Source: Treponema sp. UBA792 (GTDB taxonomy: Bacteria > Spirochaetota > Spirochaetia > Treponematales > Treponemataceae). From it: a stretch of DNA of 64,000 nucleotides. A program made the position numbers and the translations under genes. The notes under the pieces are model-generated. The model was not told where the DNA came from, did no database searches, and saw only the letters and a list, made by a program, of their open reading frames with translations. Location: positions 1-64,000 of the forward strand of contig DBIW01000012.1 in assembly GCA_002296965.1 (NCBI GenBank). Reading direction: 5' to 3'. How positions within the stretch are numbered: the first letter of the stretch is position 1; every line of letters begins with the position of its first letter. Shown here piece after piece: positions 1-64,000 of the stretch.

Positions 1-81
1 GCGCCGTTGTTTCTCCATAAATCACGTGCCAATTTGCCGCGCAAATTGCGGAACGGCGTGGATTCAGTTTTTAAATGAAAA

Positions 82-110
82 TTGAATTCATCGCGCCGTT
101 ACCGTATACT
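82..110 (+). promoter_or_regulatory. sigma70-type promoter of the flavoprotein gene
   Basis: TTGAAT (82-87), 17-bp spacer, TATACT (105-110). The predicted transcript start is about 117, only a few bases before the ATG at 120, so the mRNA would have almost no leader. Confidence 0.5.
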
Positions 111-119
111 ACACTCCGC

Positions 120-1718
120 ATGAAAAAGGAAATTTCCATAACCGTCACGCCGGCTGACGAGAAAAACACCGGACTTACGGAGAGACTGGCCAGAAAAGAG
201 CTTGCAAAAGCCGGAATAAAAACCGAAGGAAGAAAAATATCCTTCCGGATTCAGAAAAAATCGGTCGACGCAAGGCACGGAGGACTTAAAATCCACCTAA
301 AATTCACGGCTTATATAGACGAGGATCCCGAAAATCCGCCCGCAGTTCCATGCTGGAAAAAATCAGACGGAAAAAATCAGGTAATCATAGTCGGTTCCGG
401 CCCCGCAGGACTTTTCGGCGCGCTCAAACTGCTTGAGCACGGAATCAAACCGGTGATAATCGAACGCGGTTCGGAGACATCACAACGCAAGAAGGACATC
501 GCGCTGATAAGCACGAAACATACTGTCAATCCCGACTGCAACTACTGCTTCGGCGAAGGAGGAGCAGGAACTTTTTCCGACGGAAAACTTTTCACCAGAA
601 GCGCAAAGCGCGGAGACACGGGCGGAATTCTCCGGATTTTCGCGCATTTCGGAGCCGATCCGAAAATTCTGACAGACGCGCATCCGCACATCGGAACAGA
701 CAGACTTCCGCAAATAATCAGCAGAATCAGAGACGAAATCACCGCTCTTGGTGGAGAATTTCATTTCAACACACGGCTCACAGGATTCATCGCCGGAGAC
801 AGGACAGTAAAAGGTGTCCGCACCGAAAATACGCTTACTGGAGAAAAGACGGAATTCACAGGAGATGCGGTTCTTCTTGTGGCCGGACATTCCGCCGACG
901 ACATATATTCCGCAGTCGCGGCGCTCTCTCCGGAGTCTCTCGAAGCCAAAACGTTCGCCGTCGGCGTGAGGGCGGAACATCCGCGGGAACTTATAGACAG
1001 AATCCAATACCACGGAAAGACAGGAATTCTCCCGGCCGCGGAATACCGGCTCACGGCTCAAGTTGACGGACGCGGAGTCTATTCATTCTGCATGTGTCCG
1101 GGCGGATTCGTGGTTCCGTCCGCGACCTCACCGGACGAAATTGTGGTGAACGGAATGTCGTCGGCGGCAAGGAATTCAAGATGGTCAAACGCCGCTTTCG
1201 TCGTTGAGACCAGGCCGGAAGACATTCCCGCAGAATTCTCGCTTCAGGCAGAAAAGTCCGGCTGCGGCGCGCTGGCAGGACTTCTGTTCAGAAAAGAGAT
1301 TGAACGGGCGGCAAAAAGACACGGAAACGGACAGGCGGCACCGGCTCAACGGCTGACAGATTTTCTGGAAAAACGGATCTCCTCATCACTGCCGCAGTCA
1401 AGCTACACTCCGGGACTCCATTCCTCGGAACTTAACAGCTGGCTTCCTGAGGCGATTCGGGCAAGGCTCTCAAAAGGTTTTTGCGAATTCGGAAAAGCGA
1501 TGAGAGGATTCATCTGTGAAGATGCGGTTCTGATTGCCGCGGAGACAAGAACAAGCACACCGGTCAGAATCAGGCGCAACAGGACGACACTGGAATGTGA
1601 GGGAATTCAAAACCTCTACCCGGCAGGAGAAGGAAGCGGCTGGTCCGGCGGAATTGTCTCAAGCGCGGTTGACGGTGAAAATTCCGCAGAAAGAATCGCG
1701 CTCCGGTTAGGCCGATAA
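120..1718 (+). CDS. FAD-dependent dehydrogenase of the COG2509 type
   Basis: Probable FAD/NAD(P)-dependent oxidoreductase; substrate unknown. From the ATG at 120 it has 532 residues. A Rossmann dinucleotide-binding loop (VGSGPAG) lies near residues 90-97 after a short N-terminal domain typical of COG2509 proteins. CFGEGGAGTFSDGK and a C-terminal GEGSGWSGGIVSSAVDG segment match the FAD-contacting parts of that family. The frame is open up to an ATG at 75, but that part covers a promoter (TTGAAT 82-87, 17-bp spacer, TATACT 105-110). Neither ATG has a Shine-Dalgarno sequence, so I start at 120 and infer a nearly leaderless transcript. The family is clear; the metabolic role is not. Confidence 0.8.
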   Translation: MKKEISITVTPADEKNTGLTERLARKELAKAGIKTEGRKISFRIQKKSVDARHGGLKIHLKFTAYIDEDPENPPAVPCWKKSDGKNQVIIVGSGPAGLFGALKLLEHGIKPVIIERGSETSQRKKDIALISTKHTVNPDCNYCFGEGGAGTFSDGKLFTRSAKRGDTGGILRIFAHFGADPKILTDAHPHIGTDRLPQIISRIRDEITALGGEFHFNTRLTGFIAGDRTVKGVRTENTLTGEKTEFTGDAVLLVAGHSADDIYSAVAALSPESLEAKTFAVGVRAEHPRELIDRIQYHGKTGILPAAEYRLTAQVDGRGVYSFCMCPGGFVVPSATSPDEIVVNGMSSAARNSRWSNAAFVVETRPEDIPAEFSLQAEKSGCGALAGLLFRKEIERAAKRHGNGQAAPAQRLTDFLEKRISSSLPQSSYTPGLHSSELNSWLPEAIRARLSKGFCEFGKAMRGFICEDAVLIAAETRTSTPVRIRRNRTTLECEGIQNLYPAGEGSGWSGGIVSSAVDGENSAERIALRLGR

Positions 1719-1737
1719 CGGAATAAGCGCGCGACAT

Positions 1738-1766
1738 TTTACATTTTCCGAATAAAGAACTATAAT
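1738..1766 (+). promoter_or_regulatory. promoter giving a leaderless transcript of the membrane HTH gene
   Basis: TTTACA (1738-1743), 17-bp spacer, TATAAT (1761-1766). The ATG follows after 5 bases, so transcription should begin at or next to the start codon. There is no ribosome-binding site. Confidence 0.65.
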
Positions 1767-1771
1767 ATAGT

Positions 1772-2527
1772 ATGCGAAAAAAACTTTCCCTTGAACGGCT
1801 GCTTATGCTCATGTCCACGGTGTTTCTTTGCACTGCGTTTGTCGCGAGCATAACAGCCACAACACCGAAAACCACGATAATTCCATACTACAAAACGGTC
1901 ATTCCTGCCGTACACGCAATATGCATTCTTGTATCGGCTTTCCTGATTTTCTGTCCGGAACAGATTGTTCTTGTGTCCGCTCTTGCAATAACCGAAAGCA
2001 GCCTGACAATTCTTATCGGATACGAGCAGCTGGGAATTTTTATATTCTATGCGATTGTGATTTACCTTTTCACAAACGGGTATCTTGTTTTTCAGACCAA
2101 GCTCAAGCTGTCACTGCTTGCGACTGTCCACATACTGTCACTTATCGGCACATACAGACGCGGACTGCCGCAGATGGCGCTGTCAATAGCCACATCAGCG
2201 TTCTTCTGCACATTCTACATCATCATCTACAAGAAACTTCATCACCAGCTGTCCTATCTGTGTCCGACAAAAATCGCAAAAAATGACAGAATAACGCAAA
2301 AAGAAGGAACCACGCTCCATCTTTCGGAATTCGACCTGACCGGACGGCAGATAAATCTTACGCTGGACTACATATATGAAAACCTGAATTACAACCAGCT
2401 TGCAGAAAAATATATTATCAGCCTGTCAACCGTAAAAAATGATTTCCGCAGAATTTTTAAAGTCTTCAACGTGACAAAACTGGAAGAACTGCACATCCTC
2501 CTTATCAGATACAAGATTGAAAGATAA
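1772..2527 (+). CDS. membrane-anchored LuxR-type HTH regulator, copy 1
   Basis: 251 residues. The first ~155 are hydrophobic, with about six membrane segments (roughly 10-31, 42-61, 64-83, 86-105, 112-127, 134-153). A cytoplasmic C-terminus (about 185-250) resembles a LuxR/GerE helix-turn-helix: LTGRQINLTLDY, then YNQLAEKYIISLSTVKNDFRR. No receiver domain is visible, so it may sense a membrane or small-molecule signal directly. It is clearly homologous to the protein at 26275-27024 (same layout, shared TVIPA, GYE.LGIF and FKVFNVT/FKIFNVT blocks). The start codon lies 5 bp after a TATAAT box. Ligand and targets are unknown. Confidence 0.75.
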   Translation: MRKKLSLERLLMLMSTVFLCTAFVASITATTPKTTIIPYYKTVIPAVHAICILVSAFLIFCPEQIVLVSALAITESSLTILIGYEQLGIFIFYAIVIYLFTNGYLVFQTKLKLSLLATVHILSLIGTYRRGLPQMALSIATSAFFCTFYIIIYKKLHHQLSYLCPTKIAKNDRITQKEGTTLHLSEFDLTGRQINLTLDYIYENLNYNQLAEKYIISLSTVKNDFRRIFKVFNVTKLEELHILLIRYKIER

Positions 2528-2528
2528 A

Positions 2529-2564
2529 ACACCGGCGGAAAGCCAATCAAGACAATCCGCCGGT
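2529..2564. terminator. hairpin terminator between convergent units
   Basis: A 10-bp perfect stem (CACCGGCGGA / TCCGCCGGTG) directly after the membrane HTH gene. The T run is weak on the plus strand; on the minus strand the stem is followed by TTTTATC. It may act in both directions. Confidence 0.5.
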
Positions 2565-2854
2565 GCATAAACTCTCCATCTCAACGGAACTCTCCAACAG
2601 TTCCGCTCCGGCCAGAACGGTTCAACTCATCCTGACCAAAACTCTCCAACTCTCATGACAGCAGCGCTCTATAGAATCGCGAAAAACTTTCAAAGTACCG
2701 AAACCGCATCTCGCAGTCTCGGACTTATCGTATTGCAAACTTTCCGCTGCTGTCAATCTTTGGAGAACCAGTTTTTTACGAAATAACCAGAGTACACAGA
2801 AGAAAAAACCAAAGTTTATTTTTTTGTAATCAATACAATATATTTTTGTAATAA
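2565..2854. other. non-coding gap between convergent genes
   Basis: About 290 bp between the hairpin and the end of the ABC ATPase gene. I see no credible gene, RNA or repeat. The part next to the ATPase gene (about 2760-2850) is A/T-rich with T runs on the minus strand and may hold its 3' end. Confidence 0.4.
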
Positions 2855-3577
2855 TTACAGCACAGATTTCAGGAACTGCTGCAGCCTCTCGCACTTTGGA
2901 CTCATAAAAATCTGCTCCGGACTGCCTTCCTCGGCGATATATCCGCTGTCCATAAAAATAACCCTGTCGGCAACTTCCTTCGCAAAGCCCATCTCATGGG
3001 TAACCACAACCATCGTCATCCCCTCATCGGCGAGCTGCTTCATTACGGCAAGCACTTCACCCACCATCTCCGGATCAAGAGCTGATGTGGGTTCATCAAA
3101 AAGCATCACCTCAGGATTCATTGCAAGCGAGCGGACTATGGCGATACGCTGTTTCTGACCGCCAGAAAGCGTTGAAGGATAGACATAAGCCTTGTCCGGC
3201 AGTCCGATGCGCTCAAGAAGCTTCATCGCGTCTGCCTCTGCCTGCTCCTGAGTCTTCAGTTTCAGTGTTATCGGCGCAAGTGTTATGTTCTGCATGACCG
3301 TAAGATGAGGGAAAAGGTTGAAATGCTGAAAGACCATCCCCATTTTCCTCCGGCAGGCATCAATGTCGACATCCGGGGAAGTAAGATTCACACCCTCGAA
3401 GAGAATCTCACCTCCGTCAGGCTCCTCCAGACGGTTGAGACAACGGAGAAATGTGCTTTTGCCGGAACCGGACGGTCCTATAACGACAATTTTCTCGCCT
3501 TTCTGTATATGAACAGAAAGATCCTTTATAACCTCAAGCTGACCGAAACTTTTCCTAAGATTCTTAACGTCTATCAC
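2855..3577 (-). CDS. polar amino acid ABC transporter ATPase (HisP/GlnQ type), operon 2
   Basis: Cytoplasmic ATPase energising uptake of a polar amino acid, about 240 residues. Walker [10 protein letters not shown], signature LSGGQKQR, Walker [13 protein letters not shown] and switch VTHEMGF are all intact. I choose the GTG at 3577 (protein beginning [12 protein letters not shown]) over the upstream TTG at 3598, because family members begin at this point and an AAAGGA sequence precedes it. The start overlaps the end of the permease gene, indicating translational coupling. It is last in the operon binding protein, permease, ATPase. A paralogue lies at 5176-5934. Confidence 0.9.
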
Positions 3578-4235
3578 TTCGTGCCATCCTTTTTTCAAGT
3601 TTTGAGAAAAGCTTTGTAAGTCCGACCGTCAGGACAAGATATATCACGGCGCAGGTAAGAAGAGGAATCCAGGCATTATAAGTCGAATTTCTTATCATGT
3701 CGCCAGCCTTTGTAAGATCCATCACGGCGATAAAACTTGCGACCGAAGTCTCTTTTATAAGAACAATGAATTCACTCGCATAAGTCGGAAGCACAGCCTT
3801 TATCGCCTGCGGAAGAACAATCCTGAACAGGGTCTGCCATTTGTTCAGTCCGAGCGAACGGCCCGCTTCCGTCTGCCCCGGATCTATCCCCTGAATTCCG
3901 GCGCGGAAAATTTCGGTGCAGTATGCGCCGGAATTGAATCCGTAGGCAAGAATCGCCACAACCATGCGGTTCAGACCGAGCGGTGCAAAAATCACAAAAT
4001 AAAAAATCATCAGCTGGGTTGCAAGAGGAATACCACGGAGAACGGTTGTGTAGACATTCGCTATGGCACGGAGAATTCTGCTGCCGGATATTTTCATCAA
4101 GGCGAAAACACAGCCAAGAACTGTTCCGATAAGAATCGCAAAAACCGCGATAAGAAGGGTAACACCCAGTCCCTGAAAAATAAGATGCCAGCGGTCGCCG
4201 GCAATCATCGTATCAATAAAAGATTGTAGCACCAA
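3564..4235 (-). CDS. polar amino acid ABC transporter permease (HisM/GlnP type), operon 2
   Basis: 223-residue inner-membrane permease with about five hydrophobic segments. The family EAA loop is recognisable ([25 protein letters not shown]), which docks the ATPase. It lies downstream of the permuted binding protein, separated by a terminator-like hairpin, and overlaps the ATPase start. Such permeases normally form homodimers or heterodimers; only one permease gene is present, so a homodimer is likely. Confidence 0.9.
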
Positions 4236-4248
4236 ATCACCTCGGAAA

Positions 4249-4295
4249 CAAAAAAGGCCGGCTCCATCCGAAAAAACCGTCGGATTTCACCGGCC
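4249..4295 (-). terminator. intercistronic terminator between binding protein and permease
   Basis: On the minus strand, GGCCGG...ATCCGA...TCGGAT...CCGGCC forms a hairpin with an internal loop and is followed by TTTTTTG. It sits between the binding-protein gene and the permease gene and would reduce downstream transcription, so that binding protein is made in excess, a common arrangement in ABC operons. Confidence 0.7.
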
Positions 4296-4313
4296 CTTCA
4301 CATTGATTTATTT

Positions 4314-5084
4314 TTATTTGCGGACGATAATCACCTGCTCCGACTCATAGTACGGATCAGAGAAATCAACATTTTTCTTGCGCTCTTCCGTGACGGACAT
4401 TCCGGCGGCAATAAAATCTATTGTTCCTGATGCAAGCGCCGGAATAAGACTGTCGAACGCCATATCGACAACCTCAAGCTTTGCGCCGGCCTTCACCGCA
4501 ATGTGCTGTCCCATGGAGATGTCAAAGCCCACGATGTTCTTTCCGTCAACATATTCAAAAGGCGGGAAAGAGGCGTTTGTTCCGAGCTTTACGGAAGAAG
4601 CTCCCGAAGTGGCTACATTTCCGGGAACCACAATGTTTCCATCGGCAGGCATGAACGCCGCAATAAGCTTCTCGTATTCACCGTTGGATTTTATCTCCGC
4701 GATCGCGGCATTGATTGTGCCAAGAAGCTCGCTGTTTCCTTTTTTGACGGCGATTGCATATTCCTCACGGGCAAAACGGTCAGTCACAATCATAAGATCC
4801 GGATTGCGCGCGACAATCTCCTTTGCCGGAAGCTCGTCAATCACGACCGCATCAATCGCGCCGTTCTTAAGATCAAGCGCCGCATCGATTCCGCTCTTAA
4901 ACGAAGAAAGCTTGGCATCCTTCACGTTCTCCTGAACATACATCTCACCGGTTGTTCCTGTCTGAACACCGATTTTCTTGCCGTCCAGATCGGCAGCTGT
5001 CTTTATCGTGACAGTATTTTTTGAACATCCTGAAAAAACAGAGGCCGCTATAAGCGCGGCACAGACCAGACTGATTTTTTTCAT
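4314..5084 (-). CDS. circularly permuted polar amino acid-binding lipoprotein (SBP_bac_3)
   Basis: 256-residue lipoprotein; signal peptide ends at lipobox FSGC (Cys20), and GAGGAG precedes the ATG. The two halves of the family fold are in swapped order. Residues about 25-145 match what is normally the second part (IKTAADLDGKKIGVQTGTTG ... EYAIAVKKGNSELL). After a linker (about 146-164), residues 165-256 match the usual N-terminal part (LGTNASFPPFEYVDGK ... GMSVTEERKKNVDFSDPYYE) and the protein ends at VIIVRK, the normal hinge. Total length is that of an ordinary member. The neighbouring paralogue at 6625-7434 has the canonical order. No leftover halves flank the gene, so this is not a frameshift. 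Likely ligand: a polar amino acid. Confidence 0.9.
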   Translation of the reverse strand: MKKISLVCAALIAASVFSGCSKNTVTIKTAADLDGKKIGVQTGTTGEMYVQENVKDAKLSSFKSGIDAALDLKNGAIDAVVIDELPAKEIVARNPDLMIVTDRFAREEYAIAVKKGNSELLGTINAAIAEIKSNGEYEKLIAAFMPADGNIVVPGNVATSGASSVKLGTNASFPPFEYVDGKNIVGFDISMGQHIAVKAGAKLEVVDMAFDSLIPALASGTIDFIAAGMSVTEERKKNVDFSDPYYESEQVIIVRK

Positions 5085-5150
5085 AACAAAAACTCCTCAA
5101 AATCCGCACGCCGGACGCACGGAACATTCATGCCGAATACTCTAGCATTT

Positions 5151-5179
5151 TTTTATACTAAACTCAAGTTTCCTGTCAA
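5151..5179 (-). promoter_or_regulatory. promoter of the second amino-acid ABC operon
   Basis: On the minus strand TTGACA (5174-5179, overlapping the stop of the upstream ATPase gene), a 16-bp spacer and TATAAA. This gives operon 2 its own start, independent of operon 1, and it lacks the GGCAA leader found on operon 1. Confidence 0.55.
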
Positions 5180-5934
5180 AGCACGGACTGAAGAAACTGC
5201 CGCAAGCGGTCGGATTCAGGATTCTGGAATATCTTCTCAGGAGTTCCCTCCTCCGCAATTCTTCCGTCGTACATGAACACGACCCGGTCTGCAACCTCGC
5301 GGGCAAATCCCATCTCGTGCGTTACAACAGCCATGGTCATGCCGTCGGAGGCAAGCTGCTTCATGACAGAAAGGACCTCGCCGACAAGCTCAGGGTCAAG
5401 AGCGGAAGTCGGCTCATCGAAAAGAATGGTTCTCGGCTCCATCGCAAGCGCACGCGCGATCGCCACACGCTGCTGCTGTCCGCCGGAAAGACGGTTCGGA
5501 TACGCGTCAGTCTTGTCGGCGAGACCGACTCTCTCCAGAAGTTCAAGTCCCCTTTTTCTGGCCTCGTCAGGCGATTTATGCAGAACATTCATCGGGGCGA
5601 GCATCACATTCTCAAGCACAGTTCTGTGCGGAAAAAGGTTGAATTTCTGGAACACCATTCCAAGATGAAGCAGAATCTCACGCCGTGATTTTGAAGAAAG
5701 ATGAATCCGGCTGATTCCGTTCTCATAATGGGAAAGCAATTTTTCTTCTATATATATAGCTCCATTATTTATGTGCTCAAGATGATTCAGCGTCCTAAGA
5801 AAAGTTGATTTTCCGGCTCCGCTCGGTCCGATTATGCAAAGAACCTCCTTTGGCTTTATCGAAAGCGAAACGTCTTTAAGCACATCCAGTTTTCCGAAGG
5901 AGACGCTGATATTTTCAGCTCTTATCATATCCAT
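5176..5934 (-). CDS. polar amino acid ABC transporter ATPase (HisP/GlnQ type), operon 1
   Basis: About 252 residues; Walker [10 protein letters not shown], signature [16 protein letters not shown], Walker [13 protein letters not shown] and switch VTHEMGF are intact. A short insertion ([20 protein letters not shown] region) lies between Walker A and the Q-loop compared with the paralogue at 2855. I prefer the ATG at 5934 ([14 protein letters not shown]) over the in-frame GTG at 5949. It is the last gene of operon 1, 18 bp after the permease. Confidence 0.9.
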
Positions 5935-5952
5935 ACAAAACCCCAGCACGAA

Positions 5953-6612
5953 TCATTCGTAGACAGAATGTTTCTTTTCAAGCAGATGAAAAATCAGACT
6001 GAAGACAGCCGTTATCACAAGGTAAAGGACCATCGCCGGAATATACACAAGCGATGAAGCCGTGGACGACTGGATGCTGCGCGTAACCTTCGTAATATCT
6101 GCAAGCGCAATCAGCGAAACAAGGGACGCATCCTTCAGCATCATGATGAATTCGTTTCCGACAGGAGGAATCAGACGGCGCACCGACTGCGGAAGAATCA
6201 CCAGCCGCATTGTCTGAAAATAGTTCAGTCCAAGAACCTTGCAGGCCTCGAACTGGCCGCGGTCTATGGACTGGATTGCCGCACGGATTATCTCGCTGCA
6301 GTAAGCGCTGCTGTTCAGGCCGAAAGCTATGAACGCCGCAAGGAACTGGTTGTTTATTGTAAACGCGCGGTTTATTTCCGGAAGTCCGTAATACACAAAA
6401 TAAAGCTGCATAAGAAGCGGCGTTCCGCGGAAAAAGAAAACATAAGCCTTGCAGAGCGCACGGACGATTTTTACCTTTGACATTGAACCGAGCGCAAGAA
6501 ATATGCTCAGAACAAGACCTGCGGAAACAGAACAGAGCGTAAGCAGAACTGTTATTTTCGCACCGCCGAGAAGCTGCGGCATCCATCCGAGCATTCTGTG
6601 AATCATATCCAT
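5953..6612 (-). CDS. polar amino acid ABC transporter permease, operon 1
   Basis: 219-residue membrane protein of the His/Glu/Gln/Arg permease family. It has about five hydrophobic helices and an EAA loop (GQFEACKVLGLNYFQTMRLV). It begins 12 bp after the binding-protein stop and is followed after 18 bp by its ATPase. Its closest relative in the window is the permease at 3564-4235, consistent with an old tandem duplication of the whole operon. Confidence 0.9.
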   Translation of the reverse strand: MDMIHRMLGWMPQLLGGAKITVLLTLCSVSAGLVLSIFLALGSMSKVKIVRALCKAYVFFFRGTPLLMQLYFVYYGLPEINRAFTINNQFLAAFIAFGLNSSAYCSEIIRAAIQSIDRGQFEACKVLGLNYFQTMRLVILPQSVRRLIPPVGNEFIMMLKDASLVSLIALADITKVTRSIQSSTASSLVYIPAMVLYLVITAVFSLIFHLLEKKHSVYE

Positions 6613-6624
6613 AACTTCTTAAAC

Positions 6625-7434
6625 CTACCGCGCATCCTTTATGCTGTCAGAAAGATCCATTCCGAAAATCTCCATATAAATTGATGCAAGCGTTCCGTCC
6701 TTCTTCATGTCGGCAAGCACGGAATTTATCTTTGACTGGAGAACGGAATTTCCCTTTTTAAGGCAGATTGCGAAATGTTCATCCGGAACACCTTCCCAAA
6801 CCTGCACAAATTCCGAATCCGGTTTTGCAAGGTAAGACACCGCGACAAGACTATCGCTTACGACAGCATCTATTCTGCCAAGCCGCAGGTCATCGTACGC
6901 ATTCATCACCTTGTCATATTCGGACGGAGTAAAAACAAGCCCGGCCGCCGCCTGTCTGTCCATAAAAAAATCACTTGTACATTCAGCCTGATAGCCGACT
7001 TTTCTGTTCTCAAGGTCGGCAGGAGATTTTATCGGAAGGACAGAATCCCTGCGCAGGATAATCGCCTGACCGTTTCCGATATAAGGCTCCGAGAAATCAT
7101 AATTGGCGCTGCGTTCCGGCGTGATTGTGACGGAAGACATAATCACATCGTAACGCTCGGTGTCCAAGCCGGCAAAAATTCCGTCCCAGGCAGTATCAAT
7201 AAAAACCGGCTCAAGACCAAGCCGTTCCGCGACCGCCGCTCCAAGGACCGCATCAAATCCGAGAATCGTCTTTCCGTCATCGGCATAATACTCAAACGGA
7301 GGATAACCGACTTCCGTTCCGATTCTGAGCTTTCCTTTTTCCAGCGTGAATTCTCCCTTCTCGGCTTTTTTGGCGCATCCGGAAAAACCCACGGCGGCCA
7401 ACATCATAATCACCGGAAACATATTTTTCTTCAT
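6625..7434 (-). CDS. polar amino acid-binding lipoprotein (canonical SBP_bac_3), operon 1
   Basis: 269 residues; lipoprotein signal with lipobox FSGC. Domain order is the normal one: lobe I start GYPPFEYYADDGKTILGFD, ITPERSANYDFSEPY, then the second lobe IKSPADLENRKVGYQ and the C-terminal FAICLKKGNSVLQSKINS. This makes it a useful internal reference for the permuted paralogue at 4314-5084. GGAGG precedes the ATG. Expression is probably controlled by the terminator-type leader at 7462-7511. Confidence 0.92.
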   Translation of the reverse strand: MKKNMFPVIMMLAAVGFSGCAKKAEKGEFTLEKGKLRIGTEVGYPPFEYYADDGKTILGFDAVLGAAVAERLGLEPVFIDTAWDGIFAGLDTERYDVIMSSVTITPERSANYDFSEPYIGNGQAIILRRDSVLPIKSPADLENRKVGYQAECTSDFFMDRQAAAGLVFTPSEYDKVMNAYDDLRLGRIDAVVSDSLVAVSYLAKPDSEFVQVWEGVPDEHFAICLKKGNSVLQSKINSVLADMKKDGTLASIYMEIFGMDLSDSIKDAR

Positions 7435-7461
7435 ACAAACCTCCAGATTTCCCGTTCATTT

Positions 7462-7511
7462 AAAAAAGAAAGGGCAACAGCAGAATCAAAACATTCCGAC
7501 ACCGTTGCCCT
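7462..7511 (-). promoter_or_regulatory. 5'-terminal attenuator leader (GGCAACGGTGTC) of amino-acid ABC operon 1
   Basis: Minus-strand transcript reads GGCAACGGUGUCGG, and AGGGCAAC pairs with GUUGCCCU ahead of a U-rich tail, giving a Rho-independent terminator about 30 nt before the Shine-Dalgarno. The promoter directly upstream (TTGATA 7544-7549, 17 bp, TATAAT 7521-7526) predicts a start near 7514, about 5 nt before the motif. The same motif and geometry occur at amt, glutamine synthetase and the chemoreceptor-like gene. Confidence 0.7.
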
Positions 7512-7520
7512 AGATTCCGA

Positions 7521-7549
7521 ATTATATTATTTATCGGAGATTATATCAA
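7521..7549 (-). promoter_or_regulatory. promoter of amino-acid ABC operon 1
   Basis: On the minus strand TTGATA (7544-7549), 17-bp spacer, TATAAT (7521-7526), placing the start a few bases before the leader hairpin. Confidence 0.65.
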
Positions 7550-7592
7550 CATCAAGCGGATTTTTTTGCGGATGAACGGAAAAAACGGGCAA

Positions 7593-7622
7593 TTGAATTT
7601 ACATACTCCGTGATGTTATAAT
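7593..7622 (+). promoter_or_regulatory. promoter of argJB
   Basis: TTGAAT (7593-7598), 18-bp spacer, TATAAT (7617-7622). The predicted leader to the ATG at 7663 is about 34 nt and contains GGAG some 18 nt from the start codon and the small palindrome GTATAAATATAC, which might be an operator. The latter is a guess. Confidence 0.55.
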
Positions 7623-7662
7623 ATGCAAAATTATTCATCTGGAGTGTATAAATATACAAAAA

Positions 7663-8955
7663 ATGAAAACAGAAATAAAATTCATAGAAGGCGGAGTCAC
7701 GGCTCCGGAAGGATTCACCGCAAACGGAATTCTCTGCGGAATCAAGCCGGGCAGAAAGACGAATGACACCGCGCTGATTTTTTCCGACCGTCCGTGCGCC
7801 GCGGCCGGAGTCTTCACCACAAACCGCGTAAAAGCCGAAAGCGTAAAGCTGACAATGCGCAATCTTGCCGACGGAAAGGCCCAGGCCGCAATCGCCTCAA
7901 GCGGAAATGCGAACGCCTGCACAGGAGAAAAAGGCGCGGAGAACGCGCGCAGAATGGCGGCGGCGGCGGCGGATTCCCTCGGAATAAAACCGGAAGACGT
8001 GATTGTCTGCACGACAGGCGTAATCGGGCAGCAGATGGACGTGTCAAAAATCGAGGCAAAAATAGGAGAGCTGAAAGCCGGGCTTTCAAAGGAAGGCCAC
8101 GCCCAGGCACGCACGGCAATAATGACGACCGACACAAACTTCAAGGAATGTGCGGTTGAATTCGAGCTGCACGGAAAAAAAATCCGGATGGGAACAATGT
8201 GCAAGGGCAGCGGAATGATTCACATAAACATGGGAACAATGCTCAGCTTTATAACGACAGACTGCGCGATAAGCTCCGAAATGCTTTCAAAAGCCCTGCG
8301 CTATTCTATAGAAGAAACCTACAACTGCGTGTCCGTTGACGGCGACACAAGCACGAACGACACGCTTACAGCAATGGCGAACGGAGAAGCCGGAAATCCG
8401 GAAATAACAGACGAAGGCGAGGATTTCGGAATTTTTCTTGCAGCGATGAACAGGATGAACACCGTAATGGCGATGAAAATCGCGGCGGACGGAGAAGGCG
8501 CATCCCGGCTGATTGAATGTACCGTAAAAGGCGCAAAGGATTCCAAAACCGCACGTAAAATCGCAAAAGAGGTAATCGGCTCCAATCTTGTAAAGGCGGC
8601 GATGTTCGGAAAGGATGCCAACTGCGGACGGATTCTCTGCGCCATGGGATATTCAGGCTGCGAATTTACTCCGGAAAAAACAAGCGTCTTCTTCTCAAGC
8701 AGAAAAAATGCGGAACGCTATTTCTCCGGTTACGAGAATTTTTCAGTCGCGGCGGACGATTCCTGCGGAGAAAGCATAGAAGTGATTCACGACGGAGTCG
8801 GACTTGATTTTGACGAGGAGAAGGCCGCGCGGATTCTAGGTGAACAGGCGGTCGAAATTCTCGTGGTTCTTGACGACGGAGACGCCGAAGGAAAGGCCTG
8901 GGGCTGCGACCTGACCTATGATTATGTGAAGATAAACGGAGACTACAGGACATAA
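7663..8955 (+). CDS. argJ: bifunctional ornithine acetyltransferase / N-acetylglutamate synthase
   Basis: 430 residues, full family length. ArgJ transfers acetyl from N-acetylornithine to glutamate and can also use acetyl-CoA, closing the cyclic arginine pathway. It is made as a precursor that cleaves itself before a conserved Thr. Here the site reads [16 protein letters not shown], with Gly before the Thr where Ala is usual (NMATML). Other family blocks are present: [41 protein letters not shown]. The stop overlaps the argB start (TAATG), so the two are translationally coupled. argC and argD are not in the window. Confidence 0.93.
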
Positions 8956-9860
8956 TGGCAGACATAGAAATTCAGAAAGACGAAAAACGCGGACGCTCAT
9001 TGGACAACGAGCATTGGTCGGACGTGCTTGTCCAGGCGCTTCCGTATTTCAGGCAGTGGTGCGGAAAAATTGTCGTCATAAAATACGGCGGAAACGCAAT
9101 GCTCAACGACGAGCTCAAGGCCGCAGTAATGAAAGACCTTGTGCTGCTGAACACAATCGGCGTCCACGTGGTGCTTGTTCACGGCGGCGGACCGGAAATA
9201 AACAGAATGCTCGACCGCGTCGGCAAGGAAAGCAGATTTGTGAACGGACTGCGCTACACGGACGGCGAGACGATGGAAATTGTCCAGATGGTTCTTACAG
9301 GAAAACTGAACAAGGACATTGTCGGAATTCTTCTTCAGGAAGGCGGACGTGCCGTCGGACTCAGCGGAGTGGACTCAGGACTTCTGCGTGCAAGAAAAAT
9401 CGAAAAGGACGGAGCCGACCTCGGATATGTAGGTGAGGTCACTTCAGTTCATCCGGAAGTCGTAAGCTCACTTCTTGAGCAGGGATTCATTCCGGTAATC
9501 TCGACCGTTGCGCTGGGAGAAACAGGCGACAACAACCGCTACAACATAAACGCGGACACCGCCGCGGCAAAAATCGCGGTCGCACTGAAAGCCGAAAAAT
9601 TCGTGCAGCTCACGAATGTTCCCGGCGTTCTGCAGAACATGAATGACCCGTCCTCGCTGATAACAAGAATTCCAATGCCGACAGTCCCCAAGCTGATTGA
9701 TGACGGAATAATAGCGGGCGGAATGATTCCCAAGGTTGAATGCTGCATGACCGCGCTCAAAGGCGGAGTTCCAAGAACCCACATCATCGACGGGCGCGTT
9801 CCCCATTCGCTTTTGATTGAGATGTTCAGCGACCGCGGAGTCGGAACAATGATTTACTGA
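8955..9860 (+). CDS. argB: acetylglutamate kinase
   Basis: 301 residues of the amino-acid kinase fold, phosphorylating N-acetylglutamate in arginine synthesis. The nucleotide-binding segment [10 protein letters not shown] and the substrate loop [14 protein letters not shown] are intact, as is the C-terminal [11 protein letters not shown] region. The extended N-terminus (about 25 residues before VVIKYGG, with [17 protein letters not shown]) resembles arginine-feedback-inhibited forms, so inhibition by arginine is plausible. Start overlaps the argJ stop by one base. Confidence 0.95.
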
Positions 9861-9884
9861 CAGCCCGAAATCCGCATCTCTATT

Positions 9885-10901
9885 TCAGGCAAGGCGGACT
9901 ACAGTTCCGCCTTTCAGCAATCTTCCCGTGACAAGACGGCGTGTCCTTTCCGGAGGCGCGCCGTTTTCTATGTCCGATATAAGACGCTCACCGATGAGTT
10001 TTCCGATCGACTCTCCGTTCTGCTCGTATGTGGTCAGCGGCGGAATTATCATGGATGTAAGAAGGATTCCGTCATAGCCGACAATACTTATGTCCTTTCC
10101 CGGAGAAAGGCCGAGGCTGTTCAGCTCGCGTATTCCGCCGAGCGCAGAATAGTCATCAGGATAAAAAATACAGGTCGGAGGCTCCGGCAGCGACATCAGA
10201 ATTTCGGTGGCATCGGAACTGGTTATCGGATCGTTGTAAAGCCCTTCGGCAAAATACTCGCCGGGAACATTTATCGAATGTCTTTTCATCACATTCAGAA
10301 ACGCCTTCCGCCGTTCCGCCGTGACCAGAGTGTTCTCCCCGTGAATCATCGCAATCCGGCGGTGTCCCATCGCAACCGCATATTCCGCAAGTTCCGTCAT
10401 TCCGCTGGTGTTGTCGCTCAGAACGGCGCTGTGTCCGTCATCATACACATAATCAAGCACAACGGACGGAATCTCGCTGTGAACAAGGCGGCAGATGTCG
10501 TCCCTGCGGAAATCCGCGGACAGGACGGCCACTCCGTCAAAATTCCGCGCCTTGATATGATTGTAATAATCAAAATTCCGTCCGGGTGCCGAGCCTGTAA
10601 ATGTAATCTCATAGCCTTCGCGCTGGGCCACCGACTGCAGTCCGCTGATTATCTTGGCAAAATACTGATGCTGAAAGCCGCTGCCGGTTTTATCCTCAAA
10701 AATAACACCGATGTCGTAGGTGCGGTTGGTTCTGAGGGTTCTGGCCGCGACATTAGGATGATAGCCCATTTCAGACGCCTTTTCCTTTATGAGCCGGATT
10801 GTCTCCGCACTTATCTCCGCACTGCCCTTAAGAGCCTTGCTGACTGTCGAAAAGGAGACACCACATTCACGGGCAACATCCTTCAAGGTAACCAACTTCA
10901 A
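9885..10901 (-). CDS. LacI/GalR-family transcriptional regulator
   Basis: 338 residues. N-terminal LacI helix-turn-helix (TLKDVARECGVSFSTVSKALKG) and hinge, then a periplasmic-binding-like effector domain (YDIGVIFEDKTGSGFQHQYF ... DISIVGYDGILLTSMIIPPLTTYEQ). The start is TTG at 10901, with GGAGG 5-6 nt upstream. It is divergent from the orphan binding lipoprotein at 11178, whose promoter region carries a LacI-type palindrome at 11074-11087. The effector is probably a sugar or sugar-like compound, but nothing here identifies it. Confidence 0.88.
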   Translation of the reverse strand: MKLVTLKDVARECGVSFSTVSKALKGSAEISAETIRLIKEKASEMGYHPNVAARTLRTNRTYDIGVIFEDKTGSGFQHQYFAKIISGLQSVAQREGYEITFTGSAPGRNFDYYNHIKARNFDGVAVLSADFRRDDICRLVHSEIPSVVLDYVYDDGHSAVLSDNTSGMTELAEYAVAMGHRRIAMIHGENTLVTAERRKAFLNVMKRHSINVPGEYFAEGLYNDPITSSDATEILMSLPEPPTCIFYPDDYSALGGIRELNSLGLSPGKDISIVGYDGILLTSMIIPPLTTYEQNGESIGKLIGERLISDIENGAPPERTRRLVTGRLLKGGTVVRLA

Positions 10902-11073
10902 ACCTCCGGATTAAGATTAACACGTCCTCCAAGGCACATTTACGCAAAAGACCTTGGCTCCGCCGTTTTCAGATTCGGATAAACACAAATGAACATCCCG
11001 GCGCAAAAACCGGGACGGCAAATTCTCCACACGAATAACTTATACTATAAATCTTAATGCGGAATTCCGCAAG

Positions 11074-11087
11074 CGAAATCGTTTTCG
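11074..11087. promoter_or_regulatory. LacI-family operator-like palindrome
   Basis: CGAAATCGTTTTCG: arms CGAAA/TTTCG around a central CG, the usual form of LacI/GalR operators. It lies 25 bp upstream of the -35 box of the binding-lipoprotein gene and between it and the divergent LacI gene. Confidence 0.55.
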
Positions 11088-11111
11088 TAAATGTGCAAAA
11101 CATAAAACATA

Positions 11112-11140
11112 TTTACACTCAAAAAAAATTTTATTATAAT
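11112..11140 (+). promoter_or_regulatory. promoter of the orphan binding lipoprotein
   Basis: TTTACA (11112-11117), 17-bp spacer, TATAAT (11135-11140). Predicted start near 11147; TTTTGGAGGATAT gives a strong Shine-Dalgarno before the ATG at 11178. Confidence 0.65.
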
Positions 11141-11177
11141 TCAAGAAATTAACAAAAACTAAAGTTTTGGAGGATAT

Positions 11178-12320
11178 ATGAAAAAACTTGGTGCAGCAAT
11201 CACCGCCGCGGCATGTATATTTGCCATGGCTTTTACAGGATGTTCAAAAAAAGAATCCGATTCCATCAGCATCGGTTTTATCGGACCGCTCTCCGGCAGC
11301 GTCGCCGTTTATGGTGTTGAATGCAAGAACGGCATTGATCTTGCGGTCTCAGAAATCAACGCGGCAGGCGGAATCAACGGAAAAAAAGTTGTTCTTATCG
11401 CCGAGGATGACGAGGGAAATCCGGACAAAACCGTAAACGCCTTCAAAAAGCTCACGACAAAAGACGGAGTAAAGCTGATTATCGGCTCACTTACCTCAGG
11501 ATGCACGCTTGCCATCACGACTCTTTCTCAGGCAAGCAAGGTGGTTCAGATTGCTCCGGCCGCGACAGCTCCCGCAATCACTGATGCCGGAAACTACATT
11601 TTCCGCTCATGCTTTATCGATCCTTTCCAGGGAACTGTCGGAGGAAAATTCGCCGCCGAGACGCTCGGAGCCGGAAAAGCGGCGATTCTCTATGACATCG
11701 GAAACGACTATTCCGTAGGTCTTGAGGAGAATTTCCAGGTCGCCTTTGCCGCCAACGGAGGACAGGTCGTCGCGATTGAATCATATTCCACAGGCGACAA
11801 GGACTTCAACGCGCAGCTGACAAAAATCAAGAATGCGAATCCCGATGTCGTTTATCTTCCTGATTATTACGGAACGGTCGCGCTTATCGCAAAGCAGCTC
11901 CGCGCCCAGGGAATCAACACTCCGATTGTAGGAGCCGACGGATGGGACGGACTCACATCAAACGCCGGCGACGAGGTTCTGAACGGATTCTACTCAAACC
12001 ACTATGCGGCCGACTCAACCGATGCGGCGGTAGTGAAATTTGTAGGCAACTTCAAGAATATGTTCAGCAAGGAGCCGAATTCTTTCGCGGCTCTCGGATA
12101 TGATTCCGTCTACCTGCTGTCAGATGCAATCAAAAAAGCAGGAACAACCGACACTGCGGCCGTCCGCGACGCGCTCGAAGCAGCCGACGGAGATTACGTG
12201 ACCGGTCACCTTACGTTCGACGAGAAGCACAACCCGATCAAGTCCGCCGTCATGGTTGAAATCGTGAAGGGCGCTGACGGAAAACTGACCTCAGTCTACA
12301 AGGCGACAGTCAATCCGTAA
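11178..12320 (+). CDS. branched-chain amino acid-type substrate-binding lipoprotein (LivJ family), orphan
   Basis: 380 residues; signal peptide with lipobox FTGC. Peripla_BP_6/LivJ-type fold: ISIGFIGPLSGSVAVYGVE at the mature N-terminus, IGSLTSGCTLA, PDVVYLPDYYGTVALIAKQ and FAALGYDSVYLL. These proteins capture leucine/isoleucine/valine, amides or related ligands for Liv-type ABC importers. No Liv permease or ATPase follows; a strong terminator comes 26 bp after the stop. It must therefore pair with a transporter elsewhere or serve as a sensor. The LacI-type operator nearby suggests regulation by the divergent gene. Confidence 0.88.
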   Translation: MKKLGAAITAAACIFAMAFTGCSKKESDSISIGFIGPLSGSVAVYGVECKNGIDLAVSEINAAGGINGKKVVLIAEDDEGNPDKTVNAFKKLTTKDGVKLIIGSLTSGCTLAITTLSQASKVVQIAPAATAPAITDAGNYIFRSCFIDPFQGTVGGKFAAETLGAGKAAILYDIGNDYSVGLEENFQVAFAANGGQVVAIESYSTGDKDFNAQLTKIKNANPDVVYLPDYYGTVALIAKQLRAQGINTPIVGADGWDGLTSNAGDEVLNGFYSNHYAADSTDAAVVKFVGNFKNMFSKEPNSFAALGYDSVYLLSDAIKKAGTTDTAAVRDALEAADGDYVTGHLTFDEKHNPIKSAVMVEIVKGADGKLTSVYKATVNP

Positions 12321-12346
12321 CGCAGCGGACAAAACAGAAAAACAGA

Positions 12347-12384
12347 ACGCCCGCCGGGAAAATTCAATTCCGGCGGGCGTTTTT
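12347..12384 (+). terminator. Rho-independent terminator after the binding lipoprotein
   Basis: ACGCCCGCCGG ... CCGGCGGGCGT stem of 11 bp followed by TTTTT on the plus strand. Confidence 0.9.
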
Positions 12385-12415
12385 ATAAGAAACCTGTCAG
12401 ATACTCGCGGAAACT

Positions 12416-13957
12416 CTACGCGAGACGGAAAAATCCTGCCGACTGAGGCGGACATTTTACAGTGCCGCCGTCAGAAATGATTTCCCCGCCGAATGAATAG
12501 ATTTTTTCTGCAAATTTCTCGGCGGACGGAAACGAAACTCCGGATGCCGACGGATTGAGCACGACAAGAATCCTTGAATTTCCGCTGCTTCGGATATATG
12601 CAAGCGGACAGGAATTTTTCTGCGCCCAGACGAATTCAATCTTTCCGGAAGCCCTGAGCGCAGGCTCCGAATGGCGGATTCCTATAAGTTTTTTCACCTC
12701 ATTCAGAAGGGAACCGGAATCCGCAAGCTGGGCCTTTACGGTCGGACGGCCGGCGGAATCATCCTGTCTGATATAGAGTTTTTCGGGGGCGGCCATGCTG
12801 AATCCGGCATTAACTCCGTCATCCCACTGCATCGGAGTGCGCGAGCCTGTACGTCCGTAGCCGCCCTCGACAGAATCAAGCCCCTCCACAAAATTCATCC
12901 CGATCTCGTCGCCGTAATAGATGAACGGAGCTCCCGGCATCGAAAGAAGGAATGCAAAGGCGATTTTCAGCTCATCGCCATGAATCAGACGCGCAAGCCT
13001 GTCCATGTCGTGATTTCCTGACGGAATGCACATAAGCCCAAGGCCGGAAGTCTTTTCATAGTTTTCCATGTATTTTGCGACGAATTCCGACACATCGCCC
13101 TTTCCCCTTGACGAGAAGAACGGCTCCGCGCAACGGAAAAGGTCATTGTAATGCGACGGGCCGAAATGAAGCAGAAAATCCATCTGAAAACCGCCGAGAA
13201 TGGACTTGTCCGGCTCGCCCCACTCGGAAACCATCGCCGCATCCGGAAATTCCCTGTCAAGGAAGGCGCGGACTTTCCGCCAGAGCGCGACTGTTCCCTT
13301 TCCGTCCTCGTCATTTTTTACTAGCGAACCGGCCATGTCGACACGGAAACCGTCGCAGCCGGCACGCAGCCAGAAGCGCATCACGTCCATCATCGCGGCA
13401 AGCGTCGCTTTCGGTCCATCGTCTTCCGGCGACTGCTGCCAGGGACGCTCGCGCCTGTAGAAACCGTAATTGAGCGCCGGCTGGTGGGAGAAGAAATTCA
13501 CCGCGCATGAGCCGTTCCTGTCTGAAATTCCGCGGATGCAGCCCATTCCCCTGGGTTCCTCCCAGATTGACGATGTCCACACGTATCTGTCCGTAAATTC
13601 ATTTCTGCGCGCCTTTTTTGATCCGGTGAACCAGCGGTGCTCAACCGAAGTATGCCCCGGAACCAGGTCAAGCAGAATGTGCATTCCGCGCGCATGGACT
13701 TCGTCAAAAAGCCTCTTGAGCTGGGCGTTTGTTCCGTACCGCGGCGCGGCCTTGTAATAATCCGAGACATCGTATCCGGCATCGCCGAACGGAGACTCAA
13801 AGCACGGATTCATCCAGATTGCATTGCATCCGAGACTTTTAATGTAGTCCAGACGGCTGATGATTCCCTCAAAATCGCCTATTCCGTCGGCGTTTGAGTC
13901 CATGAACGACTGAGGATAAACCTCGTAGAAAACAGCATCTTCCAACCAGTTCTGCAC
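12416..13957 (-). CDS. GH13 alpha-glucosidase / oligo-1,6-glucosidase-like
   Basis: 513 residues, without a signal peptide, so cytoplasmic hydrolysis of short alpha-glucans is likely. GH13 regions are visible: DLVPGHTS (region I), GFRVDMA with the nucleophile Asp (II), VSEWGEP with the acid/base Glu (III) and SGNHDMDR (IV). N-terminal WLEDAVFYEVYPQSFMDSNADGIGD is typical of the oligo-1,6-glucosidase/trehalose-6-phosphate hydrolase/maltase group; exact specificity cannot be read. Start is GTG with AAGGAGGA upstream. It stands alone, followed after another gene-free stretch by unrelated genes. Confidence 0.85.
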   Translation of the reverse strand: MQNWLEDAVFYEVYPQSFMDSNADGIGDFEGIISRLDYIKSLGCNAIWMNPCFESPFGDAGYDVSDYYKAAPRYGTNAQLKRLFDEVHARGMHILLDLVPGHTSVEHRWFTGSKKARRNEFTDRYVWTSSIWEEPRGMGCIRGISDRNGSCAVNFFSHQPALNYGFYRRERPWQQSPEDDGPKATLAAMMDVMRFWLRAGCDGFRVDMAGSLVKNDEDGKGTVALWRKVRAFLDREFPDAAMVSEWGEPDKSILGGFQMDFLLHFGPSHYNDLFRCAEPFFSSRGKGDVSEFVAKYMENYEKTSGLGLMCIPSGNHDMDRLARLIHGDELKIAFAFLLSMPGAPFIYYGDEIGMNFVEGLDSVEGGYGRTGSRTPMQWDDGVNAGFSMAAPEKLYIRQDDSAGRPTVKAQLADSGSLLNEVKKLIGIRHSEPALRASGKIEFVWAQKNSCPLAYIRSSGNSRILVVLNPSASGVSFPSAEKFAEKIYSFGGEIISDGGTVKCPPQSAGFFRLA

Positions 13958-14080
13958 AGTTCCTCCTTATAATAAGCCTGCGGCGCAGACTTGTGAATAG
14001 AAAGTCAATTCAGACAGGATTGTTCTGAGCGGAAAAATTCCGCGGCGTATTTTAGGCACAAACAGAAATAAAAAGCAACA

Positions 14081-14118
14081 AAAAAACTCCGTGTGCGGAC
14101 AAAGCCCGGCGCACGGAG
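14081..14118 (-). terminator. terminator of the lipoprotein gene at 14190
   Basis: Minus-strand stem CTCCGTGcGC.GG / TCCGCACACGGAG followed by TTTTTTTG. Confidence 0.8.
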
Positions 14119-14189
14119 AAAGAAGGAATAAAGTCCGGAAAATGCATCCACCTTCCGGACAAAATGAATTGTTTTTACATCAGATGCAA

Positions 14190-15695
14190 TCAGTAAACGT
14201 AAACAGAGCTGCTTCCGAGCTTCACGCCGTCATACCAGGCATAGACCTTATAAATTGTGCCGCCGGTATAACCTTCCGAAAATGTCGGTTTGGCGAATTC
14301 TTTGGTCTCAACGAGCTTTGTATCCTTGTTGTACTCGAATTTAAGCTCTGAAGTTATCTCAGTCTCATCGCTGGTCTCTCTTTTTCCAGTTGTTGTGTTG
14401 TATGTGTACGTCTCTTTTGAGATTCTGTAGGCGACCTTGCTGTCAACCACTGGCTCGCCATTACCATTACTTGTCACAGGTGACCAGTAAAGCGAGACGG
14501 ATTTGCTGTCGGCGGAATATGTACATCCGACGCTTCCGTAGAAAGAATATACATTATAAACAGGAGCACCGACGGTAACTGAACCGTAAGTAACAGTAGA
14601 ACCTCCTGATACCCAGGTTATAACAGGCTTGCCGTTATAAGACGCATAGAGTCTGAATGGCTGCCACTGGAATTCCTCATCATTCCAATCAACATAGGCT
14701 GTGTACGTCTCTTTTAGCTCGTCAAGCGTGTATGTAAGCGGAATTTTCTTCCAGTTATAGTAGTCGGTATTGCCGTAAACGTAGAATTTCGCCTCCTTGT
14801 TCACGGAGCCGTCAGTGTTGGTTGCGGCATTCCAGGTGAATTTCACTTTCTTTGAAGTGGTGTCATAGCTTCCGGCAAATGAGCTGTAGCTCATATTAAC
14901 ACTTGTCTCAGGAGTAAAGTCCGCACTTCCGAGCAGGATGTTCTTGGTCCTGTAATATCCTGTTCCGAAAGAAACCTCCGCCCAGAAGTTGTTCTTTCCG
15001 ATAAAGACAGGATTCAGCTTTACAGTGCCGAGACAAGATGACGGAGTTCCACTTGATATGCGGCCAACATCGAACGCCATTTTTTCCGTGGCATCCTCAT
15101 TCGCAACGTAAATTTTCGTGTTCGCATAAGGAACCGTCTGGAAAGTCACGGTAACCTCGCCGTCAACGGGAGCGCCGACCGTATATTTCGGCTCAACGAG
15201 ATCCGCGGACTTGGTCGCATAGTCAAACGCGGCAAAACCTGCGTCAGCCGGCACCTTGTATACGACTTCAGTGCCACGTCCCGGATTAATGGCCTTTACA
15301 GAAGCCTCGACAAAACCGGAACCGGCAATACCGACATTCGCTCCGACATTTCTAGAAAGGGCGTTTCCCTTGTTCTGAATAAAATACTTGACCTCAGAAC
15401 CGTTCTTCCATTCATTGTCGGCAGAAATATAGTCAAAGCAACACGTTGCGTTTACATCAAGGTCCGCGACACGAATCTTCGCTCCGCCGTCAATCTGACG
15501 GAAAATGACATATCCGCTTGAGATTTCGGCCGGACTCCATTCAAGATAGTTCGCACCCGGATAAGCCTTTGCCTTGAAATCAGAAACATTTCCGACCTGA
15601 TAAATACTTTCAGCAGCCTGCTGCTGGCAAGCCATAAGTGCTCCGGCAGCAACAGCCCCCGCCAGCACAAATGCAAATCTGTTGATTTTTTTCAT
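14190..15695 (-). CDS. hypothetical lipoprotein with repeated beta-sandwich-like segments
   Basis: About 501 residues from the ATG at 15695 (AGAGGAG upstream; a TTG 6 bp further up is in frame). Signal peptide with lipobox LMAC. Several segments with the rhythm of fibronectin-III-like sandwiches recur, each with a Trp-containing strand: YLEWSPAEISSGYVIFRQ, FTWNAATNTDGS, LYWSPVTSNGNGEP. Rich in Tyr, Thr, Ser and Val, as in secreted adhesion or carbohydrate-facing proteins. No catalytic motif is recognised. It is probably surface-exposed; function unknown. Confidence 0.7.
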   Translation of the reverse strand: MKKINRFAFVLAGAVAAGALMACQQQAAESIYQVGNVSDFKAKAYPGANYLEWSPAEISSGYVIFRQIDGGAKIRVADLDVNATCCFDYISADNEWKNGSEVKYFIQNKGNALSRNVGANVGIAGSGFVEASVKAINPGRGTEVVYKVPADAGFAAFDYATKSADLVEPKYTVGAPVDGEVTVTFQTVPYANTKIYVANEDATEKMAFDVGRISSGTPSSCLGTVKLNPVFIGKNNFWAEVSFGTGYYRTKNILLGSADFTPETSVNMSYSSFAGSYDTTSKKVKFTWNAATNTDGSVNKEAKFYVYGNTDYYNWKKIPLTYTLDELKETYTAYVDWNDEEFQWQPFRLYASYNGKPVITWVSGGSTVTYGSVTVGAPVYNVYSFYGSVGCTYSADSKSVSLYWSPVTSNGNGEPVVDSKVAYRISKETYTYNTTTGKRETSDETEITSELKFEYNKDTKLVETKEFAKPTFSEGYTGGTIYKVYAWYDGVKLGSSSVYVY

Positions 15696-15891
15696 AACCA
15701 ACTCCTCTTAAAAGTTTTTGTTTTGAATTCAGGGGGAACCGCTGGAAAGATATAGAAGACAAACACTCCCGCTGACAAAACATTAAGGTATTTTACCCCC
15801 CCCCGCACTTTGTCAAGTGTCTTTTTGAAAATTTTATTGAAATCCTCTGCTTCTGCGTATTTTTCACCTGATCCGGCGCAATATTATCTGC

Positions 15892-16917
15892 ATGAGGACT
15901 ATCAGAAGAATTTTTTTTATGACGGCCATAATCTCCGGAATTTTCTGCGCCTCGTGCAGGACGGACGGCGGGAACGGAAACAGCGGCTGCGCGGAGATTT
16001 CGCTTGTGACCTGGAATCTACAGACGTTTTTTGACGGAGAATTCGACGGCTGTGAATATGAGGAATTCACCGGACGGCCATGGGGAACTCAAGCCTACAC
16101 CGTCCGGCTTAAGCGTCTTTGCGGGGTGATGGAGACGCTTGACGCGGATGTGTTCGCATTTCAGGAGGTGGAAAACGAAAGAATTCTATATGACATAAGC
16201 AACATTCTTGCCGGAAAATCCTGGGAAAAAGACAGAAACTGGCGGTTTTCCTGCTTTGCGAAATCGGACGGAGGAGCTACAGGCTGCGCCGTCATGTCAA
16301 AGCTGCCGCTCGCCTCGGTAAAGACACATTCATTCAGGCTTGCGGCGGAAAGTCCAAGCCAGCCGTCCGTCCGTCCGGTCATGCAGCTTGAGCTGACAAA
16401 GGACGGCAGAAAACTCTATCTGCTCGTGAACCATTGGAAGTCAAAATCCGGCGGCGCGGCAAAAACCGAAATATGGAGGAATATGCAGGAAGGCGTTGCC
16501 GCAAAAGCAATATCCGCAATCAGCCGCAGGCATGCCGAGGCCGGAGATGGAATTCCGGCGGTAATTCTTTGCGGAGACTTCAACAGGGACGCAAGGGAAT
16601 TCACGCTCGATTTTTCCATTCCGGGAACAAACACCGTTCTGAGCCAAAAAATTTTTGGCGGAGAAGGACAGGTCAGGGTTTTCTCGCCCTGGTTCAATGC
16701 GGACGGCTCCATCACCGGAACAGGCAGCTATTTTTACAGAAAAAAGTGGGAATATATAGACAACATATTCTCATACGGCTCTGCGGAGATAGCCGAATTC
16801 CGGGCGGAGGCGCGTTCTCCATGGGCAAATGAGGACAACACTCCGGCCGCATACCGCGTCTACAACGGAAAAGGATATTCAGACCATCTTCCGCTGTATT
16901 GCCGCGTAAAATTCTAA
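15892..16917 (+). CDS. endonuclease/exonuclease/phosphatase-family lipoprotein
   Basis: 341 residues; N-terminal signal with a probable lipobox (CASC near residue 22). The EEP fold motifs are present: TWNLQTFF, FQEVEN with the metal-binding Glu, NHWKSKSGG, LCGDFNRD and the final SDHLPLYC. A secreted or membrane-tethered nuclease or phosphodiesterase is likely; the substrate (DNA, RNA, phospholipid or phosphoinositide) cannot be decided. A TATTAT box ends 4 bp before the ATG and there is no Shine-Dalgarno. The stop overlaps the convergent aroA end by 4 bp. Confidence 0.8.
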   Translation: MRTIRRIFFMTAIISGIFCASCRTDGGNGNSGCAEISLVTWNLQTFFDGEFDGCEYEEFTGRPWGTQAYTVRLKRLCGVMETLDADVFAFQEVENERILYDISNILAGKSWEKDRNWRFSCFAKSDGGATGCAVMSKLPLASVKTHSFRLAAESPSQPSVRPVMQLELTKDGRKLYLLVNHWKSKSGGAAKTEIWRNMQEGVAAKAISAISRRHAEAGDGIPAVILCGDFNRDAREFTLDFSIPGTNTVLSQKIFGGEGQVRVFSPWFNADGSITGTGSYFYRKKWEYIDNIFSYGSAEIAEFRAEARSPWANEDNTPAAYRVYNGKGYSDHLPLYCRVKF

Positions 16918-18278
16918 GCCTGAACCTGCGAAAAACCTGCGCCGATTCCGTTCATTACCTCAAAAAAATGCGGAAATGAGACACTGCAGCTTTCAGCATC
17001 ATTTATCACGACGGATTCGCCTTCCGGAAGCCCAAGCCCGAAACAGGCCAGCGACATGGCGATGCGATGATCCTTATAGGATTCCACGCTTCCTCCGTGC
17101 AGGACGAACTCCGGATTCGGAGAACCGTCCTCCAGAACCGGAGAATGTCCGTGAATCACAAGGCTGTCTCCATCCTCATGAATGTCCGCGCCGAGTTTTC
17201 CAAGCTCGCTCACCATGGCCTTAACGCGGTCGGTTTCTTTCTTCCGGCATATTTCGACATCCGAAATCACGACATTTCCTTCTATATAACAGGCCGCCGC
17301 CGCAAGAGCGCAGATTGCGTCCGGAAAAGCGGAGATGTCCACTGCCAGTGTCTTTTCAGGAAGATGGGCGGCGGAAAGCCTTTTGCCGCCTTTTGCGGTC
17401 AGCGATGAATTCTTTCCGTCCAGAACAATATCCGCCCCGGCAGACACAAGGACATCCACAATCATGCTGTCGCCCTGGCTTCCGGAAAAATCCACATTAT
17501 CCACGACAACATTTCCGCCGGACACAAGCGCGGCGACAAGAGGAAAAGCCACGGCCTCCCAGTCGGACGGAACAGTGCAGTCAAATCCCTTAATCTGAAC
17601 CGGTCCGTCAACATGAATATGCCTGAAGTCATCCGAAATTCCGCTTTTTACGCCGACGGAATCCAGCCACAACTTCGTCATCGTGAGATACGGAGTCTCC
17701 TTTGGATCCGTCAGCTCAATCTCCAGCCGTCCGTCAAGACGCGATGCGGCCATCATGAATCCGCTTATATACTGCGAAAGCTTGCCGTCCGTCACAAGCT
17801 TTTTAGACACATCAAGCGGACCGCGGAAAACGAACGGAGGCGTGCCGGACTTGTTCACGGAAAAAGCCCCGGCACCAAGCTGATTCAGCGAATCCACCAG
17901 ATGGGTGACTGGTCTTGTCCTTATAGACTCATCGCCGGTAAACACGCACCATCCCGGCAGCGTCGCAAGAACCGGACACAAAAAGTACATAAGCGAACCG
18001 GAATTCCCCACGTTCACGACATCATCCGGCAGGTGCAGATTCCGTCCGGCTCCGGTTACCGTCCAGACTGAACCTCCGGAAGACTGCGTGTCAACATCGG
18101 CTCCAATCTGACTCACAGCTTCCACGGTGGAAAGGCAGTCATTGCTCGGCAGCGGATTTTTTATATGGGAAACGCCGTCCGCCATCGCGGCAAGAATGAG
18201 CGCCCTGATTGTATGGCTTTTTGAGCCGGGAACAATTATATGCCCGGACACGATATTTCTGTTGGACTGAATTTTCAT
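16914..18278 (-). CDS. aroA: 3-phosphoshikimate 1-carboxyvinyltransferase (EPSP synthase)
   Basis: 454 residues. It condenses shikimate-3-phosphate with phosphoenolpyruvate, the sixth step of the shikimate pathway. Visible family blocks are PGSKSHTIRALILAAMADG near the N-terminus, VGNSGSLMYFL, TRPVTHLVDSLNQLGA and the C-terminal KDHRIAMSLACFGL. I start at the ATG at 18278. A minus-strand TATTAT box (18285-18290) ends 6 bp before it, so the in-frame TTG at 18284 overlaps promoter DNA. No Shine-Dalgarno is present. Other shikimate genes are not nearby. Confidence 0.93.
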   Translation of the reverse strand: MKIQSNRNIVSGHIIVPGSKSHTIRALILAAMADGVSHIKNPLPSNDCLSTVEAVSQIGADVDTQSSGGSVWTVTGAGRNLHLPDDVVNVGNSGSLMYFLCPVLATLPGWCVFTGDESIRTRPVTHLVDSLNQLGAGAFSVNKSGTPPFVFRGPLDVSKKLVTDGKLSQYISGFMMAASRLDGRLEIELTDPKETPYLTMTKLWLDSVGVKSGISDDFRHIHVDGPVQIKGFDCTVPSDWEAVAFPLVAALVSGGNVVVDNVDFSGSQGDSMIVDVLVSAGADIVLDGKNSSLTAKGGKRLSAAHLPEKTLAVDISAFPDAICALAAAACYIEGNVVISDVEICRKKETDRVKAMVSELGKLGADIHEDGDSLVIHGHSPVLEDGSPNPEFVLHGGSVESYKDHRIAMSLACFGLGLPEGESVVINDAESCSVSFPHFFEVMNGIGAGFSQVQA

Positions 18279-18402
18279 TCGCAAATAATATCACAATGCC
18301 GCGAAACTGAACAGACAAAAACACAAATTCTGTCATACTCGTGAACGCGCACAGGGAATGTCCCTCCGCACGAATCAGCATTTTCCCCTATCCCTGTTTT
18401 CC

Positions 18403-18431
18403 TTGACATCCGCGGATTACGGTAGTAGTGT
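18403..18431 (+). promoter_or_regulatory. promoter of the DUF4867 gene
   Basis: TTGACA (18403-18408), 17-bp spacer, TAGTGT (18426-18431); the downstream gene starts at 18465 with an AGGTG ribosome-binding site. Confidence 0.45.
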
Positions 18432-18464
18432 TAATGCATAATTCTTTTACACTATGAGGTGAAC

Positions 18465-19115
18465 ATGAAAATCAAATCTGTATTCGGACATTCATTTGAA
18501 AAATACGGAAAAGTTCTGACAGGCTACGATGTGTCGGAACTGCTCGAAAAGCTCGAAAAGACAACTGACAAGCCGGAAGGAAAGACAATCTACGAGCCTG
18601 GTGACGCCGGACTGGAATCACTTGCCGTGGCGAAAGAATTCTCCGTAAACGTATATGGCGGAATGCCCGTTCAGGTCGGCTACTGCAACGGAAACAACAC
18701 AAAACTGAACTGTCTTGAGTATCACCGCGGAAGCGAGCTGAACATTCCCGCTGACGACATAGTTCTCCTTCTTGCTCCGCTTTCTTCGGTAAAGAACGGA
18801 AAAATCGACACGAACTGCGTCGAGGCGTTCCTTGTCCCCAAGGGAACTGTAGTCCAGGTTTACGAGACGACACTTCATTATGCGCCGTGCAATGCTGTTT
18901 ACGGACATGATGTCTCAAAGGACGGATTCCGCGTCGTGATTGTGCTTCCTAAGGACACAAACACCCAAAAGCCGGAAATTTCGCCCAAAAACACGGAAGA
19001 CAAGCTCCTGTGGGCAAAGAACAAATGGCTCATCGCCCATCCTGATTCCGCGGAGGCAAAGGCGGGCGCTTACGTCGGACTTAAAGGTGTGAACATCGAC
19101 CTGAATTCAAAATAA
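18465..19115 (+). CDS. DUF4867 family protein (cupin-like)
   Basis: 216 residues from the ATG at 18465, which has GAGGTG just upstream; a GTG two codons earlier is in frame. The sequence KYGKVLTGYDV, YGGMPVQVGYCNGNNTKLNCLEYHRGSE and TLHYAPCNAVYGHDV matches what I recall of DUF4867, a family often found near carbohydrate-metabolism genes. The conserved His/Glu/Tyr pattern (LEYHRGSE ... TLHYAPC) is compatible with a cupin-type sugar-binding or isomerase fold. Function unknown. It is monocistronic, followed by a hairpin. Confidence 0.7.
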   Translation: MKIKSVFGHSFEKYGKVLTGYDVSELLEKLEKTTDKPEGKTIYEPGDAGLESLAVAKEFSVNVYGGMPVQVGYCNGNNTKLNCLEYHRGSELNIPADDIVLLLAPLSSVKNGKIDTNCVEAFLVPKGTVVQVYETTLHYAPCNAVYGHDVSKDGFRVVIVLPKDTNTQKPEISPKNTEDKLLWAKNKWLIAHPDSAEAKAGAYVGLKGVNIDLNSK

Positions 19116-19152
19116 GATTCTATCACATCGGAATATGACATTCCGCGAACCA

Positions 19153-19186
19153 CAAATGCAGGAACGGAAAACACTTCCTGCATTTG
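19153..19186 (+). terminator. hairpin after the DUF4867 gene
   Basis: CAAATGCAGGAA ... TTCCTGCATTTG, a perfect 12-bp stem with a 10-nt loop. The following T run is poor, so termination may be inefficient or the element may serve another role. Confidence 0.55.
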
Positions 19187-19256
19187 CTTGATAGAAACAC
19201 CAAATAAATATATATTTTATCTGCTTAACTGAAATCATTTCTGACAGGAAAAAATC

Positions 19257-19817
19257 ATGGGCTTCATAGAAATTCTGATTCTCGGCATAGGACTGTCGAT
19301 GGACGCATTCGCCGTGTCAATCTGCAAAGGGCTCTCGCTCAAAAATGTAAAGGTAAAACACCTGTGCATAGCCGGGCTCTGGTTCGGAGGCTTTCAGGCG
19401 TTGATGCCGCTTGCCGGATATTTTCTGGGAAGCATTTTCGCGGACAAAATAACTAAATATGACCACTGGGTTGCGTTCATCCTGCTTGTGATAATCGGAA
19501 TCAACATGATACGCGAATCCCTGTCGAAAAACGGAACCGAAGAGGAATGTTGCGAGGACCCGAAAATGGACGTAAAATCCATGTTCCTGCTGGCGGTCGC
19601 GACAAGCATCGACGCGCTCGCAGTGGGAGTCACGTTCGCATTCATGCATGTAAACATAATTCCGGCAATCACAGTAATAGGACTTACGACATTCACGATT
19701 TCTGCGGCCGGAGTAAAAATCGGAAGCATTTTCGGAACAAAATTCAAATCAAAGTCGGAAATTGCCGGTGGAATCGTCCTGATTTTAATCGGGCTGAAGA
19801 TTCTCGTGACAGGCTGA
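19257..19817 (+). CDS. mntP: manganese efflux pump MntP
   Basis: 186 residues, six membrane helices in two homologous halves. Each half carries the family Asp-containing motif: GLSMDAFAVSICKGLSLK in helix 1 and ATSIDALAVGVTFAF in the second half. Exports Mn(II) from the cytoplasm. Weak AGGA before the ATG. The 140-bp upstream region contains no recognisable yybP-ykoY manganese riboswitch core, so regulation is not evident. Confidence 0.92.
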   Translation: MGFIEILILGIGLSMDAFAVSICKGLSLKNVKVKHLCIAGLWFGGFQALMPLAGYFLGSIFADKITKYDHWVAFILLVIIGINMIRESLSKNGTEEECCEDPKMDVKSMFLLAVATSIDALAVGVTFAFMHVNIIPAITVIGLTTFTISAAGVKIGSIFGTKFKSKSEIAGGIVLILIGLKILVTG

Positions 19818-19873
19818 CGGAATCTGCACCTGCGGCGGCTCAACCGTCCGCCAAGGCATTTTCTCCGCACGGA

Positions 19874-20566
19874 TTAATTTTCTCCGGAGATTTCCGCGGG
19901 AATTTCCTTCAGTTTCGTATATTTCGCGTCGTAACAGTGTGAATTCGGCCTGATTCCCAGAATCCGCTCATTCTCCGCCTGAAGCTGATCCTTTATCATC
20001 CTGCGGAAAACATCCATCAGAGGAGACGGATTCACATCCGCGGCAAGAGAAACCGTCTTCAGCTCCTCAATCAGATAATAACATGACTCGATTGTGGAAA
20101 TATACTCAGGACGCGGCTCCCTCTTGAACGTGAAAATCGAACGGTAGTCTCCGTAAAACGAAAGGCGCGGCAGCTCCAGCAGAAACGGATTGTGCTCGAT
20201 GATTTTGCGCGAACAGAACCAGGTCGCGTCTATCACAAGGACAAGAAGTTTTCGGTCGCCCACAGCCTGCACAAAACCGTCTTTTCTGGCATTCCAGGCA
20301 TCTTCTCCGGGATAAAGCAGCACCGGAAAAAATTCAGGCGATGAAAGAAGCTGTGTCAGCCTGGCGTTGCGCGCGAACTCAAGTCCGACAAGAATTTCCG
20401 AATCCCTGAGTGTGACGTGGGCGATTCTTCCTGTTCCGGTACGCTGCTTTTTCGCCTCCTTAGGATGCATCAGAAAGACAAATTTCACGCCGGTGTCAAT
20501 CTCCTTTGTATACCGGCAAAGACAATTCTGAACCGGGCGGAAACACCTCATGCAGCGCTCGCTCAT
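19874..20566 (-). CDS. DTW-domain tRNA-uridine aminocarboxypropyltransferase
   Basis: 230 residues. DTW-domain enzymes (TapT/YfiP type) attach the aminocarboxypropyl group of SAM to uridine 47 or 20 of tRNA. Visible motifs: a Cys-rich N-terminus CMRCFRPVQNCLC, FLMHPKEAKK and the signature IDATW (the D-T-W of the family appears here as D-A-T-W). Start overlaps the stop of the upstream exported protein (ATGA), so it is the last gene of a seven-gene operon running from 26116. Confidence 0.82.
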   Translation of the reverse strand: MSERCMRCFRPVQNCLCRYTKEIDTGVKFVFLMHPKEAKKQRTGTGRIAHVTLRDSEILVGLEFARNARLTQLLSSPEFFPVLLYPGEDAWNARKDGFVQAVGDRKLLVLVIDATWFCSRKIIEHNPFLLELPRLSFYGDYRSIFTFKREPRPEYISTIESCYYLIEELKTVSLAADVNPSPLMDVFRRMIKDQLQAENERILGIRPNSHCYDAKYTKLKEIPAEISGEN

Positions 20567-21489
20567 GATTTCCCCGCGTCAATGTCAAGAAGAATATTCA
20601 TGCTGAAATTCCTGTCCGGCTCCGAGCTGTAAAGGGAGACGAGATTTCCTGTTTTTTCCGCGGAGAATTTTCCGGCGGCCGCCACTTTATATAGAAGAGA
20701 ATTCTCGTTGACGTAATCCTGAACCAGCGACGGAACAACCTCGTAAGTCACGGAACCTCCGCTGCTCCTGACCGCCTTAAAAAGAATGTAGAATGTCTCG
20801 GATCGGTTCTTTCCGTCCGCATAATACGAACGGTCACCGGTAAAAAGAAAACTTCCGTCAGAATCCGGCTCGCTGAAAAAAGTTTCCCGAATGGAATCCG
20901 CCACATTGAAGCCGTTCACCTTGAACCGCAGAACAGCAGGCCTGCGCATGCTGAAATTCCGCGAATCGTCCTGAATATCGCTCAGCTCGCTTTTCTCGGC
21001 GGGCGAAGCGTCGTTCTGGACTTTTTTCAGCTCCTCAAGGCTCACAAGAATTTCGGAAAGAATTTTGTCCGAGGAGGAGACGGATGGCGATGAAAACGAG
21101 ACTCCCGAAAGCGAGGACAGATTTCCGAAAAGACCAGCCTCCGAAAGCGAAGTTATGTCCGCGGCGGTAAGCGTATCATTTCCGGAAAAAAGTGAAAGCG
21201 TATCCGTCAGTCGTTTCTCCGAAGAAGCGGACGGCTGACTTCCGGCAACGGAAACGGCGGCGGAATCGGATTTCCCTGCGGATGAGGTGGCATCCGTCTG
21301 AATTTCCGTTTTTTCAGCAGGCCGTGAGGGAAAACTCATGGACGGCCGGTAGAATGACGTTCCTATTTCGGGCATTCCGACCTGCGGCATTGAAGGCATT
21401 TCCGGCATTTTCTGGCAGAAAAGCCGGACAGAAGAAAAAAGGCATAAAGGAATCAATATTCTACAAATTCGCAAGGCTCTCCTCCACAT
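20563..21489 (-). CDS. hypothetical exported protein
   Basis: About 308 residues from the ATG at 21489. That start leaves a clean signal peptide (RRALRICRILIPLCLFSSVRLFCQ region); the frame upstream to 21549 lies inside the neighbouring gene. Ser/Pro-rich low-complexity region (about residues 25-140), then a more globular C-terminal half (RPAVLRFKVNGFNVADSIRE ... MNILLDIDAG). I do not recognise a domain. Overlaps the end of the HExxH gene by 29 bp and the start of the DTW gene by 4 bp. Confidence 0.6.
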   Translation of the reverse strand: MWRRALRICRILIPLCLFSSVRLFCQKMPEMPSMPQVGMPEIGTSFYRPSMSFPSRPAEKTEIQTDATSSAGKSDSAAVSVAGSQPSASSEKRLTDTLSLFSGNDTLTAADITSLSEAGLFGNLSSLSGVSFSSPSVSSSDKILSEILVSLEELKKVQNDASPAEKSELSDIQDDSRNFSMRRPAVLRFKVNGFNVADSIRETFFSEPDSDGSFLFTGDRSYYADGKNRSETFYILFKAVRSSGGSVTYEVVPSLVQDYVNENSLLYKVAAAGKFSAEKTGNLVSLYSSEPDRNFSMNILLDIDAGKS

Positions 21490-22273
21490 ATTCAAGACGC
21501 TGTGTAAGCTGGGCGATTGTCTTTTCAAGCCGGTTCTTTTCCTTCTCAAGCCGGGATTTTGGATCCTCTCCTTTTGCGACGGATGATTTCTGCTTCATCA
21601 TCTCGCGCACGGAGACAGGATTTTTTCCGCTGAGAAATTCCTTTTCTGCTCCGGCCCGCTCGTCGGGCTTCTTGATCGAAGCGACAACTTTCATATTCTC
21701 AAAGCCGATTGCCGGATTCACCGGAACCGCGCCGACTTTCCGGATGTCCTTTTCCGCATTGCGCGGCAGACAAAGCACCCTGTCGATGTAATCCTCATAA
21801 CGGATGTCGTTCTGGACGCAGAGATTGTAGGCCTCCGCAAGTTTTTTTCCGAACTGCTGCATAAGCTCACCGTTCTTTTCAAGATAATTCACCTTTATGT
21901 CCTCGGTGAGGGCTTTCAGCTCCGGAGAATTCTCCCATCCGAGCGAGTAATATCCTTTTTTCTCGGCGATTTCAAGAAGCCCGGCGAATTTTGCCCAGAA
22001 TTCCTGTGTATGCACACGGCATTTTCCCATGGCGGCGGCAGGAGATTTTTCCTGCTCCTTCTCGGTCATCAGATGATGCGTATATTCATGGACGGCAGTG
22101 TAGACAAGCTGATTGTCCGACTTGAAATTCTTGTTGTGAAGAAAAATCTCATGCGTGTCCGGCTTGTAGAATCCGTTCACGCGCCTGCTTTCCTTGCCGG
22201 TCTGTGTCACCGTAAAATCAAGGGAGGTTTCGTGTATGTCCAGAAGAATCTGCTTTATTTTCTCGTTATCCAT
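21461..22273 (-). CDS. putative metallopeptidase with an HExxH motif
   Basis: 270 residues, no signal peptide. The segment YTAVHEYTHHLM contains HEYTH, the zinc-peptidase HExxH signature, preceded by a hydrophobic stretch as in ImmA/IrrE- or SprT-like proteins. The C-terminal ~45 residues (LEKEKNRLEKTIAQLTQRL) form a predicted coiled coil. The middle part is not recognisable. GGAG precedes the ATG. It sits between rsmE and an exported protein in an operon with tRNA/rRNA modification genes. Enzyme activity is inferred from the motif only. Confidence 0.6.
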   Translation of the reverse strand: MDNEKIKQILLDIHETSLDFTVTQTGKESRRVNGFYKPDTHEIFLHNKNFKSDNQLVYTAVHEYTHHLMTEKEQEKSPAAAMGKCRVHTQEFWAKFAGLLEIAEKKGYYSLGWENSPELKALTEDIKVNYLEKNGELMQQFGKKLAEAYNLCVQNDIRYEDYIDRVLCLPRNAEKDIRKVGAVPVNPAIGFENMKVVASIKKPDERAGAEKEFLSGKNPVSVREMMKQKSSVAKGEDPKSRLEKEKNRLEKTIAQLTQRLEYVEESLANL

Positions 22274-22299
22274 TTTTACTCCAGTATTTTGTGCGGCCC

Positions 22300-23052
22300 T
22301 CAGAGCCAGTTCATTCCCGAAAGAATTATCGCGCCTGCTACGGTCGCGGCGGTTTCTGTCCGCATGACGCGCTCTCCCATTCCGCAGCTTATATACCCTC
22401 TCTCCGCAAAAAAGTTCCGTTCCCGGTCAGTCCATCCGCGCTCGCTTCCGACAGCGGCCGTTATCACCGGATTTCCGGCGGATGAATCTGCAAGATTCCT
22501 GACACAATCACTCAGATGAATCTGCGGTCTTACATTGTCAAGAAGAAGCCGAAGCCCGTTGCCGGAAGGCGGCTCAGCCCTTTCCAACGAGTCAAGACAA
22601 TCCGCAAGCGTCCGGTGAACGCTCAGAACAGGAACATGGGTCGAAGCCGCCTGAACAGTTCCGTCAAGAAGCATTTTATATGTGGAATTATTCTCCAGAA
22701 GCGTAGACTGCATATAAGATTTTTCGCCAAGCTCGGTTCCTGTCAGATGAACTTCCGCGACACCAAGAGCCGCAATATCACGGAGAAGGCGCTTGAGCTG
22801 AATCGGACGCGGGATTCCGATTATCATGCGGAGCGGAGAAAGCGGCTTGCCGTCACCTTCCGGCGTGAACGAAAATTCCATCACACCGGTGATTCTATTT
22901 ATGACCGCGGTTCCTGATTTTCCGCCGATAATTCCCGCAAAAAACGAGTCGCCTTCATTTTTATGAAGAATTCTGATTATGTGAACGGCCCGCGGATCCT
23001 TCATGTCAAGCGGGCGGGAAATTTCATCTTCCGAAAAAAGACAGATATTCAT
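22300..23052 (-). CDS. rsmE: 16S rRNA (uracil1498-N3)-methyltransferase
   Basis: 250 residues, SPOUT-fold methyltransferase. N-terminal PUA-like part (DPRAVHIIRILHKNEGDSFF) is followed by the knot region AAVGSERGWTDRERNFF and SCGMGERVMRTETAATVAG, the characteristic RsmE SAM-binding end. Methylates U1498 of 16S rRNA in the decoding centre. Lies 23 bp downstream of the TPR gene in the same operon. Confidence 0.92.
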   Translation of the reverse strand: MNICLFSEDEISRPLDMKDPRAVHIIRILHKNEGDSFFAGIIGGKSGTAVINRITGVMEFSFTPEGDGKPLSPLRMIIGIPRPIQLKRLLRDIAALGVAEVHLTGTELGEKSYMQSTLLENNSTYKMLLDGTVQAASTHVPVLSVHRTLADCLDSLERAEPPSGNGLRLLLDNVRPQIHLSDCVRNLADSSAGNPVITAAVGSERGWTDRERNFFAERGYISCGMGERVMRTETAATVAGAIILSGMNWL

Positions 23053-23075
23053 CTCAGCTCATCAATCCGCAGCAA

Positions 23076-24440
23076 TCAGGAGAACATATTTATTTTCTTC
23101 AGTATCTTTGAAAGCTGATCTTTTTCTATCAGATCAATCGGACGGCCTTCGGCATATTTGTGCGCGCTGTCGGAGAACGATCCCATCGTGACGCAGAGAC
23201 CGGCATCACATTTTGAGTCGCGCATTTTTGAATGGAACTCGCGGACGTAAATATCACCGATTACGGTCATCGTCCTGTAAAAGCGGAAAATCTCGCGTGC
23301 CTCCCACTTTGCGCTTTCAATCGCGCATATCATCTCGACACTTTCGGAGGCGATTGACATATCCTCGAATTTCACGAAACTGTCCGGATAATAGGCCGAG
23401 ACAAATTTCCGGCAAAGCGCGACAAAGTCACTTGTTCCGGACATCATGTAAACCTGGAGATTGCGGTTCTGGTTAAGCTCCGCATAACGCACGACAAGCG
23501 CGTCGACATCCTTGTAGCCCGGAGATTCCGTCTGAACCTGCTTGAGCAGCGCGTATCCCTTGGATATGTTGTTCTCCGAGATATACGCATTCGCGCACCT
23601 GTATTTTATCTGAATTTTCAGCGGAAACTGTATGTTCTGAAATTTGAGCGCAATCTCGTAGTCCTGAATCGCTTCCTTATACTGCTTTGAACGCTCGTGT
23701 ATTTTTCCGGCTTCAAGACACGCCTGCGGTCCGAATTTCGGATCCGGACGCAGATGCATAAAAAGCTTGAGCGCCTTGTCCGACATTCCCAGTTCCGTCA
23801 TTGAAACGGCCATATTGTAGAGCGCGTCCTTGTTTCCGGGCCGCTCGTCAAATGAACGCTTGAGAAACGGAAGCGCATCCTTATATTTCTGCGCCTTAAA
23901 AAGCGACGAGCCGAGCATATCAAGGACATCCGGATTTTCAGGCTGAATGATTCTCGCTTTTTTAAAACAGAAAGCCGCCTTCTCGTAGACGCCCTTCTTG
24001 TACAGCGCCATCCCGAGATAATAGTTGGTATCAAAAGTGTCCGGAACTTTTTTTGCGGAAACCATCAGCGCATTTATGGACTCATCTATCTTGTCAAGCT
24101 TGTATGCGGAAATTCCCTCGCGCATTGCGGCTCTGGCTATATCAATCTCGACATGGGCGGCGGAAATCGAATAAAGGGTCTTGTAAACATTGTAGCTGTT
24201 TTCCCAGTCGCCGTCCGCATAATAAATGTCACCGAGCGTCTCAAGCGCGGACACATTGTGAGGATCATGGGAAAGCCTCTTCTGCGCCTCCTTTATGACC
24301 ACCGTTTTTCCCTTTTTCTGAAGCTTATCGTTGGATGTTTTTCCGCCGGAATTTTTCATGACATTCCGCAATGCCATAAGAATTATTATGAATACTGAAC
24401 CCGCTATTATAGCCAGAAGCAGAGGAATAATGATATTCAT
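23076..24440 (-). CDS. membrane-anchored TPR protein with a C-terminal Mrr-like domain
   Basis: 454 residues. One N-terminal membrane helix (about 5-25), then tetratricopeptide repeats to about residue 300 (for example NVSALETLGDIYYADGDWEN, DTNYYLGMALYKKGVYEKAA, NPDVLDMLGSSLFKAQKYKD). The last ~110 residues resemble the Mrr/restriction-endonuclease-like fold: AKWEAREIFRFYRTMTV where nucleases have the ExK or QxK strand, then GLCVTMGSFSDSAHKYAEGRPIDLIEKDQL. The catalytic acidic pair is not obvious, so a binding rather than cutting role is likely. Downstream of the aminotransferase, upstream of rsmE. Confidence 0.7.
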   Translation of the reverse strand: MNIIIPLLLAIIAGSVFIIILMALRNVMKNSGGKTSNDKLQKKGKTVVIKEAQKRLSHDPHNVSALETLGDIYYADGDWENSYNVYKTLYSISAAHVEIDIARAAMREGISAYKLDKIDESINALMVSAKKVPDTFDTNYYLGMALYKKGVYEKAAFCFKKARIIQPENPDVLDMLGSSLFKAQKYKDALPFLKRSFDERPGNKDALYNMAVSMTELGMSDKALKLFMHLRPDPKFGPQACLEAGKIHERSKQYKEAIQDYEIALKFQNIQFPLKIQIKYRCANAYISENNISKGYALLKQVQTESPGYKDVDALVVRYAELNQNRNLQVYMMSGTSDFVALCRKFVSAYYPDSFVKFEDMSIASESVEMICAIESAKWEAREIFRFYRTMTVIGDIYVREFHSKMRDSKCDAGLCVTMGSFSDSAHKYAEGRPIDLIEKDQLSKILKKINMFS

Positions 24441-24461
24441 AAGAAAAAGATTCTCCTATTT

Positions 24462-25631
24462 TCAGCGTCTCTTTTCGTTTACCAGATCGGCGATATGCTG
24501 GACCGCCGTCTTTATCTTGTTGATGTCGGTCGCATAGCAGCAACGGACAAAACCTTCTCCCGCCGCTCCGAACACATTTCCGGGAACGACCGCAACCTGA
24601 TGTTTCTCGATAAGCTCCGTCGCGAACTGCTCGCTGGTAAGCCCGGTCGAGCGGATGTCCGGAAAAATGTAAAACGCGCCTTCCGGCTCAACGCAAGGAA
24701 GCCCCATGTCGCCGAACGCCTTGTACATATAATTGCGCCGCTGCTGATAGCTTATGCGCATCTTCTCGACTTCGTTCCAGCTGTTGCGCAGACCTTCCAG
24801 CGCCGCATACTGGCTGAAAATCGGAGCGCAGATTGTGTTGTACTGATGAAGCTTGAAAACCTGAGCGATAAAATCGGCGGGTCCCGTCATAAATCCGATT
24901 CTCCACCCGGTCATGGCAAACGATTTTGAAAAACCGTTCAGAACTATCGTGTAATCCTTAAGCCCCGGATAGCTTCCGATTGAAACATGCTTTCTGCCGT
25001 CGTAGACAAGCTCGCAGTAAATCTCATCGCTTATGACCCAAATCTGGTGTTTCTTTACGACTTCCGCGATTTTTGCAAGCTCCGCCTCCGGAATCATCTT
25101 TCCAGTCGGATTGCTGGGAGAGCAGAACATAACCGCCTTTGTTTTTGGTGTTATCACCTTCTCAAGCTCTTCCGCCGTAGGATAAAAATCAGTCCTGCTG
25201 GTGTCAAAATGAATCACCTTGGCATCGCACAGCGCGGCAAGCGGCTGATACGACACATAGCACGGCTCGCAGACGATAAGCTCGTCGCCCGGATTCAGAA
25301 TCGCCCTAAGCGCAGCGTCAACACCCTCGGACGCGCCGACCGTAATCAGAATTTCCGACTTGGGATTGTAATACAGCTTGTAGCGTTCAAGATACCTCGC
25401 GATTTCCTCGCGCAGCTCCAGCAGTCCCCAGTTTGACGTGTAGGAAGTATGACCTTTCTCCAGGTGATAGAAAGCTTCCTCCCTAATGTTCCATGGTGTC
25501 GAAAAATCCGGCTCGCCGACGCCAAGAGAAACGATGTCATCACGTCCGATAATCAGATCAAAGAATTTTCTGATTCCGGACGGCTGTGTCGCAAGCATTT
25601 TCTGTGAAAGCCTGTCTGTTCTTGTATTCAT
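24462..25631 (-). CDS. PLP-dependent aminotransferase class I/II
   Basis: 389 residues, fold-type I aminotransferase of the aspartate/aromatic group. The PLP lysine lies in NGFSKSFAMTGWRIGF; FCSPSNPTGKMI and VISDEIYCELVYDGR are also conserved. Starts at the last base of the Lrp-type regulator stop codon, so the two are co-translated. That suggests the enzyme handles an amino acid sensed by the regulator, but substrate specificity is not deducible. Confidence 0.88.
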   Translation of the reverse strand: MNTRTDRLSQKMLATQPSGIRKFFDLIIGRDDIVSLGVGEPDFSTPWNIREEAFYHLEKGHTSYTSNWGLLELREEIARYLERYKLYYNPKSEILITVGASEGVDAALRAILNPGDELIVCEPCYVSYQPLAALCDAKVIHFDTSRTDFYPTAEELEKVITPKTKAVMFCSPSNPTGKMIPEAELAKIAEVVKKHQIWVISDEIYCELVYDGRKHVSIGSYPGLKDYTIVLNGFSKSFAMTGWRIGFMTGPADFIAQVFKLHQYNTICAPIFSQYAALEGLRNSWNEVEKMRISYQQRRNYMYKAFGDMGLPCVEPEGAFYIFPDIRSTGLTSEQFATELIEKHQVAVVPGNVFGAAGEGFVRCCYATDINKIKTAVQHIADLVNEKRR

Positions 25632-26116
25632 CAGGCGGAGACTCCTTCGCGGTTGTCGCGGTCATTCTCGACATAAACAATGTCATTTTCCTTGTATGTC
25701 TTGAGAATAAAATGTGTCTTTGTGGAACGCACACCTTCAAGCGTGGAAAGTTTCTGCGACACAAAAAGAGCCACTTCCTTAAGGGAATCGCCTTCTATTA
25801 TAACCTTGAGGTCATATCCGCCGCTCATAAGATAAAGCGACCTGACCTGCGGAAACCTGTAAATTCTCTCCGCAAGCGCGTCAAATCCGTGCTCCCTTTC
25901 GGGCGTAACCTGAATTTCTATTTCGGCGCAGACCTTATCCTTTGCCTCGCCGTCCTTTTCCGGATTCACAATGGCGGCATATTTCAGAATAACTCCATCA
26001 TCCTCAAGTTTTTTGATAATCGCGCTGACTTCCGCCTCGGATTTTTTTGTCATTGCGGCGATGTCCTCAACCGAAAGACGGGCATTCTGCCTGAGCAGAT
26101 CAAGAATTTCTTCCAT
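25631..26116 (-). CDS. Lrp/AsnC-family regulator
   Basis: 161 residues. Winged HTH at the N-terminus (ILDLLRQNARLSVEDIAAMTKKSEAEVSAIIKKLEDDGVI), followed by the ligand-binding RAM domain (VRSLYLMSGGYDLKVIIEG with the typical GxYD). Such proteins form octamers that respond to amino acids. It heads the operon with the aminotransferase. Shine-Dalgarno AGAGG lies before the ATG. The last ~20 residues (KTYKENDIVYVEND) extend beyond the usual domain end. Confidence 0.88.
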   Translation of the reverse strand: MEEILDLLRQNARLSVEDIAAMTKKSEAEVSAIIKKLEDDGVILKYAAIVNPEKDGEAKDKVCAEIEIQVTPEREHGFDALAERIYRFPQVRSLYLMSGGYDLKVIIEGDSLKEVALFVSQKLSTLEGVRSTKTHFILKTYKENDIVYVENDRDNREGVSA

Positions 26117-26274
26117 ATAATATACCTCTGAAAACTTTTAAATTCGCAAAATTCAACTCAATATGTTATACGCTTTTGCGGATTTTAGCAATAACAGAAG
26201 ACAGGCGCGGATTTGTCCGGAACACGCGGGAATTTTATATTGAATTTTAGCGTCCTTTATGCAATGATTTTTCC

Positions 26275-27024
26275 GTGAGCAAGATAATCTCAAAACACAG
26301 AATCATGGAGCTTGTGGCGTTTCTTGTGCTTGCGGCCGCAACCGGAATAAGCATCGTCCTTCCCTACGACGGCAAGACTCTGATTCCCTTTCCGGAGACG
26401 GTGATTCCGGCAATGAACGGTGTATGCGCGCTGCTTTGCATTCCGCTTCTTATAAATCCAGAATTCTCCGCGCTCGAAATTGCGATTCTGTTCGTCCAGA
26501 GCATAATGACCGTTCTTTCTGGCTATGAAATTCTCGGAATTTTCCTTTATTCGGCGCTTGCCGTCCTGCTGCTTCTGGCCGGATTCTTCAGAAGAAACGC
26601 CGGACTTAAAGTCCTGTCAATGATTGTGCTGTGGGTGTGCACGCTGGCCTGCCTCTATCCATACGGAATTCCGCGCATGGTGCTTGCCTACACAGTCTCC
26701 CTGTTCATGCTGTCCTTCTACGCGTACATCTACGAGCGCCTCAAGAAAGTTCTTGTGACGCTGGTGCCTCCTCAGGACATGAACGCGAATCTGCCCGCAC
26801 ACGGCTCCGTAATCCACCTTTCTGATTTCGGCCTGACCGACAGGCAGATAATGCTGGCCACCGAATATATGAACACCGAGATGACATACCGGCAGCTGGC
26901 CGAAAAACATAACGTCAGCTGCTCCACCGAAAAACACGACATGGCCGAAATTTTCAAGATTTTTAATGTGACGAACAAAGAGGACTTCCGGATTCTTATG
27001 CTCCAGTACATAGTTAAAATTTAA
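26275..27024 (+). CDS. membrane-anchored LuxR-type HTH regulator, copy 2
   Basis: 249 residues, GTG start. Same layout as the protein at 1772-2527: about six membrane segments in residues 10-155, then a C-terminal HTH (LTDRQIMLATEY, YRQLAEKHNVSCSTEKHDMAEIFKIFNVTN). The recognition-helix region differs (STEKHDM against STVKNDF in copy 1), so the targets probably differ. The start lies 6 bp after a weak AATGAT -10 box with TTGAAT 17 bp upstream and no Shine-Dalgarno, like copy 1. Confidence 0.75.
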   Translation: MSKIISKHRIMELVAFLVLAAATGISIVLPYDGKTLIPFPETVIPAMNGVCALLCIPLLINPEFSALEIAILFVQSIMTVLSGYEILGIFLYSALAVLLLLAGFFRRNAGLKVLSMIVLWVCTLACLYPYGIPRMVLAYTVSLFMLSFYAYIYERLKKVLVTLVPPQDMNANLPAHGSVIHLSDFGLTDRQIMLATEYMNTEMTYRQLAEKHNVSCSTEKHDMAEIFKIFNVTNKEDFRILMLQYIVKI

Positions 27025-27034
27025 AAAGAATGTC

Positions 27035-27073
27035 CCTGTATTGTGGTCTCGGAAAATCCGGCCACCGTACAGG
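27035..27073. terminator. hairpin between convergent genes
   Basis: CCTGTA..GTGG ... CCAC..TACAGG, an interrupted 10-bp stem between the stops of two convergent genes. No strong T run on either strand; possible bidirectional terminator. Confidence 0.4.
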
Positions 27074-27083
27074 AACGCTTCGG

Positions 27084-27572
27084 CTAGTCCGCCATCTCCT
27101 TTATCAGCGAGACATTGTAGTTGTCAACGGCAGTGCTCATCCGCGAATTTCCGAACATCGCAGTCAGGCACGCAAACGGCACTGTAACCGCACCGACCGA
27201 ATATCCTATTCTTGTCATATATGAGGCCGCCGCCGGATCTATTCCGGGAATATCAGCTGCAATAGCAGTTCCGAGCGAGGCGCAGCCGATTCCGAGCAGA
27301 ACCCAGGACGTAATCTTCCATGCATCATATTTTGCGACAAGCGTCCTGTTCTCAGGAACAGTCAGGAGAACTTTCTTCAGCTCGGAATTCCTTATTCTGT
27401 TTCCGTCAAGGAATTCGTATGTGACGGTATTGATAAGCGCCGGCTCGTGGATAATCAGATTCGGCAGAGCCACATCCAGTCCGGGAACCGGAGAAACAGC
27501 TTCAGTCTCCTGCGCGGCACAGACTCCGCAGACAAAAAATGCAACCAATATTCCGACAATAGTTTTTCTCAT
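27084..27572 (-). CDS. hypothetical exported/membrane protein
   Basis: 162 residues. Signal peptide at residues 1-20 (IVGILVAFFVCGVCAAQE) and two hydrophobic segments near residues 90-110 and 125-145 (SWVLLGIGCASLGTAIAADI; GYSVGAVTVPFACLTAMFG). The rest has no recognised domain. Similar small proteins with a signal and two helices are common in spirochaetes. GGGAG precedes the ATG. Twin palindromes lie about 135-170 bp upstream. Confidence 0.6.
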   Translation of the reverse strand: MRKTIVGILVAFFVCGVCAAQETEAVSPVPGLDVALPNLIIHEPALINTVTYEFLDGNRIRNSELKKVLLTVPENRTLVAKYDAWKITSWVLLGIGCASLGTAIAADIPGIDPAAASYMTRIGYSVGAVTVPFACLTAMFGNSRMSTAVDNYNVSLIKEMAD

Positions 27573-27932
27573 AGTTATCTCCCTAACCTATTCATTATGT
27601 TGTTACTTTTCATAAGGTTTTTTCGGCCTTATCCGATTGGATTTTTGTTGCGCAACAGTTTTATTGTTGCCGGTTTTTTCCGGAAAATCAACGGGTTTTT
27701 TACGAATTAACCTTGGTTAAATACGAATTAACCAAGGTTAATTTAAAATGAATAAAGATACTTTAGTTGTACTTAATTTTTTTTCTGGGACACGGTGATG
27801 GCTCAGCTCAGGGCGGCGGCTCTCAGTCCAAAATGCGCAGTTCTTCTGACGGCATTTCTCGGAGAAGGCTGGCGTTTCTGACCGTAGTTTTTCTTATGGA
27901 AAAAACATTCTTTCCCGTGTTATATTTGAACA
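27573..27932. other. divergent intergenic region with twin palindromes
   Basis: 360 bp without a convincing gene. It holds the palindrome pair at 27707-27741, T-rich and repeated GGTTTTTT segments, and a possible 27-codon frame at 27798-27881 without a good ribosome-binding site, which I do not call. The last 12 bp contain the TATATT box of the YitT gene. Confidence 0.5.
27707..27741. promoter_or_regulatory. pair of 14-bp palindromes 21 bp apart
   Basis: TTAACCTTGGTTAA (27707-27720) and TTAACCAAGGTTAA (27728-27741), each a perfect palindrome, both preceded by TACGAA. The 21-bp centre-to-centre distance is two DNA helix turns, as for cooperative operator pairs. The cognate regulator and target gene (27572 leftwards or 27933 rightwards) are unknown. 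Confidence 0.55.
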
Positions 27933-28808
27933 ATGAAATATTTTGATTCGGCAAATCCCGTGGCAAGGGAAATTTTCAGGATAATTCTGGTCGTGGCAGG
28001 AGCCGTCCTTATGGCGGTCAACATAAACACATTCGTCCATTCTGCCGGGCTTTTTCCGGGCGGATTCACCGGACTTTCGCTCCTAATTCAGGAAATCTTC
28101 CGGGAATTCATCGGAATCCACGTTCCTTTCAGCGTGCTTTCCTGGCTGCTGAACCTTGTGCCGGCGGCGGTCTGCTTCAAATATGTCGGAAAAAAATTCA
28201 CAGTTTACTCCGCGGTGATGATTGTGCTTTCCGGTCTGCTTACGGACATAATTCCCGGATTCGACGTGACCGATGACGTGCTTCTCTCCGCAATTTTCGG
28301 CGGTCTTGTGAACGGACTGTCTATCTGCCTGTGCCTTTTTGCGGGAGCCACCAGCGGAGGAACGGATTTCATCGCGATTTTCGTTTCGGAAAAGACCGGA
28401 AAAGATGCATGGAATTATATTTTTATGGGAAATATGGCGGTTCTTGCCACGGCGGGATTTCTTTTCGGATGGAACGTCGCGCTTTATTCAATCGTGTTCC
28501 AGTTCGCATCGACCCAGGTGCTGAACACTCTTTACAAACGCTACCAGAAAACAACTCTGCTTATTATATCAGACAAGCACGAGGAAATTTACAGAATCAT
28601 AAATGAGACCACGAATCACGACGCGACGCTTTTCCGCGGAATCGGATGCTACAGGAACACCGAACGGAATATGCTGTACACGGTGATTTCCGAGGACGAG
28701 GTGAACGGCCTTGTGAAAAAAATCCGCGCGGCCGACACCAACGCCTTCATAAACATACTTCAGTCAAAAGAACTTCTCGGAAAATTCTTCATGAAGCCGA
28801 ACGATTAG
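27933..28808 (+). CDS. YitT family membrane protein (DUF161/DUF2179)
   Basis: 291 residues. Five to six membrane helices up to about residue 175 (start: IILVVAGAVLMAVNINTFVHSAGLFPGGFTG), followed by a cytoplasmic DUF2179 domain (LLIISDKHEEIYRIINETTNHDATLFRG ... MLYTVISEDEVNGLVKKIRA). Family function is unknown; transport is presumed. A TATATT box ends 6 bp before the ATG and no Shine-Dalgarno is present. Its stop overlaps the convergent gene end by 4 bp. Confidence 0.88.
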   Translation: MKYFDSANPVAREIFRIILVVAGAVLMAVNINTFVHSAGLFPGGFTGLSLLIQEIFREFIGIHVPFSVLSWLLNLVPAAVCFKYVGKKFTVYSAVMIVLSGLLTDIIPGFDVTDDVLLSAIFGGLVNGLSICLCLFAGATSGGTDFIAIFVSEKTGKDAWNYIFMGNMAVLATAGFLFGWNVALYSIVFQFASTQVLNTLYKRYQKTTLLIISDKHEEIYRIINETTNHDATLFRGIGCYRNTERNMLYTVISEDEVNGLVKKIRAADTNAFINILQSKELLGKFFMKPND

Positions 28809-29365
28809 ACCGCCGGATACTGCATCGCATCTGCGAATGTCACAGGAAACGGACGCAGATACGGTCTTACTGCGTTGAACACTCTGAGCGCCGAATCAGA
28901 ACCGTCCTCCGGGACAGGAACATTTATAAAACGGCAGCCTGTGTTCTTGGCCAGTTTCTCAAGCGCGGCATTTGCCTTTACCGCATTGGGCTTGTCCGAC
29001 ACAATGGACATCACATAAAGCTTGCAGCCCGGACAGTTTCTGTGCAGTTCCAGCAGAAGCCATTCATAGTTGGCGCAGAATTCATCGACATCAAAATTCC
29101 TTGACCGTACATCCTCATCGCCGATATTGACAACCAGTTTTGACGGATTAAGCTCGCATACCGCCGCCGCAGCGTGCTCCGCATCCGCGATATGAAGTCC
29201 GTCAAAGCTGCGGCTGTAAACAGGAACACCAAGCGCGCTGTCGGTGACAAATTCGGAAATGTTCATGTCCGCAAGATATGTTGAGCCGAAGCAGACAACC
29301 GCGTTTTTTCTGGCCGCGGCGTTCATTTTTCTGTAAGATTCTATTCTGTCATCAAGTGTTTTCAT
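28805..29365 (-). CDS. SGNH-hydrolase-like protein, probably degenerate
   Basis: 186 residues, no signal peptide. The layout resembles SGNH/GDSL hydrolases: block I as CFGSTYLADM (GST in place of GDS), block III as NIGDEDVRS (normally GxND) and a Rossmann-like KLYVMSIVSDKPNA segment. No DxxH near the C-terminus is evident, so catalysis is doubtful. GGAGG precedes the ATG. It is probably co-transcribed with the small membrane protein upstream (27 bp gap). Confidence 0.6.
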   Translation of the reverse strand: MKTLDDRIESYRKMNAAARKNAVVCFGSTYLADMNISEFVTDSALGVPVYSRSFDGLHIADAEHAAAAVCELNPSKLVVNIGDEDVRSRNFDVDEFCANYEWLLLELHRNCPGCKLYVMSIVSDKPNAVKANAALEKLAKNTGCRFINVPVPEDGSDSALRVFNAVRPYLRPFPVTFADAMQYPAV

Positions 29366-29391
29366 ATTAATCCTCCAATTGGAAATAAAAT

Positions 29392-29724
29392 TCAGTAGTT
29401 TGACGCGTGACGCACATCGGCGGCTTGGACGCGGTTTCTGTCGGCGGACGCTTTCTCGGCAAGCCTGTCATATTTTTTGTTCACAAAATAAACGACCATG
29501 TTCATGGACACGATTACAAGATTCAGCAGATAGACGACAAGCACATAATTTATTGCGCCTGTATAGAATTTCGCCACGATTCCGCAGATATATCCGACAA
29601 TAATCAGCAGATTAAAACGGAAGCTCATATTCTTTGCGCTTTTTGCCTTTATATTTTTCATTACGGAAATCGGCCAGGAAAGACCGAAACAGACCAGCAT
29701 CAATGACTCTAAAATTTCTGCCAT
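29392..29724 (-). CDS. small membrane protein, possibly PQ-loop-like
   Basis: 110 residues from the ATG at 29724 (GGAGG 9 bp upstream); the frame extends further but without a start signal. Three membrane helices (about 4-20, 35-55, 60-85) with LSWPISVMKNIKAKSAKNMSF between the first two, reminiscent of half-size PQ-loop/SemiSWEET-like proteins. A basic, charged C-terminal tail follows. The assignment is tentative. Confidence 0.6.
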   Translation of the reverse strand: MAEILESLMLVCFGLSWPISVMKNIKAKSAKNMSFRFNLLIIVGYICGIVAKFYTGAINYVLVVYLLNLVIVSMNMVVYFVNKKYDRLAEKASADRNRVQAADVRHASNY

Positions 29725-29917
29725 TTTTTTATACCTCCAGAAAACAGCCCGCAGCTCCGGATGCCGCGTTTTCCCTGTTTTCACGGAGACTATATAACTT
29801 TATTATCATAATGTCTAATATATCATTTTTATCAAATTAATAACTTTTGCTTATATATTTTACCGCGGCACAGGAATCAAGGTTCTTCAGCTGATTTTGT
29901 CAAGACTGGAACTGAAC

Positions 29918-30919
29918 CTAATATTCCTCCTCCACAATCACGGACCAGCCTTTTCCGGAATAAGAGTTGTAGCCGCTGGTCTTCGCGAATCCGCAGACAC
30001 GGAGTTTTCCGGAAGGCGATTTTCCGGTTATATAGCCGTATCCGGTTCCTGCGCTGATTTCGGCAAAAGCGTCGGAGGACGAGAGATTCATTCTGAGCAC
30101 ATCCGTCCGCGTTTTGGAGGCAATCACCTCTCCGCGCACATTAACGACATAGATTCCGCTGTCGGCCCCGATTTTCGCCTTGTCCACAATATCGCAGATA
30201 AAGTCCCAGTTGAAGCGAGTCGAAATCACGCCAAGAATTTTCCCGGAAGAATTCCTTACAGGACATGAATATGAAATAGTATTCCTGTCAAGCTGGCGCG
30301 AGAAATACATATCGGAGACAAAAACCTCGCCGGAAACCGATTTTTTGAACCATTCCATTTCGCCGGCATCCGTTCCTGTCAACGACGGATCAACTCCGGC
30401 AACGACGATTCTTCCGCTTGCGTCCGCAAGAATAATCTCGTGATAGACTTCGTAAATTTTCACCAGATTCGAGATTGTCCTGCCGGCCGCCGCCACGGAT
30501 TTTTCATCAGGATTCTCAAGGCAGGATACTATTTTTCCGAACGTCGCCCAGGCCTGAACATCGCAGAAACGCTCAAACAGGTTACGGTCAATCTTGTCAA
30601 TCACATCAAAAGCGATGTCGGCTGTGCGCACTCCTATAAGCTCACGCATCTGCCGTTCAATTGAATCCACGACCTCGCCGCATTTTTCATTCGTCTTGTC
30701 GCTTATCTCGGAGAAACGCTTTATCTCGTTGGCAATCACGCGGAATCCGGCTCCGACCGCCCCGACATGGGCCGCCTCTATCGAGGAATTGAACGAAAGC
30801 ATCCTTATATTCCGGGAATGACGGTCCATCTCCTTCAAATCCTGACGCAGAAGCCCATAATTTTCCATCAGCTGATTGAAAATATACGACATATTTGAAC
30901 CGTGCGAATTCTTTTCCAT
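29918..30919 (-). CDS. soluble chemoreceptor-like protein with C-terminal Cache domain
   Basis: 333 residues from the ATG at 30919 (GGGAG upstream). No membrane helix or signal peptide. The N-terminal ~90 residues resemble part of an MCP signalling hairpin: RMLSFNSSIEAAHVGAVGAGFRVIANEIKRFSE, close to the conserved NAAIEAARAGE...GFAVVADE region. Residues ~145-333 resemble a Cache sensor (EIILADASGRIVVAGVDPSLTG ... SYSCPVRNSSGKILGVIS ... GSGYGYITG-like end). So signalling comes first and sensor last, the reverse of standard receptors. The attenuator-type leader shared with nitrogen genes precedes it. Confidence 0.75.
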   Translation of the reverse strand: MEKNSHGSNMSYIFNQLMENYGLLRQDLKEMDRHSRNIRMLSFNSSIEAAHVGAVGAGFRVIANEIKRFSEISDKTNEKCGEVVDSIERQMRELIGVRTADIAFDVIDKIDRNLFERFCDVQAWATFGKIVSCLENPDEKSVAAAGRTISNLVKIYEVYHEIILADASGRIVVAGVDPSLTGTDAGEMEWFKKSVSGEVFVSDMYFSRQLDRNTISYSCPVRNSSGKILGVISTRFNWDFICDIVDKAKIGADSGIYVVNVRGEVIASKTRTDVLRMNLSSSDAFAEISAGTGYGYITGKSPSGKLRVCGFAKTSGYNSYSGKGWSVIVEEEY

Positions 30920-30945
30920 AGCAGAATCTCCCAAATCATCATGAA

Positions 30946-30992
30946 CAAAAAAAAGAGCCACCGAATCCTAAAAAATCGGTGACTCCTTTGCC
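30946..30992 (-). promoter_or_regulatory. 5'-terminal attenuator leader (GGCAAAGGAGTC) of the chemoreceptor-like gene
   Basis: Minus-strand GGCAAAGGAGTC (30981-30992) runs into the stem GAGTCACCGA / TCGGTGGCTC followed by nine or more T. The promoter TTGAAA (31024-31029), 17 bp, TAATCT (31001-31006) predicts a start about 2 nt before the motif. The geometry is the same as at 7462, 41178 and 50168. Confidence 0.65.
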
Positions 30993-31040
30993 ACTCCGGA
31001 AGATTAACGCAAATTCCGCGTCTTTTCAAGTACCGCACCT

Positions 31041-31130
31041 TCCTCCTGATTCCTGATTCCTATCTCCTGTCTCCTGTTTCCTGATTCCTATCTCCTGATT
31101 CCTGCTTCCTGATTTCTGATTCCTGTTTCC
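31041..31130. repeat. array of degenerate 7-bp repeats (AGGAATC on the minus strand)
   Basis: About 12 consecutive heptamers, read on the minus strand as AGGAATC, AGAAATC, AGGAAGC, AGGAATC, AGGAGAT, AGGAATC, AGGAAAC and so on, with almost no phase slip. Intergenic. The same unit occurs inside the restriction gene. Confidence 0.85.
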
Positions 31131-31194
31131 GGGCATAAAAACATACAGTATTTTCCGTATTCTCCGGCAATAAAAAAAACTTTACATTTGAGGC

Positions 31195-32769
31195 ATGAAT
31201 ACAGAACTGAATCTGCCGCGGCGTCTCTGCCGCAATCCTGTCATTTACGCAGACTGGCCCGATCCGGATGTAATACGCGTCGGCGGCACATATTACATGA
31301 TAAGCACGACGATGCACTTTTTTCCCGGAGCCGTGATTCTGCGCTCGTTCAACCTTGTTGACTGGGAAATTCTTACCTACATAACCGACGACCTTGACGG
31401 AACTTCCGCCCAGAAGCTTGAGGACAAAAACGGAATCTACGGGAAAGGTATGTGGGCAGCCTCGCTCAGATTCCATGAGGGAAAATTCCATGCCGCCTTT
31501 GTCGCGAACGACACCGGAAAAACCTATCTGTATACAGCCGAAAAAATCACCGGACCGTGGAAAAAATCATATATCGAAGGATTCTACCATGACAGCTCGC
31601 TTCTGTTCGACGACGACGGAAGAGTCTACATCGCCTACGGAAACCGCGAAATCAGAATTCTGGAGCTTGAATCCGATTTGTCCGGCCCCAAAAAAGGCGG
31701 ACTTTCAAGGGTTGCCGTCACCGACTCAGGAAATGTTCGGCTCGGATATGAGGGAACGCATTTTTACAAGATAAACGGAAAATATTACCTCTTTTTTATC
31801 CACTGGCCGGCGGCGGAAGGCGCGCTCAGGACGGAAGCCTGTTTCTGCGCCGAGTCCATAGACGGAATTTTCCGGGGAGGAGACGTTATCTGTTCCGATC
31901 TCGATGCACGGAGAAGCGGTGTGGCTCAGGGCGGAATCGTTGATACACCGGACGGACATTGGTATTCCATGCTTTTTCAGGACCACGGCGCGGTCGGAAG
32001 AATTCCGGTTCTTGTTCCGGTTTCCTGGAAAGACGGATTTCCATGCTTCGGAGAACACGGATCCGCTCCCAAGGAATTCTATGTGCAGGACAACCGCCCC
32101 GGACATAAATATGAGCCGCTCTTCTGCAGCGGAATTTTTGACAGCTTGACGGAAAACGGAAAAGTAAAACTGAAAAAGCCGTGGCAATGGAACCACATTC
32201 CGGACGGACAGCTCTGGAGCATGAATTCAGACGGCGCGCTTGCAATAAAAACCGGCCGAACTTCCGTAAACCTGATGCAGGCGCGGAACATACTGACCCA
32301 ACGCGCGCATGGAGAAAAATGCTCCGCGGAAGTGACGGTTGACGCGTCCGCAATAAGTGAGGGAGATTTTGCCGGTCTGTGCGCATTCATCGGGCGGTAC
32401 GGCTTTGTCGGAATCACAAGGAGAAACGGAAGATTCAGCGTTGCCGCAGCGGAACGCGCAAGCCCGCAGGAACTTTACAGAATCGGCGCGGTGGACACGC
32501 AGTCCGCAAAAATAACGGAAGAATTTCCGCTTGCGGAGAATTCCGGAAAAATCAGGCTGCGTCTTGACTTTGATTTTTCTCCCGGAAAGGATACAGCGGA
32601 ATTCTATTATATGGAAGAAAATTCATTCCGCAGAATCGGGCCGCAGCAGAAACTTGTCTACGGACTTGACCATTTCTGCGGAGTCCGATTCGGGCTGTTC
32701 ATTTTCTCGACGGAAACTCCGGGCGGACAGGCGGAATTCTCCGATTTCCGCTATTACACGGAGGACTGA
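31195..32769 (+). CDS. GH43 family beta-xylosidase / arabinofuranosidase-like
   Basis: 524 residues, no signal peptide. Five-bladed propeller start NPVIYADWPDPDVIRVGGTYYM contains the general-base Asp (DPD). FHDSSLLFDDDGRVYIAYG and YEGTHFYKINGKYYLFF fit GH43 blades, the latter with the acid Glu. A C-terminal beta-sandwich (about 330-524; TSVNLMQARNILTQRAHGEKC) is typical of GH43 beta-xylosidases acting on xylo-oligosaccharides. It is convergent with an acetylesterase, so together they may finish acetylated xylan fragments. No clear Shine-Dalgarno; a TACATT box ends 6 bp before the ATG. Confidence 0.88.
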   Translation: MNTELNLPRRLCRNPVIYADWPDPDVIRVGGTYYMISTTMHFFPGAVILRSFNLVDWEILTYITDDLDGTSAQKLEDKNGIYGKGMWAASLRFHEGKFHAAFVANDTGKTYLYTAEKITGPWKKSYIEGFYHDSSLLFDDDGRVYIAYGNREIRILELESDLSGPKKGGLSRVAVTDSGNVRLGYEGTHFYKINGKYYLFFIHWPAAEGALRTEACFCAESIDGIFRGGDVICSDLDARRSGVAQGGIVDTPDGHWYSMLFQDHGAVGRIPVLVPVSWKDGFPCFGEHGSAPKEFYVQDNRPGHKYEPLFCSGIFDSLTENGKVKLKKPWQWNHIPDGQLWSMNSDGALAIKTGRTSVNLMQARNILTQRAHGEKCSAEVTVDASAISEGDFAGLCAFIGRYGFVGITRRNGRFSVAAAERASPQELYRIGAVDTQSAKITEEFPLAENSGKIRLRLDFDFSPGKDTAEFYYMEENSFRRIGPQQKLVYGLDHFCGVRFGLFIFSTETPGGQAEFSDFRYYTED

Positions 32770-32841
32770 AAAAAAATGCGCCGCGGCACAAGCCACGGCA
32801 CCAAATAACGGAACCGGGAAAATCCCCGGATTCCAGAAATT

Positions 32842-34512
32842 TCAGACGGTCATTATCTGCTGAATTCCGGCGTGTTCCGAATCCTCAGCAGAATCCGCGG
32901 AAGTCCTGAACGGCGCGAGAGGAAGTCCGTTTCTGCCGAAGACCGTCACCGGGCCGTAATTGTACCAGGCATACCGCGCCGCGACCGGAGAAGAAACCTC
33001 CGCGCAGGAAAGCGTGATTGTGTTCAGATTCCAGGTTTCGCGCCCGAATTCAAATTCCGCGGGATAGAAAATTCCGTCCGCGCCGCAAAGCTCAAATCCG
33101 GTAAATCCGGCCGGAACATCATTTCCCTGAATTTTCTCAAGCTTTCTGTACTCGTCGAGTGTCCGGCTATCATCCTTCAGGACGAATCCTCCCGGAGCGT
33201 TCGCGAATTCAACCACAAATCTTTTTCCATCCGGATATGACGTGCGGTACATCGGAGACTGGGCCTGCTCCGCCGCAAGAATTCCATAGACGGTGCAGAG
33301 CGCGTTGCGTTCCATCCGGAATCCCAGCTCACGTTTTGCACGCGGATGAATGTCGTTGAACTGACCGAGATCTGCGGCGCAAACCATTCCCGTGTTGCTC
33401 ACATCCGAAAGAACCTTTGCCTGCGCCTCGCGGATAAGCGGCCAGTTCTTGAAATCACGGTCATGCGTGTACCGGTGCTCAGGCAGCTGCACAAAGACAA
33501 ACGGAAGATTCGCATCGCGCCAGAGGGAACGCCATTCCAGAATCATCGCCGAAAAAAGCCGCTCATACAGCGACGGCCGGTGATCGTCGCTCTCGCCCTG
33601 ATACCAGAGAATTCCACGGAGCGTATACGGAGCAACCCTCTTAACCATGCAGTCGAAAAGTCCGCACGGGCGGTACGGATTCTTGCAGGACTTGGGACCC
33701 GGCCATTTGCACGGCCCAAGAATTTCCTGAACCTCGTTCCATTCTATTCCAGGACGGGTTCTGTAAAGCTCGTTGCATTTCTCCTGCCATACCGCATTTT
33801 CCGCCTCATATTCGTCAAATTCGGCGCACTGCTGCTCAACGGATTTTCCGGCCGTGGCCTCCGCATATTCATCAAGATAAATGCGCAGTCCGGAATCGCG
33901 CTCCAAAGTTCCGCGGCACATCCAGGCGCTTGCAGAAGTTCCGCCCCAGTTGCAGCCGATTACTCCGACAGTAACACCAAGATCCGCCGCAAGTTTCTTG
34001 GCGAAAAAATATCCTACAGCCGACCATGATTTTTTCCATTCACTGTCCCAGGTCTGCCAGCAGGTGTTCCGCTCAGCCTCAAAAAAATGACTGTCCATCC
34101 AGGCGATTTTATTTGTATAGTAAAAACGGACATTCGGATCATCCGTCTGCGCAAGTTCGGCCGGACCTTCCGTGCAGTTCTGAAGCTCAAACTCCATGTT
34201 CGACTGTCCGCCGGCAAGCCACACCTCGCCCACAGCAATATCCGTGAATTTTTCTTCTATTATATTGTCTCCATTGCCGCATTTTACGGACATTGAACAT
34301 CCGTTCTGGGCAGGCAGAGGCGCAAATCTGAGCAACCATTTTCCGTCACATCCGCAAATTCCGCGGGCGGAGCGGAGCAGATTTCCGGCGGCATCAAAAA
34401 GAAGCGCGCTGATTTCCGTTCCCGGCTCCGAAACTCCGAACACATCAACCGGTTTTTCCCGCTGAAAAACACAATGATCTGAAAAAACCGCGGCGACCCT
34501 GAATTCTTCCAT
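32842..34512 (-). CDS. sialate O-acetylesterase-type carbohydrate acetylesterase
   Basis: About 556 residues, no signal peptide. SGNH-type carbohydrate esterase: nucleophile block GQSNMEFELQ, ILWYQGESDDHRP (block III region) and VQLPEHRYTHD. The C-terminal beta domain (GFELCGADGIFYPAEFEFG ... YAWYNYGPVTVFG) is that of the sialate O-acetylesterase family; several bacterial members deacetylate xylan (CE20 type). Beside the GH43 gene, this favours hemicellulose deacetylation. Start ATG 34512. Confidence 0.85.
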   Translation of the reverse strand: MEEFRVAAVFSDHCVFQREKPVDVFGVSEPGTEISALLFDAAGNLLRSARGICGCDGKWLLRFAPLPAQNGCSMSVKCGNGDNIIEEKFTDIAVGEVWLAGGQSNMEFELQNCTEGPAELAQTDDPNVRFYYTNKIAWMDSHFFEAERNTCWQTWDSEWKKSWSAVGYFFAKKLAADLGVTVGVIGCNWGGTSASAWMCRGTLERDSGLRIYLDEYAEATAGKSVEQQCAEFDEYEAENAVWQEKCNELYRTRPGIEWNEVQEILGPCKWPGPKSCKNPYRPCGLFDCMVKRVAPYTLRGILWYQGESDDHRPSLYERLFSAMILEWRSLWRDANLPFVFVQLPEHRYTHDRDFKNWPLIREAQAKVLSDVSNTGMVCAADLGQFNDIHPRAKRELGFRMERNALCTVYGILAAEQAQSPMYRTSYPDGKRFVVEFANAPGGFVLKDDSRTLDEYRKLEKIQGNDVPAGFTGFELCGADGIFYPAEFEFGRETWNLNTITLSCAEVSSPVAARYAWYNYGPVTVFGRNGLPLAPFRTSADSAEDSEHAGIQQIMTV

Positions 34513-34589
34513 ATTCAATCCATCCTGTTTAAAATCAATATGACTGCCATCCTAGCACCATAAGCACGTTTTTTCAATTTGCCTGAAAT

Positions 34590-34629
34590 CTCCTGATTTC
34601 CTGAATTTCCTGAATTTCCTGAATTTCCG
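34590..34629. repeat. 9-bp tandem repeat (TTTCCTGAA) upstream of tRNA-Gly
   Basis: Three exact units TTTCCTGAA (34597-34623) flanked by partial units. It resembles the AGGAATC heptamer family but has a 9-bp period. It lies just upstream of the tRNA promoter. Confidence 0.7.
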
Positions 34630-34633
34630 GGTA

Positions 34634-34662
34634 TTGCATTATACGGCTCAAGTCATTATATT
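34634..34662 (+). promoter_or_regulatory. promoter of tRNA-Gly
   Basis: TTGCAT (34634-34639), 17-bp spacer, TATATT (34657-34662); predicted start about 34669, 8 bp before the mature tRNA. Confidence 0.55.
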
Positions 34663-34676
34663 AATAGCCACGCAAC

Positions 34677-34747
34677 GCAGATGTAATATAGCGGTAGTAT
34701 ACGACCTTCCCAAGGTTGGCGTGCGGGTTCGACTCCCGTCATCTGCT
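34677..34747 (+). tRNA. tRNA-Gly (anticodon CCC)
   Basis: 71-nt cloverleaf. Acceptor GCAGATG / CATCTGC with discriminator T; D-arm containing AGCGGTAGTAT; anticodon stem CGACC/GGTTG around loop TTCCCAA (anticodon CCC); T-arm GCGGG-TTCGACT-CCCGT. CCA is not encoded. Borders the restriction-modification/toxin-antitoxin island. Confidence 0.93.
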
Positions 34748-34826
34748 CTATTTTCAAAGATAAACCGCACTCCCACAAAAAATCAGACAAAATACATTCT
34801 CCTGTTTTTCATGCTATAATCATTTT

Positions 34827-37800
34827 ATGACTCAGAATGAAATGCAGAAAGCGGCAAGAGAATTCGCCGCCCAATGGAAAGACAAGGGATACGAGAAAGG
34901 CGAAAGCCAGAAATTCTGGCTTGAATTGCTGGGAAACATATTCGGCGTTCAGGATTTTTCAGAATTCATCCTCTTTGAAAGCCAAATAAAAGAAAAATTT
35001 GCCGGAAAAACAATAACAAATTTCATAGACGCCTACATTCCAAAAACAAAAGTCATAATAGAACAGAAAAGCTCAGGGAAAAGCCTCAGCGAGCCGATAC
35101 GTCAAAGCGACGGCTCAATGCTCACCCCATTCCAGCAGGCAAGAAAATACATAGCCTCTCTTCCGCTCTCGCAGCACCCGCGCTGGGTTGTAACCTGCAA
35201 CTTTGCGGAATTCAACATCTACGACATGGAAAATCCGCAGAATCCGCCGGAAGTGATTTTTCTGAAAGACTTGGAAAAGGACTTCTACCGCCTTGAATTC
35301 TTAATCAACAGAAAAAACTGGAACATAAGGCGCGAGGAGGAAATCAGCCTTGCAGCAGGAAAGCTCGTGGGAAAGATGTACGACGCGCTTATAAAAGAGT
35401 TCATTCCGCAAGGCGAGAACGGCGAGCTGACAGCAGACCAGGCGCGCTCGCTCAACATTCTGTGCGTGCGGCTAGTTTTCTGCTTCTACGCCGAGGACGC
35501 GGGACTTTTTTCCACACGCACCGCGTTCGAGGACTACCTGCGCTCGTTCAACCTGCAGAATGTAAGGCTCGCGCTCATAAACCTTTTCAAGGCGCTGGAC
35601 ACAAAAATTGAAGAGCGCGACAAGTACGACACATCGCTTGCCCCGTTTCCTTATGTGAACGGCGGTCTTTTCAAAGACGAGAAGATTGAAATTCCAAACT
35701 TCACGCAGGAAATTGCCGACGTTCTCTGCAACGACTGCGCCGCGTTCAACTGGTCTGAAATCTCACCGACAATCTTCGGCGCGGTTTTTGAATCGACCTT
35801 GAATCCGGAGACACGGCGCAAGGGCGGAATGCACTACACAAGCATTGAAAATATCCACAAGGTAATCGACCCGCTGTTTATGGATTCCTTAAATAATGAA
35901 TTTAAAGAAATCTGCGGAAACAAGACGCTCTCCAAATCCCAAAAGGAAAAGCTGTTTGCGTTCCAGAAAAAGCTCGGCTCACTCACGTTCCTTGACCCGG
36001 CATGCGGAAGCGGAAACTTTCTGACGGAGACATTCCTCTCTCTGCGCCGGCTTGAGAACAAAGCAATCTCGCTTCTGAACAAGGGCGAGCGTGTGTTCGG
36101 ATTCGACGAGTTCATACACGTGAAAATCAGCCAGTTCTTCGGAATCGAGATAAACGACTTTGCCGTAACAGTCGCGAAGACCGCGCTTTGGATTGCCGAA
36201 AGCCAGATGATTAACGAGACCGAGAAAATCATGGGGCAGACGATAAATTTTCTGCCGCTCACCACAAACGCATTCATCGTTGAGGGAAACGCGCTCCGCA
36301 TGGACTGGGCGACGCTAAAGCCCCTTGACGGAGGCGGGCAGCCAGCCGACGGGCTTTTCGCCGGAATCACCACGCATGTTGACGGAAGTGCGCACCATTA
36401 CGACTACATCATGGGAAATCCGCCGTTCGTGGGAGCGCGCCTCATGTCAGAAAGCCAAAAAAGCGACGTGCTTTCCGTGTGGGGAAACGTCAAGAACATC
36501 GGGAACGCCGATTACGTCTCTTGCTGGTACAAGAAGGCCGCAGACCTGATACGCGGAACAAGCACAAAATGCGCGCTCGTCTCCACAAATTCAATCACGC
36601 AGGGCGAGCAGGTCGCGATTATGTGGAAGCCCCTTTTTGAGCAGGGAATAAGAATCGACTTTGCCTACAGAACTTTCAGATGGGACAGCGAGAGCACAGA
36701 AAAGGCGCACGTCCACTGTGTGATTGTGGGATTTTCGGATGGAAGGAGTCAGAAATTAGGAGACAGGAATCAGAAGAAAGGGGACAAGGGAAGAGTAGCA
36801 CGGGAAGAGGGGAATCAGGAATCAGGAATTAGAAGTCAGGAGACAGCGGACAGTAGCGAGCTGTCAGCCAGCAAATTCATAATCGACGAGAAAGGTGAAA
36901 GGCGCATAGCAAAGAACATCAACGGCTATCTTTTGGACGCGCCGGATATTTTCGTGGAAAGCCGAGGCAAGCCGATTTGTGATGTTCCTGAAATCGGAAT
37001 CGGGAACAAGCCGATTGACGGCGGAAACTATCTTTTCACGCAGGAGGAGAAAGACGCGTTTGTAAAGAAAGAGCCTCGCGCAGAAAAATACTTTAAAAAG
37101 TGGCTCGGCTCGGACGAGTTCATCAACCGCTACTGCAGGTGGTGCCTGTGGCTCGGTGACGCGAACCCGGCTGAGCTTGTGAAGATTCCGCTCGTGATGG
37201 AGCGAGTGAAAGCCGTTCGCAAATTTAGACTTGCAAGCAAGAGCGCGCCCACGCGAAAGCTCGCGGAAAAACCGACGCGTTTCCACGTGGAGAATATGCC
37301 GAAGGGAAATTCCGTTCTGATTCCGGAAGTCTCGTCCGAAAAGAGAAAATACATTCCAATCGGATTCATCACGCCCGACATTCTATGCAGCAACCTTGTA
37401 AAGCTCATTCCAAACGCCTCGCTCTTCCACTTCGGAATCCTTACCTCCTCAGTGCACATGGCATGGACGCGCGCCGTCTGCGGCAGGCTCGAAATGCGGT
37501 ACAGATACTCGAAGGACATTGTGTACAATAATTTTCCGTGGCCGTTTATAAAGGAAACAGAGAACAGGAATCAGGAAAACAGTTTACAGGAGACAGGAAA
37601 TAGGATTCAGGAAACAGGAAATAGGACGCAGGAATCAGTGGGCAGAACACAGGAATTAGAAATCAGAAAACAGGATAAAAATGGGGGGAATAATGGTTCG
37701 GAATGTGGAGGATTTGATAATCTGGCAGAGGGCGATGGATTTGACAGTAGAAATTTATGTGCTGATGAAGCGTCTGCCGAAGGAGGAGGTGTATTCGCTC

Positions 37801-38315
37801 CAGGACCAGATGAAAAGGGCTTCGGTGTCGATTCCGTCGAATATCGCGGAAGGCTTCGGACGGAACAATCTCAAGGAATTCCGCAGGTTTCTGCTGATTG
37901 CGCGAGGCTCGGCGATGGAGCTGGAAACGCAGCTGAAAATATGCGTGAAGATAGGCTATCTTTCGGAGAAGGATACGGAAAAGCCGCTCGGACTTCTGGA
38001 AGAAATCAGGAAAATGGCGTTTTCGCTTATAAGCTCCAGAAATTGAGTCCTGATTCCTGTATCCTGTCTTCTGCTGAAATCCAGCGGATTGAAGCGTCTG
38101 CCCAAGCCATTCTCGACGCGCGAGCAAAATATCCCGAGCTATCGCTTGCCGAGCTGTACGGTGAGAATATGTTTATGTTCCCGGAGCTTGAAAAGGCCCA
38201 CAGGGAAAACGACCGCGCCGTCATGCAGGCGTACGGCTTTCCGCAAGACGCGACAGAATCTGAAATCGTGGCAAGGCTGTTCGAAATGTACGGGAAATTG
38301 ACGAAAAAACAGTAA
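34827..38315 (+). CDS. type IIG/IIL (MmeI-like) restriction-modification enzyme carrying repeat and IVS-type insertions
   Basis: 1162 residues in one frame. N-terminal PD-(D/E)xK-type segment (FIDAYIPKTKVIIEQKSSGK, about 65-85); adenine methyltransferase motif I DPACGSGNFL (about 393) and catalytic NPPF (about 530); target-recognition region after about 680; C-terminal MmeI-type end (AEIQRIEASAQAILDARAKYP). Cleaves and methylates with one polypeptide. Two in-frame insertions lie at domain linkers: a heptamer array (36744-36852) between methyltransferase and recognition domains, and a larger segment (37566-38072) between NNFPWPF and the C-terminal domain. The second contains a complete four-helix-bundle gene in another frame. 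A TATAAT box ends 6 bp before the ATG. Activity is unproven. Confidence 0.85.
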   Translation: MTQNEMQKAAREFAAQWKDKGYEKGESQKFWLELLGNIFGVQDFSEFILFESQIKEKFAGKTITNFIDAYIPKTKVIIEQKSSGKSLSEPIRQSDGSMLTPFQQARKYIASLPLSQHPRWVVTCNFAEFNIYDMENPQNPPEVIFLKDLEKDFYRLEFLINRKNWNIRREEEISLAAGKLVGKMYDALIKEFIPQGENGELTADQARSLNILCVRLVFCFYAEDAGLFSTRTAFEDYLRSFNLQNVRLALINLFKALDTKIEERDKYDTSLAPFPYVNGGLFKDEKIEIPNFTQEIADVLCNDCAAFNWSEISPTIFGAVFESTLNPETRRKGGMHYTSIENIHKVIDPLFMDSLNNEFKEICGNKTLSKSQKEKLFAFQKKLGSLTFLDPACGSGNFLTETFLSLRRLENKAISLLNKGERVFGFDEFIHVKISQFFGIEINDFAVTVAKTALWIAESQMINETEKIMGQTINFLPLTTNAFIVEGNALRMDWATLKPLDGGGQPADGLFAGITTHVDGSAHHYDYIMGNPPFVGARLMSESQKSDVLSVWGNVKNIGNADYVSCWYKKAADLIRGTSTKCALVSTNSITQGEQVAIMWKPLFEQGIRIDFAYRTFRWDSESTEKAHVHCVIVGFSDGRSQKLGDRNQKKGDKGRVAREEGNQESGIRSQETADSSELSASKFIIDEKGERRIAKNINGYLLDAPDIFVESRGKPICDVPEIGIGNKPIDGGNYLFTQEEKDAFVKKEPRAEKYFKKWLGSDEFINRYCRWCLWLGDANPAELVKIPLVMERVKAVRKFRLASKSAPTRKLAEKPTRFHVENMPKGNSVLIPEVSSEKRKYIPIGFITPDILCSNLVKLIPNASLFHFGILTSSVHMAWTRAVCGRLEMRYRYSKDIVYNNFPWPFIKETENRNQENSLQETGNRIQETGNRTQESVGRTQELEIRKQDKNGGNNGSECGGFDNLAEGDGFDSRNLCADEASAEGGGVFAPGPDEKGFGVDSVEYRGRLRTEQSQGIPQVSADCARLGDGAGNAAENMREDRLSFGEGYGKAARTSGRNQENGVFAYKLQKLSPDSCILSSAEIQRIEASAQAILDARAKYPELSLAELYGENMFMFPELEKAHRENDRAVMQAYGFPQDATESEIVARLFEMYGKLTKKQ
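36744..36852 (+). repeat. degenerate 7-bp repeat array inside the restriction gene, copy A
   Basis: AGGAGTC, AGAAATT, AGGAGAC, AGGAATC ... AGGAATC, AGGAATT, AGAAGTC, AGGAGAC. It is translated in frame as a Gln/Arg/Asp/Gly-rich linker between the methyltransferase and recognition domains and carries no gene of its own. Confidence 0.8.
37566..37677 (+). repeat. 7-bp repeat array flanking the IVS-type element, left side
   Basis: About 16 heptamers of AGGAATC type (AGGAGAC, AGGAAAT, AGGATTC, AGGAAAC ...) with one 8-bp unit. Because 3 x 7 = 21, the restriction-enzyme frame reads a heptapeptide-like repeat (QETGNRI, QETGNRT). Confidence 0.85.
37693..38046 (+). CDS. four-helix-bundle protein (23S rRNA intervening-sequence protein family)
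   Basis: 117 residues from the ATG at 37693, with GGGGGG as ribosome-binding site 5 bp upstream; an ATG 12 bp earlier is in frame. It matches the S23/TIGR02436 family along its full length: VEDLIIWQRAMDLTVEIYVL, SLQDQMKRASVSIPSNIAEG, FGRNNLKEFRRFLLIARGSA, ELETQLKICVKIGYLSE. Related proteins include Avd of diversity-generating retroelements; they form pentamers and bind nucleic acid. The gene lies entirely inside the restriction gene, offset by one base. Confidence 0.88.
   Translation: MVRNVEDLIIWQRAMDLTVEIYVLMKRLPKEEVYSLQDQMKRASVSIPSNIAEGFGRNNLKEFRRFLLIARGSAMELETQLKICVKIGYLSEKDTEKPLGLLEEIRKMAFSLISSRN
38048..38072 (-). repeat. inverted 7-bp repeats, right side of the IVS-type element
   Basis: On the minus strand AGAAGAC-AGGATAC-AGGAATC-AGGA, the same heptamer family in inverted orientation to the left array. 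Confidence 0.8.
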
Positions 38316-38350
38316 ATCTGTGCTATATTTACAGCAAGGAGGAATCAAAA

Positions 38351-38461
38351 ATGCCTTATGAAGTTCTAATAAAAGAAGCGCAGGCTCTGCCTTATGAAGA
38401 GTTGAAGCCTGTAGATGACTCAATCAGCGCAAGGAACGTGAACACCAGGAAGCCAGCGTAA
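38351..38461 (+). CDS. short ORF, possible remnant of a DUF2281-like antitoxin
   Basis: 36 codons with AAGGAGG 8 bp upstream. It begins MPYEVLIKEAQALPYEELKP, like the start of small antitoxins of the DUF2281/VapB kind, but ends after DDSISARNVNTRKPA without the rest of such a domain. I read it as truncated or frameshifted. It lies between the restriction gene and the RelB-type gene. Confidence 0.4.
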   Translation: MPYEVLIKEAQALPYEELKPVDDSISARNVNTRKPA

Positions 38462-38544
38462 TGCAGTGCCAAAAACAAGCGAATGACTTGATTTTTCAAT
38501 ACATCAAATACATATTGACTATATAATATAAGGCGGAGGCAATT

Positions 38545-38829
38545 ATGGCTGCATCTTCTAATTTTAGCGTGCGCATTGATTCTGAAGTTAAGGCTCAAAG
38601 CGAAGCGATATTTAACAATTTGGGGCTAAATCTTACAACGGCAATAAATGTTTTCCTTAGAAAATCGATTCAGGAGGGAGGGCTGCCTTTTGATGTAAAG
38701 ATGGACAAGCCAAGCAAAGAAGCCCTGCTTGCCATTCAGGAAGCGGAAGAGATTTCCCGTGATATTAAGGCCGGAAAGCGCGTTCCGTTTGACAACTGGG
38801 AAGCCGCAAAAAGCGCACTGATGAAATGA
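38545..38829 (+). CDS. RelB/DinJ-family antitoxin
   Basis: 94 residues. N-terminal ribbon-helix-helix (SNFSVRIDSEVKAQSEAIFNNLGLNLTTAINVFL) binds its own operator. The C-terminal part (EALLAIQEAEEISRDIKAGKRVPFDNWEAAKSAL) should wrap the toxin. GGCGGAGG lies before the ATG, and an A/T-rich TATATAATATA region upstream is the likely autoregulated promoter. Overlaps the toxin start (ATGA). Confidence 0.9.
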   Translation: MAASSNFSVRIDSEVKAQSEAIFNNLGLNLTTAINVFLRKSIQEGGLPFDVKMDKPSKEALLAIQEAEEISRDIKAGKRVPFDNWEAAKSALMK

Positions 38830-39095
38830 AATACCGTTTTGACTTTACCACACGGTTTAAGAAAGAATACCGCAGACTTTCAGCAGATGAAATCAACGAC
38901 GTTGACAAGGTTATTCAGATTCTATTGAATGGCGAGACGCTTCCAGAAAAATATCGGGATCACAAACTTACAGGAAATAAAAAGTCATTCCGCGACTGCC
39001 ATGTTCGCCCTGATTTGGTTTTAATTTACAAAATTGAGGAAGACATTTTGCTCCTGACAGCCGTTGAAATCGGCGGCCTCAGCAATCTGTTCTGA
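38826..39095 (+). CDS. RelE/YafQ-family mRNA interferase toxin
   Basis: 89 residues, RelE fold. YafQ-type blocks: TTRFKKEYRRLSAD, LPEKYRDHKLTGNKKSFRDCHVRPDLVLIYKI and the ILLLTAVEIGGLSNLF end. The residues corresponding to YafQ catalytic His and Asp (YRDHKL, DCHVRPDLVLIY) are present; the usual final His (GSHSELF) is replaced, as the end reads GGLSNLF. This could lower activity. Translationally coupled to the antitoxin. Confidence 0.88.
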   Translation: MKYRFDFTTRFKKEYRRLSADEINDVDKVIQILLNGETLPEKYRDHKLTGNKKSFRDCHVRPDLVLIYKIEEDILLLTAVEIGGLSNLF

Positions 39096-39176
39096 CGCTT
39101 AGAAGCTCTGCGCAGCGAACGGCAGATTTCCGCACGGTTGTCCAAGATGTACGAGAGATTGGCGCAAAAACGGTAA
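39096..39176 (+). pseudogene. remnant of a second restriction-gene 3' end
   Basis: In frame after the toxin stop: LEALRSERQISARLSKMYERLAQKR then TAA, resembling the end of the restriction enzyme (EIVARLFEMYGKLTKKQ). The DNA after both stops is nearly identical (TAAATCTGYGCTATATTT). It marks a duplication or a replaced second restriction gene. Confidence 0.65.
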
Positions 39177-39201
39177 ATCTGCGCTATATTTTTAAGAAGA
39201 A

Positions 39202-39239
39202 AAAAAGCCGCCGCGAAAACAGAAAATTCCGCGGCGGCT
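39202..39239 (-). terminator. terminator of amt-P-II
   Basis: Minus-strand GCCGCCGCGG ... CGCGGCGGC stem followed by TTTTTTT, about 20 bp after the amt stop. Confidence 0.9.
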
Positions 39240-39260
39240 CAGTTCAGCTAATCCTGAATT

Positions 39261-41027
39261 CTATTCGTCATCGTTCTGGAGGGCGGCATAGCCTTCCTCT
39301 CCGGTACGGACTTTAACAACATTCTCGACATCGTAGACAAAAATCTTTCCGTCACCGATATGACCTGTGTAAAGCGCTTTCTTCGCGGCCTTTACGACCG
39401 TCTCCACAGGAACCTTTGACACAACAATCTCAACCTTTATTTTCGGCAGAAGCGTTATTGTCATCGGGACACCGCGGTAATATTCGCTCGCGCCTTTCTG
39501 CATTCCGCAGCCCATCACGTTTGCAACCGTCATTCCGGTAACTCCGATGCTGTTCATCGCGACTTTAAGCGCCTCGAATTTCGTCTGCCTTGTGATAATC
39601 ACAACCTTTGTCAGCTTTGCGTCCGTGTGCTCAGGCGACACCTTTGTGACCGGCACGGCTGAATCCATAGGAATTGCGACTCCGGCTTCCCTTGCCTCGG
39701 CAAATTCCTCCTCGGAATAAGGAGTGACGAATCCGGCGTAACCGGTGTCAAGTCCGTGCTCCAGCTTGTCAAGACCGACAATCTCTTCTTCCGCAGAAAC
39801 ACGCAGACCGAATATCTTCTTTATAACAAGGAAGACAATTGTAATTGTAACCGCAGTCCAGGCCGCTGTAGCCAACATTCCCACAAGCTGAATTCCAAGG
39901 CATTTGAATCCGCCGCCGTAGAAAAGTCCGGCTCCTGAAATCTGGTTTGCGCCTCCGCTGATTGCGCGCTGGAACGCCGGAGCGGAAGGAGTCGCAAACA
40001 GTCCGACCGCGATTGTTCCCCAGATTCCGTTGAACATGTGGACGGCAACCGCACCGACCGGATCATCAACATGAAGCTTGTTGTCAAGAAGCCATACGCC
40101 AAAAACAACGAGCAGTCCGGAAACAATTCCGATTATAGACGCGCCGAGCGCATCCGTAACATCGCATGGAGCGGTGATTGCGACAAGTCCGGCAAGCGAA
40201 GCGTTCAGACACATTGAAACATCCGGCTTTCCGTACTTTATCCAGGTAAAAATCATACAGGTTACAGTCGCAACCGCAGGAGCAACCGTTGTCGTCACAA
40301 AGACGGAACCAAGCTCAGGAACGGTGACCGCCGCAGCTCCGTTGAATCCGTACCAGCCCAACCAGAGGATGAACACACCGAGCGCGCCGAGCGGAATGTT
40401 GTGTCCGGGGAACGCGTTGACTTTTGTTGAACCGTCGGAATTCTTTGTGAATTTTCCGATACGCGGACCGACCATCGCGGCTCCGATAAGAGCACAGATT
40501 CCGCCGACCATGTGGATACAGTTTGAACCGGCAAAATCATGGAATCCTATCTGGGCAAGCCAGCCGCCGCCCCAAGTCCAGTGCGCCTCAATCGGATAGA
40601 TTACGGCGGAAATCACGGCTGAATAAACGCAGTAAGACAGGAATTTTGTACGCTCGGCCATCGCTCCTGAAACAATTGTCGCGGCAGTCGCACAGAAAAC
40701 CAGGTTGAACACGAAATTTGACCAGTCAAAATCCGCGTAATCAGTAAAAATCTGCCAGTTCGGCTTGCCTATAAGTCCGAAAAAGGCGTTCTCACCAAGA
40801 AAAAGCCCGAATCCGATTAGAATGAACATGACGGTTCCGATACAGAAATCCATCAGGTTCTTCATGATGATGTTTCCGGTATTCTTTGCGCGTGTAAATC
40901 CGGTCTCCACCATTGCAAAACCGGCCTGCATCCAGAAAACCAGCGCGGCGCCAAGCAGGAACCAGACGCCCCAAAGCTCACTGCTTGCGACCTTTACAGC
41001 CGCGTCAATGATTGATTGTGCTTCCAT
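39261..41027 (-). CDS. ammonium channel fused to a P-II regulator
   Basis: 588 residues. Residues ~10-410 form an Amt channel with 11 predicted helices (AGFAMVETGFTRAKNTGNI, HWTWGGGWLAQIGFHDFAGS, GIWGTIAVGLFA; pore His in VAVHMFNG). After a linker (about 410-470) a P-II domain follows (AKLTKVVIITRQTKFEALKV, T-loop GASEYYRGVPMTITLLPKIK, VYDVENVVKVRTGEEG), so the usual GlnK partner is part of the same chain. The T-loop Tyr is kept. GGAGG precedes the ATG. Controlled by two successive attenuator elements. Confidence 0.93.
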   Translation of the reverse strand: MEAQSIIDAAVKVASSELWGVWFLLGAALVFWMQAGFAMVETGFTRAKNTGNIIMKNLMDFCIGTVMFILIGFGLFLGENAFFGLIGKPNWQIFTDYADFDWSNFVFNLVFCATAATIVSGAMAERTKFLSYCVYSAVISAVIYPIEAHWTWGGGWLAQIGFHDFAGSNCIHMVGGICALIGAAMVGPRIGKFTKNSDGSTKVNAFPGHNIPLGALGVFILWLGWYGFNGAAAVTVPELGSVFVTTTVAPAVATVTCMIFTWIKYGKPDVSMCLNASLAGLVAITAPCDVTDALGASIIGIVSGLLVVFGVWLLDNKLHVDDPVGAVAVHMFNGIWGTIAVGLFATPSAPAFQRAISGGANQISGAGLFYGGGFKCLGIQLVGMLATAAWTAVTITIVFLVIKKIFGLRVSAEEEIVGLDKLEHGLDTGYAGFVTPYSEEEFAEAREAGVAIPMDSAVPVTKVSPEHTDAKLTKVVIITRQTKFEALKVAMNSIGVTGMTVANVMGCGMQKGASEYYRGVPMTITLLPKIKVEIVVSKVPVETVVKAAKKALYTGHIGDGKIFVYDVENVVKVRTGEEGYAALQNDDE

Positions 41028-41082
41028 TTGCTACCTCCATGGAATCAGATTTTTAAGCTGCCTGCAACCGGACGTGTCCGCC

Positions 41083-41151
41083 AAAAAAAACGGCAGTGAT
41101 GTCAGCTCAAACCGGAAAAAAATCCAGCCAAAACCGACGCCATTGCCGTTT
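41083..41151 (-). promoter_or_regulatory. second attenuator element of the amt leader (GGCAATGGCGTC)
   Basis: Minus-strand GGCAATGGCGTCGG (41134-41147) begins a long imperfect hairpin closed by ACGGCA / TGCCGT and followed by eight T. It repeats the motif and layout of the element at 41178, so transcription into amt must pass two terminators. Confidence 0.65.
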
Positions 41152-41177
41152 TAAATCGATTGCATTCAACTGTTAAA

Positions 41178-41232
41178 CAAAAACGGAGCCGCAGACTTTT
41201 TACCTAAGGGAAAAATCCACGACTCCGTTGCC
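41178..41232 (-). promoter_or_regulatory. first attenuator element of the amt leader (GGCAACGGAGTC)
   Basis: Minus-strand GGCAACGGAGTCG (41221-41232 core), stem ACGGAGTCGtgGA / TCTGCGGCTCCGT followed by TTTTTG. The promoter predicts a start about 5 nt before GGCAA. Near-identical in arms to the glutamine synthetase leader. Confidence 0.72.
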
Positions 41233-41243
41233 GTATGCACACG

Positions 41244-41272
41244 TTTATACAACTTTATTTTTTGTTTGTCAA
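41244..41272 (-). promoter_or_regulatory. promoter of amt-P-II
   Basis: Minus-strand TTGACA (41267-41272), 17-bp spacer, TATAAA (41244-41249). The spacer ends in AAGTTG, as in the glutamine synthetase promoter (TAGTTG). Confidence 0.75.
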
Positions 41273-41337
41273 TAAATTTCATGACAAATTTTCAGGAGGA
41301 ACGTATTTTTACACCCATACTCTGCTATAATAAGTTC

Positions 41338-42717
41338 ATGGCAAAAAAGAACGGTTCTATCATGTACAAATGTTCCGGCTGCGGATATTCACAGCCGCGG
41401 TGGCTGGGACGCTGCCCCGAATGTGGCGAATGGAATTCACTTGAAGAGATAATAATAGACAGGAACAGCGTAACTCCGGCCGGACGGGGCACGCAGGAAT
41501 CCGAGGTTGCAAAGCCAGTTCCGCTGAATTCCGTAAAGGCGCAGGAAACCACGCGGTACATAACAGGAATCGCGGAATTTGACAGAGTGCTCGGAGGCGG
41601 AGCGATGAAGCGTTCGGCGGTTCTGCTCGGAGGAGAACCCGGAATCGGAAAATCCACGCTCCTTCTGCAGACAGCCGCGGCATCGGCAAAAACTTTCGGT
41701 GGAGGAGGAAAAATTCTGTATGTGAGCGGAGAGGAGTCCGCCGCGCAGATAAAGGAACGCGCGGACAGGCTCGGAACTGACTGCGCCGGAATCCAGCTGC
41801 TCTGCACAACCCGGCTTGAGGACACGCTCAAAGCCCTTGACTCGCTGGAACCGAAACTTGTGATTGTCGATTCGATTCAGACAATTTACTCGGCGGAAGC
41901 GGGACTGATTCCGGGCACGGTGAACCAGCTGAAATATTGCGCCAACGAATTCATCAGCTGGGTAAAGGAATGCGATTCCGTCCTGATAATGACGGCGCAT
42001 GTGACAAAGGAAGGCACAATCGCCGGTCCAAAGTCACTTGAGCACCTTGTGGACACGGTGATTTCGTTCGAGCGCAACAGCGAGGACATAAGGTTTCTTC
42101 ATGCGCAGAAAAACCGCTTCGGTTCTGTGGACGAGCTTGGAATTTTCAGCATGACGGCAAAGGGACTTGCCGCGGTCACCGATCCGTCGTCACTTTTTCT
42201 GACAGAACGGACGGAAAAACAGCCGTCGGGCGTCGCCTGCACTCCGGTTTTTGAGGGAACACGCGTGTTCCTCGTTGAAATTCAGGCGCTTACAATTCCG
42301 GCAAAATCATCAATCTCACGCGTATACAGCGAGAAAATAGATTCGGGAAGAGTCAGCAGAATCGCCGCCGTCCTTGAGAAACGTTGCGGACTGCGTTTTT
42401 CGGATCAGGACATATATGTGAATGTCGCCGGAGGTGTCCGCCTTTCCGAAAGCTCGATTGATGCGGCTTTGGCGGCGGCGCTTTATTCGGCCCGGACGGA
42501 CATTCCTCTTGACGGCGGAACAGCCATATTCGGGGAGCTCAGCCTTGCCGGAGAAATCCGCGCCGTCAGCAAGGCAAAACAGCGGATAAAGACGGCGGAA
42601 AGCCTCGGATTCGGAAGAATTTTCGCACCGGAGGACGATTCCCCGGCAACCAGAATCTCGGACATAAGGCTTATGATAAAAAGCATTTTCGGAAAACAGA
42701 AAAAAGACATACAGTGA
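41338..42717 (+). CDS. radA: DNA repair protein RadA/Sms
   Basis: 459 residues from the ATG at 41338 (MAKKNGSIMYKCSGCG); upstream in-frame codons cover promoter DNA. Zinc finger CSGCG...CPECG; Walker A GGEPGIGKST; RadA signature KNRFG; Lon-protease-like C-terminal domain (YVNVAGGVRLSESSIDAALA, AIFGELSLAGEIR). A RecA-like helicase acting on recombination intermediates. TATAAT (41326-41331) ends 6 bp before the ATG and there is no Shine-Dalgarno. Followed directly by sbcD. Confidence 0.93.
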   Translation: MAKKNGSIMYKCSGCGYSQPRWLGRCPECGEWNSLEEIIIDRNSVTPAGRGTQESEVAKPVPLNSVKAQETTRYITGIAEFDRVLGGGAMKRSAVLLGGEPGIGKSTLLLQTAAASAKTFGGGGKILYVSGEESAAQIKERADRLGTDCAGIQLLCTTRLEDTLKALDSLEPKLVIVDSIQTIYSAEAGLIPGTVNQLKYCANEFISWVKECDSVLIMTAHVTKEGTIAGPKSLEHLVDTVISFERNSEDIRFLHAQKNRFGSVDELGIFSMTAKGLAAVTDPSSLFLTERTEKQPSGVACTPVFEGTRVFLVEIQALTIPAKSSISRVYSEKIDSGRVSRIAAVLEKRCGLRFSDQDIYVNVAGGVRLSESSIDAALAAALYSARTDIPLDGGTAIFGELSLAGEIRAVSKAKQRIKTAESLGFGRIFAPEDDSPATRISDIRLMIKSIFGKQKKDIQ

Positions 42718-42728
42718 CGGAGGAAAAT

Positions 42729-44042
42729 TTGAAGCTGATACATACGGCGGACTGGCATCTAGGCAATCAGATGCACGAAATAGACAGGACGGAGGAGACT
42801 CTGGCATTTTTTGAATTCCTGCGGAATCAGATCCGGGCGGAATCTGCGGAAACGCTCATAATTGCGGGCGACATATTCGACACGGCGAATCCGTCCACCG
42901 CGGCGCGCAGAAGCTACTACAATTTTCTCGCATCGCTTGCCGGAACCTGCTGCCGCAACATAATCATCACCGGAGGAAACCACGATTCGGCGGCAATGCT
43001 CGACGCTTCAAAGGAAATTCTTGAGGCGCTGAACATTCATGTCGTCGGCTCGATTCTATCGCCCGGAGAAGAGGGCGGAATCCGGCCGGAAAACATGGTG
43101 TTTGAGCTTTTCGGCGCGGACGGAGAAGCGGCGGCAATATGCGCGGCTGTTCCATTTGTCCGCGAGACCGAAATGAGAAACTACTGCGCCGCCGCAGACA
43201 AGTCCGCGGAAAATGACGGAATCTGCCTTTCGGACAGAGCGTTCTCCGGAATTTACGGTGATGTCCTTGAGGCGGCTAAAAAGCTCCGCGGCGGCAGGAA
43301 ACTTCCGCTTGTGGCGACCGGTCACCTTTATGCAGCTGAGCTTGACGGACGGCTGGCCGGTACGGATCCGGCGGAACATTCCGACGACGGAACAAAAGTA
43401 ATCGACGTTGTGGGAAATCTGGGCTGCGTCCATTCCGCGGTTTTTCCTGACGAATTTGATTATGTCGCGCTGGGACACATACATTACACGACGATGGTCG
43501 CAAAAAATCCGAAAATCAGATATTCAGGCTCGCCGTTCGTGCTTGGTTTTGACGAATGTGAGATTCCAAGGAACATTCTCAGTGTGTCGGCTGAAAGGGG
43601 CGGAATTCCGGACGTAAAAACCATAAGGATTCCCGGATTCTTCAAATTCAGAAGAATCGGTGGAACAACGGAGGAAATACGGAATCAGCTTGAGCAGCTG
43701 GCCGCCGTCCGTCCGGGAAAAAAGGAATTCATAGAAATCGTGTACGAAAACGGATTCGGCAGGAACATACAGAACGAGCTTGAGGACACGATAAAACGGC
43801 TTGCCGGCTCCGCGGAAATCGTAAGCTGGAAAATGCGGAACCGCAGAACCTTGTCATCCGGAGCGGAAAGCGACATTGAGAATTTCCAGATGAATTCACT
43901 TGACGAGGATGAGATTTTCAGGGAATTCATCCTGTCAAAATCGGGCATACAGGACGGCACGGAAGAATCGGAGAAGCTGCTCGAAAAATTCATGCCGCTT
44001 TTCAGGCAAATTTCGGCGGAGGAAGAAAATGCGGATAACTGA
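42729..44042 (+). CDS. sbcD: exonuclease SbcD (Mre11-type)
   Basis: About 437 residues. Calcineurin-like phosphoesterase motifs: HTADWHLG, AGDIFDTANPS, GGNHDS, TGHLYAAE, ALGHIHY, all metal ligands intact. I start at the TTG at 42729, which has GGAGG 7 bp upstream and gives MKLIHTADWHLG, the usual family N-terminus; the frame also has a GTG at 42714 overlapping the radA stop. Works with SbcC to open hairpins and process double-strand ends. Overlaps sbcC by 14 bp. Confidence 0.93.
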   Translation: MKLIHTADWHLGNQMHEIDRTEETLAFFEFLRNQIRAESAETLIIAGDIFDTANPSTAARRSYYNFLASLAGTCCRNIIITGGNHDSAAMLDASKEILEALNIHVVGSILSPGEEGGIRPENMVFELFGADGEAAAICAAVPFVRETEMRNYCAAADKSAENDGICLSDRAFSGIYGDVLEAAKKLRGGRKLPLVATGHLYAAELDGRLAGTDPAEHSDDGTKVIDVVGNLGCVHSAVFPDEFDYVALGHIHYTTMVAKNPKIRYSGSPFVLGFDECEIPRNILSVSAERGGIPDVKTIRIPGFFKFRRIGGTTEEIRNQLEQLAAVRPGKKEFIEIVYENGFGRNIQNELEDTIKRLAGSAEIVSWKMRNRRTLSSGAESDIENFQMNSLDEDEIFREFILSKSGIQDGTEESEKLLEKFMPLFRQISAEEENADN

Positions 44043-47000
44043 AATCGGACTTGAGAACATAAATTCAATCGGCGGAAAATGGAAAATCGATTTTTCCCAT
44101 CCCGATTACGCCAAAAATCACGACATATTTGTAATCTGCGGTCCGACAGGAGCCGGAAAAACGACAATTCTTGATGCGGTCACGCTCGCGCTTTACGGAC
44201 GCACGCCCAGACTTTCCGCGGTGAACAACGGCGCGGGCGGAAACGAGCTTATGACCAGAGGCACAGCCTATTGCCGCGCGGCCGTCACATACAGCTGCAG
44301 AAAAGGAACATTCACCTCGGAATTCGTGCAGCGGCGTGCTCGCGACAGGGCGGACGGAAATCTCCAGGCGGCGGAATTCTCGATAACGGACAGCGACGGA
44401 ATCACCGTGGCGTCGGGCAAAGCAAGCTCGCTCGCAAAAGCCACAGAGGAAATAATCGGGCTGGACTACAACCAGTTCTGCCGCTCGGTAATGCTGGCTC
44501 AGGGCGAATTCAACAAATTCCTGATGTGCACGCCTGAAGAGCGCGCTGAAATTCTTGAAAAACTGAACGGAACCGGAAAATACAGAAAAATAGCGCAGAG
44601 AATCGGCGAGAAATTCTCCGGAATGAAAGCTGAACTTACAACCAAGCAGAAAACACGGAATGAGACAGAAGCTGAACTTCTTTCTCCGGCCGCAAAAAAG
44701 GAGCTTGAGGACGAGCGCACGGAGCTTGAAACCGGAATCAGCGCGGCTGAAAGACGGACACAGGAACTCATCAAGCTGATTGAGCGGAAAAAACAGTATG
44801 AGGCCCTCGAAAAAAACTGGCGCGAGGCGGACGCGGCGAACCGGGAAATTCTTGCAAGAACGGAAGCGTTTCTGCCGCAAAAAAAACGGCTTGCCGGAGC
44901 GCAGAAGGCGCGGAATGCGGAAATCTCATTCCGTCAGCTGGACGACACAAGAAAAAACACAGATTCCGCAATGAAAGGCCTTAAAACCACCGAAGATGCG
45001 GCGGAACAGATTGAAAGGGAGTACAAGGAGTCGGCCGCAGCCGCAGACAGGATTTCGGATGCGCTTGAACGGAAAAAAATATATGAGCAGGAAATGCAGC
45101 CCCTGTTCGATGAGGTGATGAAGCTGGACGAGAAATCAGCCGCGCTGGAGGAGGAGAAGACCGCAGCCGATGGGCGTGTCAGGAATGTGAAGCTTAAAAT
45201 TCAGAATACAGTCAAGGAAATAAATGCCGCCGACCTGGAGCTTGAAAAGCTGCACAGCCAGGAAAATGAAGCCGCGGATTATATTGAGCGGAATTCCGAG
45301 GACGGCAGGCTTTCCGAGGTGACGGCGCAAATTCCGGTGCAGAAAACTCATCTTGACGAGGCGGCGGAAAAAATCAGTCAGAAAAAATCAGAGGAATCGG
45401 AAATAAGGGCCGAAATCAGCGGAAATGACAAAAAGCTCGACATTCACCGGGAAAAAGTCCTGGAAGCTGAAAATCAGATAAAGAGATTCATCTCCGAGGA
45501 CGCGCTTTTTGTGGCGGAGGAATTCCGAAAGACGCTGTCAAAAGGAAAAGCCTGTCCTGTCTGCGGCTCAAAGGAACATCCGTTCTGCGACAGCGAACAG
45601 CCGGAGCTTATTCCTCTCAAAGACGAAGCCGCTTCAGAGGCGGACAGCCGGAAATCAGCGGAATTTGCGGAGAACATAGCGGCTCTTACGGAAACGCTGA
45701 ATTCGTCAAGAACAGAGCTTCAGGAAGCGGAGAAACAGCGCGAAATTCTGGCGAACAATCTTAAAAGGACGCAACAGGAGCTGACGGAAGCGGAAAATTC
45801 GGAAAAAGAGATACTTGCGAGCGTGAATTCGGTTCTTGCGCCATGGAAAATCACTGTGACCGCGGAGAATTTTGACGAAATATGCGCCCGGCTCGGAGAA
45901 CGAGCGGAAAAATGGGCGGAAACAGAGAACCGGCTCAACCAAATCCGGGAGAAAATCAACGTGACCGCGGCAAAGCGCCAGGAGCTGTGCAGAAACTCCG
46001 ACGAGCAGGAACTTACGCTGAAAGAGGAGGAGAAGATTCTCTTCCAGAAATCCGCAAGTCTCGCCACAATCAAGGAAGAGAGAAAGGGAAAATTCGGAGA
46101 AAAATCCGTCGCCACAGAAAAGGAGAGACTCAAGGCGGAACTCATATCGCTGGAAAAACAGAAGGATGAAGCCGCCCTGAAGCTGCGCGAAAAGGAGAAC
46201 GGACGGATACAGAACAGGACGAAAGCCGCGCAAATCCGACGGCAGCTTGAGGAGCTTGAACCGAAACTTTCGGAAATGGAAAAGGAATTCGCCGTCATCC
46301 TTGAGAAAAACGGATTCAACTCGGAGCAGGATTTCCTTGCGGCGCATATAGATGAGCCGGAATTTGAGGAGCTTACAGAAAACGCGGCGAAACTTGAGCA
46401 AGAGCGGCTTAAACGGGAGAATTCACTGAAAGAGGCGCACAGAATTTTCTCGGAATTCGCGGAAAAGAACAATATCCCGGAAACAGCGGATGAAATGGAG
46501 AAACAGCGGCGGCAGCTGGAACAGCAGAGGACCGCAAATTCCGAAAGGACGGCGGAAATTCAGGGAATTCTGATGAAAGACCGTGACACAGGCGGGAAAT
46601 TCCGGAAACTCAAGGAAGAATGTCGGACACTACAGGAGGAATTTTCAGTATGGGATACGCTTCATTCCTGGGTCGGCAAAAAGGACGGCAGCGATTTTTC
46701 AGTTTTTGTGCAGAGCCTTGCATTCAAGTCGCTGCTTCGTGCCGCAAACAGCTATCTTTACGGAATCACCGGCCGGTTCAGGCTTATCCAAAAGGAGAAA
46801 ATGTCGCTGGAATTTTCGGTTCTGGACGACTATTATCCCGAACCGCGCTCCGTGTCGAATCTGAGCGGCGGCGAGAAATTCATCGTAAGCCTGTCGCTTG
46901 CGCTGGGAATCTCAAAATTCGCGAGCGCGAACGTCCGGGTGGACTCGCTTTTCCTTGATGAAGGATTCGGAACTTTGAGCGGAGAATATCTGAATCAGGC

Positions 47001-47157
47001 GGTCAATGCGCTGAAGCAGCTGCAAAGGGACAACAAGATGCTCGGAATAATCACACACGTCGAGAATGTCATAAACGAATTTGACCAGCGGATAGAAATC
47101 GTTCCCGTCAGCGGCGGAAAAAGTGAAATCAGGGGCAGCGGCGTCGGGCATAAATGA
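44029..47157 (+). CDS. sbcC: exonuclease subunit SbcC (Rad50-type)
   Basis: 1042 residues from the ATG at 44029 (GGAGGAAG upstream). SMC-like ATPase: Walker A GPTGAGKTTILDAV near the N-terminus, long charged coiled coils on both sides of a zinc hook (CPVCGSKEHPF), then signature LSGGEKFIVSLSLALG and Walker B SLFLDEGFGTL. The open frame upstream of 44029 lies inside sbcD. The gene ends in the first copy of a 54-bp repeat. Confidence 0.93.
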   Translation: MRITEIGLENINSIGGKWKIDFSHPDYAKNHDIFVICGPTGAGKTTILDAVTLALYGRTPRLSAVNNGAGGNELMTRGTAYCRAAVTYSCRKGTFTSEFVQRRARDRADGNLQAAEFSITDSDGITVASGKASSLAKATEEIIGLDYNQFCRSVMLAQGEFNKFLMCTPEERAEILEKLNGTGKYRKIAQRIGEKFSGMKAELTTKQKTRNETEAELLSPAAKKELEDERTELETGISAAERRTQELIKLIERKKQYEALEKNWREADAANREILARTEAFLPQKKRLAGAQKARNAEISFRQLDDTRKNTDSAMKGLKTTEDAAEQIEREYKESAAAADRISDALERKKIYEQEMQPLFDEVMKLDEKSAALEEEKTAADGRVRNVKLKIQNTVKEINAADLELEKLHSQENEAADYIERNSEDGRLSEVTAQIPVQKTHLDEAAEKISQKKSEESEIRAEISGNDKKLDIHREKVLEAENQIKRFISEDALFVAEEFRKTLSKGKACPVCGSKEHPFCDSEQPELIPLKDEAASEADSRKSAEFAENIAALTETLNSSRTELQEAEKQREILANNLKRTQQELTEAENSEKEILASVNSVLAPWKITVTAENFDEICARLGERAEKWAETENRLNQIREKINVTAAKRQELCRNSDEQELTLKEEEKILFQKSASLATIKEERKGKFGEKSVATEKERLKAELISLEKQKDEAALKLREKENGRIQNRTKAAQIRRQLEELEPKLSEMEKEFAVILEKNGFNSEQDFLAAHIDEPEFEELTENAAKLEQERLKRENSLKEAHRIFSEFAEKNNIPETADEMEKQRRQLEQQRTANSERTAEIQGILMKDRDTGGKFRKLKEECRTLQEEFSVWDTLHSWVGKKDGSDFSVFVQSLAFKSLLRAANSYLYGITGRFRLIQKEKMSLEFSVLDDYYPEPRSVSNLSGGEKFIVSLSLALGISKFASANVRVDSLFLDEGFGTLSGEYLNQAVNALKQLQRDNKMLGIITHVENVINEFDQRIEIVPVSGGKSEIRGSGVGHK

Positions 47158-47188
47158 TTCTTAATTTCCTCATTCCTTTACCGACGCC
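47135..47188. repeat. 54-bp direct repeat, copy 1 (3' end of sbcC)
   Basis: Begins GCAGCGGCGTCGG and ends CCGACGCC; identical by eye to 47230-47283. It includes the last codons and stop of sbcC. Its ends GGCGTCGG/CCGACGCC are inverted repeats, so each copy can also form a hairpin. Confidence 0.85.
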
Positions 47189-47229
47189 TCAAGTTCCGCT
47201 GCGCTGAACTTGCACGCTCCTTCTTAATT

Positions 47230-47283
47230 GCAGCGGCGTCGGGCATAAATGATTCTTAATTTCCTCATTCCTTTACCGACGCC
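47230..47283. repeat. 54-bp direct repeat, copy 2
   Basis: Same sequence as copy 1, starting 95 bp further on. It overlaps the last codons of the convergent flavoprotein gene. Confidence 0.85.
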
Positions 47284-47809
47284 AATTTGCCTTGCCTGTG
47301 ACAGAAAGCACATCCAGACGCACAACGCAGACGGAATCCAGCGCAGCGTCAGTATAAAACGGCTCCTGTCCTGTCCGCTCCGGAAACCCGTATCTCCGCA
47401 TTATCGCGTCAAGTCCGCGGCGCTTTTCCTCGCGCTCAACAATAATCTCGGCGGAACACCGCGCGCACACGCTTGCAAAAAAGCACGTCCAGGCGCACGC
47501 CTTTTCTAAATTCGCGCCTTCCGGAATTCCGACTTCCGATGAGCTGACAAACGTGACCGCAACATTCGGATTGCTCCTTATGCAGCTGATTTTATGCCCT
47601 TCCGCCGCACAATGAAACCAGAACGAAATCCGGCCGTCTTTTTTTCCGCCATCCGGATTTTCATCATATAAAAGACCGAAATTCAGCGGAACGGAATATG
47701 GAAAATCCAGTTCAGACGAATCTATGAACGAAGCCGTCATGAACGGAGAATTCCGGATTATCCCGATAATTTCCTCAATGTCAGTTATTTCTCTTTCGTG
47801 CCGCCGCAT
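47273..47809 (-). CDS. pyridoxamine 5'-phosphate oxidase-like flavoprotein (NimA-like)
   Basis: 178 residues from the ATG at 47809. FMN-binding split-barrel: SPFMTASFIDSSELDFPYSVPLNFG, ISFWFHCAAEGHKISCIRSNPNVAVTFV, then CARCSAEIIVE and the C-terminal VVRLDVLSVTGKAN. This is the pattern of the 5-nitroimidazole-reductase/NimA-like group. A minus-strand TATAAT (47817-47822) ends 7 bp before this ATG, so the in-frame ATG at 47845 is unlikely and the mRNA is probably leaderless. The actual electron acceptor is unknown. Confidence 0.82.
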   Translation of the reverse strand: MRRHEREITDIEEIIGIIRNSPFMTASFIDSSELDFPYSVPLNFGLLYDENPDGGKKDGRISFWFHCAAEGHKISCIRSNPNVAVTFVSSSEVGIPEGANLEKACAWTCFFASVCARCSAEIIVEREEKRRGLDAIMRRYGFPERTGQEPFYTDAALDSVCVVRLDVLSVTGKANWRR

Positions 47810-47880
47810 GGACGCAATTATATCCGCGCATACCGCGAAATGCAACGGAGCCGCCGGACAGCCTTACATCCATAGAGCAT

Positions 47881-47916
47881 AAAAAGCCCTGAATTCCTTT
47901 GCCGGGAATCCAGGGC
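47881..47916 (-). terminator. terminator downstream of glutamine synthetase
   Basis: GCCCTGGATTCC / GGAATTCAGGGC stem with 7-nt loop, followed by TTTTT on the minus strand, about 120 nt after the glutamine synthetase stop and before the flavoprotein promoter. Confidence 0.8.
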
Positions 47917-48033
47917 GGGCGAAAAATCGGGGCTGCTCAAAAGTATCTTTCATGTCAGTTGGAGACTGCCGTAAAAATGTGGCACCAACATCCCGAAGCT
48001 TCTGGACATCCCCTTTTCCTGCCAAAGGAGGGT

Positions 48034-50133
48034 TTATCTTACGCTGAAAAGAAGATCTCCGTAACTCGGATAGGGCCAGAATTCCTTGGAGACCGAACCT
48101 TCAAGCTCGTCAGCGGCGGCACGAAGCTCGTTCATCGCGCTGAACACATTTTTTCTGTAGTAAAGCGCGACAGGCGACGCTCCGCCATCAACATCCTTTA
48201 CACCAAGGACAGCTTTTTCCAGCTGCTTCACCTTGCTGTAGATTGTTCCGGTAAGCGCGGAAACAGTCTTGAGCAGCTCGCTTTCGTATGAGACATCGGC
48301 TTCGGCGCAGGCGGCCTTTTTCGCGCTGATTGTCTCGGCAAGCTGTCCGGCGAACTTGCTTCCGGCGGGAAGAATATCCTTGCGCGCCATGTCAAGCATT
48401 GTAAGCGCCTCGATGTGGATAATCTTCGCGTAGTTTTCATTCTGAATCTCGAAACGTGAATAAATTTCAGCGTCATTGAAAATTCCATGCTTCTTGAAAA
48501 CGGCCTTGTTCTTCTCGTCAACAAGATGAACAAGGGCTTCCGGCGTTGAGCGCAGATTCAGAAGTCCGCGCTTCTCGGCCTCGGTGACCCAGCTTTCATC
48601 GTAGCCGTTTCCGTTAAAGATTATCCTCTTGTGGTCACGGATTGTGCGCAGAATCAGAGCCTGAAGATCCTTGTTGAAATCCGCTGATTTCTCAAGCTCG
48701 TCGGCGAACTGGCAGAGCTCCTCCGCAACCGCGGTATTCAGCATTATGTTGGCGCAGGCGATTGATTCGGACGAGCCGAGCATACGGAATTCGAATTTGT
48801 TTCCGGTGAACGCAAACGGTGAGGTTCTGTTGCGGTCCGTGGTGTCCTTGTTGAATTCAGGAAGAACGGTAACGCCAATCTGCATTTTTTCCTTCGCATG
48901 CTCGCCGTAAGGCTTTCCTTCCTCAAGACATTTGAGAATTTCAGAAAGCTCATCGCCAAGGAACATGGAGACAATCGCCGGCGGAGCCTCGTTCGCGCCA
49001 AGTCTGTGATCGTTTCCGGCAGAGGCGACGGAAATTCTGAGCAGATCCTGATATTCGTCAACAGCCTTTATGACCGCGCACAGAAACAACAGGAACTGGG
49101 CGTTAGAAGCCGGAGTCGCTCCCGGATCAAGAAGGTTCTTGCCGGTGTTTGTCGAAATTGACCAGTTGTTGTGCTTTCCGCTTCCGTTGACTCCGGCAAA
49201 CGGTTTTTCGTGCAGAAGGCAGACCATTCCGTGCCTTGAGGCGACTTTCCGCATAAGCTCCATCGTAAGCTGGTTGTGGTCACAGGCGATGTTCGTCGTG
49301 GAAAAAATCGGGGCGAGCTCATGCTGAGCCGGAGCAACCTCGTTATGTTCAGTCTTCGCAAGAATTCCAAGTTTCCAAAGCTCGTTGTTAAGGTCTTTCA
49401 TAAAAGCCTGAACACGCGGCTTTATCATTCCGAAATAATGATCCTCAAGCTCCTGACCTTTGGGAGAACGCGCGCCGTAGAGCGTGCGTCCCGTAAAAAT
49501 CAGATCCTCGCGTCTGTCATAAACCGACTTGTCCACAAGAAAATATTCCTGCTCCGGACCGACAGTGGTCTTTACACTTGTCACGTCGCTGTTTCCGAAC
49601 AGATGAAGCACACGGAGAGCCTGTTTGTTTATCGCCTGCATTGAGCGCAGCAGCGGAGTCTTTTTGTCCAGAGCCTCGCCTGTGTACGAGCAGAAAGCGG
49701 TCGGAATACAAAGCGTTCCGTCCTTGATGAACGCATAGGATGTCGGATCCCATGCCGTGTATCCGCGCGCCTCGAATGTCGCACGCAGACCGCCGGACGG
49801 GAATGAAGATGCGTCCGGTTCGCCCTGAACAAGTTCCTTTCCGGAGAATTCCATTATCACTTTTCCGTCATTTGTCGGAGCAATGAAGCTGTCATGCTTT
49901 TCGGCCGTAACACCGGTAAGCGGCTGAAACCAGTGGGTAAAATGAGTGGCGCCCTTTTCTATCGCCCAGTCCTTCATAGCATTCGCCACGACATTCGCGA
50001 CCGACGGATCCAGTTTCTCGCCGCCCTGAATCGTCTTCATAAGCTGCTTGAATGTGTCCTTTGGCAGACGCGCCTTCATAACTGATTCGTCAAAAACCAG
50101 CTCACCAAAAATTTCCGTCACTTTGGATTCCAT
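48034..50133 (-). CDS. glnN: glutamine synthetase type III
   Basis: 699 residues, the length of GSIII. Condenses ammonium with glutamate using ATP. Family blocks are [29 protein letters not shown] (metal-binding Glu), [25 protein letters not shown] and [15 protein letters not shown] start at the ATG at 50133 after CTGGAGG; the open frame to 50193 lies in the leader. The promoter and terminator-type leader at 50168-50266 match those of amt-P-II, so both ammonium uptake and assimilation should respond together. Confidence 0.94.
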
Positions 50134-50167
50134 TTTAACCTCCAGTCTGAGTGTAATTTTGCATAAA

Positions 50168-50228
50168 CAAAAAAAACGGAGCCGCAGAAACAATTCCCAA
50201 AAGGAATAAATTCTACGACTCCGTTGCC
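50168..50228 (-). promoter_or_regulatory. 5'-terminal attenuator leader (GGCAACGGAGTC) of glutamine synthetase III
   Basis: Minus-strand GGCAACGGAGTCG, then a 14-bp stem (ACGGAGTCGTAGAA / TTCTGCGGCTCCGT, two G-U pairs) with an inner AUUCC/GGGAAU helix and a run of eight T. The predicted transcript start is about 3 nt before GGCAA. Highly similar to the first amt element. Confidence 0.75.
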
Positions 50229-50237
50229 GTTGCGATA

Positions 50238-50266
50238 GATATACAACTATGCAAAAAAAATGTCAA
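50238..50266 (-). promoter_or_regulatory. promoter of glutamine synthetase III
   Basis: Minus-strand TTGACA (50261-50266), 17-bp spacer ending TAGTTG, TATATC (50238-50243). Confidence 0.75.
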
Positions 50267-50289
50267 TAAATTCAGGAATTTTTATCAGC

Positions 50290-51483
50290 TCACTCACTGA
50301 GCGTTATGTTTATGCGCACATCCTTTTTGCCGCGGCGGACAGTAACCGCGACCACATCTCCCGGACGGCGGCTTTCGAGGGCGGAATAATAGTCCGCCAG
50401 CGACGACACGGGAATTCCGTCTATTCCGGTGATTACGTCACCACCCAGATAAATCACACTGCGCCTGCTTCCATAATAGGCTGCCTCGGTTCCCCCTTTA
50501 AGCCCGGCCTTCTCCGCGTTGCTGCCGCGGGTCACCTCGGAGACAAGCATTCCTGACGCGACATCCAGCCCGGCGTACTGCGCAATCCGCCTGTTCAGCT
50601 GAACGAGCGAGACATCTATTTTTCCGCGTCTGACCTTGCCGTATTTAAGAAGATCGGCGACGACACGGACAGCGGTCTCGGCAGGAACGGCGAATCCGAC
50701 TCCGGAGGAACTTCCGGACGATGACATTATCATAGTATTGATTCCGACCATACGTCCTGACGTGTCAAGAAGAGGACCGCCGGAATTTCCCGGATTTATC
50801 GCCGTATCCGTCTGAATCATATTGCGGATTATACGCTTGTTTGAATTCTGGATCGGGCGGCCAAGTCCGGATACGATTCCTGTGGTCATCGTGCGTTCCA
50901 TTCCGAACGGATTTCCGATTGCAATCACCTTCTGTCCCACCTTTAGCGCGGATGAATTTCCGAACGAGATTGTCTTAAGCTCCACTCCGGACGGCGGCTC
51001 AAATTTCAGGACGGCAAGATCGCTGTCCGTATCCTGTCCGACAATCTCCGCCTCATACTGGCTTCCGTCATAAAGCGACACGTAAATTTTGGACGCATTC
51101 TGAATCACATGGACATTAGTCAGGATATATCCGCGCGGATCGATTATGGAACCGCTGCCGCTGCCTCCGTCCTGAACGACCGGGTCAAGGAACCAGTCGT
51201 ATGCCGTAACTTTTGTATTTATGTTCACGACGGCTTCGTTGCACTTATCGTAGACATTTATGTTCTGAATTTCATCCTGAGTATATCCGGCCGATACGGA
51301 AACTTCCGAAACCCCGGCCGCCGTCAAAGTGTTCACCGCGGGCTCCGTTCCGGTACCGGCAAAAACTTCCTTTCCCGCAGATTTTTTTCCTGATGAAACA
51401 AACACCATGGCAGTCACTGCAGCCGCAGCGACTGTGCAGGCCGCAGCCGTTCTGATCAGCTGCCCTTTCGTATATAGCCTCAT
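50290..51483 (-). CDS. HtrA/DegP-type periplasmic serine protease
   Basis: About 397 residues. N-terminal signal anchor (TAAACTVAAAAVTAMVFVSS). Trypsin-like triad: His in TNVHVIQNA, Asp in DTDSDLAVLKF, Ser in GNSGGPLLD. One C-terminal PDZ domain (about 290-397; SRRSVIYLGGDVITGIDGIP). Degrades or refolds damaged envelope proteins. Start ATG 51483, just after the upstream gene; a possible TAGAAT box ends 7 bp before it. Confidence 0.9.
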   Translation of the reverse strand: MRLYTKGQLIRTAAACTVAAAAVTAMVFVSSGKKSAGKEVFAGTGTEPAVNTLTAAGVSEVSVSAGYTQDEIQNINVYDKCNEAVVNINTKVTAYDWFLDPVVQDGGSGSGSIIDPRGYILTNVHVIQNASKIYVSLYDGSQYEAEIVGQDTDSDLAVLKFEPPSGVELKTISFGNSSALKVGQKVIAIGNPFGMERTMTTGIVSGLGRPIQNSNKRIIRNMIQTDTAINPGNSGGPLLDTSGRMVGINTMIMSSSGSSSGVGFAVPAETAVRVVADLLKYGKVRRGKIDVSLVQLNRRIAQYAGLDVASGMLVSEVTRGSNAEKAGLKGGTEAAYYGSRRSVIYLGGDVITGIDGIPVSSLADYYSALESRRPGDVVAVTVRRGKKDVRINITLSE

Positions 51484-51501
51484 GGCCAAGATTCTAATAA
51501 A

Positions 51502-53133
51502 TCAGAACAAATAAGACAAGCCGATTTCTGCGGAAAAACGGCCGCTGCCGTCCGTCACGAAAATTCCACGTCCCTTGAAATTCACGACAATCGCACCGCC
51601 GCCTGGCATAAACACGACTTCCGCGCCCGCATCAACAGCCCTCAGCCATCCGGACGGAATCAGCTCCGAAAATGAACTGTTCAACGCGCCCCATAAATTG
51701 ATTCTTGAAGTCTGATCCGGCCTGAACGAGAGCGATATTCCGTTGCGCCAGACGTTGTTGTATACGGACAGGTTTCCGTCAATCGCACCGGCTGTAAATT
51801 CGGAGGAAAATCCGGCATAAAAAAGACGTGTCTCGGCTCCGAACATAAGGCCGCCGCCAAATCCGCAGCCGTCATCGACACCGGGAATTCCGAAAGCCGC
51901 GTCAGTGAGATAGCCATATCTCGCAAGTCCACCGAAACGCAGAACGGTTCCTCCGGAAATTTCAAATCCATTAAAAATCTTCATGTAGACATTGAACAGA
52001 ATCGGAACATCCTCATATTTTTCTCCGGCCACAAAATACACGGAAGCTCCGGTCTCGGCGTACTCACCGAAATTCTTGACAAATCCGAGCCCCGTATAGA
52101 CGGAATCGTAGCCGCTGCCAGGTGTTCCGTAATTGAAAACAGGCGCAGCGCTGCTGAACACCGAATATCCTCCGGCAGTAAGTCCGAACGCCGCCGGAAG
52201 AGAACCGATTCCTGTTCCTGTTCTTGAGCATCCAGAAATATTGTAGACAAGAGATCGGTCAAGCGAAACGGAAATGCTGTAGCTGTATTTTCCGGCCGAA
52301 ACCGTAGCCTTATATGCTCCATCCGGCAGGGGAAGACCGGAATCATCCATGCCGTCCCAAACAACCGACTGACGCCAGGTCTTGAATTTCTCAAAATTGA
52401 ACGTTCTGACGGTGTTTCCTTCCGAATTGCAAATCAGAAGGCGCGCCGGTTCAGGAGAAGCCGCCGTGACATAAAACGAAAACTCCGCGTTTCCGATTGT
52501 TCCGCCGTATTCAGGGTTGAACGTGCCTCTCGAAACCGCGAAATCATCAAGGGTGAATTCCGCCGGAGTCATAGACACATTAAAATCGGATGTCATGTAA
52601 CGGCGGACAAAAATGTCACCGTAAAAGTCATTGTAGCCGAACGCATGGACACGGATTCTGCGCCGCCCCGCGCCGGCCTCGATGAACGTTGATGAAGTTG
52701 GACTTCCGCCGTCCACATAAAAAACCGCGCCGGATGGAGCGCCGTGAATTCTTATGAACCCGCTGATTTTTTTCAGCTGCACGAAATATGAATATTCACG
52801 GCCACGCTTTACGTTCACTGTAAGAAATTCGCTTTCATATCCGGGCTTTGAAATCCTCAGATGATGCCGTCCGGAGTCAGGAAAATGAATCACAACATCG
52901 GAACGCCCGTAATACATGCCGTCAAGATAAATTTCCGCCCCGGAGACATTCGTTCTGACCCGGACAACGGCATCCCCAGGCTCCGTCTCCTTTGCCTGCT
53001 CCGGCTCAACAAAACGGAAGCGGCTCTGTTCCGCATCGGACTGGGCGGAGAGAATTCCGGCTCCAAGCAGCAGGAAAAATACGGCGCACATCAGATTCCT
53101 GAAGGATTCATTGGTCTTAATTCCGAATTTCAT
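51502..53133 (-). CDS. PEGA-domain outer-membrane beta-barrel-like protein
   Basis: 543 residues. Signal peptide (about 1-30, ending SAQ). Two PEGA repeats (about 55-120 and 120-190; VRVRTNVSGAEIYLDGMYYG, FIRIHGAPSGAVFYVDGGSP), a FlgD-type Ig segment (about 225-290; VVWDGMDDSGLPLPDGAYKA), then a Gly/Tyr/Phe-rich C-terminal half ending IGLSYLF, with the terminal aromatic expected of an outer-membrane barrel. Function is structural or surface-related; no enzyme motif is seen. Possibly in one transcript with radC (14 bp gap). Confidence 0.72.
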   Translation of the reverse strand: MKFGIKTNESFRNLMCAVFFLLLGAGILSAQSDAEQSRFRFVEPEQAKETEPGDAVVRVRTNVSGAEIYLDGMYYGRSDVVIHFPDSGRHHLRISKPGYESEFLTVNVKRGREYSYFVQLKKISGFIRIHGAPSGAVFYVDGGSPTSSTFIEAGAGRRRIRVHAFGYNDFYGDIFVRRYMTSDFNVSMTPAEFTLDDFAVSRGTFNPEYGGTIGNAEFSFYVTAASPEPARLLICNSEGNTVRTFNFEKFKTWRQSVVWDGMDDSGLPLPDGAYKATVSAGKYSYSISVSLDRSLVYNISGCSRTGTGIGSLPAAFGLTAGGYSVFSSAAPVFNYGTPGSGYDSVYTGLGFVKNFGEYAETGASVYFVAGEKYEDVPILFNVYMKIFNGFEISGGTVLRFGGLARYGYLTDAAFGIPGVDDGCGFGGGLMFGAETRLFYAGFSSEFTAGAIDGNLSVYNNVWRNGISLSFRPDQTSRINLWGALNSSFSELIPSGWLRAVDAGAEVVFMPGGGAIVVNFKGRGIFVTDGSGRFSAEIGLSYLF

Positions 53134-53147
53134 GGGAGGATTCTACA

Positions 53148-53813
53148 TCAAAATTCCGGCGAAAACAACAAACCGTGTTCCATAAAACTGAAATAATCCT
53201 CAAAACCTATAATCAGATGGTCAAGAACTGTGATTCCGAGAATTTTCGACGCCTCAAGAAGATTTTGCGTGCTGGAAATGTCATCATCGGACGGCGAGCA
53301 GTTTCCGGAAGGATGATTGTGACACAGGATGACGGCCGAGGCGTTCTCCTTTATCGCCTCCGAGAAAATTTCGCGCGGATGGACAAGCGTCCGGTTTATT
53401 GTCCCGACGGAAGCCAGATGAATCTGAATGATTTCGTGGCCGCCGTTCAGCGTTACGCAAAGAAAATGCTCCTTCTGCTGCATGGCATAATTCTGGACAA
53501 AAGGAATCAGATCTTTCGGAGTACGGATTTTCGCCTTGAAATGTCCGCTCCGCCGCCTGCCGAATTCAAGCGCCGCGGCGACCGCAAGGGCTTTCCGCAT
53601 ACCGACACCTTTAAGCGACAGCAGCTTCTCCACGCGTTCTCCGTCATCGGAAGAATCAAGCGCGTCTATAATTCTGCGCGCCATCACCTGAACGGGCACC
53701 TGTTTTGTTCCGGAGCCCAAAATCAGCATTATCAGCTCCTCATCATCAGGATAGGACATTCCGTATTTCATTGTACGTTCCCGGATATCCGGTTTAAAGT
53801 TATATTTTTCCAT
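53148..53813 (-). CDS. radC: RadC family JAMM-domain protein
   Basis: 221 residues. HhH-like N-terminal region (KLLSLKGVGMRKALAVAAALEFGRR) followed by the JAMM metalloprotease-like domain with LCHNHPSGNCSPSDDD, the HxH...D zinc ligands. Despite its name the family has no proven repair role; members often accompany mobile DNA. No Shine-Dalgarno; an A/T-rich TTATATA stretch abuts the ATG, possibly a leaderless start. Confidence 0.9.
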   Translation of the reverse strand: MEKYNFKPDIRERTMKYGMSYPDDEELIMLILGSGTKQVPVQVMARRIIDALDSSDDGERVEKLLSLKGVGMRKALAVAAALEFGRRRSGHFKAKIRTPKDLIPFVQNYAMQQKEHFLCVTLNGGHEIIQIHLASVGTINRTLVHPREIFSEAIKENASAVILCHNHPSGNCSPSDDDISSTQNLLEASKILGITVLDHLIIGFEDYFSFMEHGLLFSPEF

Positions 53814-53906
53814 ACATATATAATTTCATTTTAAAGCACAAAACATGAAGTAATCCGGAAAAAATTCGCGCTGAAAACAAAGAATTTTTTCCGATAAATA
53901 CCTGTA

Positions 53907-54524
53907 ATGAGAAAAATAAAATTCAGAAGAAAAAAATCAGTTCCGGCGGCGCTCATAATGATACCGCTGCTTATGTTTTCGTGCCGTTCAGTTCCTGTTC
54001 CGCAGAAAAAGGAAATTTCACGCAGGCTGGCTGATTCCGGAATCATGACGGCGAAAGAGCTTGCCGCTTTTTTTGAGAAACAGAATCCGGAATGTGACAG
54101 GAATCAGGTTTCCCGGCTTGCGGAATATTACGTGGATGAGGCGAAAACCGAGGGAATAAATTCCGACGCGGCGTTCGCGCAGATGTGCCTTGAGACCGGC
54201 TGGCTCAGATTCGGAAACCTCGTGACACCCGAAATGCACAATTACTGCGGACTTGGCGCAATCGACGAGGAGCACCGAGGAGAAATCTTTGAGACCGAGC
54301 AGGACGGGGTCAGGGCGCACATCCAGCACCTGCACGCATATTCGACAAAAGAGGATTCGGTTCTGAAGAATCCTCTTATTGACCGGCGGTACAAATGGGT
54401 TCTTCCGCGCGGAAAGGCGGAGACTGTCTTTGAGCTTGCCGGAACTTGGGCCGCCGACAGGCAATACGGAGAAAAACTGGACAGAATTCTCGGCGAGATG
54501 GAGACGTTTCAGACAGAAAGGTGA
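53907..54524 (+). CDS. glucosaminidase-domain lipoprotein (GH73-like)
   Basis: 205 residues. Basic N-terminus, hydrophobic segment and lipobox LMFSC (Cys near residue 26). The remainder matches Bax/GH73-type N-acetylglucosaminidases: RLAEYYVDEAKTEGINSDAA FAQMCLETG with the catalytic Glu, NYCGLGAID, DGVRAHIQHLHAY. Peptidoglycan trimming in the periplasm is likely. A weak TAAATA box 6 bp before the ATG; no Shine-Dalgarno. Confidence 0.85.
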   Translation: MRKIKFRRKKSVPAALIMIPLLMFSCRSVPVPQKKEISRRLADSGIMTAKELAAFFEKQNPECDRNQVSRLAEYYVDEAKTEGINSDAAFAQMCLETGWLRFGNLVTPEMHNYCGLGAIDEEHRGEIFETEQDGVRAHIQHLHAYSTKEDSVLKNPLIDRRYKWVLPRGKAETVFELAGTWAADRQYGEKLDRILGEMETFQTER

Positions 54525-54542
54525 AACGCCGGCTGATGCTCC

Positions 54543-54575
54543 AAAAAAAAGGCTGCCAGGAAATTTCCGGACAGC
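54543..54575 (-). terminator. terminator of the sugar ABC operon
   Basis: Minus-strand GCTGTCCGGAAA / TTTCCTGGCAGC stem followed by TTTTTTTT, about 22 bp after the last permease stop. Confidence 0.8.
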
Positions 54576-54597
54576 ACGCAATACAGGAGGTCTATTA

Positions 54598-55440
54598 TCA
54601 GCCTTTTACGGCTCCGGCGGTAATTCCGGTATAAATCTGCTTCTGGCAGAAAAGGAACACAATCAGGGCTGGAATCATCGAAATTATGACACCGGCGCAA
54701 ATAAGGTTATACTGGCTTCCGAGCGGTCCCGTGAACGTATAAAGCGAAATCGCGACCGTTCTCAGATTCTTGCTCTGGAGATAAAGATTGGCGCAGTAAT
54801 ATTCGTTGTATGTGCTGACGCCTTTGAGAATAAGGCTCGTCACGATTGCCGGTTTGAGCAGCGGCAGTATGATTTTCCAGTAAATCGTGAAATATGACGC
54901 ACCGTCGATTATCGCAGACTCATCAAGCGAAACAGAAATGTTTTCCATGAACTGAATGAAGATATAGATTGTAATTACATCCGTTCCCATCATCATGATT
55001 ATGTAGCCGTAAAGATGATTTATCAGGTGAAGGCTTCCCATTATCTTATATACGGCGACCTGCATCGCGACGCCAGGAAGCAGCGTCGCAAAAAGGAACA
55101 GTTTTCTGATCAGTGAATTTCCGATAAAGGTGAATCTGTTCAGGACAAAAGCAAGCTGCGAGCTGATTATAATTGAACCGGCAAGAACGGCGACAAGGAC
55201 AATCAGCGAATTCAGGAATGCGCGTCCCATGTCGGCAAGCTTGAACGCCCTTGTGAAATTGCTGAATTCCCAGACTTTCGGCAGAATCATGACGGAAGTC
55301 GTGTTGTATTCCTCTGTGTTCTTGAATGCCGTAATCAGACATGAGAAAAGCGGAAGCAGAACCCAGAACGCGATAAAACACAGGATAAAATATTTAAGAA
55401 ACGTCGTTATAATCGAATTATACTTGTATTTGTTTGTCAT
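54598..55440 (-). CDS. sugar ABC transporter permease (MalG type)
   Basis: 280 residues, about six membrane helices. CUT1-family EAA loop ESAIIDGASYFTIYWKIILPLLKPA. Start overlaps the stop of the first permease gene (ATGA-type). No ATPase follows, so the operon must use a shared MsmK-like ATPase encoded elsewhere. Confidence 0.9.
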   Translation of the reverse strand: MTNKYKYNSIITTFLKYFILCFIAFWVLLPLFSCLITAFKNTEEYNTTSVMILPKVWEFSNFTRAFKLADMGRAFLNSLIVLVAVLAGSIIISSQLAFVLNRFTFIGNSLIRKLFLFATLLPGVAMQVAVYKIMGSLHLINHLYGYIIMMMGTDVITIYIFIQFMENISVSLDESAIIDGASYFTIYWKIILPLLKPAIVTSLILKGVSTYNEYYCANLYLQSKNLRTVAISLYTFTGPLGSQYNLICAGVIISMIPALIVFLFCQKQIYTGITAGAVKG

Positions 55441-56384
55441 AGAACTTTTCCTCCGCCGTTGCTCTCCGTTCCCGCATTTCTGAATATATATTTGAACAGG
55501 ACGTTCTGCAGAATGGTGACTATGAAAATCAGCGCAAGCAGGAATACGGCCATCGCAGAAGCAAGACCGACTTTCTGGCTTGTATGGGCGACCTGATCCA
55601 TTATTATGAAGTATGTTCCCGTTCCGTTCGCACCTTTTGTTATGACGAACGGCGGCTCGAACGCGCTGAGAGACCCCGTGATTGAGAGGATTATATTCAG
55701 CGTGACAATCGTCTTTATGCTCGGAAGGATTATATGGAAGAACTGCTGAATCTTTCCCGCTCCGTCAAGTTCGGCGGCCTCATACATCTCAGGATCAATC
55801 GACATGATTGCTCCTATAAAGAGAACCATATTCTGACCAAGATAGCGCCATACCGAAGTCGCGACGAGCGAAACGTTGTTCAGTCCCTGAGTTTTGAGCC
55901 AATAAGGAAGGCTTTCCTGCGGAATTCCAATCCAGCCAAGCACGGTGTCAAGAACAAAACCCCTTGTGTAGAAGAACCTGAATATGAATCCGATTGCGAT
56001 TCCGTTTATAAGATAAGGGAAGAACATCGCTCCCTTGAAGAAATTTCCGAATTTAGTTTTAAAACTGAGCAGCGTCGCAAGGAAAAGCGCAAGCACCAGC
56101 TGCACGACCGAACCGCCCATGTACCAGAGACTCAATTTGAGCGCATTAAAAATGTCGCTTCTGGCAAAAAGATCCCTGTAGTTCTTGAGACCGACAAATT
56201 CCCTGGCTCCGATGTATTTCATCTTGTAAAAGCTGTATCCTATCATCTCGCCGAAAGGGAGATAAGTAAAAACAAAAAGCAGCGTAAGCGGAATAATTAT
56301 GAACGCCCCGACAACAATTCTGCGGCTGGAAAGACCAGTTCTAAGACGAACCGCCTGCTCCGCGGAAGTTTTCTTATTTTTCAT
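55437..56384 (-). CDS. sugar ABC transporter permease (MalF type)
   Basis: 315 residues from the ATG at 56384 (GGAGG 6 bp upstream; an earlier in-frame ATG lies next to the terminator). Six membrane helices and the EAA loop EMYEAAELDGAGKIQQFFHIILPSI. Pairs with the MalG-type permease that follows. Confidence 0.9.
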   Translation of the reverse strand: MKNKKTSAEQAVRLRTGLSSRRIVVGAFIIIPLTLLFVFTYLPFGEMIGYSFYKMKYIGAREFVGLKNYRDLFARSDIFNALKLSLWYMGGSVVQLVLALFLATLLSFKTKFGNFFKGAMFFPYLINGIAIGFIFRFFYTRGFVLDTVLGWIGIPQESLPYWLKTQGLNNVSLVATSVWRYLGQNMVLFIGAIMSIDPEMYEAAELDGAGKIQQFFHIILPSIKTIVTLNIILSITGSLSAFEPPFVITKGANGTGTYFIIMDQVAHTSQKVGLASAMAVFLLALIFIVTILQNVLFKYIFRNAGTESNGGGKVL

Positions 56385-56403
56385 GCCGACCTCCATGACA
56401 TTC

Positions 56404-56435
56404 AAAAAAGCCGTTCCGGAATCATCGGAACGGCT
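56404..56435 (-). terminator. intercistronic terminator in the sugar ABC operon
   Basis: Minus-strand AGCCGTTCCG / CGGAACGGCT stem followed by TTTTTTG, between the binding-protein and permease genes, lowering permease expression relative to the binding protein. Confidence 0.85.
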
Positions 56436-56441
56436 GTCAGA

Positions 56442-57842
56442 CTAATACTTTATCTCGATATTTTCAGATTTCTGGGCTGCTGTCCAGGCAGCGTTCCATT
56501 CATTCATTATATCGTCAAAAGATTTTGTTCCGTTGGCGCCATGCTCGATAATCTGCTGGACCTTCAAGTTTCCGCCGTTGTTTATGTTAAGCTCCGACTC
56601 GGCGTTCAGGTGATTCAGATAATCCTCCTCGCCGGCAAGGGCAGGAGCGTCGGACACGAATTCGACACTGTTCGCGGAGAAAGCCTCGTATGCGGCAGGA
56701 TAGTTCATGTCATTGGCGGCAATCGGAATTCCGCCTTCGTTGAACGCGAATCCTGATTTTTCCGTCATCCATTTTACGAACACGAGAGCGGCCTTCTTGT
56801 TGTCGGCGGCAGCATTGACATTGATTCCGTAGCAGTAGTCAGGACCTGAAGAAGCGAACTGCTTTCCGTTTATGGAAATCGGGAACGACATATATCCGAT
56901 GTCATCAGGATTCGGACCGGCGCCCTGCATCTGGGTGAACGCCCATGAACCGAGAACCATTGTTCCGATCTCGCCGCGGTTGATCATGCCTTTGCAGCCT
57001 TCCCAGTCGGTCGTCGTGTAGTCATCCTCGATAAGCTTCTGTGCGGCCGCATCGTAAAGAACCTTGTACACGGCATAAGGATGAGTTCCGTCACCGTAGT
57101 TCCTGAACGGATTCTGCGTATGAAGGAACACATTGTTCATGTAGTTTGCGTCGCCTGTGGCTGAACCGCCAAGATAGGCATCCCATGCGCCCATTGTCCA
57201 TCCGGCGGCATAGTTCGTGTAAAGCGGAATGGCATCTGTATTTGCCTTGATTGCCTTGAGAGCGGCGATGAATTCATCGGGTGTCTTTGGAACAGACTTT
57301 ATTCCGGCTTTCTCAAAGACTTTTTTGTTATACAGAACGCCCTGCGCATTTCCTGTAGAAGGAATTCCGTAAACCTGATTATTGTAAGCCCACTGTGACG
57401 CGAATTTAATCTGGCTGTCCATCTGATCGATGGTGCCGAAAGAGATGAAATATGTGCCGAGATCTTTTTTGTCCAGCGCAGGAATCATCATTATGTCGCC
57501 CCAGTTTCCACCCTGAAGACGGAGCAGAGACACGCTGGCGTAATCGGTTATGCCCTCAACCTCAACCTTGATTCCGGGATAAAGCTTGTTGAATTCCGCA
57601 ATATATTTAGCGAAATTTGTTCCGGGATATTCCGCGGAAAGCATATCAGTGCGGTGGGTCAGAAGCTTGATGCTCGCATTGACATCCTTATAGGTTTCTC
57701 CGAGAACTACATCAGACCATTTGGCAAGTCCGCCGTCTGAGACATTCGCGCCTGCGGCAGAATTTTTCTTTGAGCAGCCGGCGAAAGACATCACAACCGC
57801 CGATGCGAGAACGGCAGAAACAATCTTTACAGTTTTCTTCAT
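56442..57842 (-). CDS. sugar ABC transporter substrate-binding lipoprotein
   Basis: 466 residues; lipobox SFAGC. SBP_bac_1 family features: FNKLYPGIKVEVEGITDYAS, GIPSTGNAQGVLYNKKVFEKAGI, WEGCKGMINRGEIGTMVLGSWA. Such proteins bind oligosaccharides for CUT1 transporters. The neighbouring GH18, GH43 and upstream inverted repeats suggest plant- or chitin-type oligosaccharides, but the ligand is not defined. TCGGAGG lies before the ATG. Confidence 0.9.
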   Translation of the reverse strand: MKKTVKIVSAVLASAVVMSFAGCSKKNSAAGANVSDGGLAKWSDVVLGETYKDVNASIKLLTHRTDMLSAEYPGTNFAKYIAEFNKLYPGIKVEVEGITDYASVSLLRLQGGNWGDIMMIPALDKKDLGTYFISFGTIDQMDSQIKFASQWAYNNQVYGIPSTGNAQGVLYNKKVFEKAGIKSVPKTPDEFIAALKAIKANTDAIPLYTNYAAGWTMGAWDAYLGGSATGDANYMNNVFLHTQNPFRNYGDGTHPYAVYKVLYDAAAQKLIEDDYTTTDWEGCKGMINRGEIGTMVLGSWAFTQMQGAGPNPDDIGYMSFPISINGKQFASSGPDYCYGINVNAAADNKKAALVFVKWMTEKSGFAFNEGGIPIAANDMNYPAAYEAFSANSVEFVSDAPALAGEEDYLNHLNAESELNINNGGNLKVQQIIEHGANGTKSFDDIMNEWNAAWTAAQKSENIEIKY

Positions 57843-57870
57843 AATTGAATTACCTCCGATTCAATTTTGT

Positions 57871-57946
57871 TTACTTAATTTAGCTTAACACAGATTCCAA
57901 TAAAGTCAACTAAAAAGTTTTAAAAAATAAACTAAAATTAAGTAAG
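57871..57946. promoter_or_regulatory. operator-like inverted repeats around the sugar ABC promoter
   Basis: TTACTTAATTTAGC (57871-57884) and CTAAAATTAAGTAAG (57932-57946) are inverted copies of one 13-14-bp motif. A minus-strand TTGACT box (about 57914) lies between them. The arrangement suggests a repressor bridging two sites around the promoter. Confidence 0.5.
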
Positions 57947-57960
57947 AAAAAAACTGTTTT

Positions 57961-59037
57961 TTACCTTATCTCAAGCCATTTCCAGAATTCCGGATCCTCG
58001 TGGCCAATCCGCCAAAATCCCACATTCCTGACTCCGCGCGACTCATAGAGACGGCACAACGCCAGAACGGAATACGCATCGTTGAAATATCCTGTAACAC
58101 CGACCTCTGTTCTGTACGAAAAACGGGGAACATCGTCCTCGTAGTCAACCTTGACGACACCGTTCTCGGTCATGATTCGGTTCGCGCCGCTGAAATACCA
58201 TGCGCCGGCTGTCTGCGTGTCCGCCCAGGTTCTTCCGTAAAACGGAATTCCCATCACAAGCTTTTCGGGAGGAATGGAGCTGACCGCATAGTCCGCAACT
58301 TTTCCGCACCATTCCGTTGAGGCCACAGGGCCGGGCTTGCTTCCAGACCAGTGCTCGTCATAAGCCATCACGATGACACGGTCGCAGGCCGCGGCAATCT
58401 CGGAGTAAGGATAGACATCCTCCGAAAGCCTTTTGAGGCGCGCGGGAACGCAGACAGAAATCATCTTTTCTCCGGCGCGCGCCTTCACCTCAGAAATAAA
58501 ATCCAGATAAAGCGCCGAGTCACGGAGCGGAACAAGCTCAAAATCAAGCTGAATTCCGTCAAATTCCTCAGCGGCAGCGATAATGTCACCGATTATTCTG
58601 TCCCTCACCGGAAATTCCGGACTTATCACGAAATGCGTGAGCGAACGGCTGTCGCAGATCGCGACAAAATGAACCCTTACTCCGTCGTCAACATGAATTT
58701 TTGAACGCGCGGGAACGGAAATCAGCTCTCCATAACAGTTCACGTCGGCGGCAAAATAGCAGACATCCGTCAAAGGCGACGAGCGGTCGTACTCATCCTC
58801 GTATTTCTGGCTGACATAACCCCAGGTTTCGTAAAAGGCGGCCGGTTTGCCGGACGGTTTTTTGAGCCTGTATTTTGGAGAAGTTTTCTTGAACGGATTT
58901 CCCTTGTAGTCCTGCTCATCATGGGAAATTTCGTCAGGAATCTCCGAATCCATTTTTCCCATTCCAAAAAGCACGGAATCCGCAAGGAAAAGCCCAAGCG
59001 CAAGAATTCCGGCGGCTAAAATTCTGATTTTCCTCAT
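57961..59037 (-). CDS. GH18 family glycoside hydrolase
   Basis: 358 residues from the ATG at 59037. Membrane anchor or signal peptide at the N-terminus (IRILAAGILALGLFLADSVLF). The catalytic GH18 motif is present as FDGIQLDFE (DxxDxDxE pattern with the acid Glu), along with VIVMAYDEHWSGSKPGP and KLVMGIPFYGRTW, resembling YaaH-type peptidoglycan/chitin hydrolases. A minus-strand GATAAT box ends 6 bp before this ATG; the frame upstream to 59094 overlaps promoter DNA. Divergent from the GH43 gene. Confidence 0.85.
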   Translation of the reverse strand: MRKIRILAAGILALGLFLADSVLFGMGKMDSEIPDEISHDEQDYKGNPFKKTSPKYRLKKPSGKPAAFYETWGYVSQKYEDEYDRSSPLTDVCYFAADVNCYGELISVPARSKIHVDDGVRVHFVAICDSRSLTHFVISPEFPVRDRIIGDIIAAAEEFDGIQLDFELVPLRDSALYLDFISEVKARAGEKMISVCVPARLKRLSEDVYPYSEIAAACDRVIVMAYDEHWSGSKPGPVASTEWCGKVADYAVSSIPPEKLVMGIPFYGRTWADTQTAGAWYFSGANRIMTENGVVKVDYEDDVPRFSYRTEVGVTGYFNDAYSVLALCRLYESRGVRNVGFWRIGHEDPEFWKWLEIR

Positions 59038-59087
59038 GTCCGCATTATCGGCCATAAATGCGGCCGCAATGACACATCCGGCCGTTA

Positions 59088-59116
59088 TGGACAAATAAAA
59101 TCCGCTTCAGTATTAT
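59088..59116 (+). promoter_or_regulatory. promoter of the GH43 gene, leaderless
   Basis: TGGACA (59088-59093), 17-bp spacer, TATTAT (59111-59116), then 6 bp to the ATG at 59123. Confidence 0.6.
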
Positions 59117-59122
59117 CAGAGC

Positions 59123-60055
59123 ATGAACAGAATAACGGAAATTTCAGAGGAAGATGAGCTGAAGCCTCTCATAATGCAGAGGGCGGATCCTTATGTCTAC
59201 CTTCACCATGACGGTTACTACTATTTTACAGCATCAGTTCCTGAATACGACAGGATTGAGCTGCGGCGCGCCTGGTCAGTAAAGGCCTTGCCGGATGCCG
59301 CCCCGGAAGTAATCTGGCGGAAACACGCCGAAGGGGAGATGAGCTGGCATATCTGGGCGCCGGAACTTCATTTTATTGACGGCAGCTGGTACATATATTT
59401 TGCCGCCGGACGTGCGGACGATACGTTCAAAATCCGGACCTATATTCTGGAAAACAAATCCCCCGATCCTTTCTGCGGAGAGTGGAAAGAGAAAGGTATG
59501 CTGAAATCAGCCTGGGATTCCTTTATGCTGGACTGTACGGTTTTCGGGCACAACGGAAAATGGTACGCCGTATGGGCGCAGAAAGCTCCGGATGCCGCCG
59601 ACAGCTCAAGAATATACATAGCCGCACTGAAAAATCCCTGGACGCTGGAGACTGAACCAGTTGAGCTTTCAAGACCGGAATTCGACTGGGAATGTCGCGG
59701 CTTCATGGTGAACGAAGGCCCGGCCGTGCTGAAAACGGACGGGAAAATCATAATCACCTATTCGGCAAGCGCGACCGACGCGTCCTATTGCATGGGCTTT
59801 CTTTCCGCAGATGACACATCGGATATTCTTTCGGCAAAAAACTGGAAAAAATCTCCCATGCCGATAATGACAACCGATGAGACGAAGGGAATTTTCGGTC
59901 CCGGACACAATTCATTCACAAAATCACGGGACGGCAGGGAAAACTACATGATTTATCATGCCCGCCCATACGCCGAAGTTGACCTTAACTTTGCGCTTTT
60001 TGACCCGAACCGGCACACCTGGATAAAAAAAATCGGGAACAAGTTCTTTGAATAG
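59123..60055 (+). CDS. GH43 family arabinofuranosidase-like glycosidase
   Basis: 310 residues, no signal peptide. GH43 propeller: QRADPYVYLHHDGYYYFTAS with the base Asp, WHIWAPELHFIDGSWYIYFAA, SFMLDCTVFGHNGKWYAVWAQ, GFMVNEGPAVLKTDGKIIITYS with the likely acid Glu, and GPGHNSFTKSRDG. A compact single-domain member typical of alpha-L-arabinofuranosidases. No Shine-Dalgarno; leaderless start. Convergent with rpoC. Confidence 0.88.
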   Translation: MNRITEISEEDELKPLIMQRADPYVYLHHDGYYYFTASVPEYDRIELRRAWSVKALPDAAPEVIWRKHAEGEMSWHIWAPELHFIDGSWYIYFAAGRADDTFKIRTYILENKSPDPFCGEWKEKGMLKSAWDSFMLDCTVFGHNGKWYAVWAQKAPDAADSSRIYIAALKNPWTLETEPVELSRPEFDWECRGFMVNEGPAVLKTDGKIIITYSASATDASYCMGFLSADDTSDILSAKNWKKSPMPIMTTDETKGIFGPGHNSFTKSRDGRENYMIYHARPYAEVDLNFALFDPNRHTWIKKIGNKFFE

Positions 60056-60092
60056 AACAGCGTATCGTTCCGACACATAGAATTGCACAGAC

Positions 60093-60128
60093 AAAAACGC
60101 CGCCGGAACAGAAAATTCCGGCGGCGTT
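60093..60128 (-). terminator. terminator of rpoC
   Basis: Minus-strand AACGCCGCCGGAA / TTCCGGCGGCGTT, a 13-bp perfect stem followed by TTTTTG, about 27 bp after the rpoC stop. Confidence 0.92.
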
Positions 60129-60154
60129 CAATTTCAGCAGAAACCAGTCAGAAA

Positions 60155-64000
<3,846 letters not shown>

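Follow-up and report, generated by a model that had tools for sequence, protein, structure and literature searches.

A circularly permuted SBP_bac_3 lipoprotein of Treponema, probably serving a polar amino-acid ABC importer, and the history of its segment order

Two importer gene sets and a lipoprotein with swapped segments

The window analyzed here is a 64,000-nucleotide stretch of contig DBIW01000012.1 from Treponema sp. UBA792 (assembly GCA_002296965.1). It holds an operon in which a permuted substrate-binding protein (SBP) is followed by a permease and an ATPase, with a second SBP/permease/ATPase set of normal order immediately upstream (Table 1). The permuted SBP is encoded by the open reading frame 4314-5084 (-), which opens with ATG and yields 256 residues, with a lipobox (FSGC) that ends in Cys20. 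A first-pass annotation made from the sequence had proposed that the two segments of a polar amino-acid-binding protein stand in reversed order in this full-length 256-residue lipoprotein, and matches to Pfam, NCBIfam and the structure of AncQR agree on that point. The Pfam profile SBP_bac_3 (PF00497) scored 128.9 bits against the window protein (curated cut-off, 26.4 bits), not colinearly in one stretch but in two stretches of swapped order, as the annotation had expected of such a search; the best of them pairs residues 166-256 with profile positions 2-92 of 132. The swap is visible from both sides in the NCBIfam matches, since positions 17-118 (of 250) of TIGR01096 fall on window residues 155-256 and positions 136-263 (of 266) of PRK11260 on residues 22-148. 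In the PDB alignment, AncQR (4zv1) chain positions 11-104 correspond to residues 164-256 and positions 105-227 to residues 23-141.

Table 1. Features of the permuted-SBP operon and of the adjoining normal-order transporter set in the window
Feature	Coordinates	Strand	Basis or remark
Permuted polar amino-acid substrate-binding lipoprotein, 256 aa	4314..5084	-	Profiles, PDB alignment, AlphaFold2
Signal peptide and lipobox	5025..5084	-	Lipid-anchor Cys20 (codon 5025-5027), few residues ahead of the lobe II segment
Segment D2 (residues 24-145)	4650..5015	-	Lobe II, second hinge, C-terminal helices of lobe I
Linker (about residues 146-163)	4596..4649	-	Starts MPADGNIVVP
Segment D1 (residues 164-256)	4317..4595	-	Lobe I core, ends in hinge strand VIIVRK
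ABC permease (BPD_transp_1; TIGR01726 polar amino-acid type), presumed partner	3564..4235	-	78 bp downstream of the permuted SBP
ABC ATPase (GlnQ/HisP-like), presumed partner	2855..3598	-	Follows the permease in the permuted-SBP operon
SBP_bac_3 lipoprotein, normal order, first gene of second system	6625..7434	-	ORF and Pfam
Permease of neighboring normal-order system	5953..6612	-	
ATPase of neighboring normal-order system	5176..5949	-	

Segment D2 is the C-terminal half of an ordinary protein by profiles, PDB alignment and predicted secondary structure, which bears out what the annotation had supposed of the N-terminal stretch (about residues 24-145), and D1 is the N-terminal half by profiles, PDB alignment and AlphaFold2. 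The window lipoprotein is a full-length SBP_bac_3 protein in which the two segments have changed places, the break lying at the first lobe hinge; natural circular permutation with new termini at that hinge, as proposed, has the support of profiles, of the predicted fold and of a survey of genomes. The linker, first put at about 19 residues, was near that length, spanning the tabulated residues in the window protein and 19-22 residues across relatives (227 distinct permuted sequences). The SBP upstream, claimed to be a paralogue of normal order, indeed gave a single colinear SBP_bac_3 stretch (residues 36-258 on profile positions 1-131 of 132). The NCBIfam types that best matched the permuted protein were lysine/arginine/ornithine, cystine, arginine and glutamine, all of them below their own curated cut-offs. 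An Rfam search of window positions 1-12000 returned no match. A 251-residue frame at 1772-2527 (+) had no Pfam match and, by eye, looks hydrophobic towards its N terminus and carries a LuxR-like helix-turn-helix at its C terminus.

Predicted fold, lipid anchor and probable role

The structure prediction suggested with the annotation was run, and AlphaFold2 returned a complete two-lobe Type II fold for the permuted protein (pLDDT 88.1, pTM 0.73), beside pLDDT 90.6 and pTM 0.83 for the canonical-order relative P0121. The secondary-structure elements of the permuted model are those of P0121 set in cyclic shift. Structure search placed the P0121 model with ArgBP and GlnBP structures at a TMq of about 0.8, and the permuted model reached a TMq of at most 0.47 among the 50 Foldseek matches listed, an expected outcome since a sequential search meets a permuted order; with Foldseek and VIA-align alike, its matches were partial or limited by order. 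Among the best 60 of 108 PDB sequence matches there was no solved permuted SBP_bac_3 chain. Asp83 and Arg235, which by comparison with LAO/GlnBP we take to be the residues holding the amino-acid backbone, are invariant in all 62 aligned permuted rows.

Read from the order of the elements, each lobe would be contiguous, with one covalent crossing between lobes and not two. After Cys20 the chain would pass through lobe II, the second hinge and the C-terminal helices of lobe I, then through the linker into the lobe I core, and would end in the first hinge strand, so that both termini would sit at the vacated crossing. The permuted SBP would then close on its ligand as an ordinary Venus-flytrap protein does and hand it to the permease. 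Segment order, conservation, operon context and predicted fold come here from computation; ligand binding and any effects on hinge dynamics are what we infer.

The annotation had placed the lipid anchor at the hinge. This holds for the 190 of 239 distinct permuted sequences in which a simple pattern finds a lipobox, and fails for the other 49, so the permutation is independent of anchoring; judged by these motifs, hinge anchoring is usual yet dispensable. The lipobox-free permuted sequences (P0029, P0038, P0049 and others) often have VFAGG or AXA-like signal ends, and some such members are probably soluble. The stretch between the lipid Cys and the lobe II segment is just 6-7 residues long in 177 of the 190 lipobox-bearing sequences. 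Such a tether would be short if the hinge faces away from the membrane while the protein is docked, which lends something to the idea that the permuted protein acts as a sensor or co-receptor and not as an importer SBP, its hinge anchor blocking docking on the permease. We consider that idea improbable. The annotation had called for related genomes to be surveyed for the permuted form beside transporter genes, and in the fetched loci 86 of 97 distinct permuted SBP genes are followed immediately by a permease gene (83 of the 91 where at least 1,300 bases follow), with an ATPase close to 59 of the 69 that have enough flank; canonical-order relatives are served by orthologous permeases; the 49 members mentioned have no lipobox; and a second permuted family, described below, includes a member in which the SBP is fused to a permease (L182). 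A role as the binding protein of the adjacent importer is the reading we carry forward.

Spread and changes of segment order

At E ≤ 1e-60, uninterrupted relatives were found in 33 of 59 genomes of the genus (own included), each as one single match; neither chance nor misassembly accounts for the permutation. Colinear relatives occurred in 66 of 145 family genomes (own included), with one more split over contig ends, and in 35 of 296 phylum genomes (own included), six of these outside the family. The permuted form is present in 9 of the 20 genera of the family, and relatives of the window's type (family A) in 6 of 245 genomes of a class centered on one metagenome-assembled genome (MAG) labeled Clostridia. 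A scan of GTDB species genomes confirmed 563 loci, of which the best 80 were taken, and all 80 had the permuted architecture. Treponema and other spirochaetes account for most of these, with records named T. bryantii, T. socranskii and T. saccharophilum among them, and five came from MAGs labeled Clostridia, Oscillospiraceae or Verrucomicrobiota. Many of the surveyed genomes are MAGs, in which single contigs may be misbinned. Third codon positions differed 2.5-3.5 times as much as first and 3.4-5.0 times as much as second positions in six pairwise comparisons, indicating purifying selection in all six. Some metagenome hybrids of permuted and canonical genes do look chimeric (P0205, below), as a sequencing, assembly or gene-calling artefact would have it, but with permuted order at every one of the best 80 loci and with purifying selection its probability is negligible, and for the window gene it was ruled out on the colinear relatives across the family and the same selection.

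Family A includes the clostridial loci L162-L165 under a single origin with modest support in three trees (96/89, 90/67 and 88/48), which suggests one permutation common to the window protein and these clostridial relatives. Another clostridial family (B) also has swapped order, with a different linker of YIGDxxGxxPYxSPEG type, and was found in 6 of 245 Clostridia-class genomes at E ≤ 1e-80; one of its members, L182, carries permuted SBP and permease in one chain of 537 residues in a Clostridia-class genome. Family B falls among ordinary clostridial proteins in the tree, and a single clade of A and B was rejected by the AU test (P = 0.00329 with and P = 0.004 without the canonical Treponema rows). 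Family B therefore arose independently, at the same hinge.

Among 274 family genomes, 16 carry a canonical-order protein, and every one of these belongs to the window's genus; the proteins share 51-65% identity per half with the window protein, and none of the 16 genomes (completeness 61-99%) shows a standalone permuted copy. Their neighboring permeases reach 75-83% identity with permuted-operon permeases, and the canonical locus L177 and the permuted locus L044 have in common glgP-like (81%), eamA-like (50%), permease (73%) and MATE-like (63%) neighbors, gene names having been assigned by eye. Eleven canonical loci were compared: a permease is present at ten and an adjoining ATPase at five, with neither at L178. 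At L025, L026, L027, L177, L178 and L179 there is no ATPase beside the permease, unlike most permuted operons. An MPxDG-type motif marks the linker in 219 of 227 distinct permuted relatives, and the near-identical clostridial loci L181 and L167 have an MPxDG/IPxDG-type linker as well. Of 57 distinct canonical Treponema sequences, 56 end in the same motif as a C-terminal tail of 15-16 residues, and a tail also occurs in 2 of 68 other canonical sequences (P0225, of the Treponema kind by its tail, and another with a five-residue tail). The tail was dropped as proof of direction, as an ancestral tail could equally have turned into the linker.

For the trees, near-duplicates were removed by k-mer overlap (514 rows reduced to 108), and the SBP tree was built from a hand-picked 67 of the 108 rows plus L163, with the halves set in one order; omitted from it were, among others, L002, L003, L006, L030, L034, L119 and P0354, and P0241 units were dropped from the trees of family B and of L042/L043. 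A quick tree in which long-branched rows were kept needed three changes of order. In the SBP tree, 13 canonical Treponema rows (98/94) lie inside a 31-row clade (99/94) together with 18 permuted rows. One clade of all permuted rows appeared in 0 of 200 bootstraps for the SBP, also after L162, L163 and L165 were dropped, and likewise in 0 of 200 each for D1 alone and D2 alone (clostridial permuted rows included), for the permease, and for SBP and permease joined. The joined tree has a 20-row clade (100/99) of ten canonical and ten permuted rows within a Treponema clade (99/95), and permuted clostridial L120 and L124 lie outside the latter. With clostridial permuted rows included, AU tests rejected one permuted clade (SBP: P = 0.00225; permease: P = 3e-5); when these rows were left out, it was not rejected (SBP: P = 0.396; permease: P = 0.204; joined: P = 0.162), and with that loss of significance the first tests were dropped as proof of a reversal.

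Rooting puts the direction of change in doubt, as a root on the canonical branch would make the canonical Treponema proteins the parent form. The bootstraps, the two genes and the limitation of the canonical form to one genus against permuted order in 9 of 20 genera nonetheless favor a reversal, and a Treponema subclade has probably returned to canonical order at orthologous loci. Such a return would have kept the type of locus and an orthologous permease as neighbor, and the former linker would survive as a C-terminal tail. The SBP trees imply one such reversal (98/94 and 96/93) and the joined tree two, a single canonical clade not being rejected there (P = 0.444). If there was no reversal, the tailed canonical Treponema proteins would be the surviving parent form, with the linker derived from their tail, and clostridial proteins of the L162 type would have been permuted on their own. 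We regard this as unlikely, though it deserves real weight: the AU tests that left out clostridial rows do not reject one permuted clade, family B demonstrates that permutation at the same hinge was repeated, and the tail is compatible with this direction too. It accords poorly with a permuted clade that never appeared in 200 bootstrap trees of the SBP, the permease or both joined, with canonical rows grouped at 100/99 with ten permuted ones while clostridial L120 and L124 stay outside the Treponema clade, with the like linker of clostridial L181 and L167, and with a canonical form confined to those 16 genomes of one genus. Horizontal gain of an ordinary SBP gene, followed by recombination with the permuted gene already present, is disfavored and very improbable; permuted genes do occur in both Spirochaetota and Clostridia, but in 200 bootstraps each the D1-only and D2-only trees never gave one permuted clade and the neighboring permease nests likewise, so that no foreign half is visible.

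With reversal as the preferred direction, we lean towards seeing the permutation as a reversible, near-neutral state: at least two switches to permuted order and one or two back, made in place at one hinge next to an orthologous permease, the linker persisting as a relic tail. A plausible route to permutation is tandem duplication followed by loss of the outer halves. For the return, a D2-linker-D1 gene would have been duplicated in tandem and trimmed to D1-D2-linker, and the mirror event would have produced the first permutation. The independence of family B, the nested tree position and the tail were obtained by computation, and the duplication-and-trimming route and the direction in the Treponema subclade by inference.

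Tandem units are present in P0344, P0273, L042 and L043, and no trustworthy tandem intermediate was found among the relatives. P0205 (378 residues, D1-D2-D1) was considered as the missing intermediate and set aside as most likely an assembly chimera of a permuted and a canonical gene: it is identical to the ordinary P0242 at 239 of 240 positions up to residue 240 and at 8 of 28 beyond, the switch point lies within the conserved EEYAIAVKKGNTELL stretch, and the gene stands on a single 5.8-kb contig. Going by P0205, 19 other D1-D2-D1 or D2-D1-D2 proteins of 379-404 residues were set aside as suspected chimeras. Metagenome proteins of 378-404 residues such as P0260, P0268 and P0276 are probable chimeras too, the measurement having been made for P0205 only. 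P0344 (D1-D2-D1-D2, 501 residues, 73.7-kb contig) is a believable canonical tandem that does not stand next to family A in the tree. The arrays of L042 (1101-4109, -) and L043 (1761-4751, -) are about 1,000 residues long, with three D2-D1 repeats and then a BPD_transp_1 permease. They were rejected as intermediates, forming a separate long-branched group of ambiguous register: their D1-D2 joints have 10-14 and their D2-D1 joints 18-24 residues, and adjoining D1 and D2 segments inside the arrays might form canonical units. Genome G023 has long frames of 1,109 and 812 residues with repeated permuted-order matches. On a single contig of a Clostridia-class genome, L173 (3177-4355, -) encodes a 392-residue SBP of D1-D2-D2 form, by its sequence an apparent intragenic duplication of D2 with a breakpoint near the hinge.

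Taken as one scheme, that the product of 4314-5084 is a circularly permuted, working SBP of the adjacent polar amino-acid ABC importer, with family B and the probable Treponema return as parts of its history, is a reading we hold with good confidence.

Known permuted binding proteins and what both orders may teach

With the SBP_bac_3 proteins GlnH, ArgBP, ArtJ and HisJ (cluster F/Type II) the window protein has in common the family, the predicted fold, the clamp residues and the permease/ATPase operon; it differs in its swapped segments, its hinge termini and what would be one lobe crossing in place of two. Natural permutation of a binding lipoprotein is known from T. pallidum, where TpMglB-2 (Tp0684) is a solved, circularly permuted glucose-binding lipoprotein ("Type Ic/Cluster Bc") whose homologues are found chiefly in treponemes and Gram-positive bacteria (PMC4990184). 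That protein belongs to another family with a Type I sugar-binding fold, its permutation adds a fourth crossing where the window protein would lose one, and no reversal is described in the text consulted (PMC4990184). In the window protein there was no match to Type I sugar-binding (Peripla_BP) domains; at E ≤ 0.001 Pfam gave only SBP_bac_3, NMT1 and Lig_chan-Glu_bd, and so no OpuAC match either. Circular permutation among glycine-betaine-binding proteins, including OpuAC, was found with CPSARST; it was detected by structure at <24% identity and concerns another ligand and Pfam family (PMC2395249), whereas here both orders occur within one genus at the per-half identities given above. GlnPQ-type fusions with tandem substrate-binding domains (6h30) have tandem SBP units in canonical order. 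Permuted residues 28-252 align over their SBD1-SBD2 junction (103-326), a register where a permutation could be cut; unlike GlnPQ, L182, P0273 and the arrays of L042 and L043 open with D2, and D1 is their last segment ahead of the permease.

The annotation's statement that no annotated class has this order stands for SBP_bac_3 as far as searches of open-licence literature show, and falls for binding proteins at large, permuted TpMglB-2 and glycine-betaine-binding proteins having been published (PMC4990184, PMC2395249). Among the papers listed in those searches there was neither a permuted polar amino-acid-binding protein of SBP_bac_3 nor a reversed permutation. Natural permutation of binding proteins was known already; the present case adds a polar amino-acid family with a rich evolutionary record.

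Annotation, sequential structure search and profiles of one order conceal permuted proteins such as these. Circular permutation has mostly been inferred between distant structures, and this makes it difficult to learn at what rate it happens, by what route and with what consequences. Within this single genus both orders exist, at orthologous loci with orthologous permeases, and there is an independent clostridial repeat, which makes three questions testable with natural proteins: whether opening and affinity change when one of two hinge crossings is lost, how docking is still possible with an anchor 6-7 residues away from the hinge, and how often permutations are fixed or undone. Permutation is usually treated as one-way; if the Treponema reversal is true it would be reversible, and the genus would offer a natural experiment on one versus two hinge crossings in a Venus-flytrap protein.
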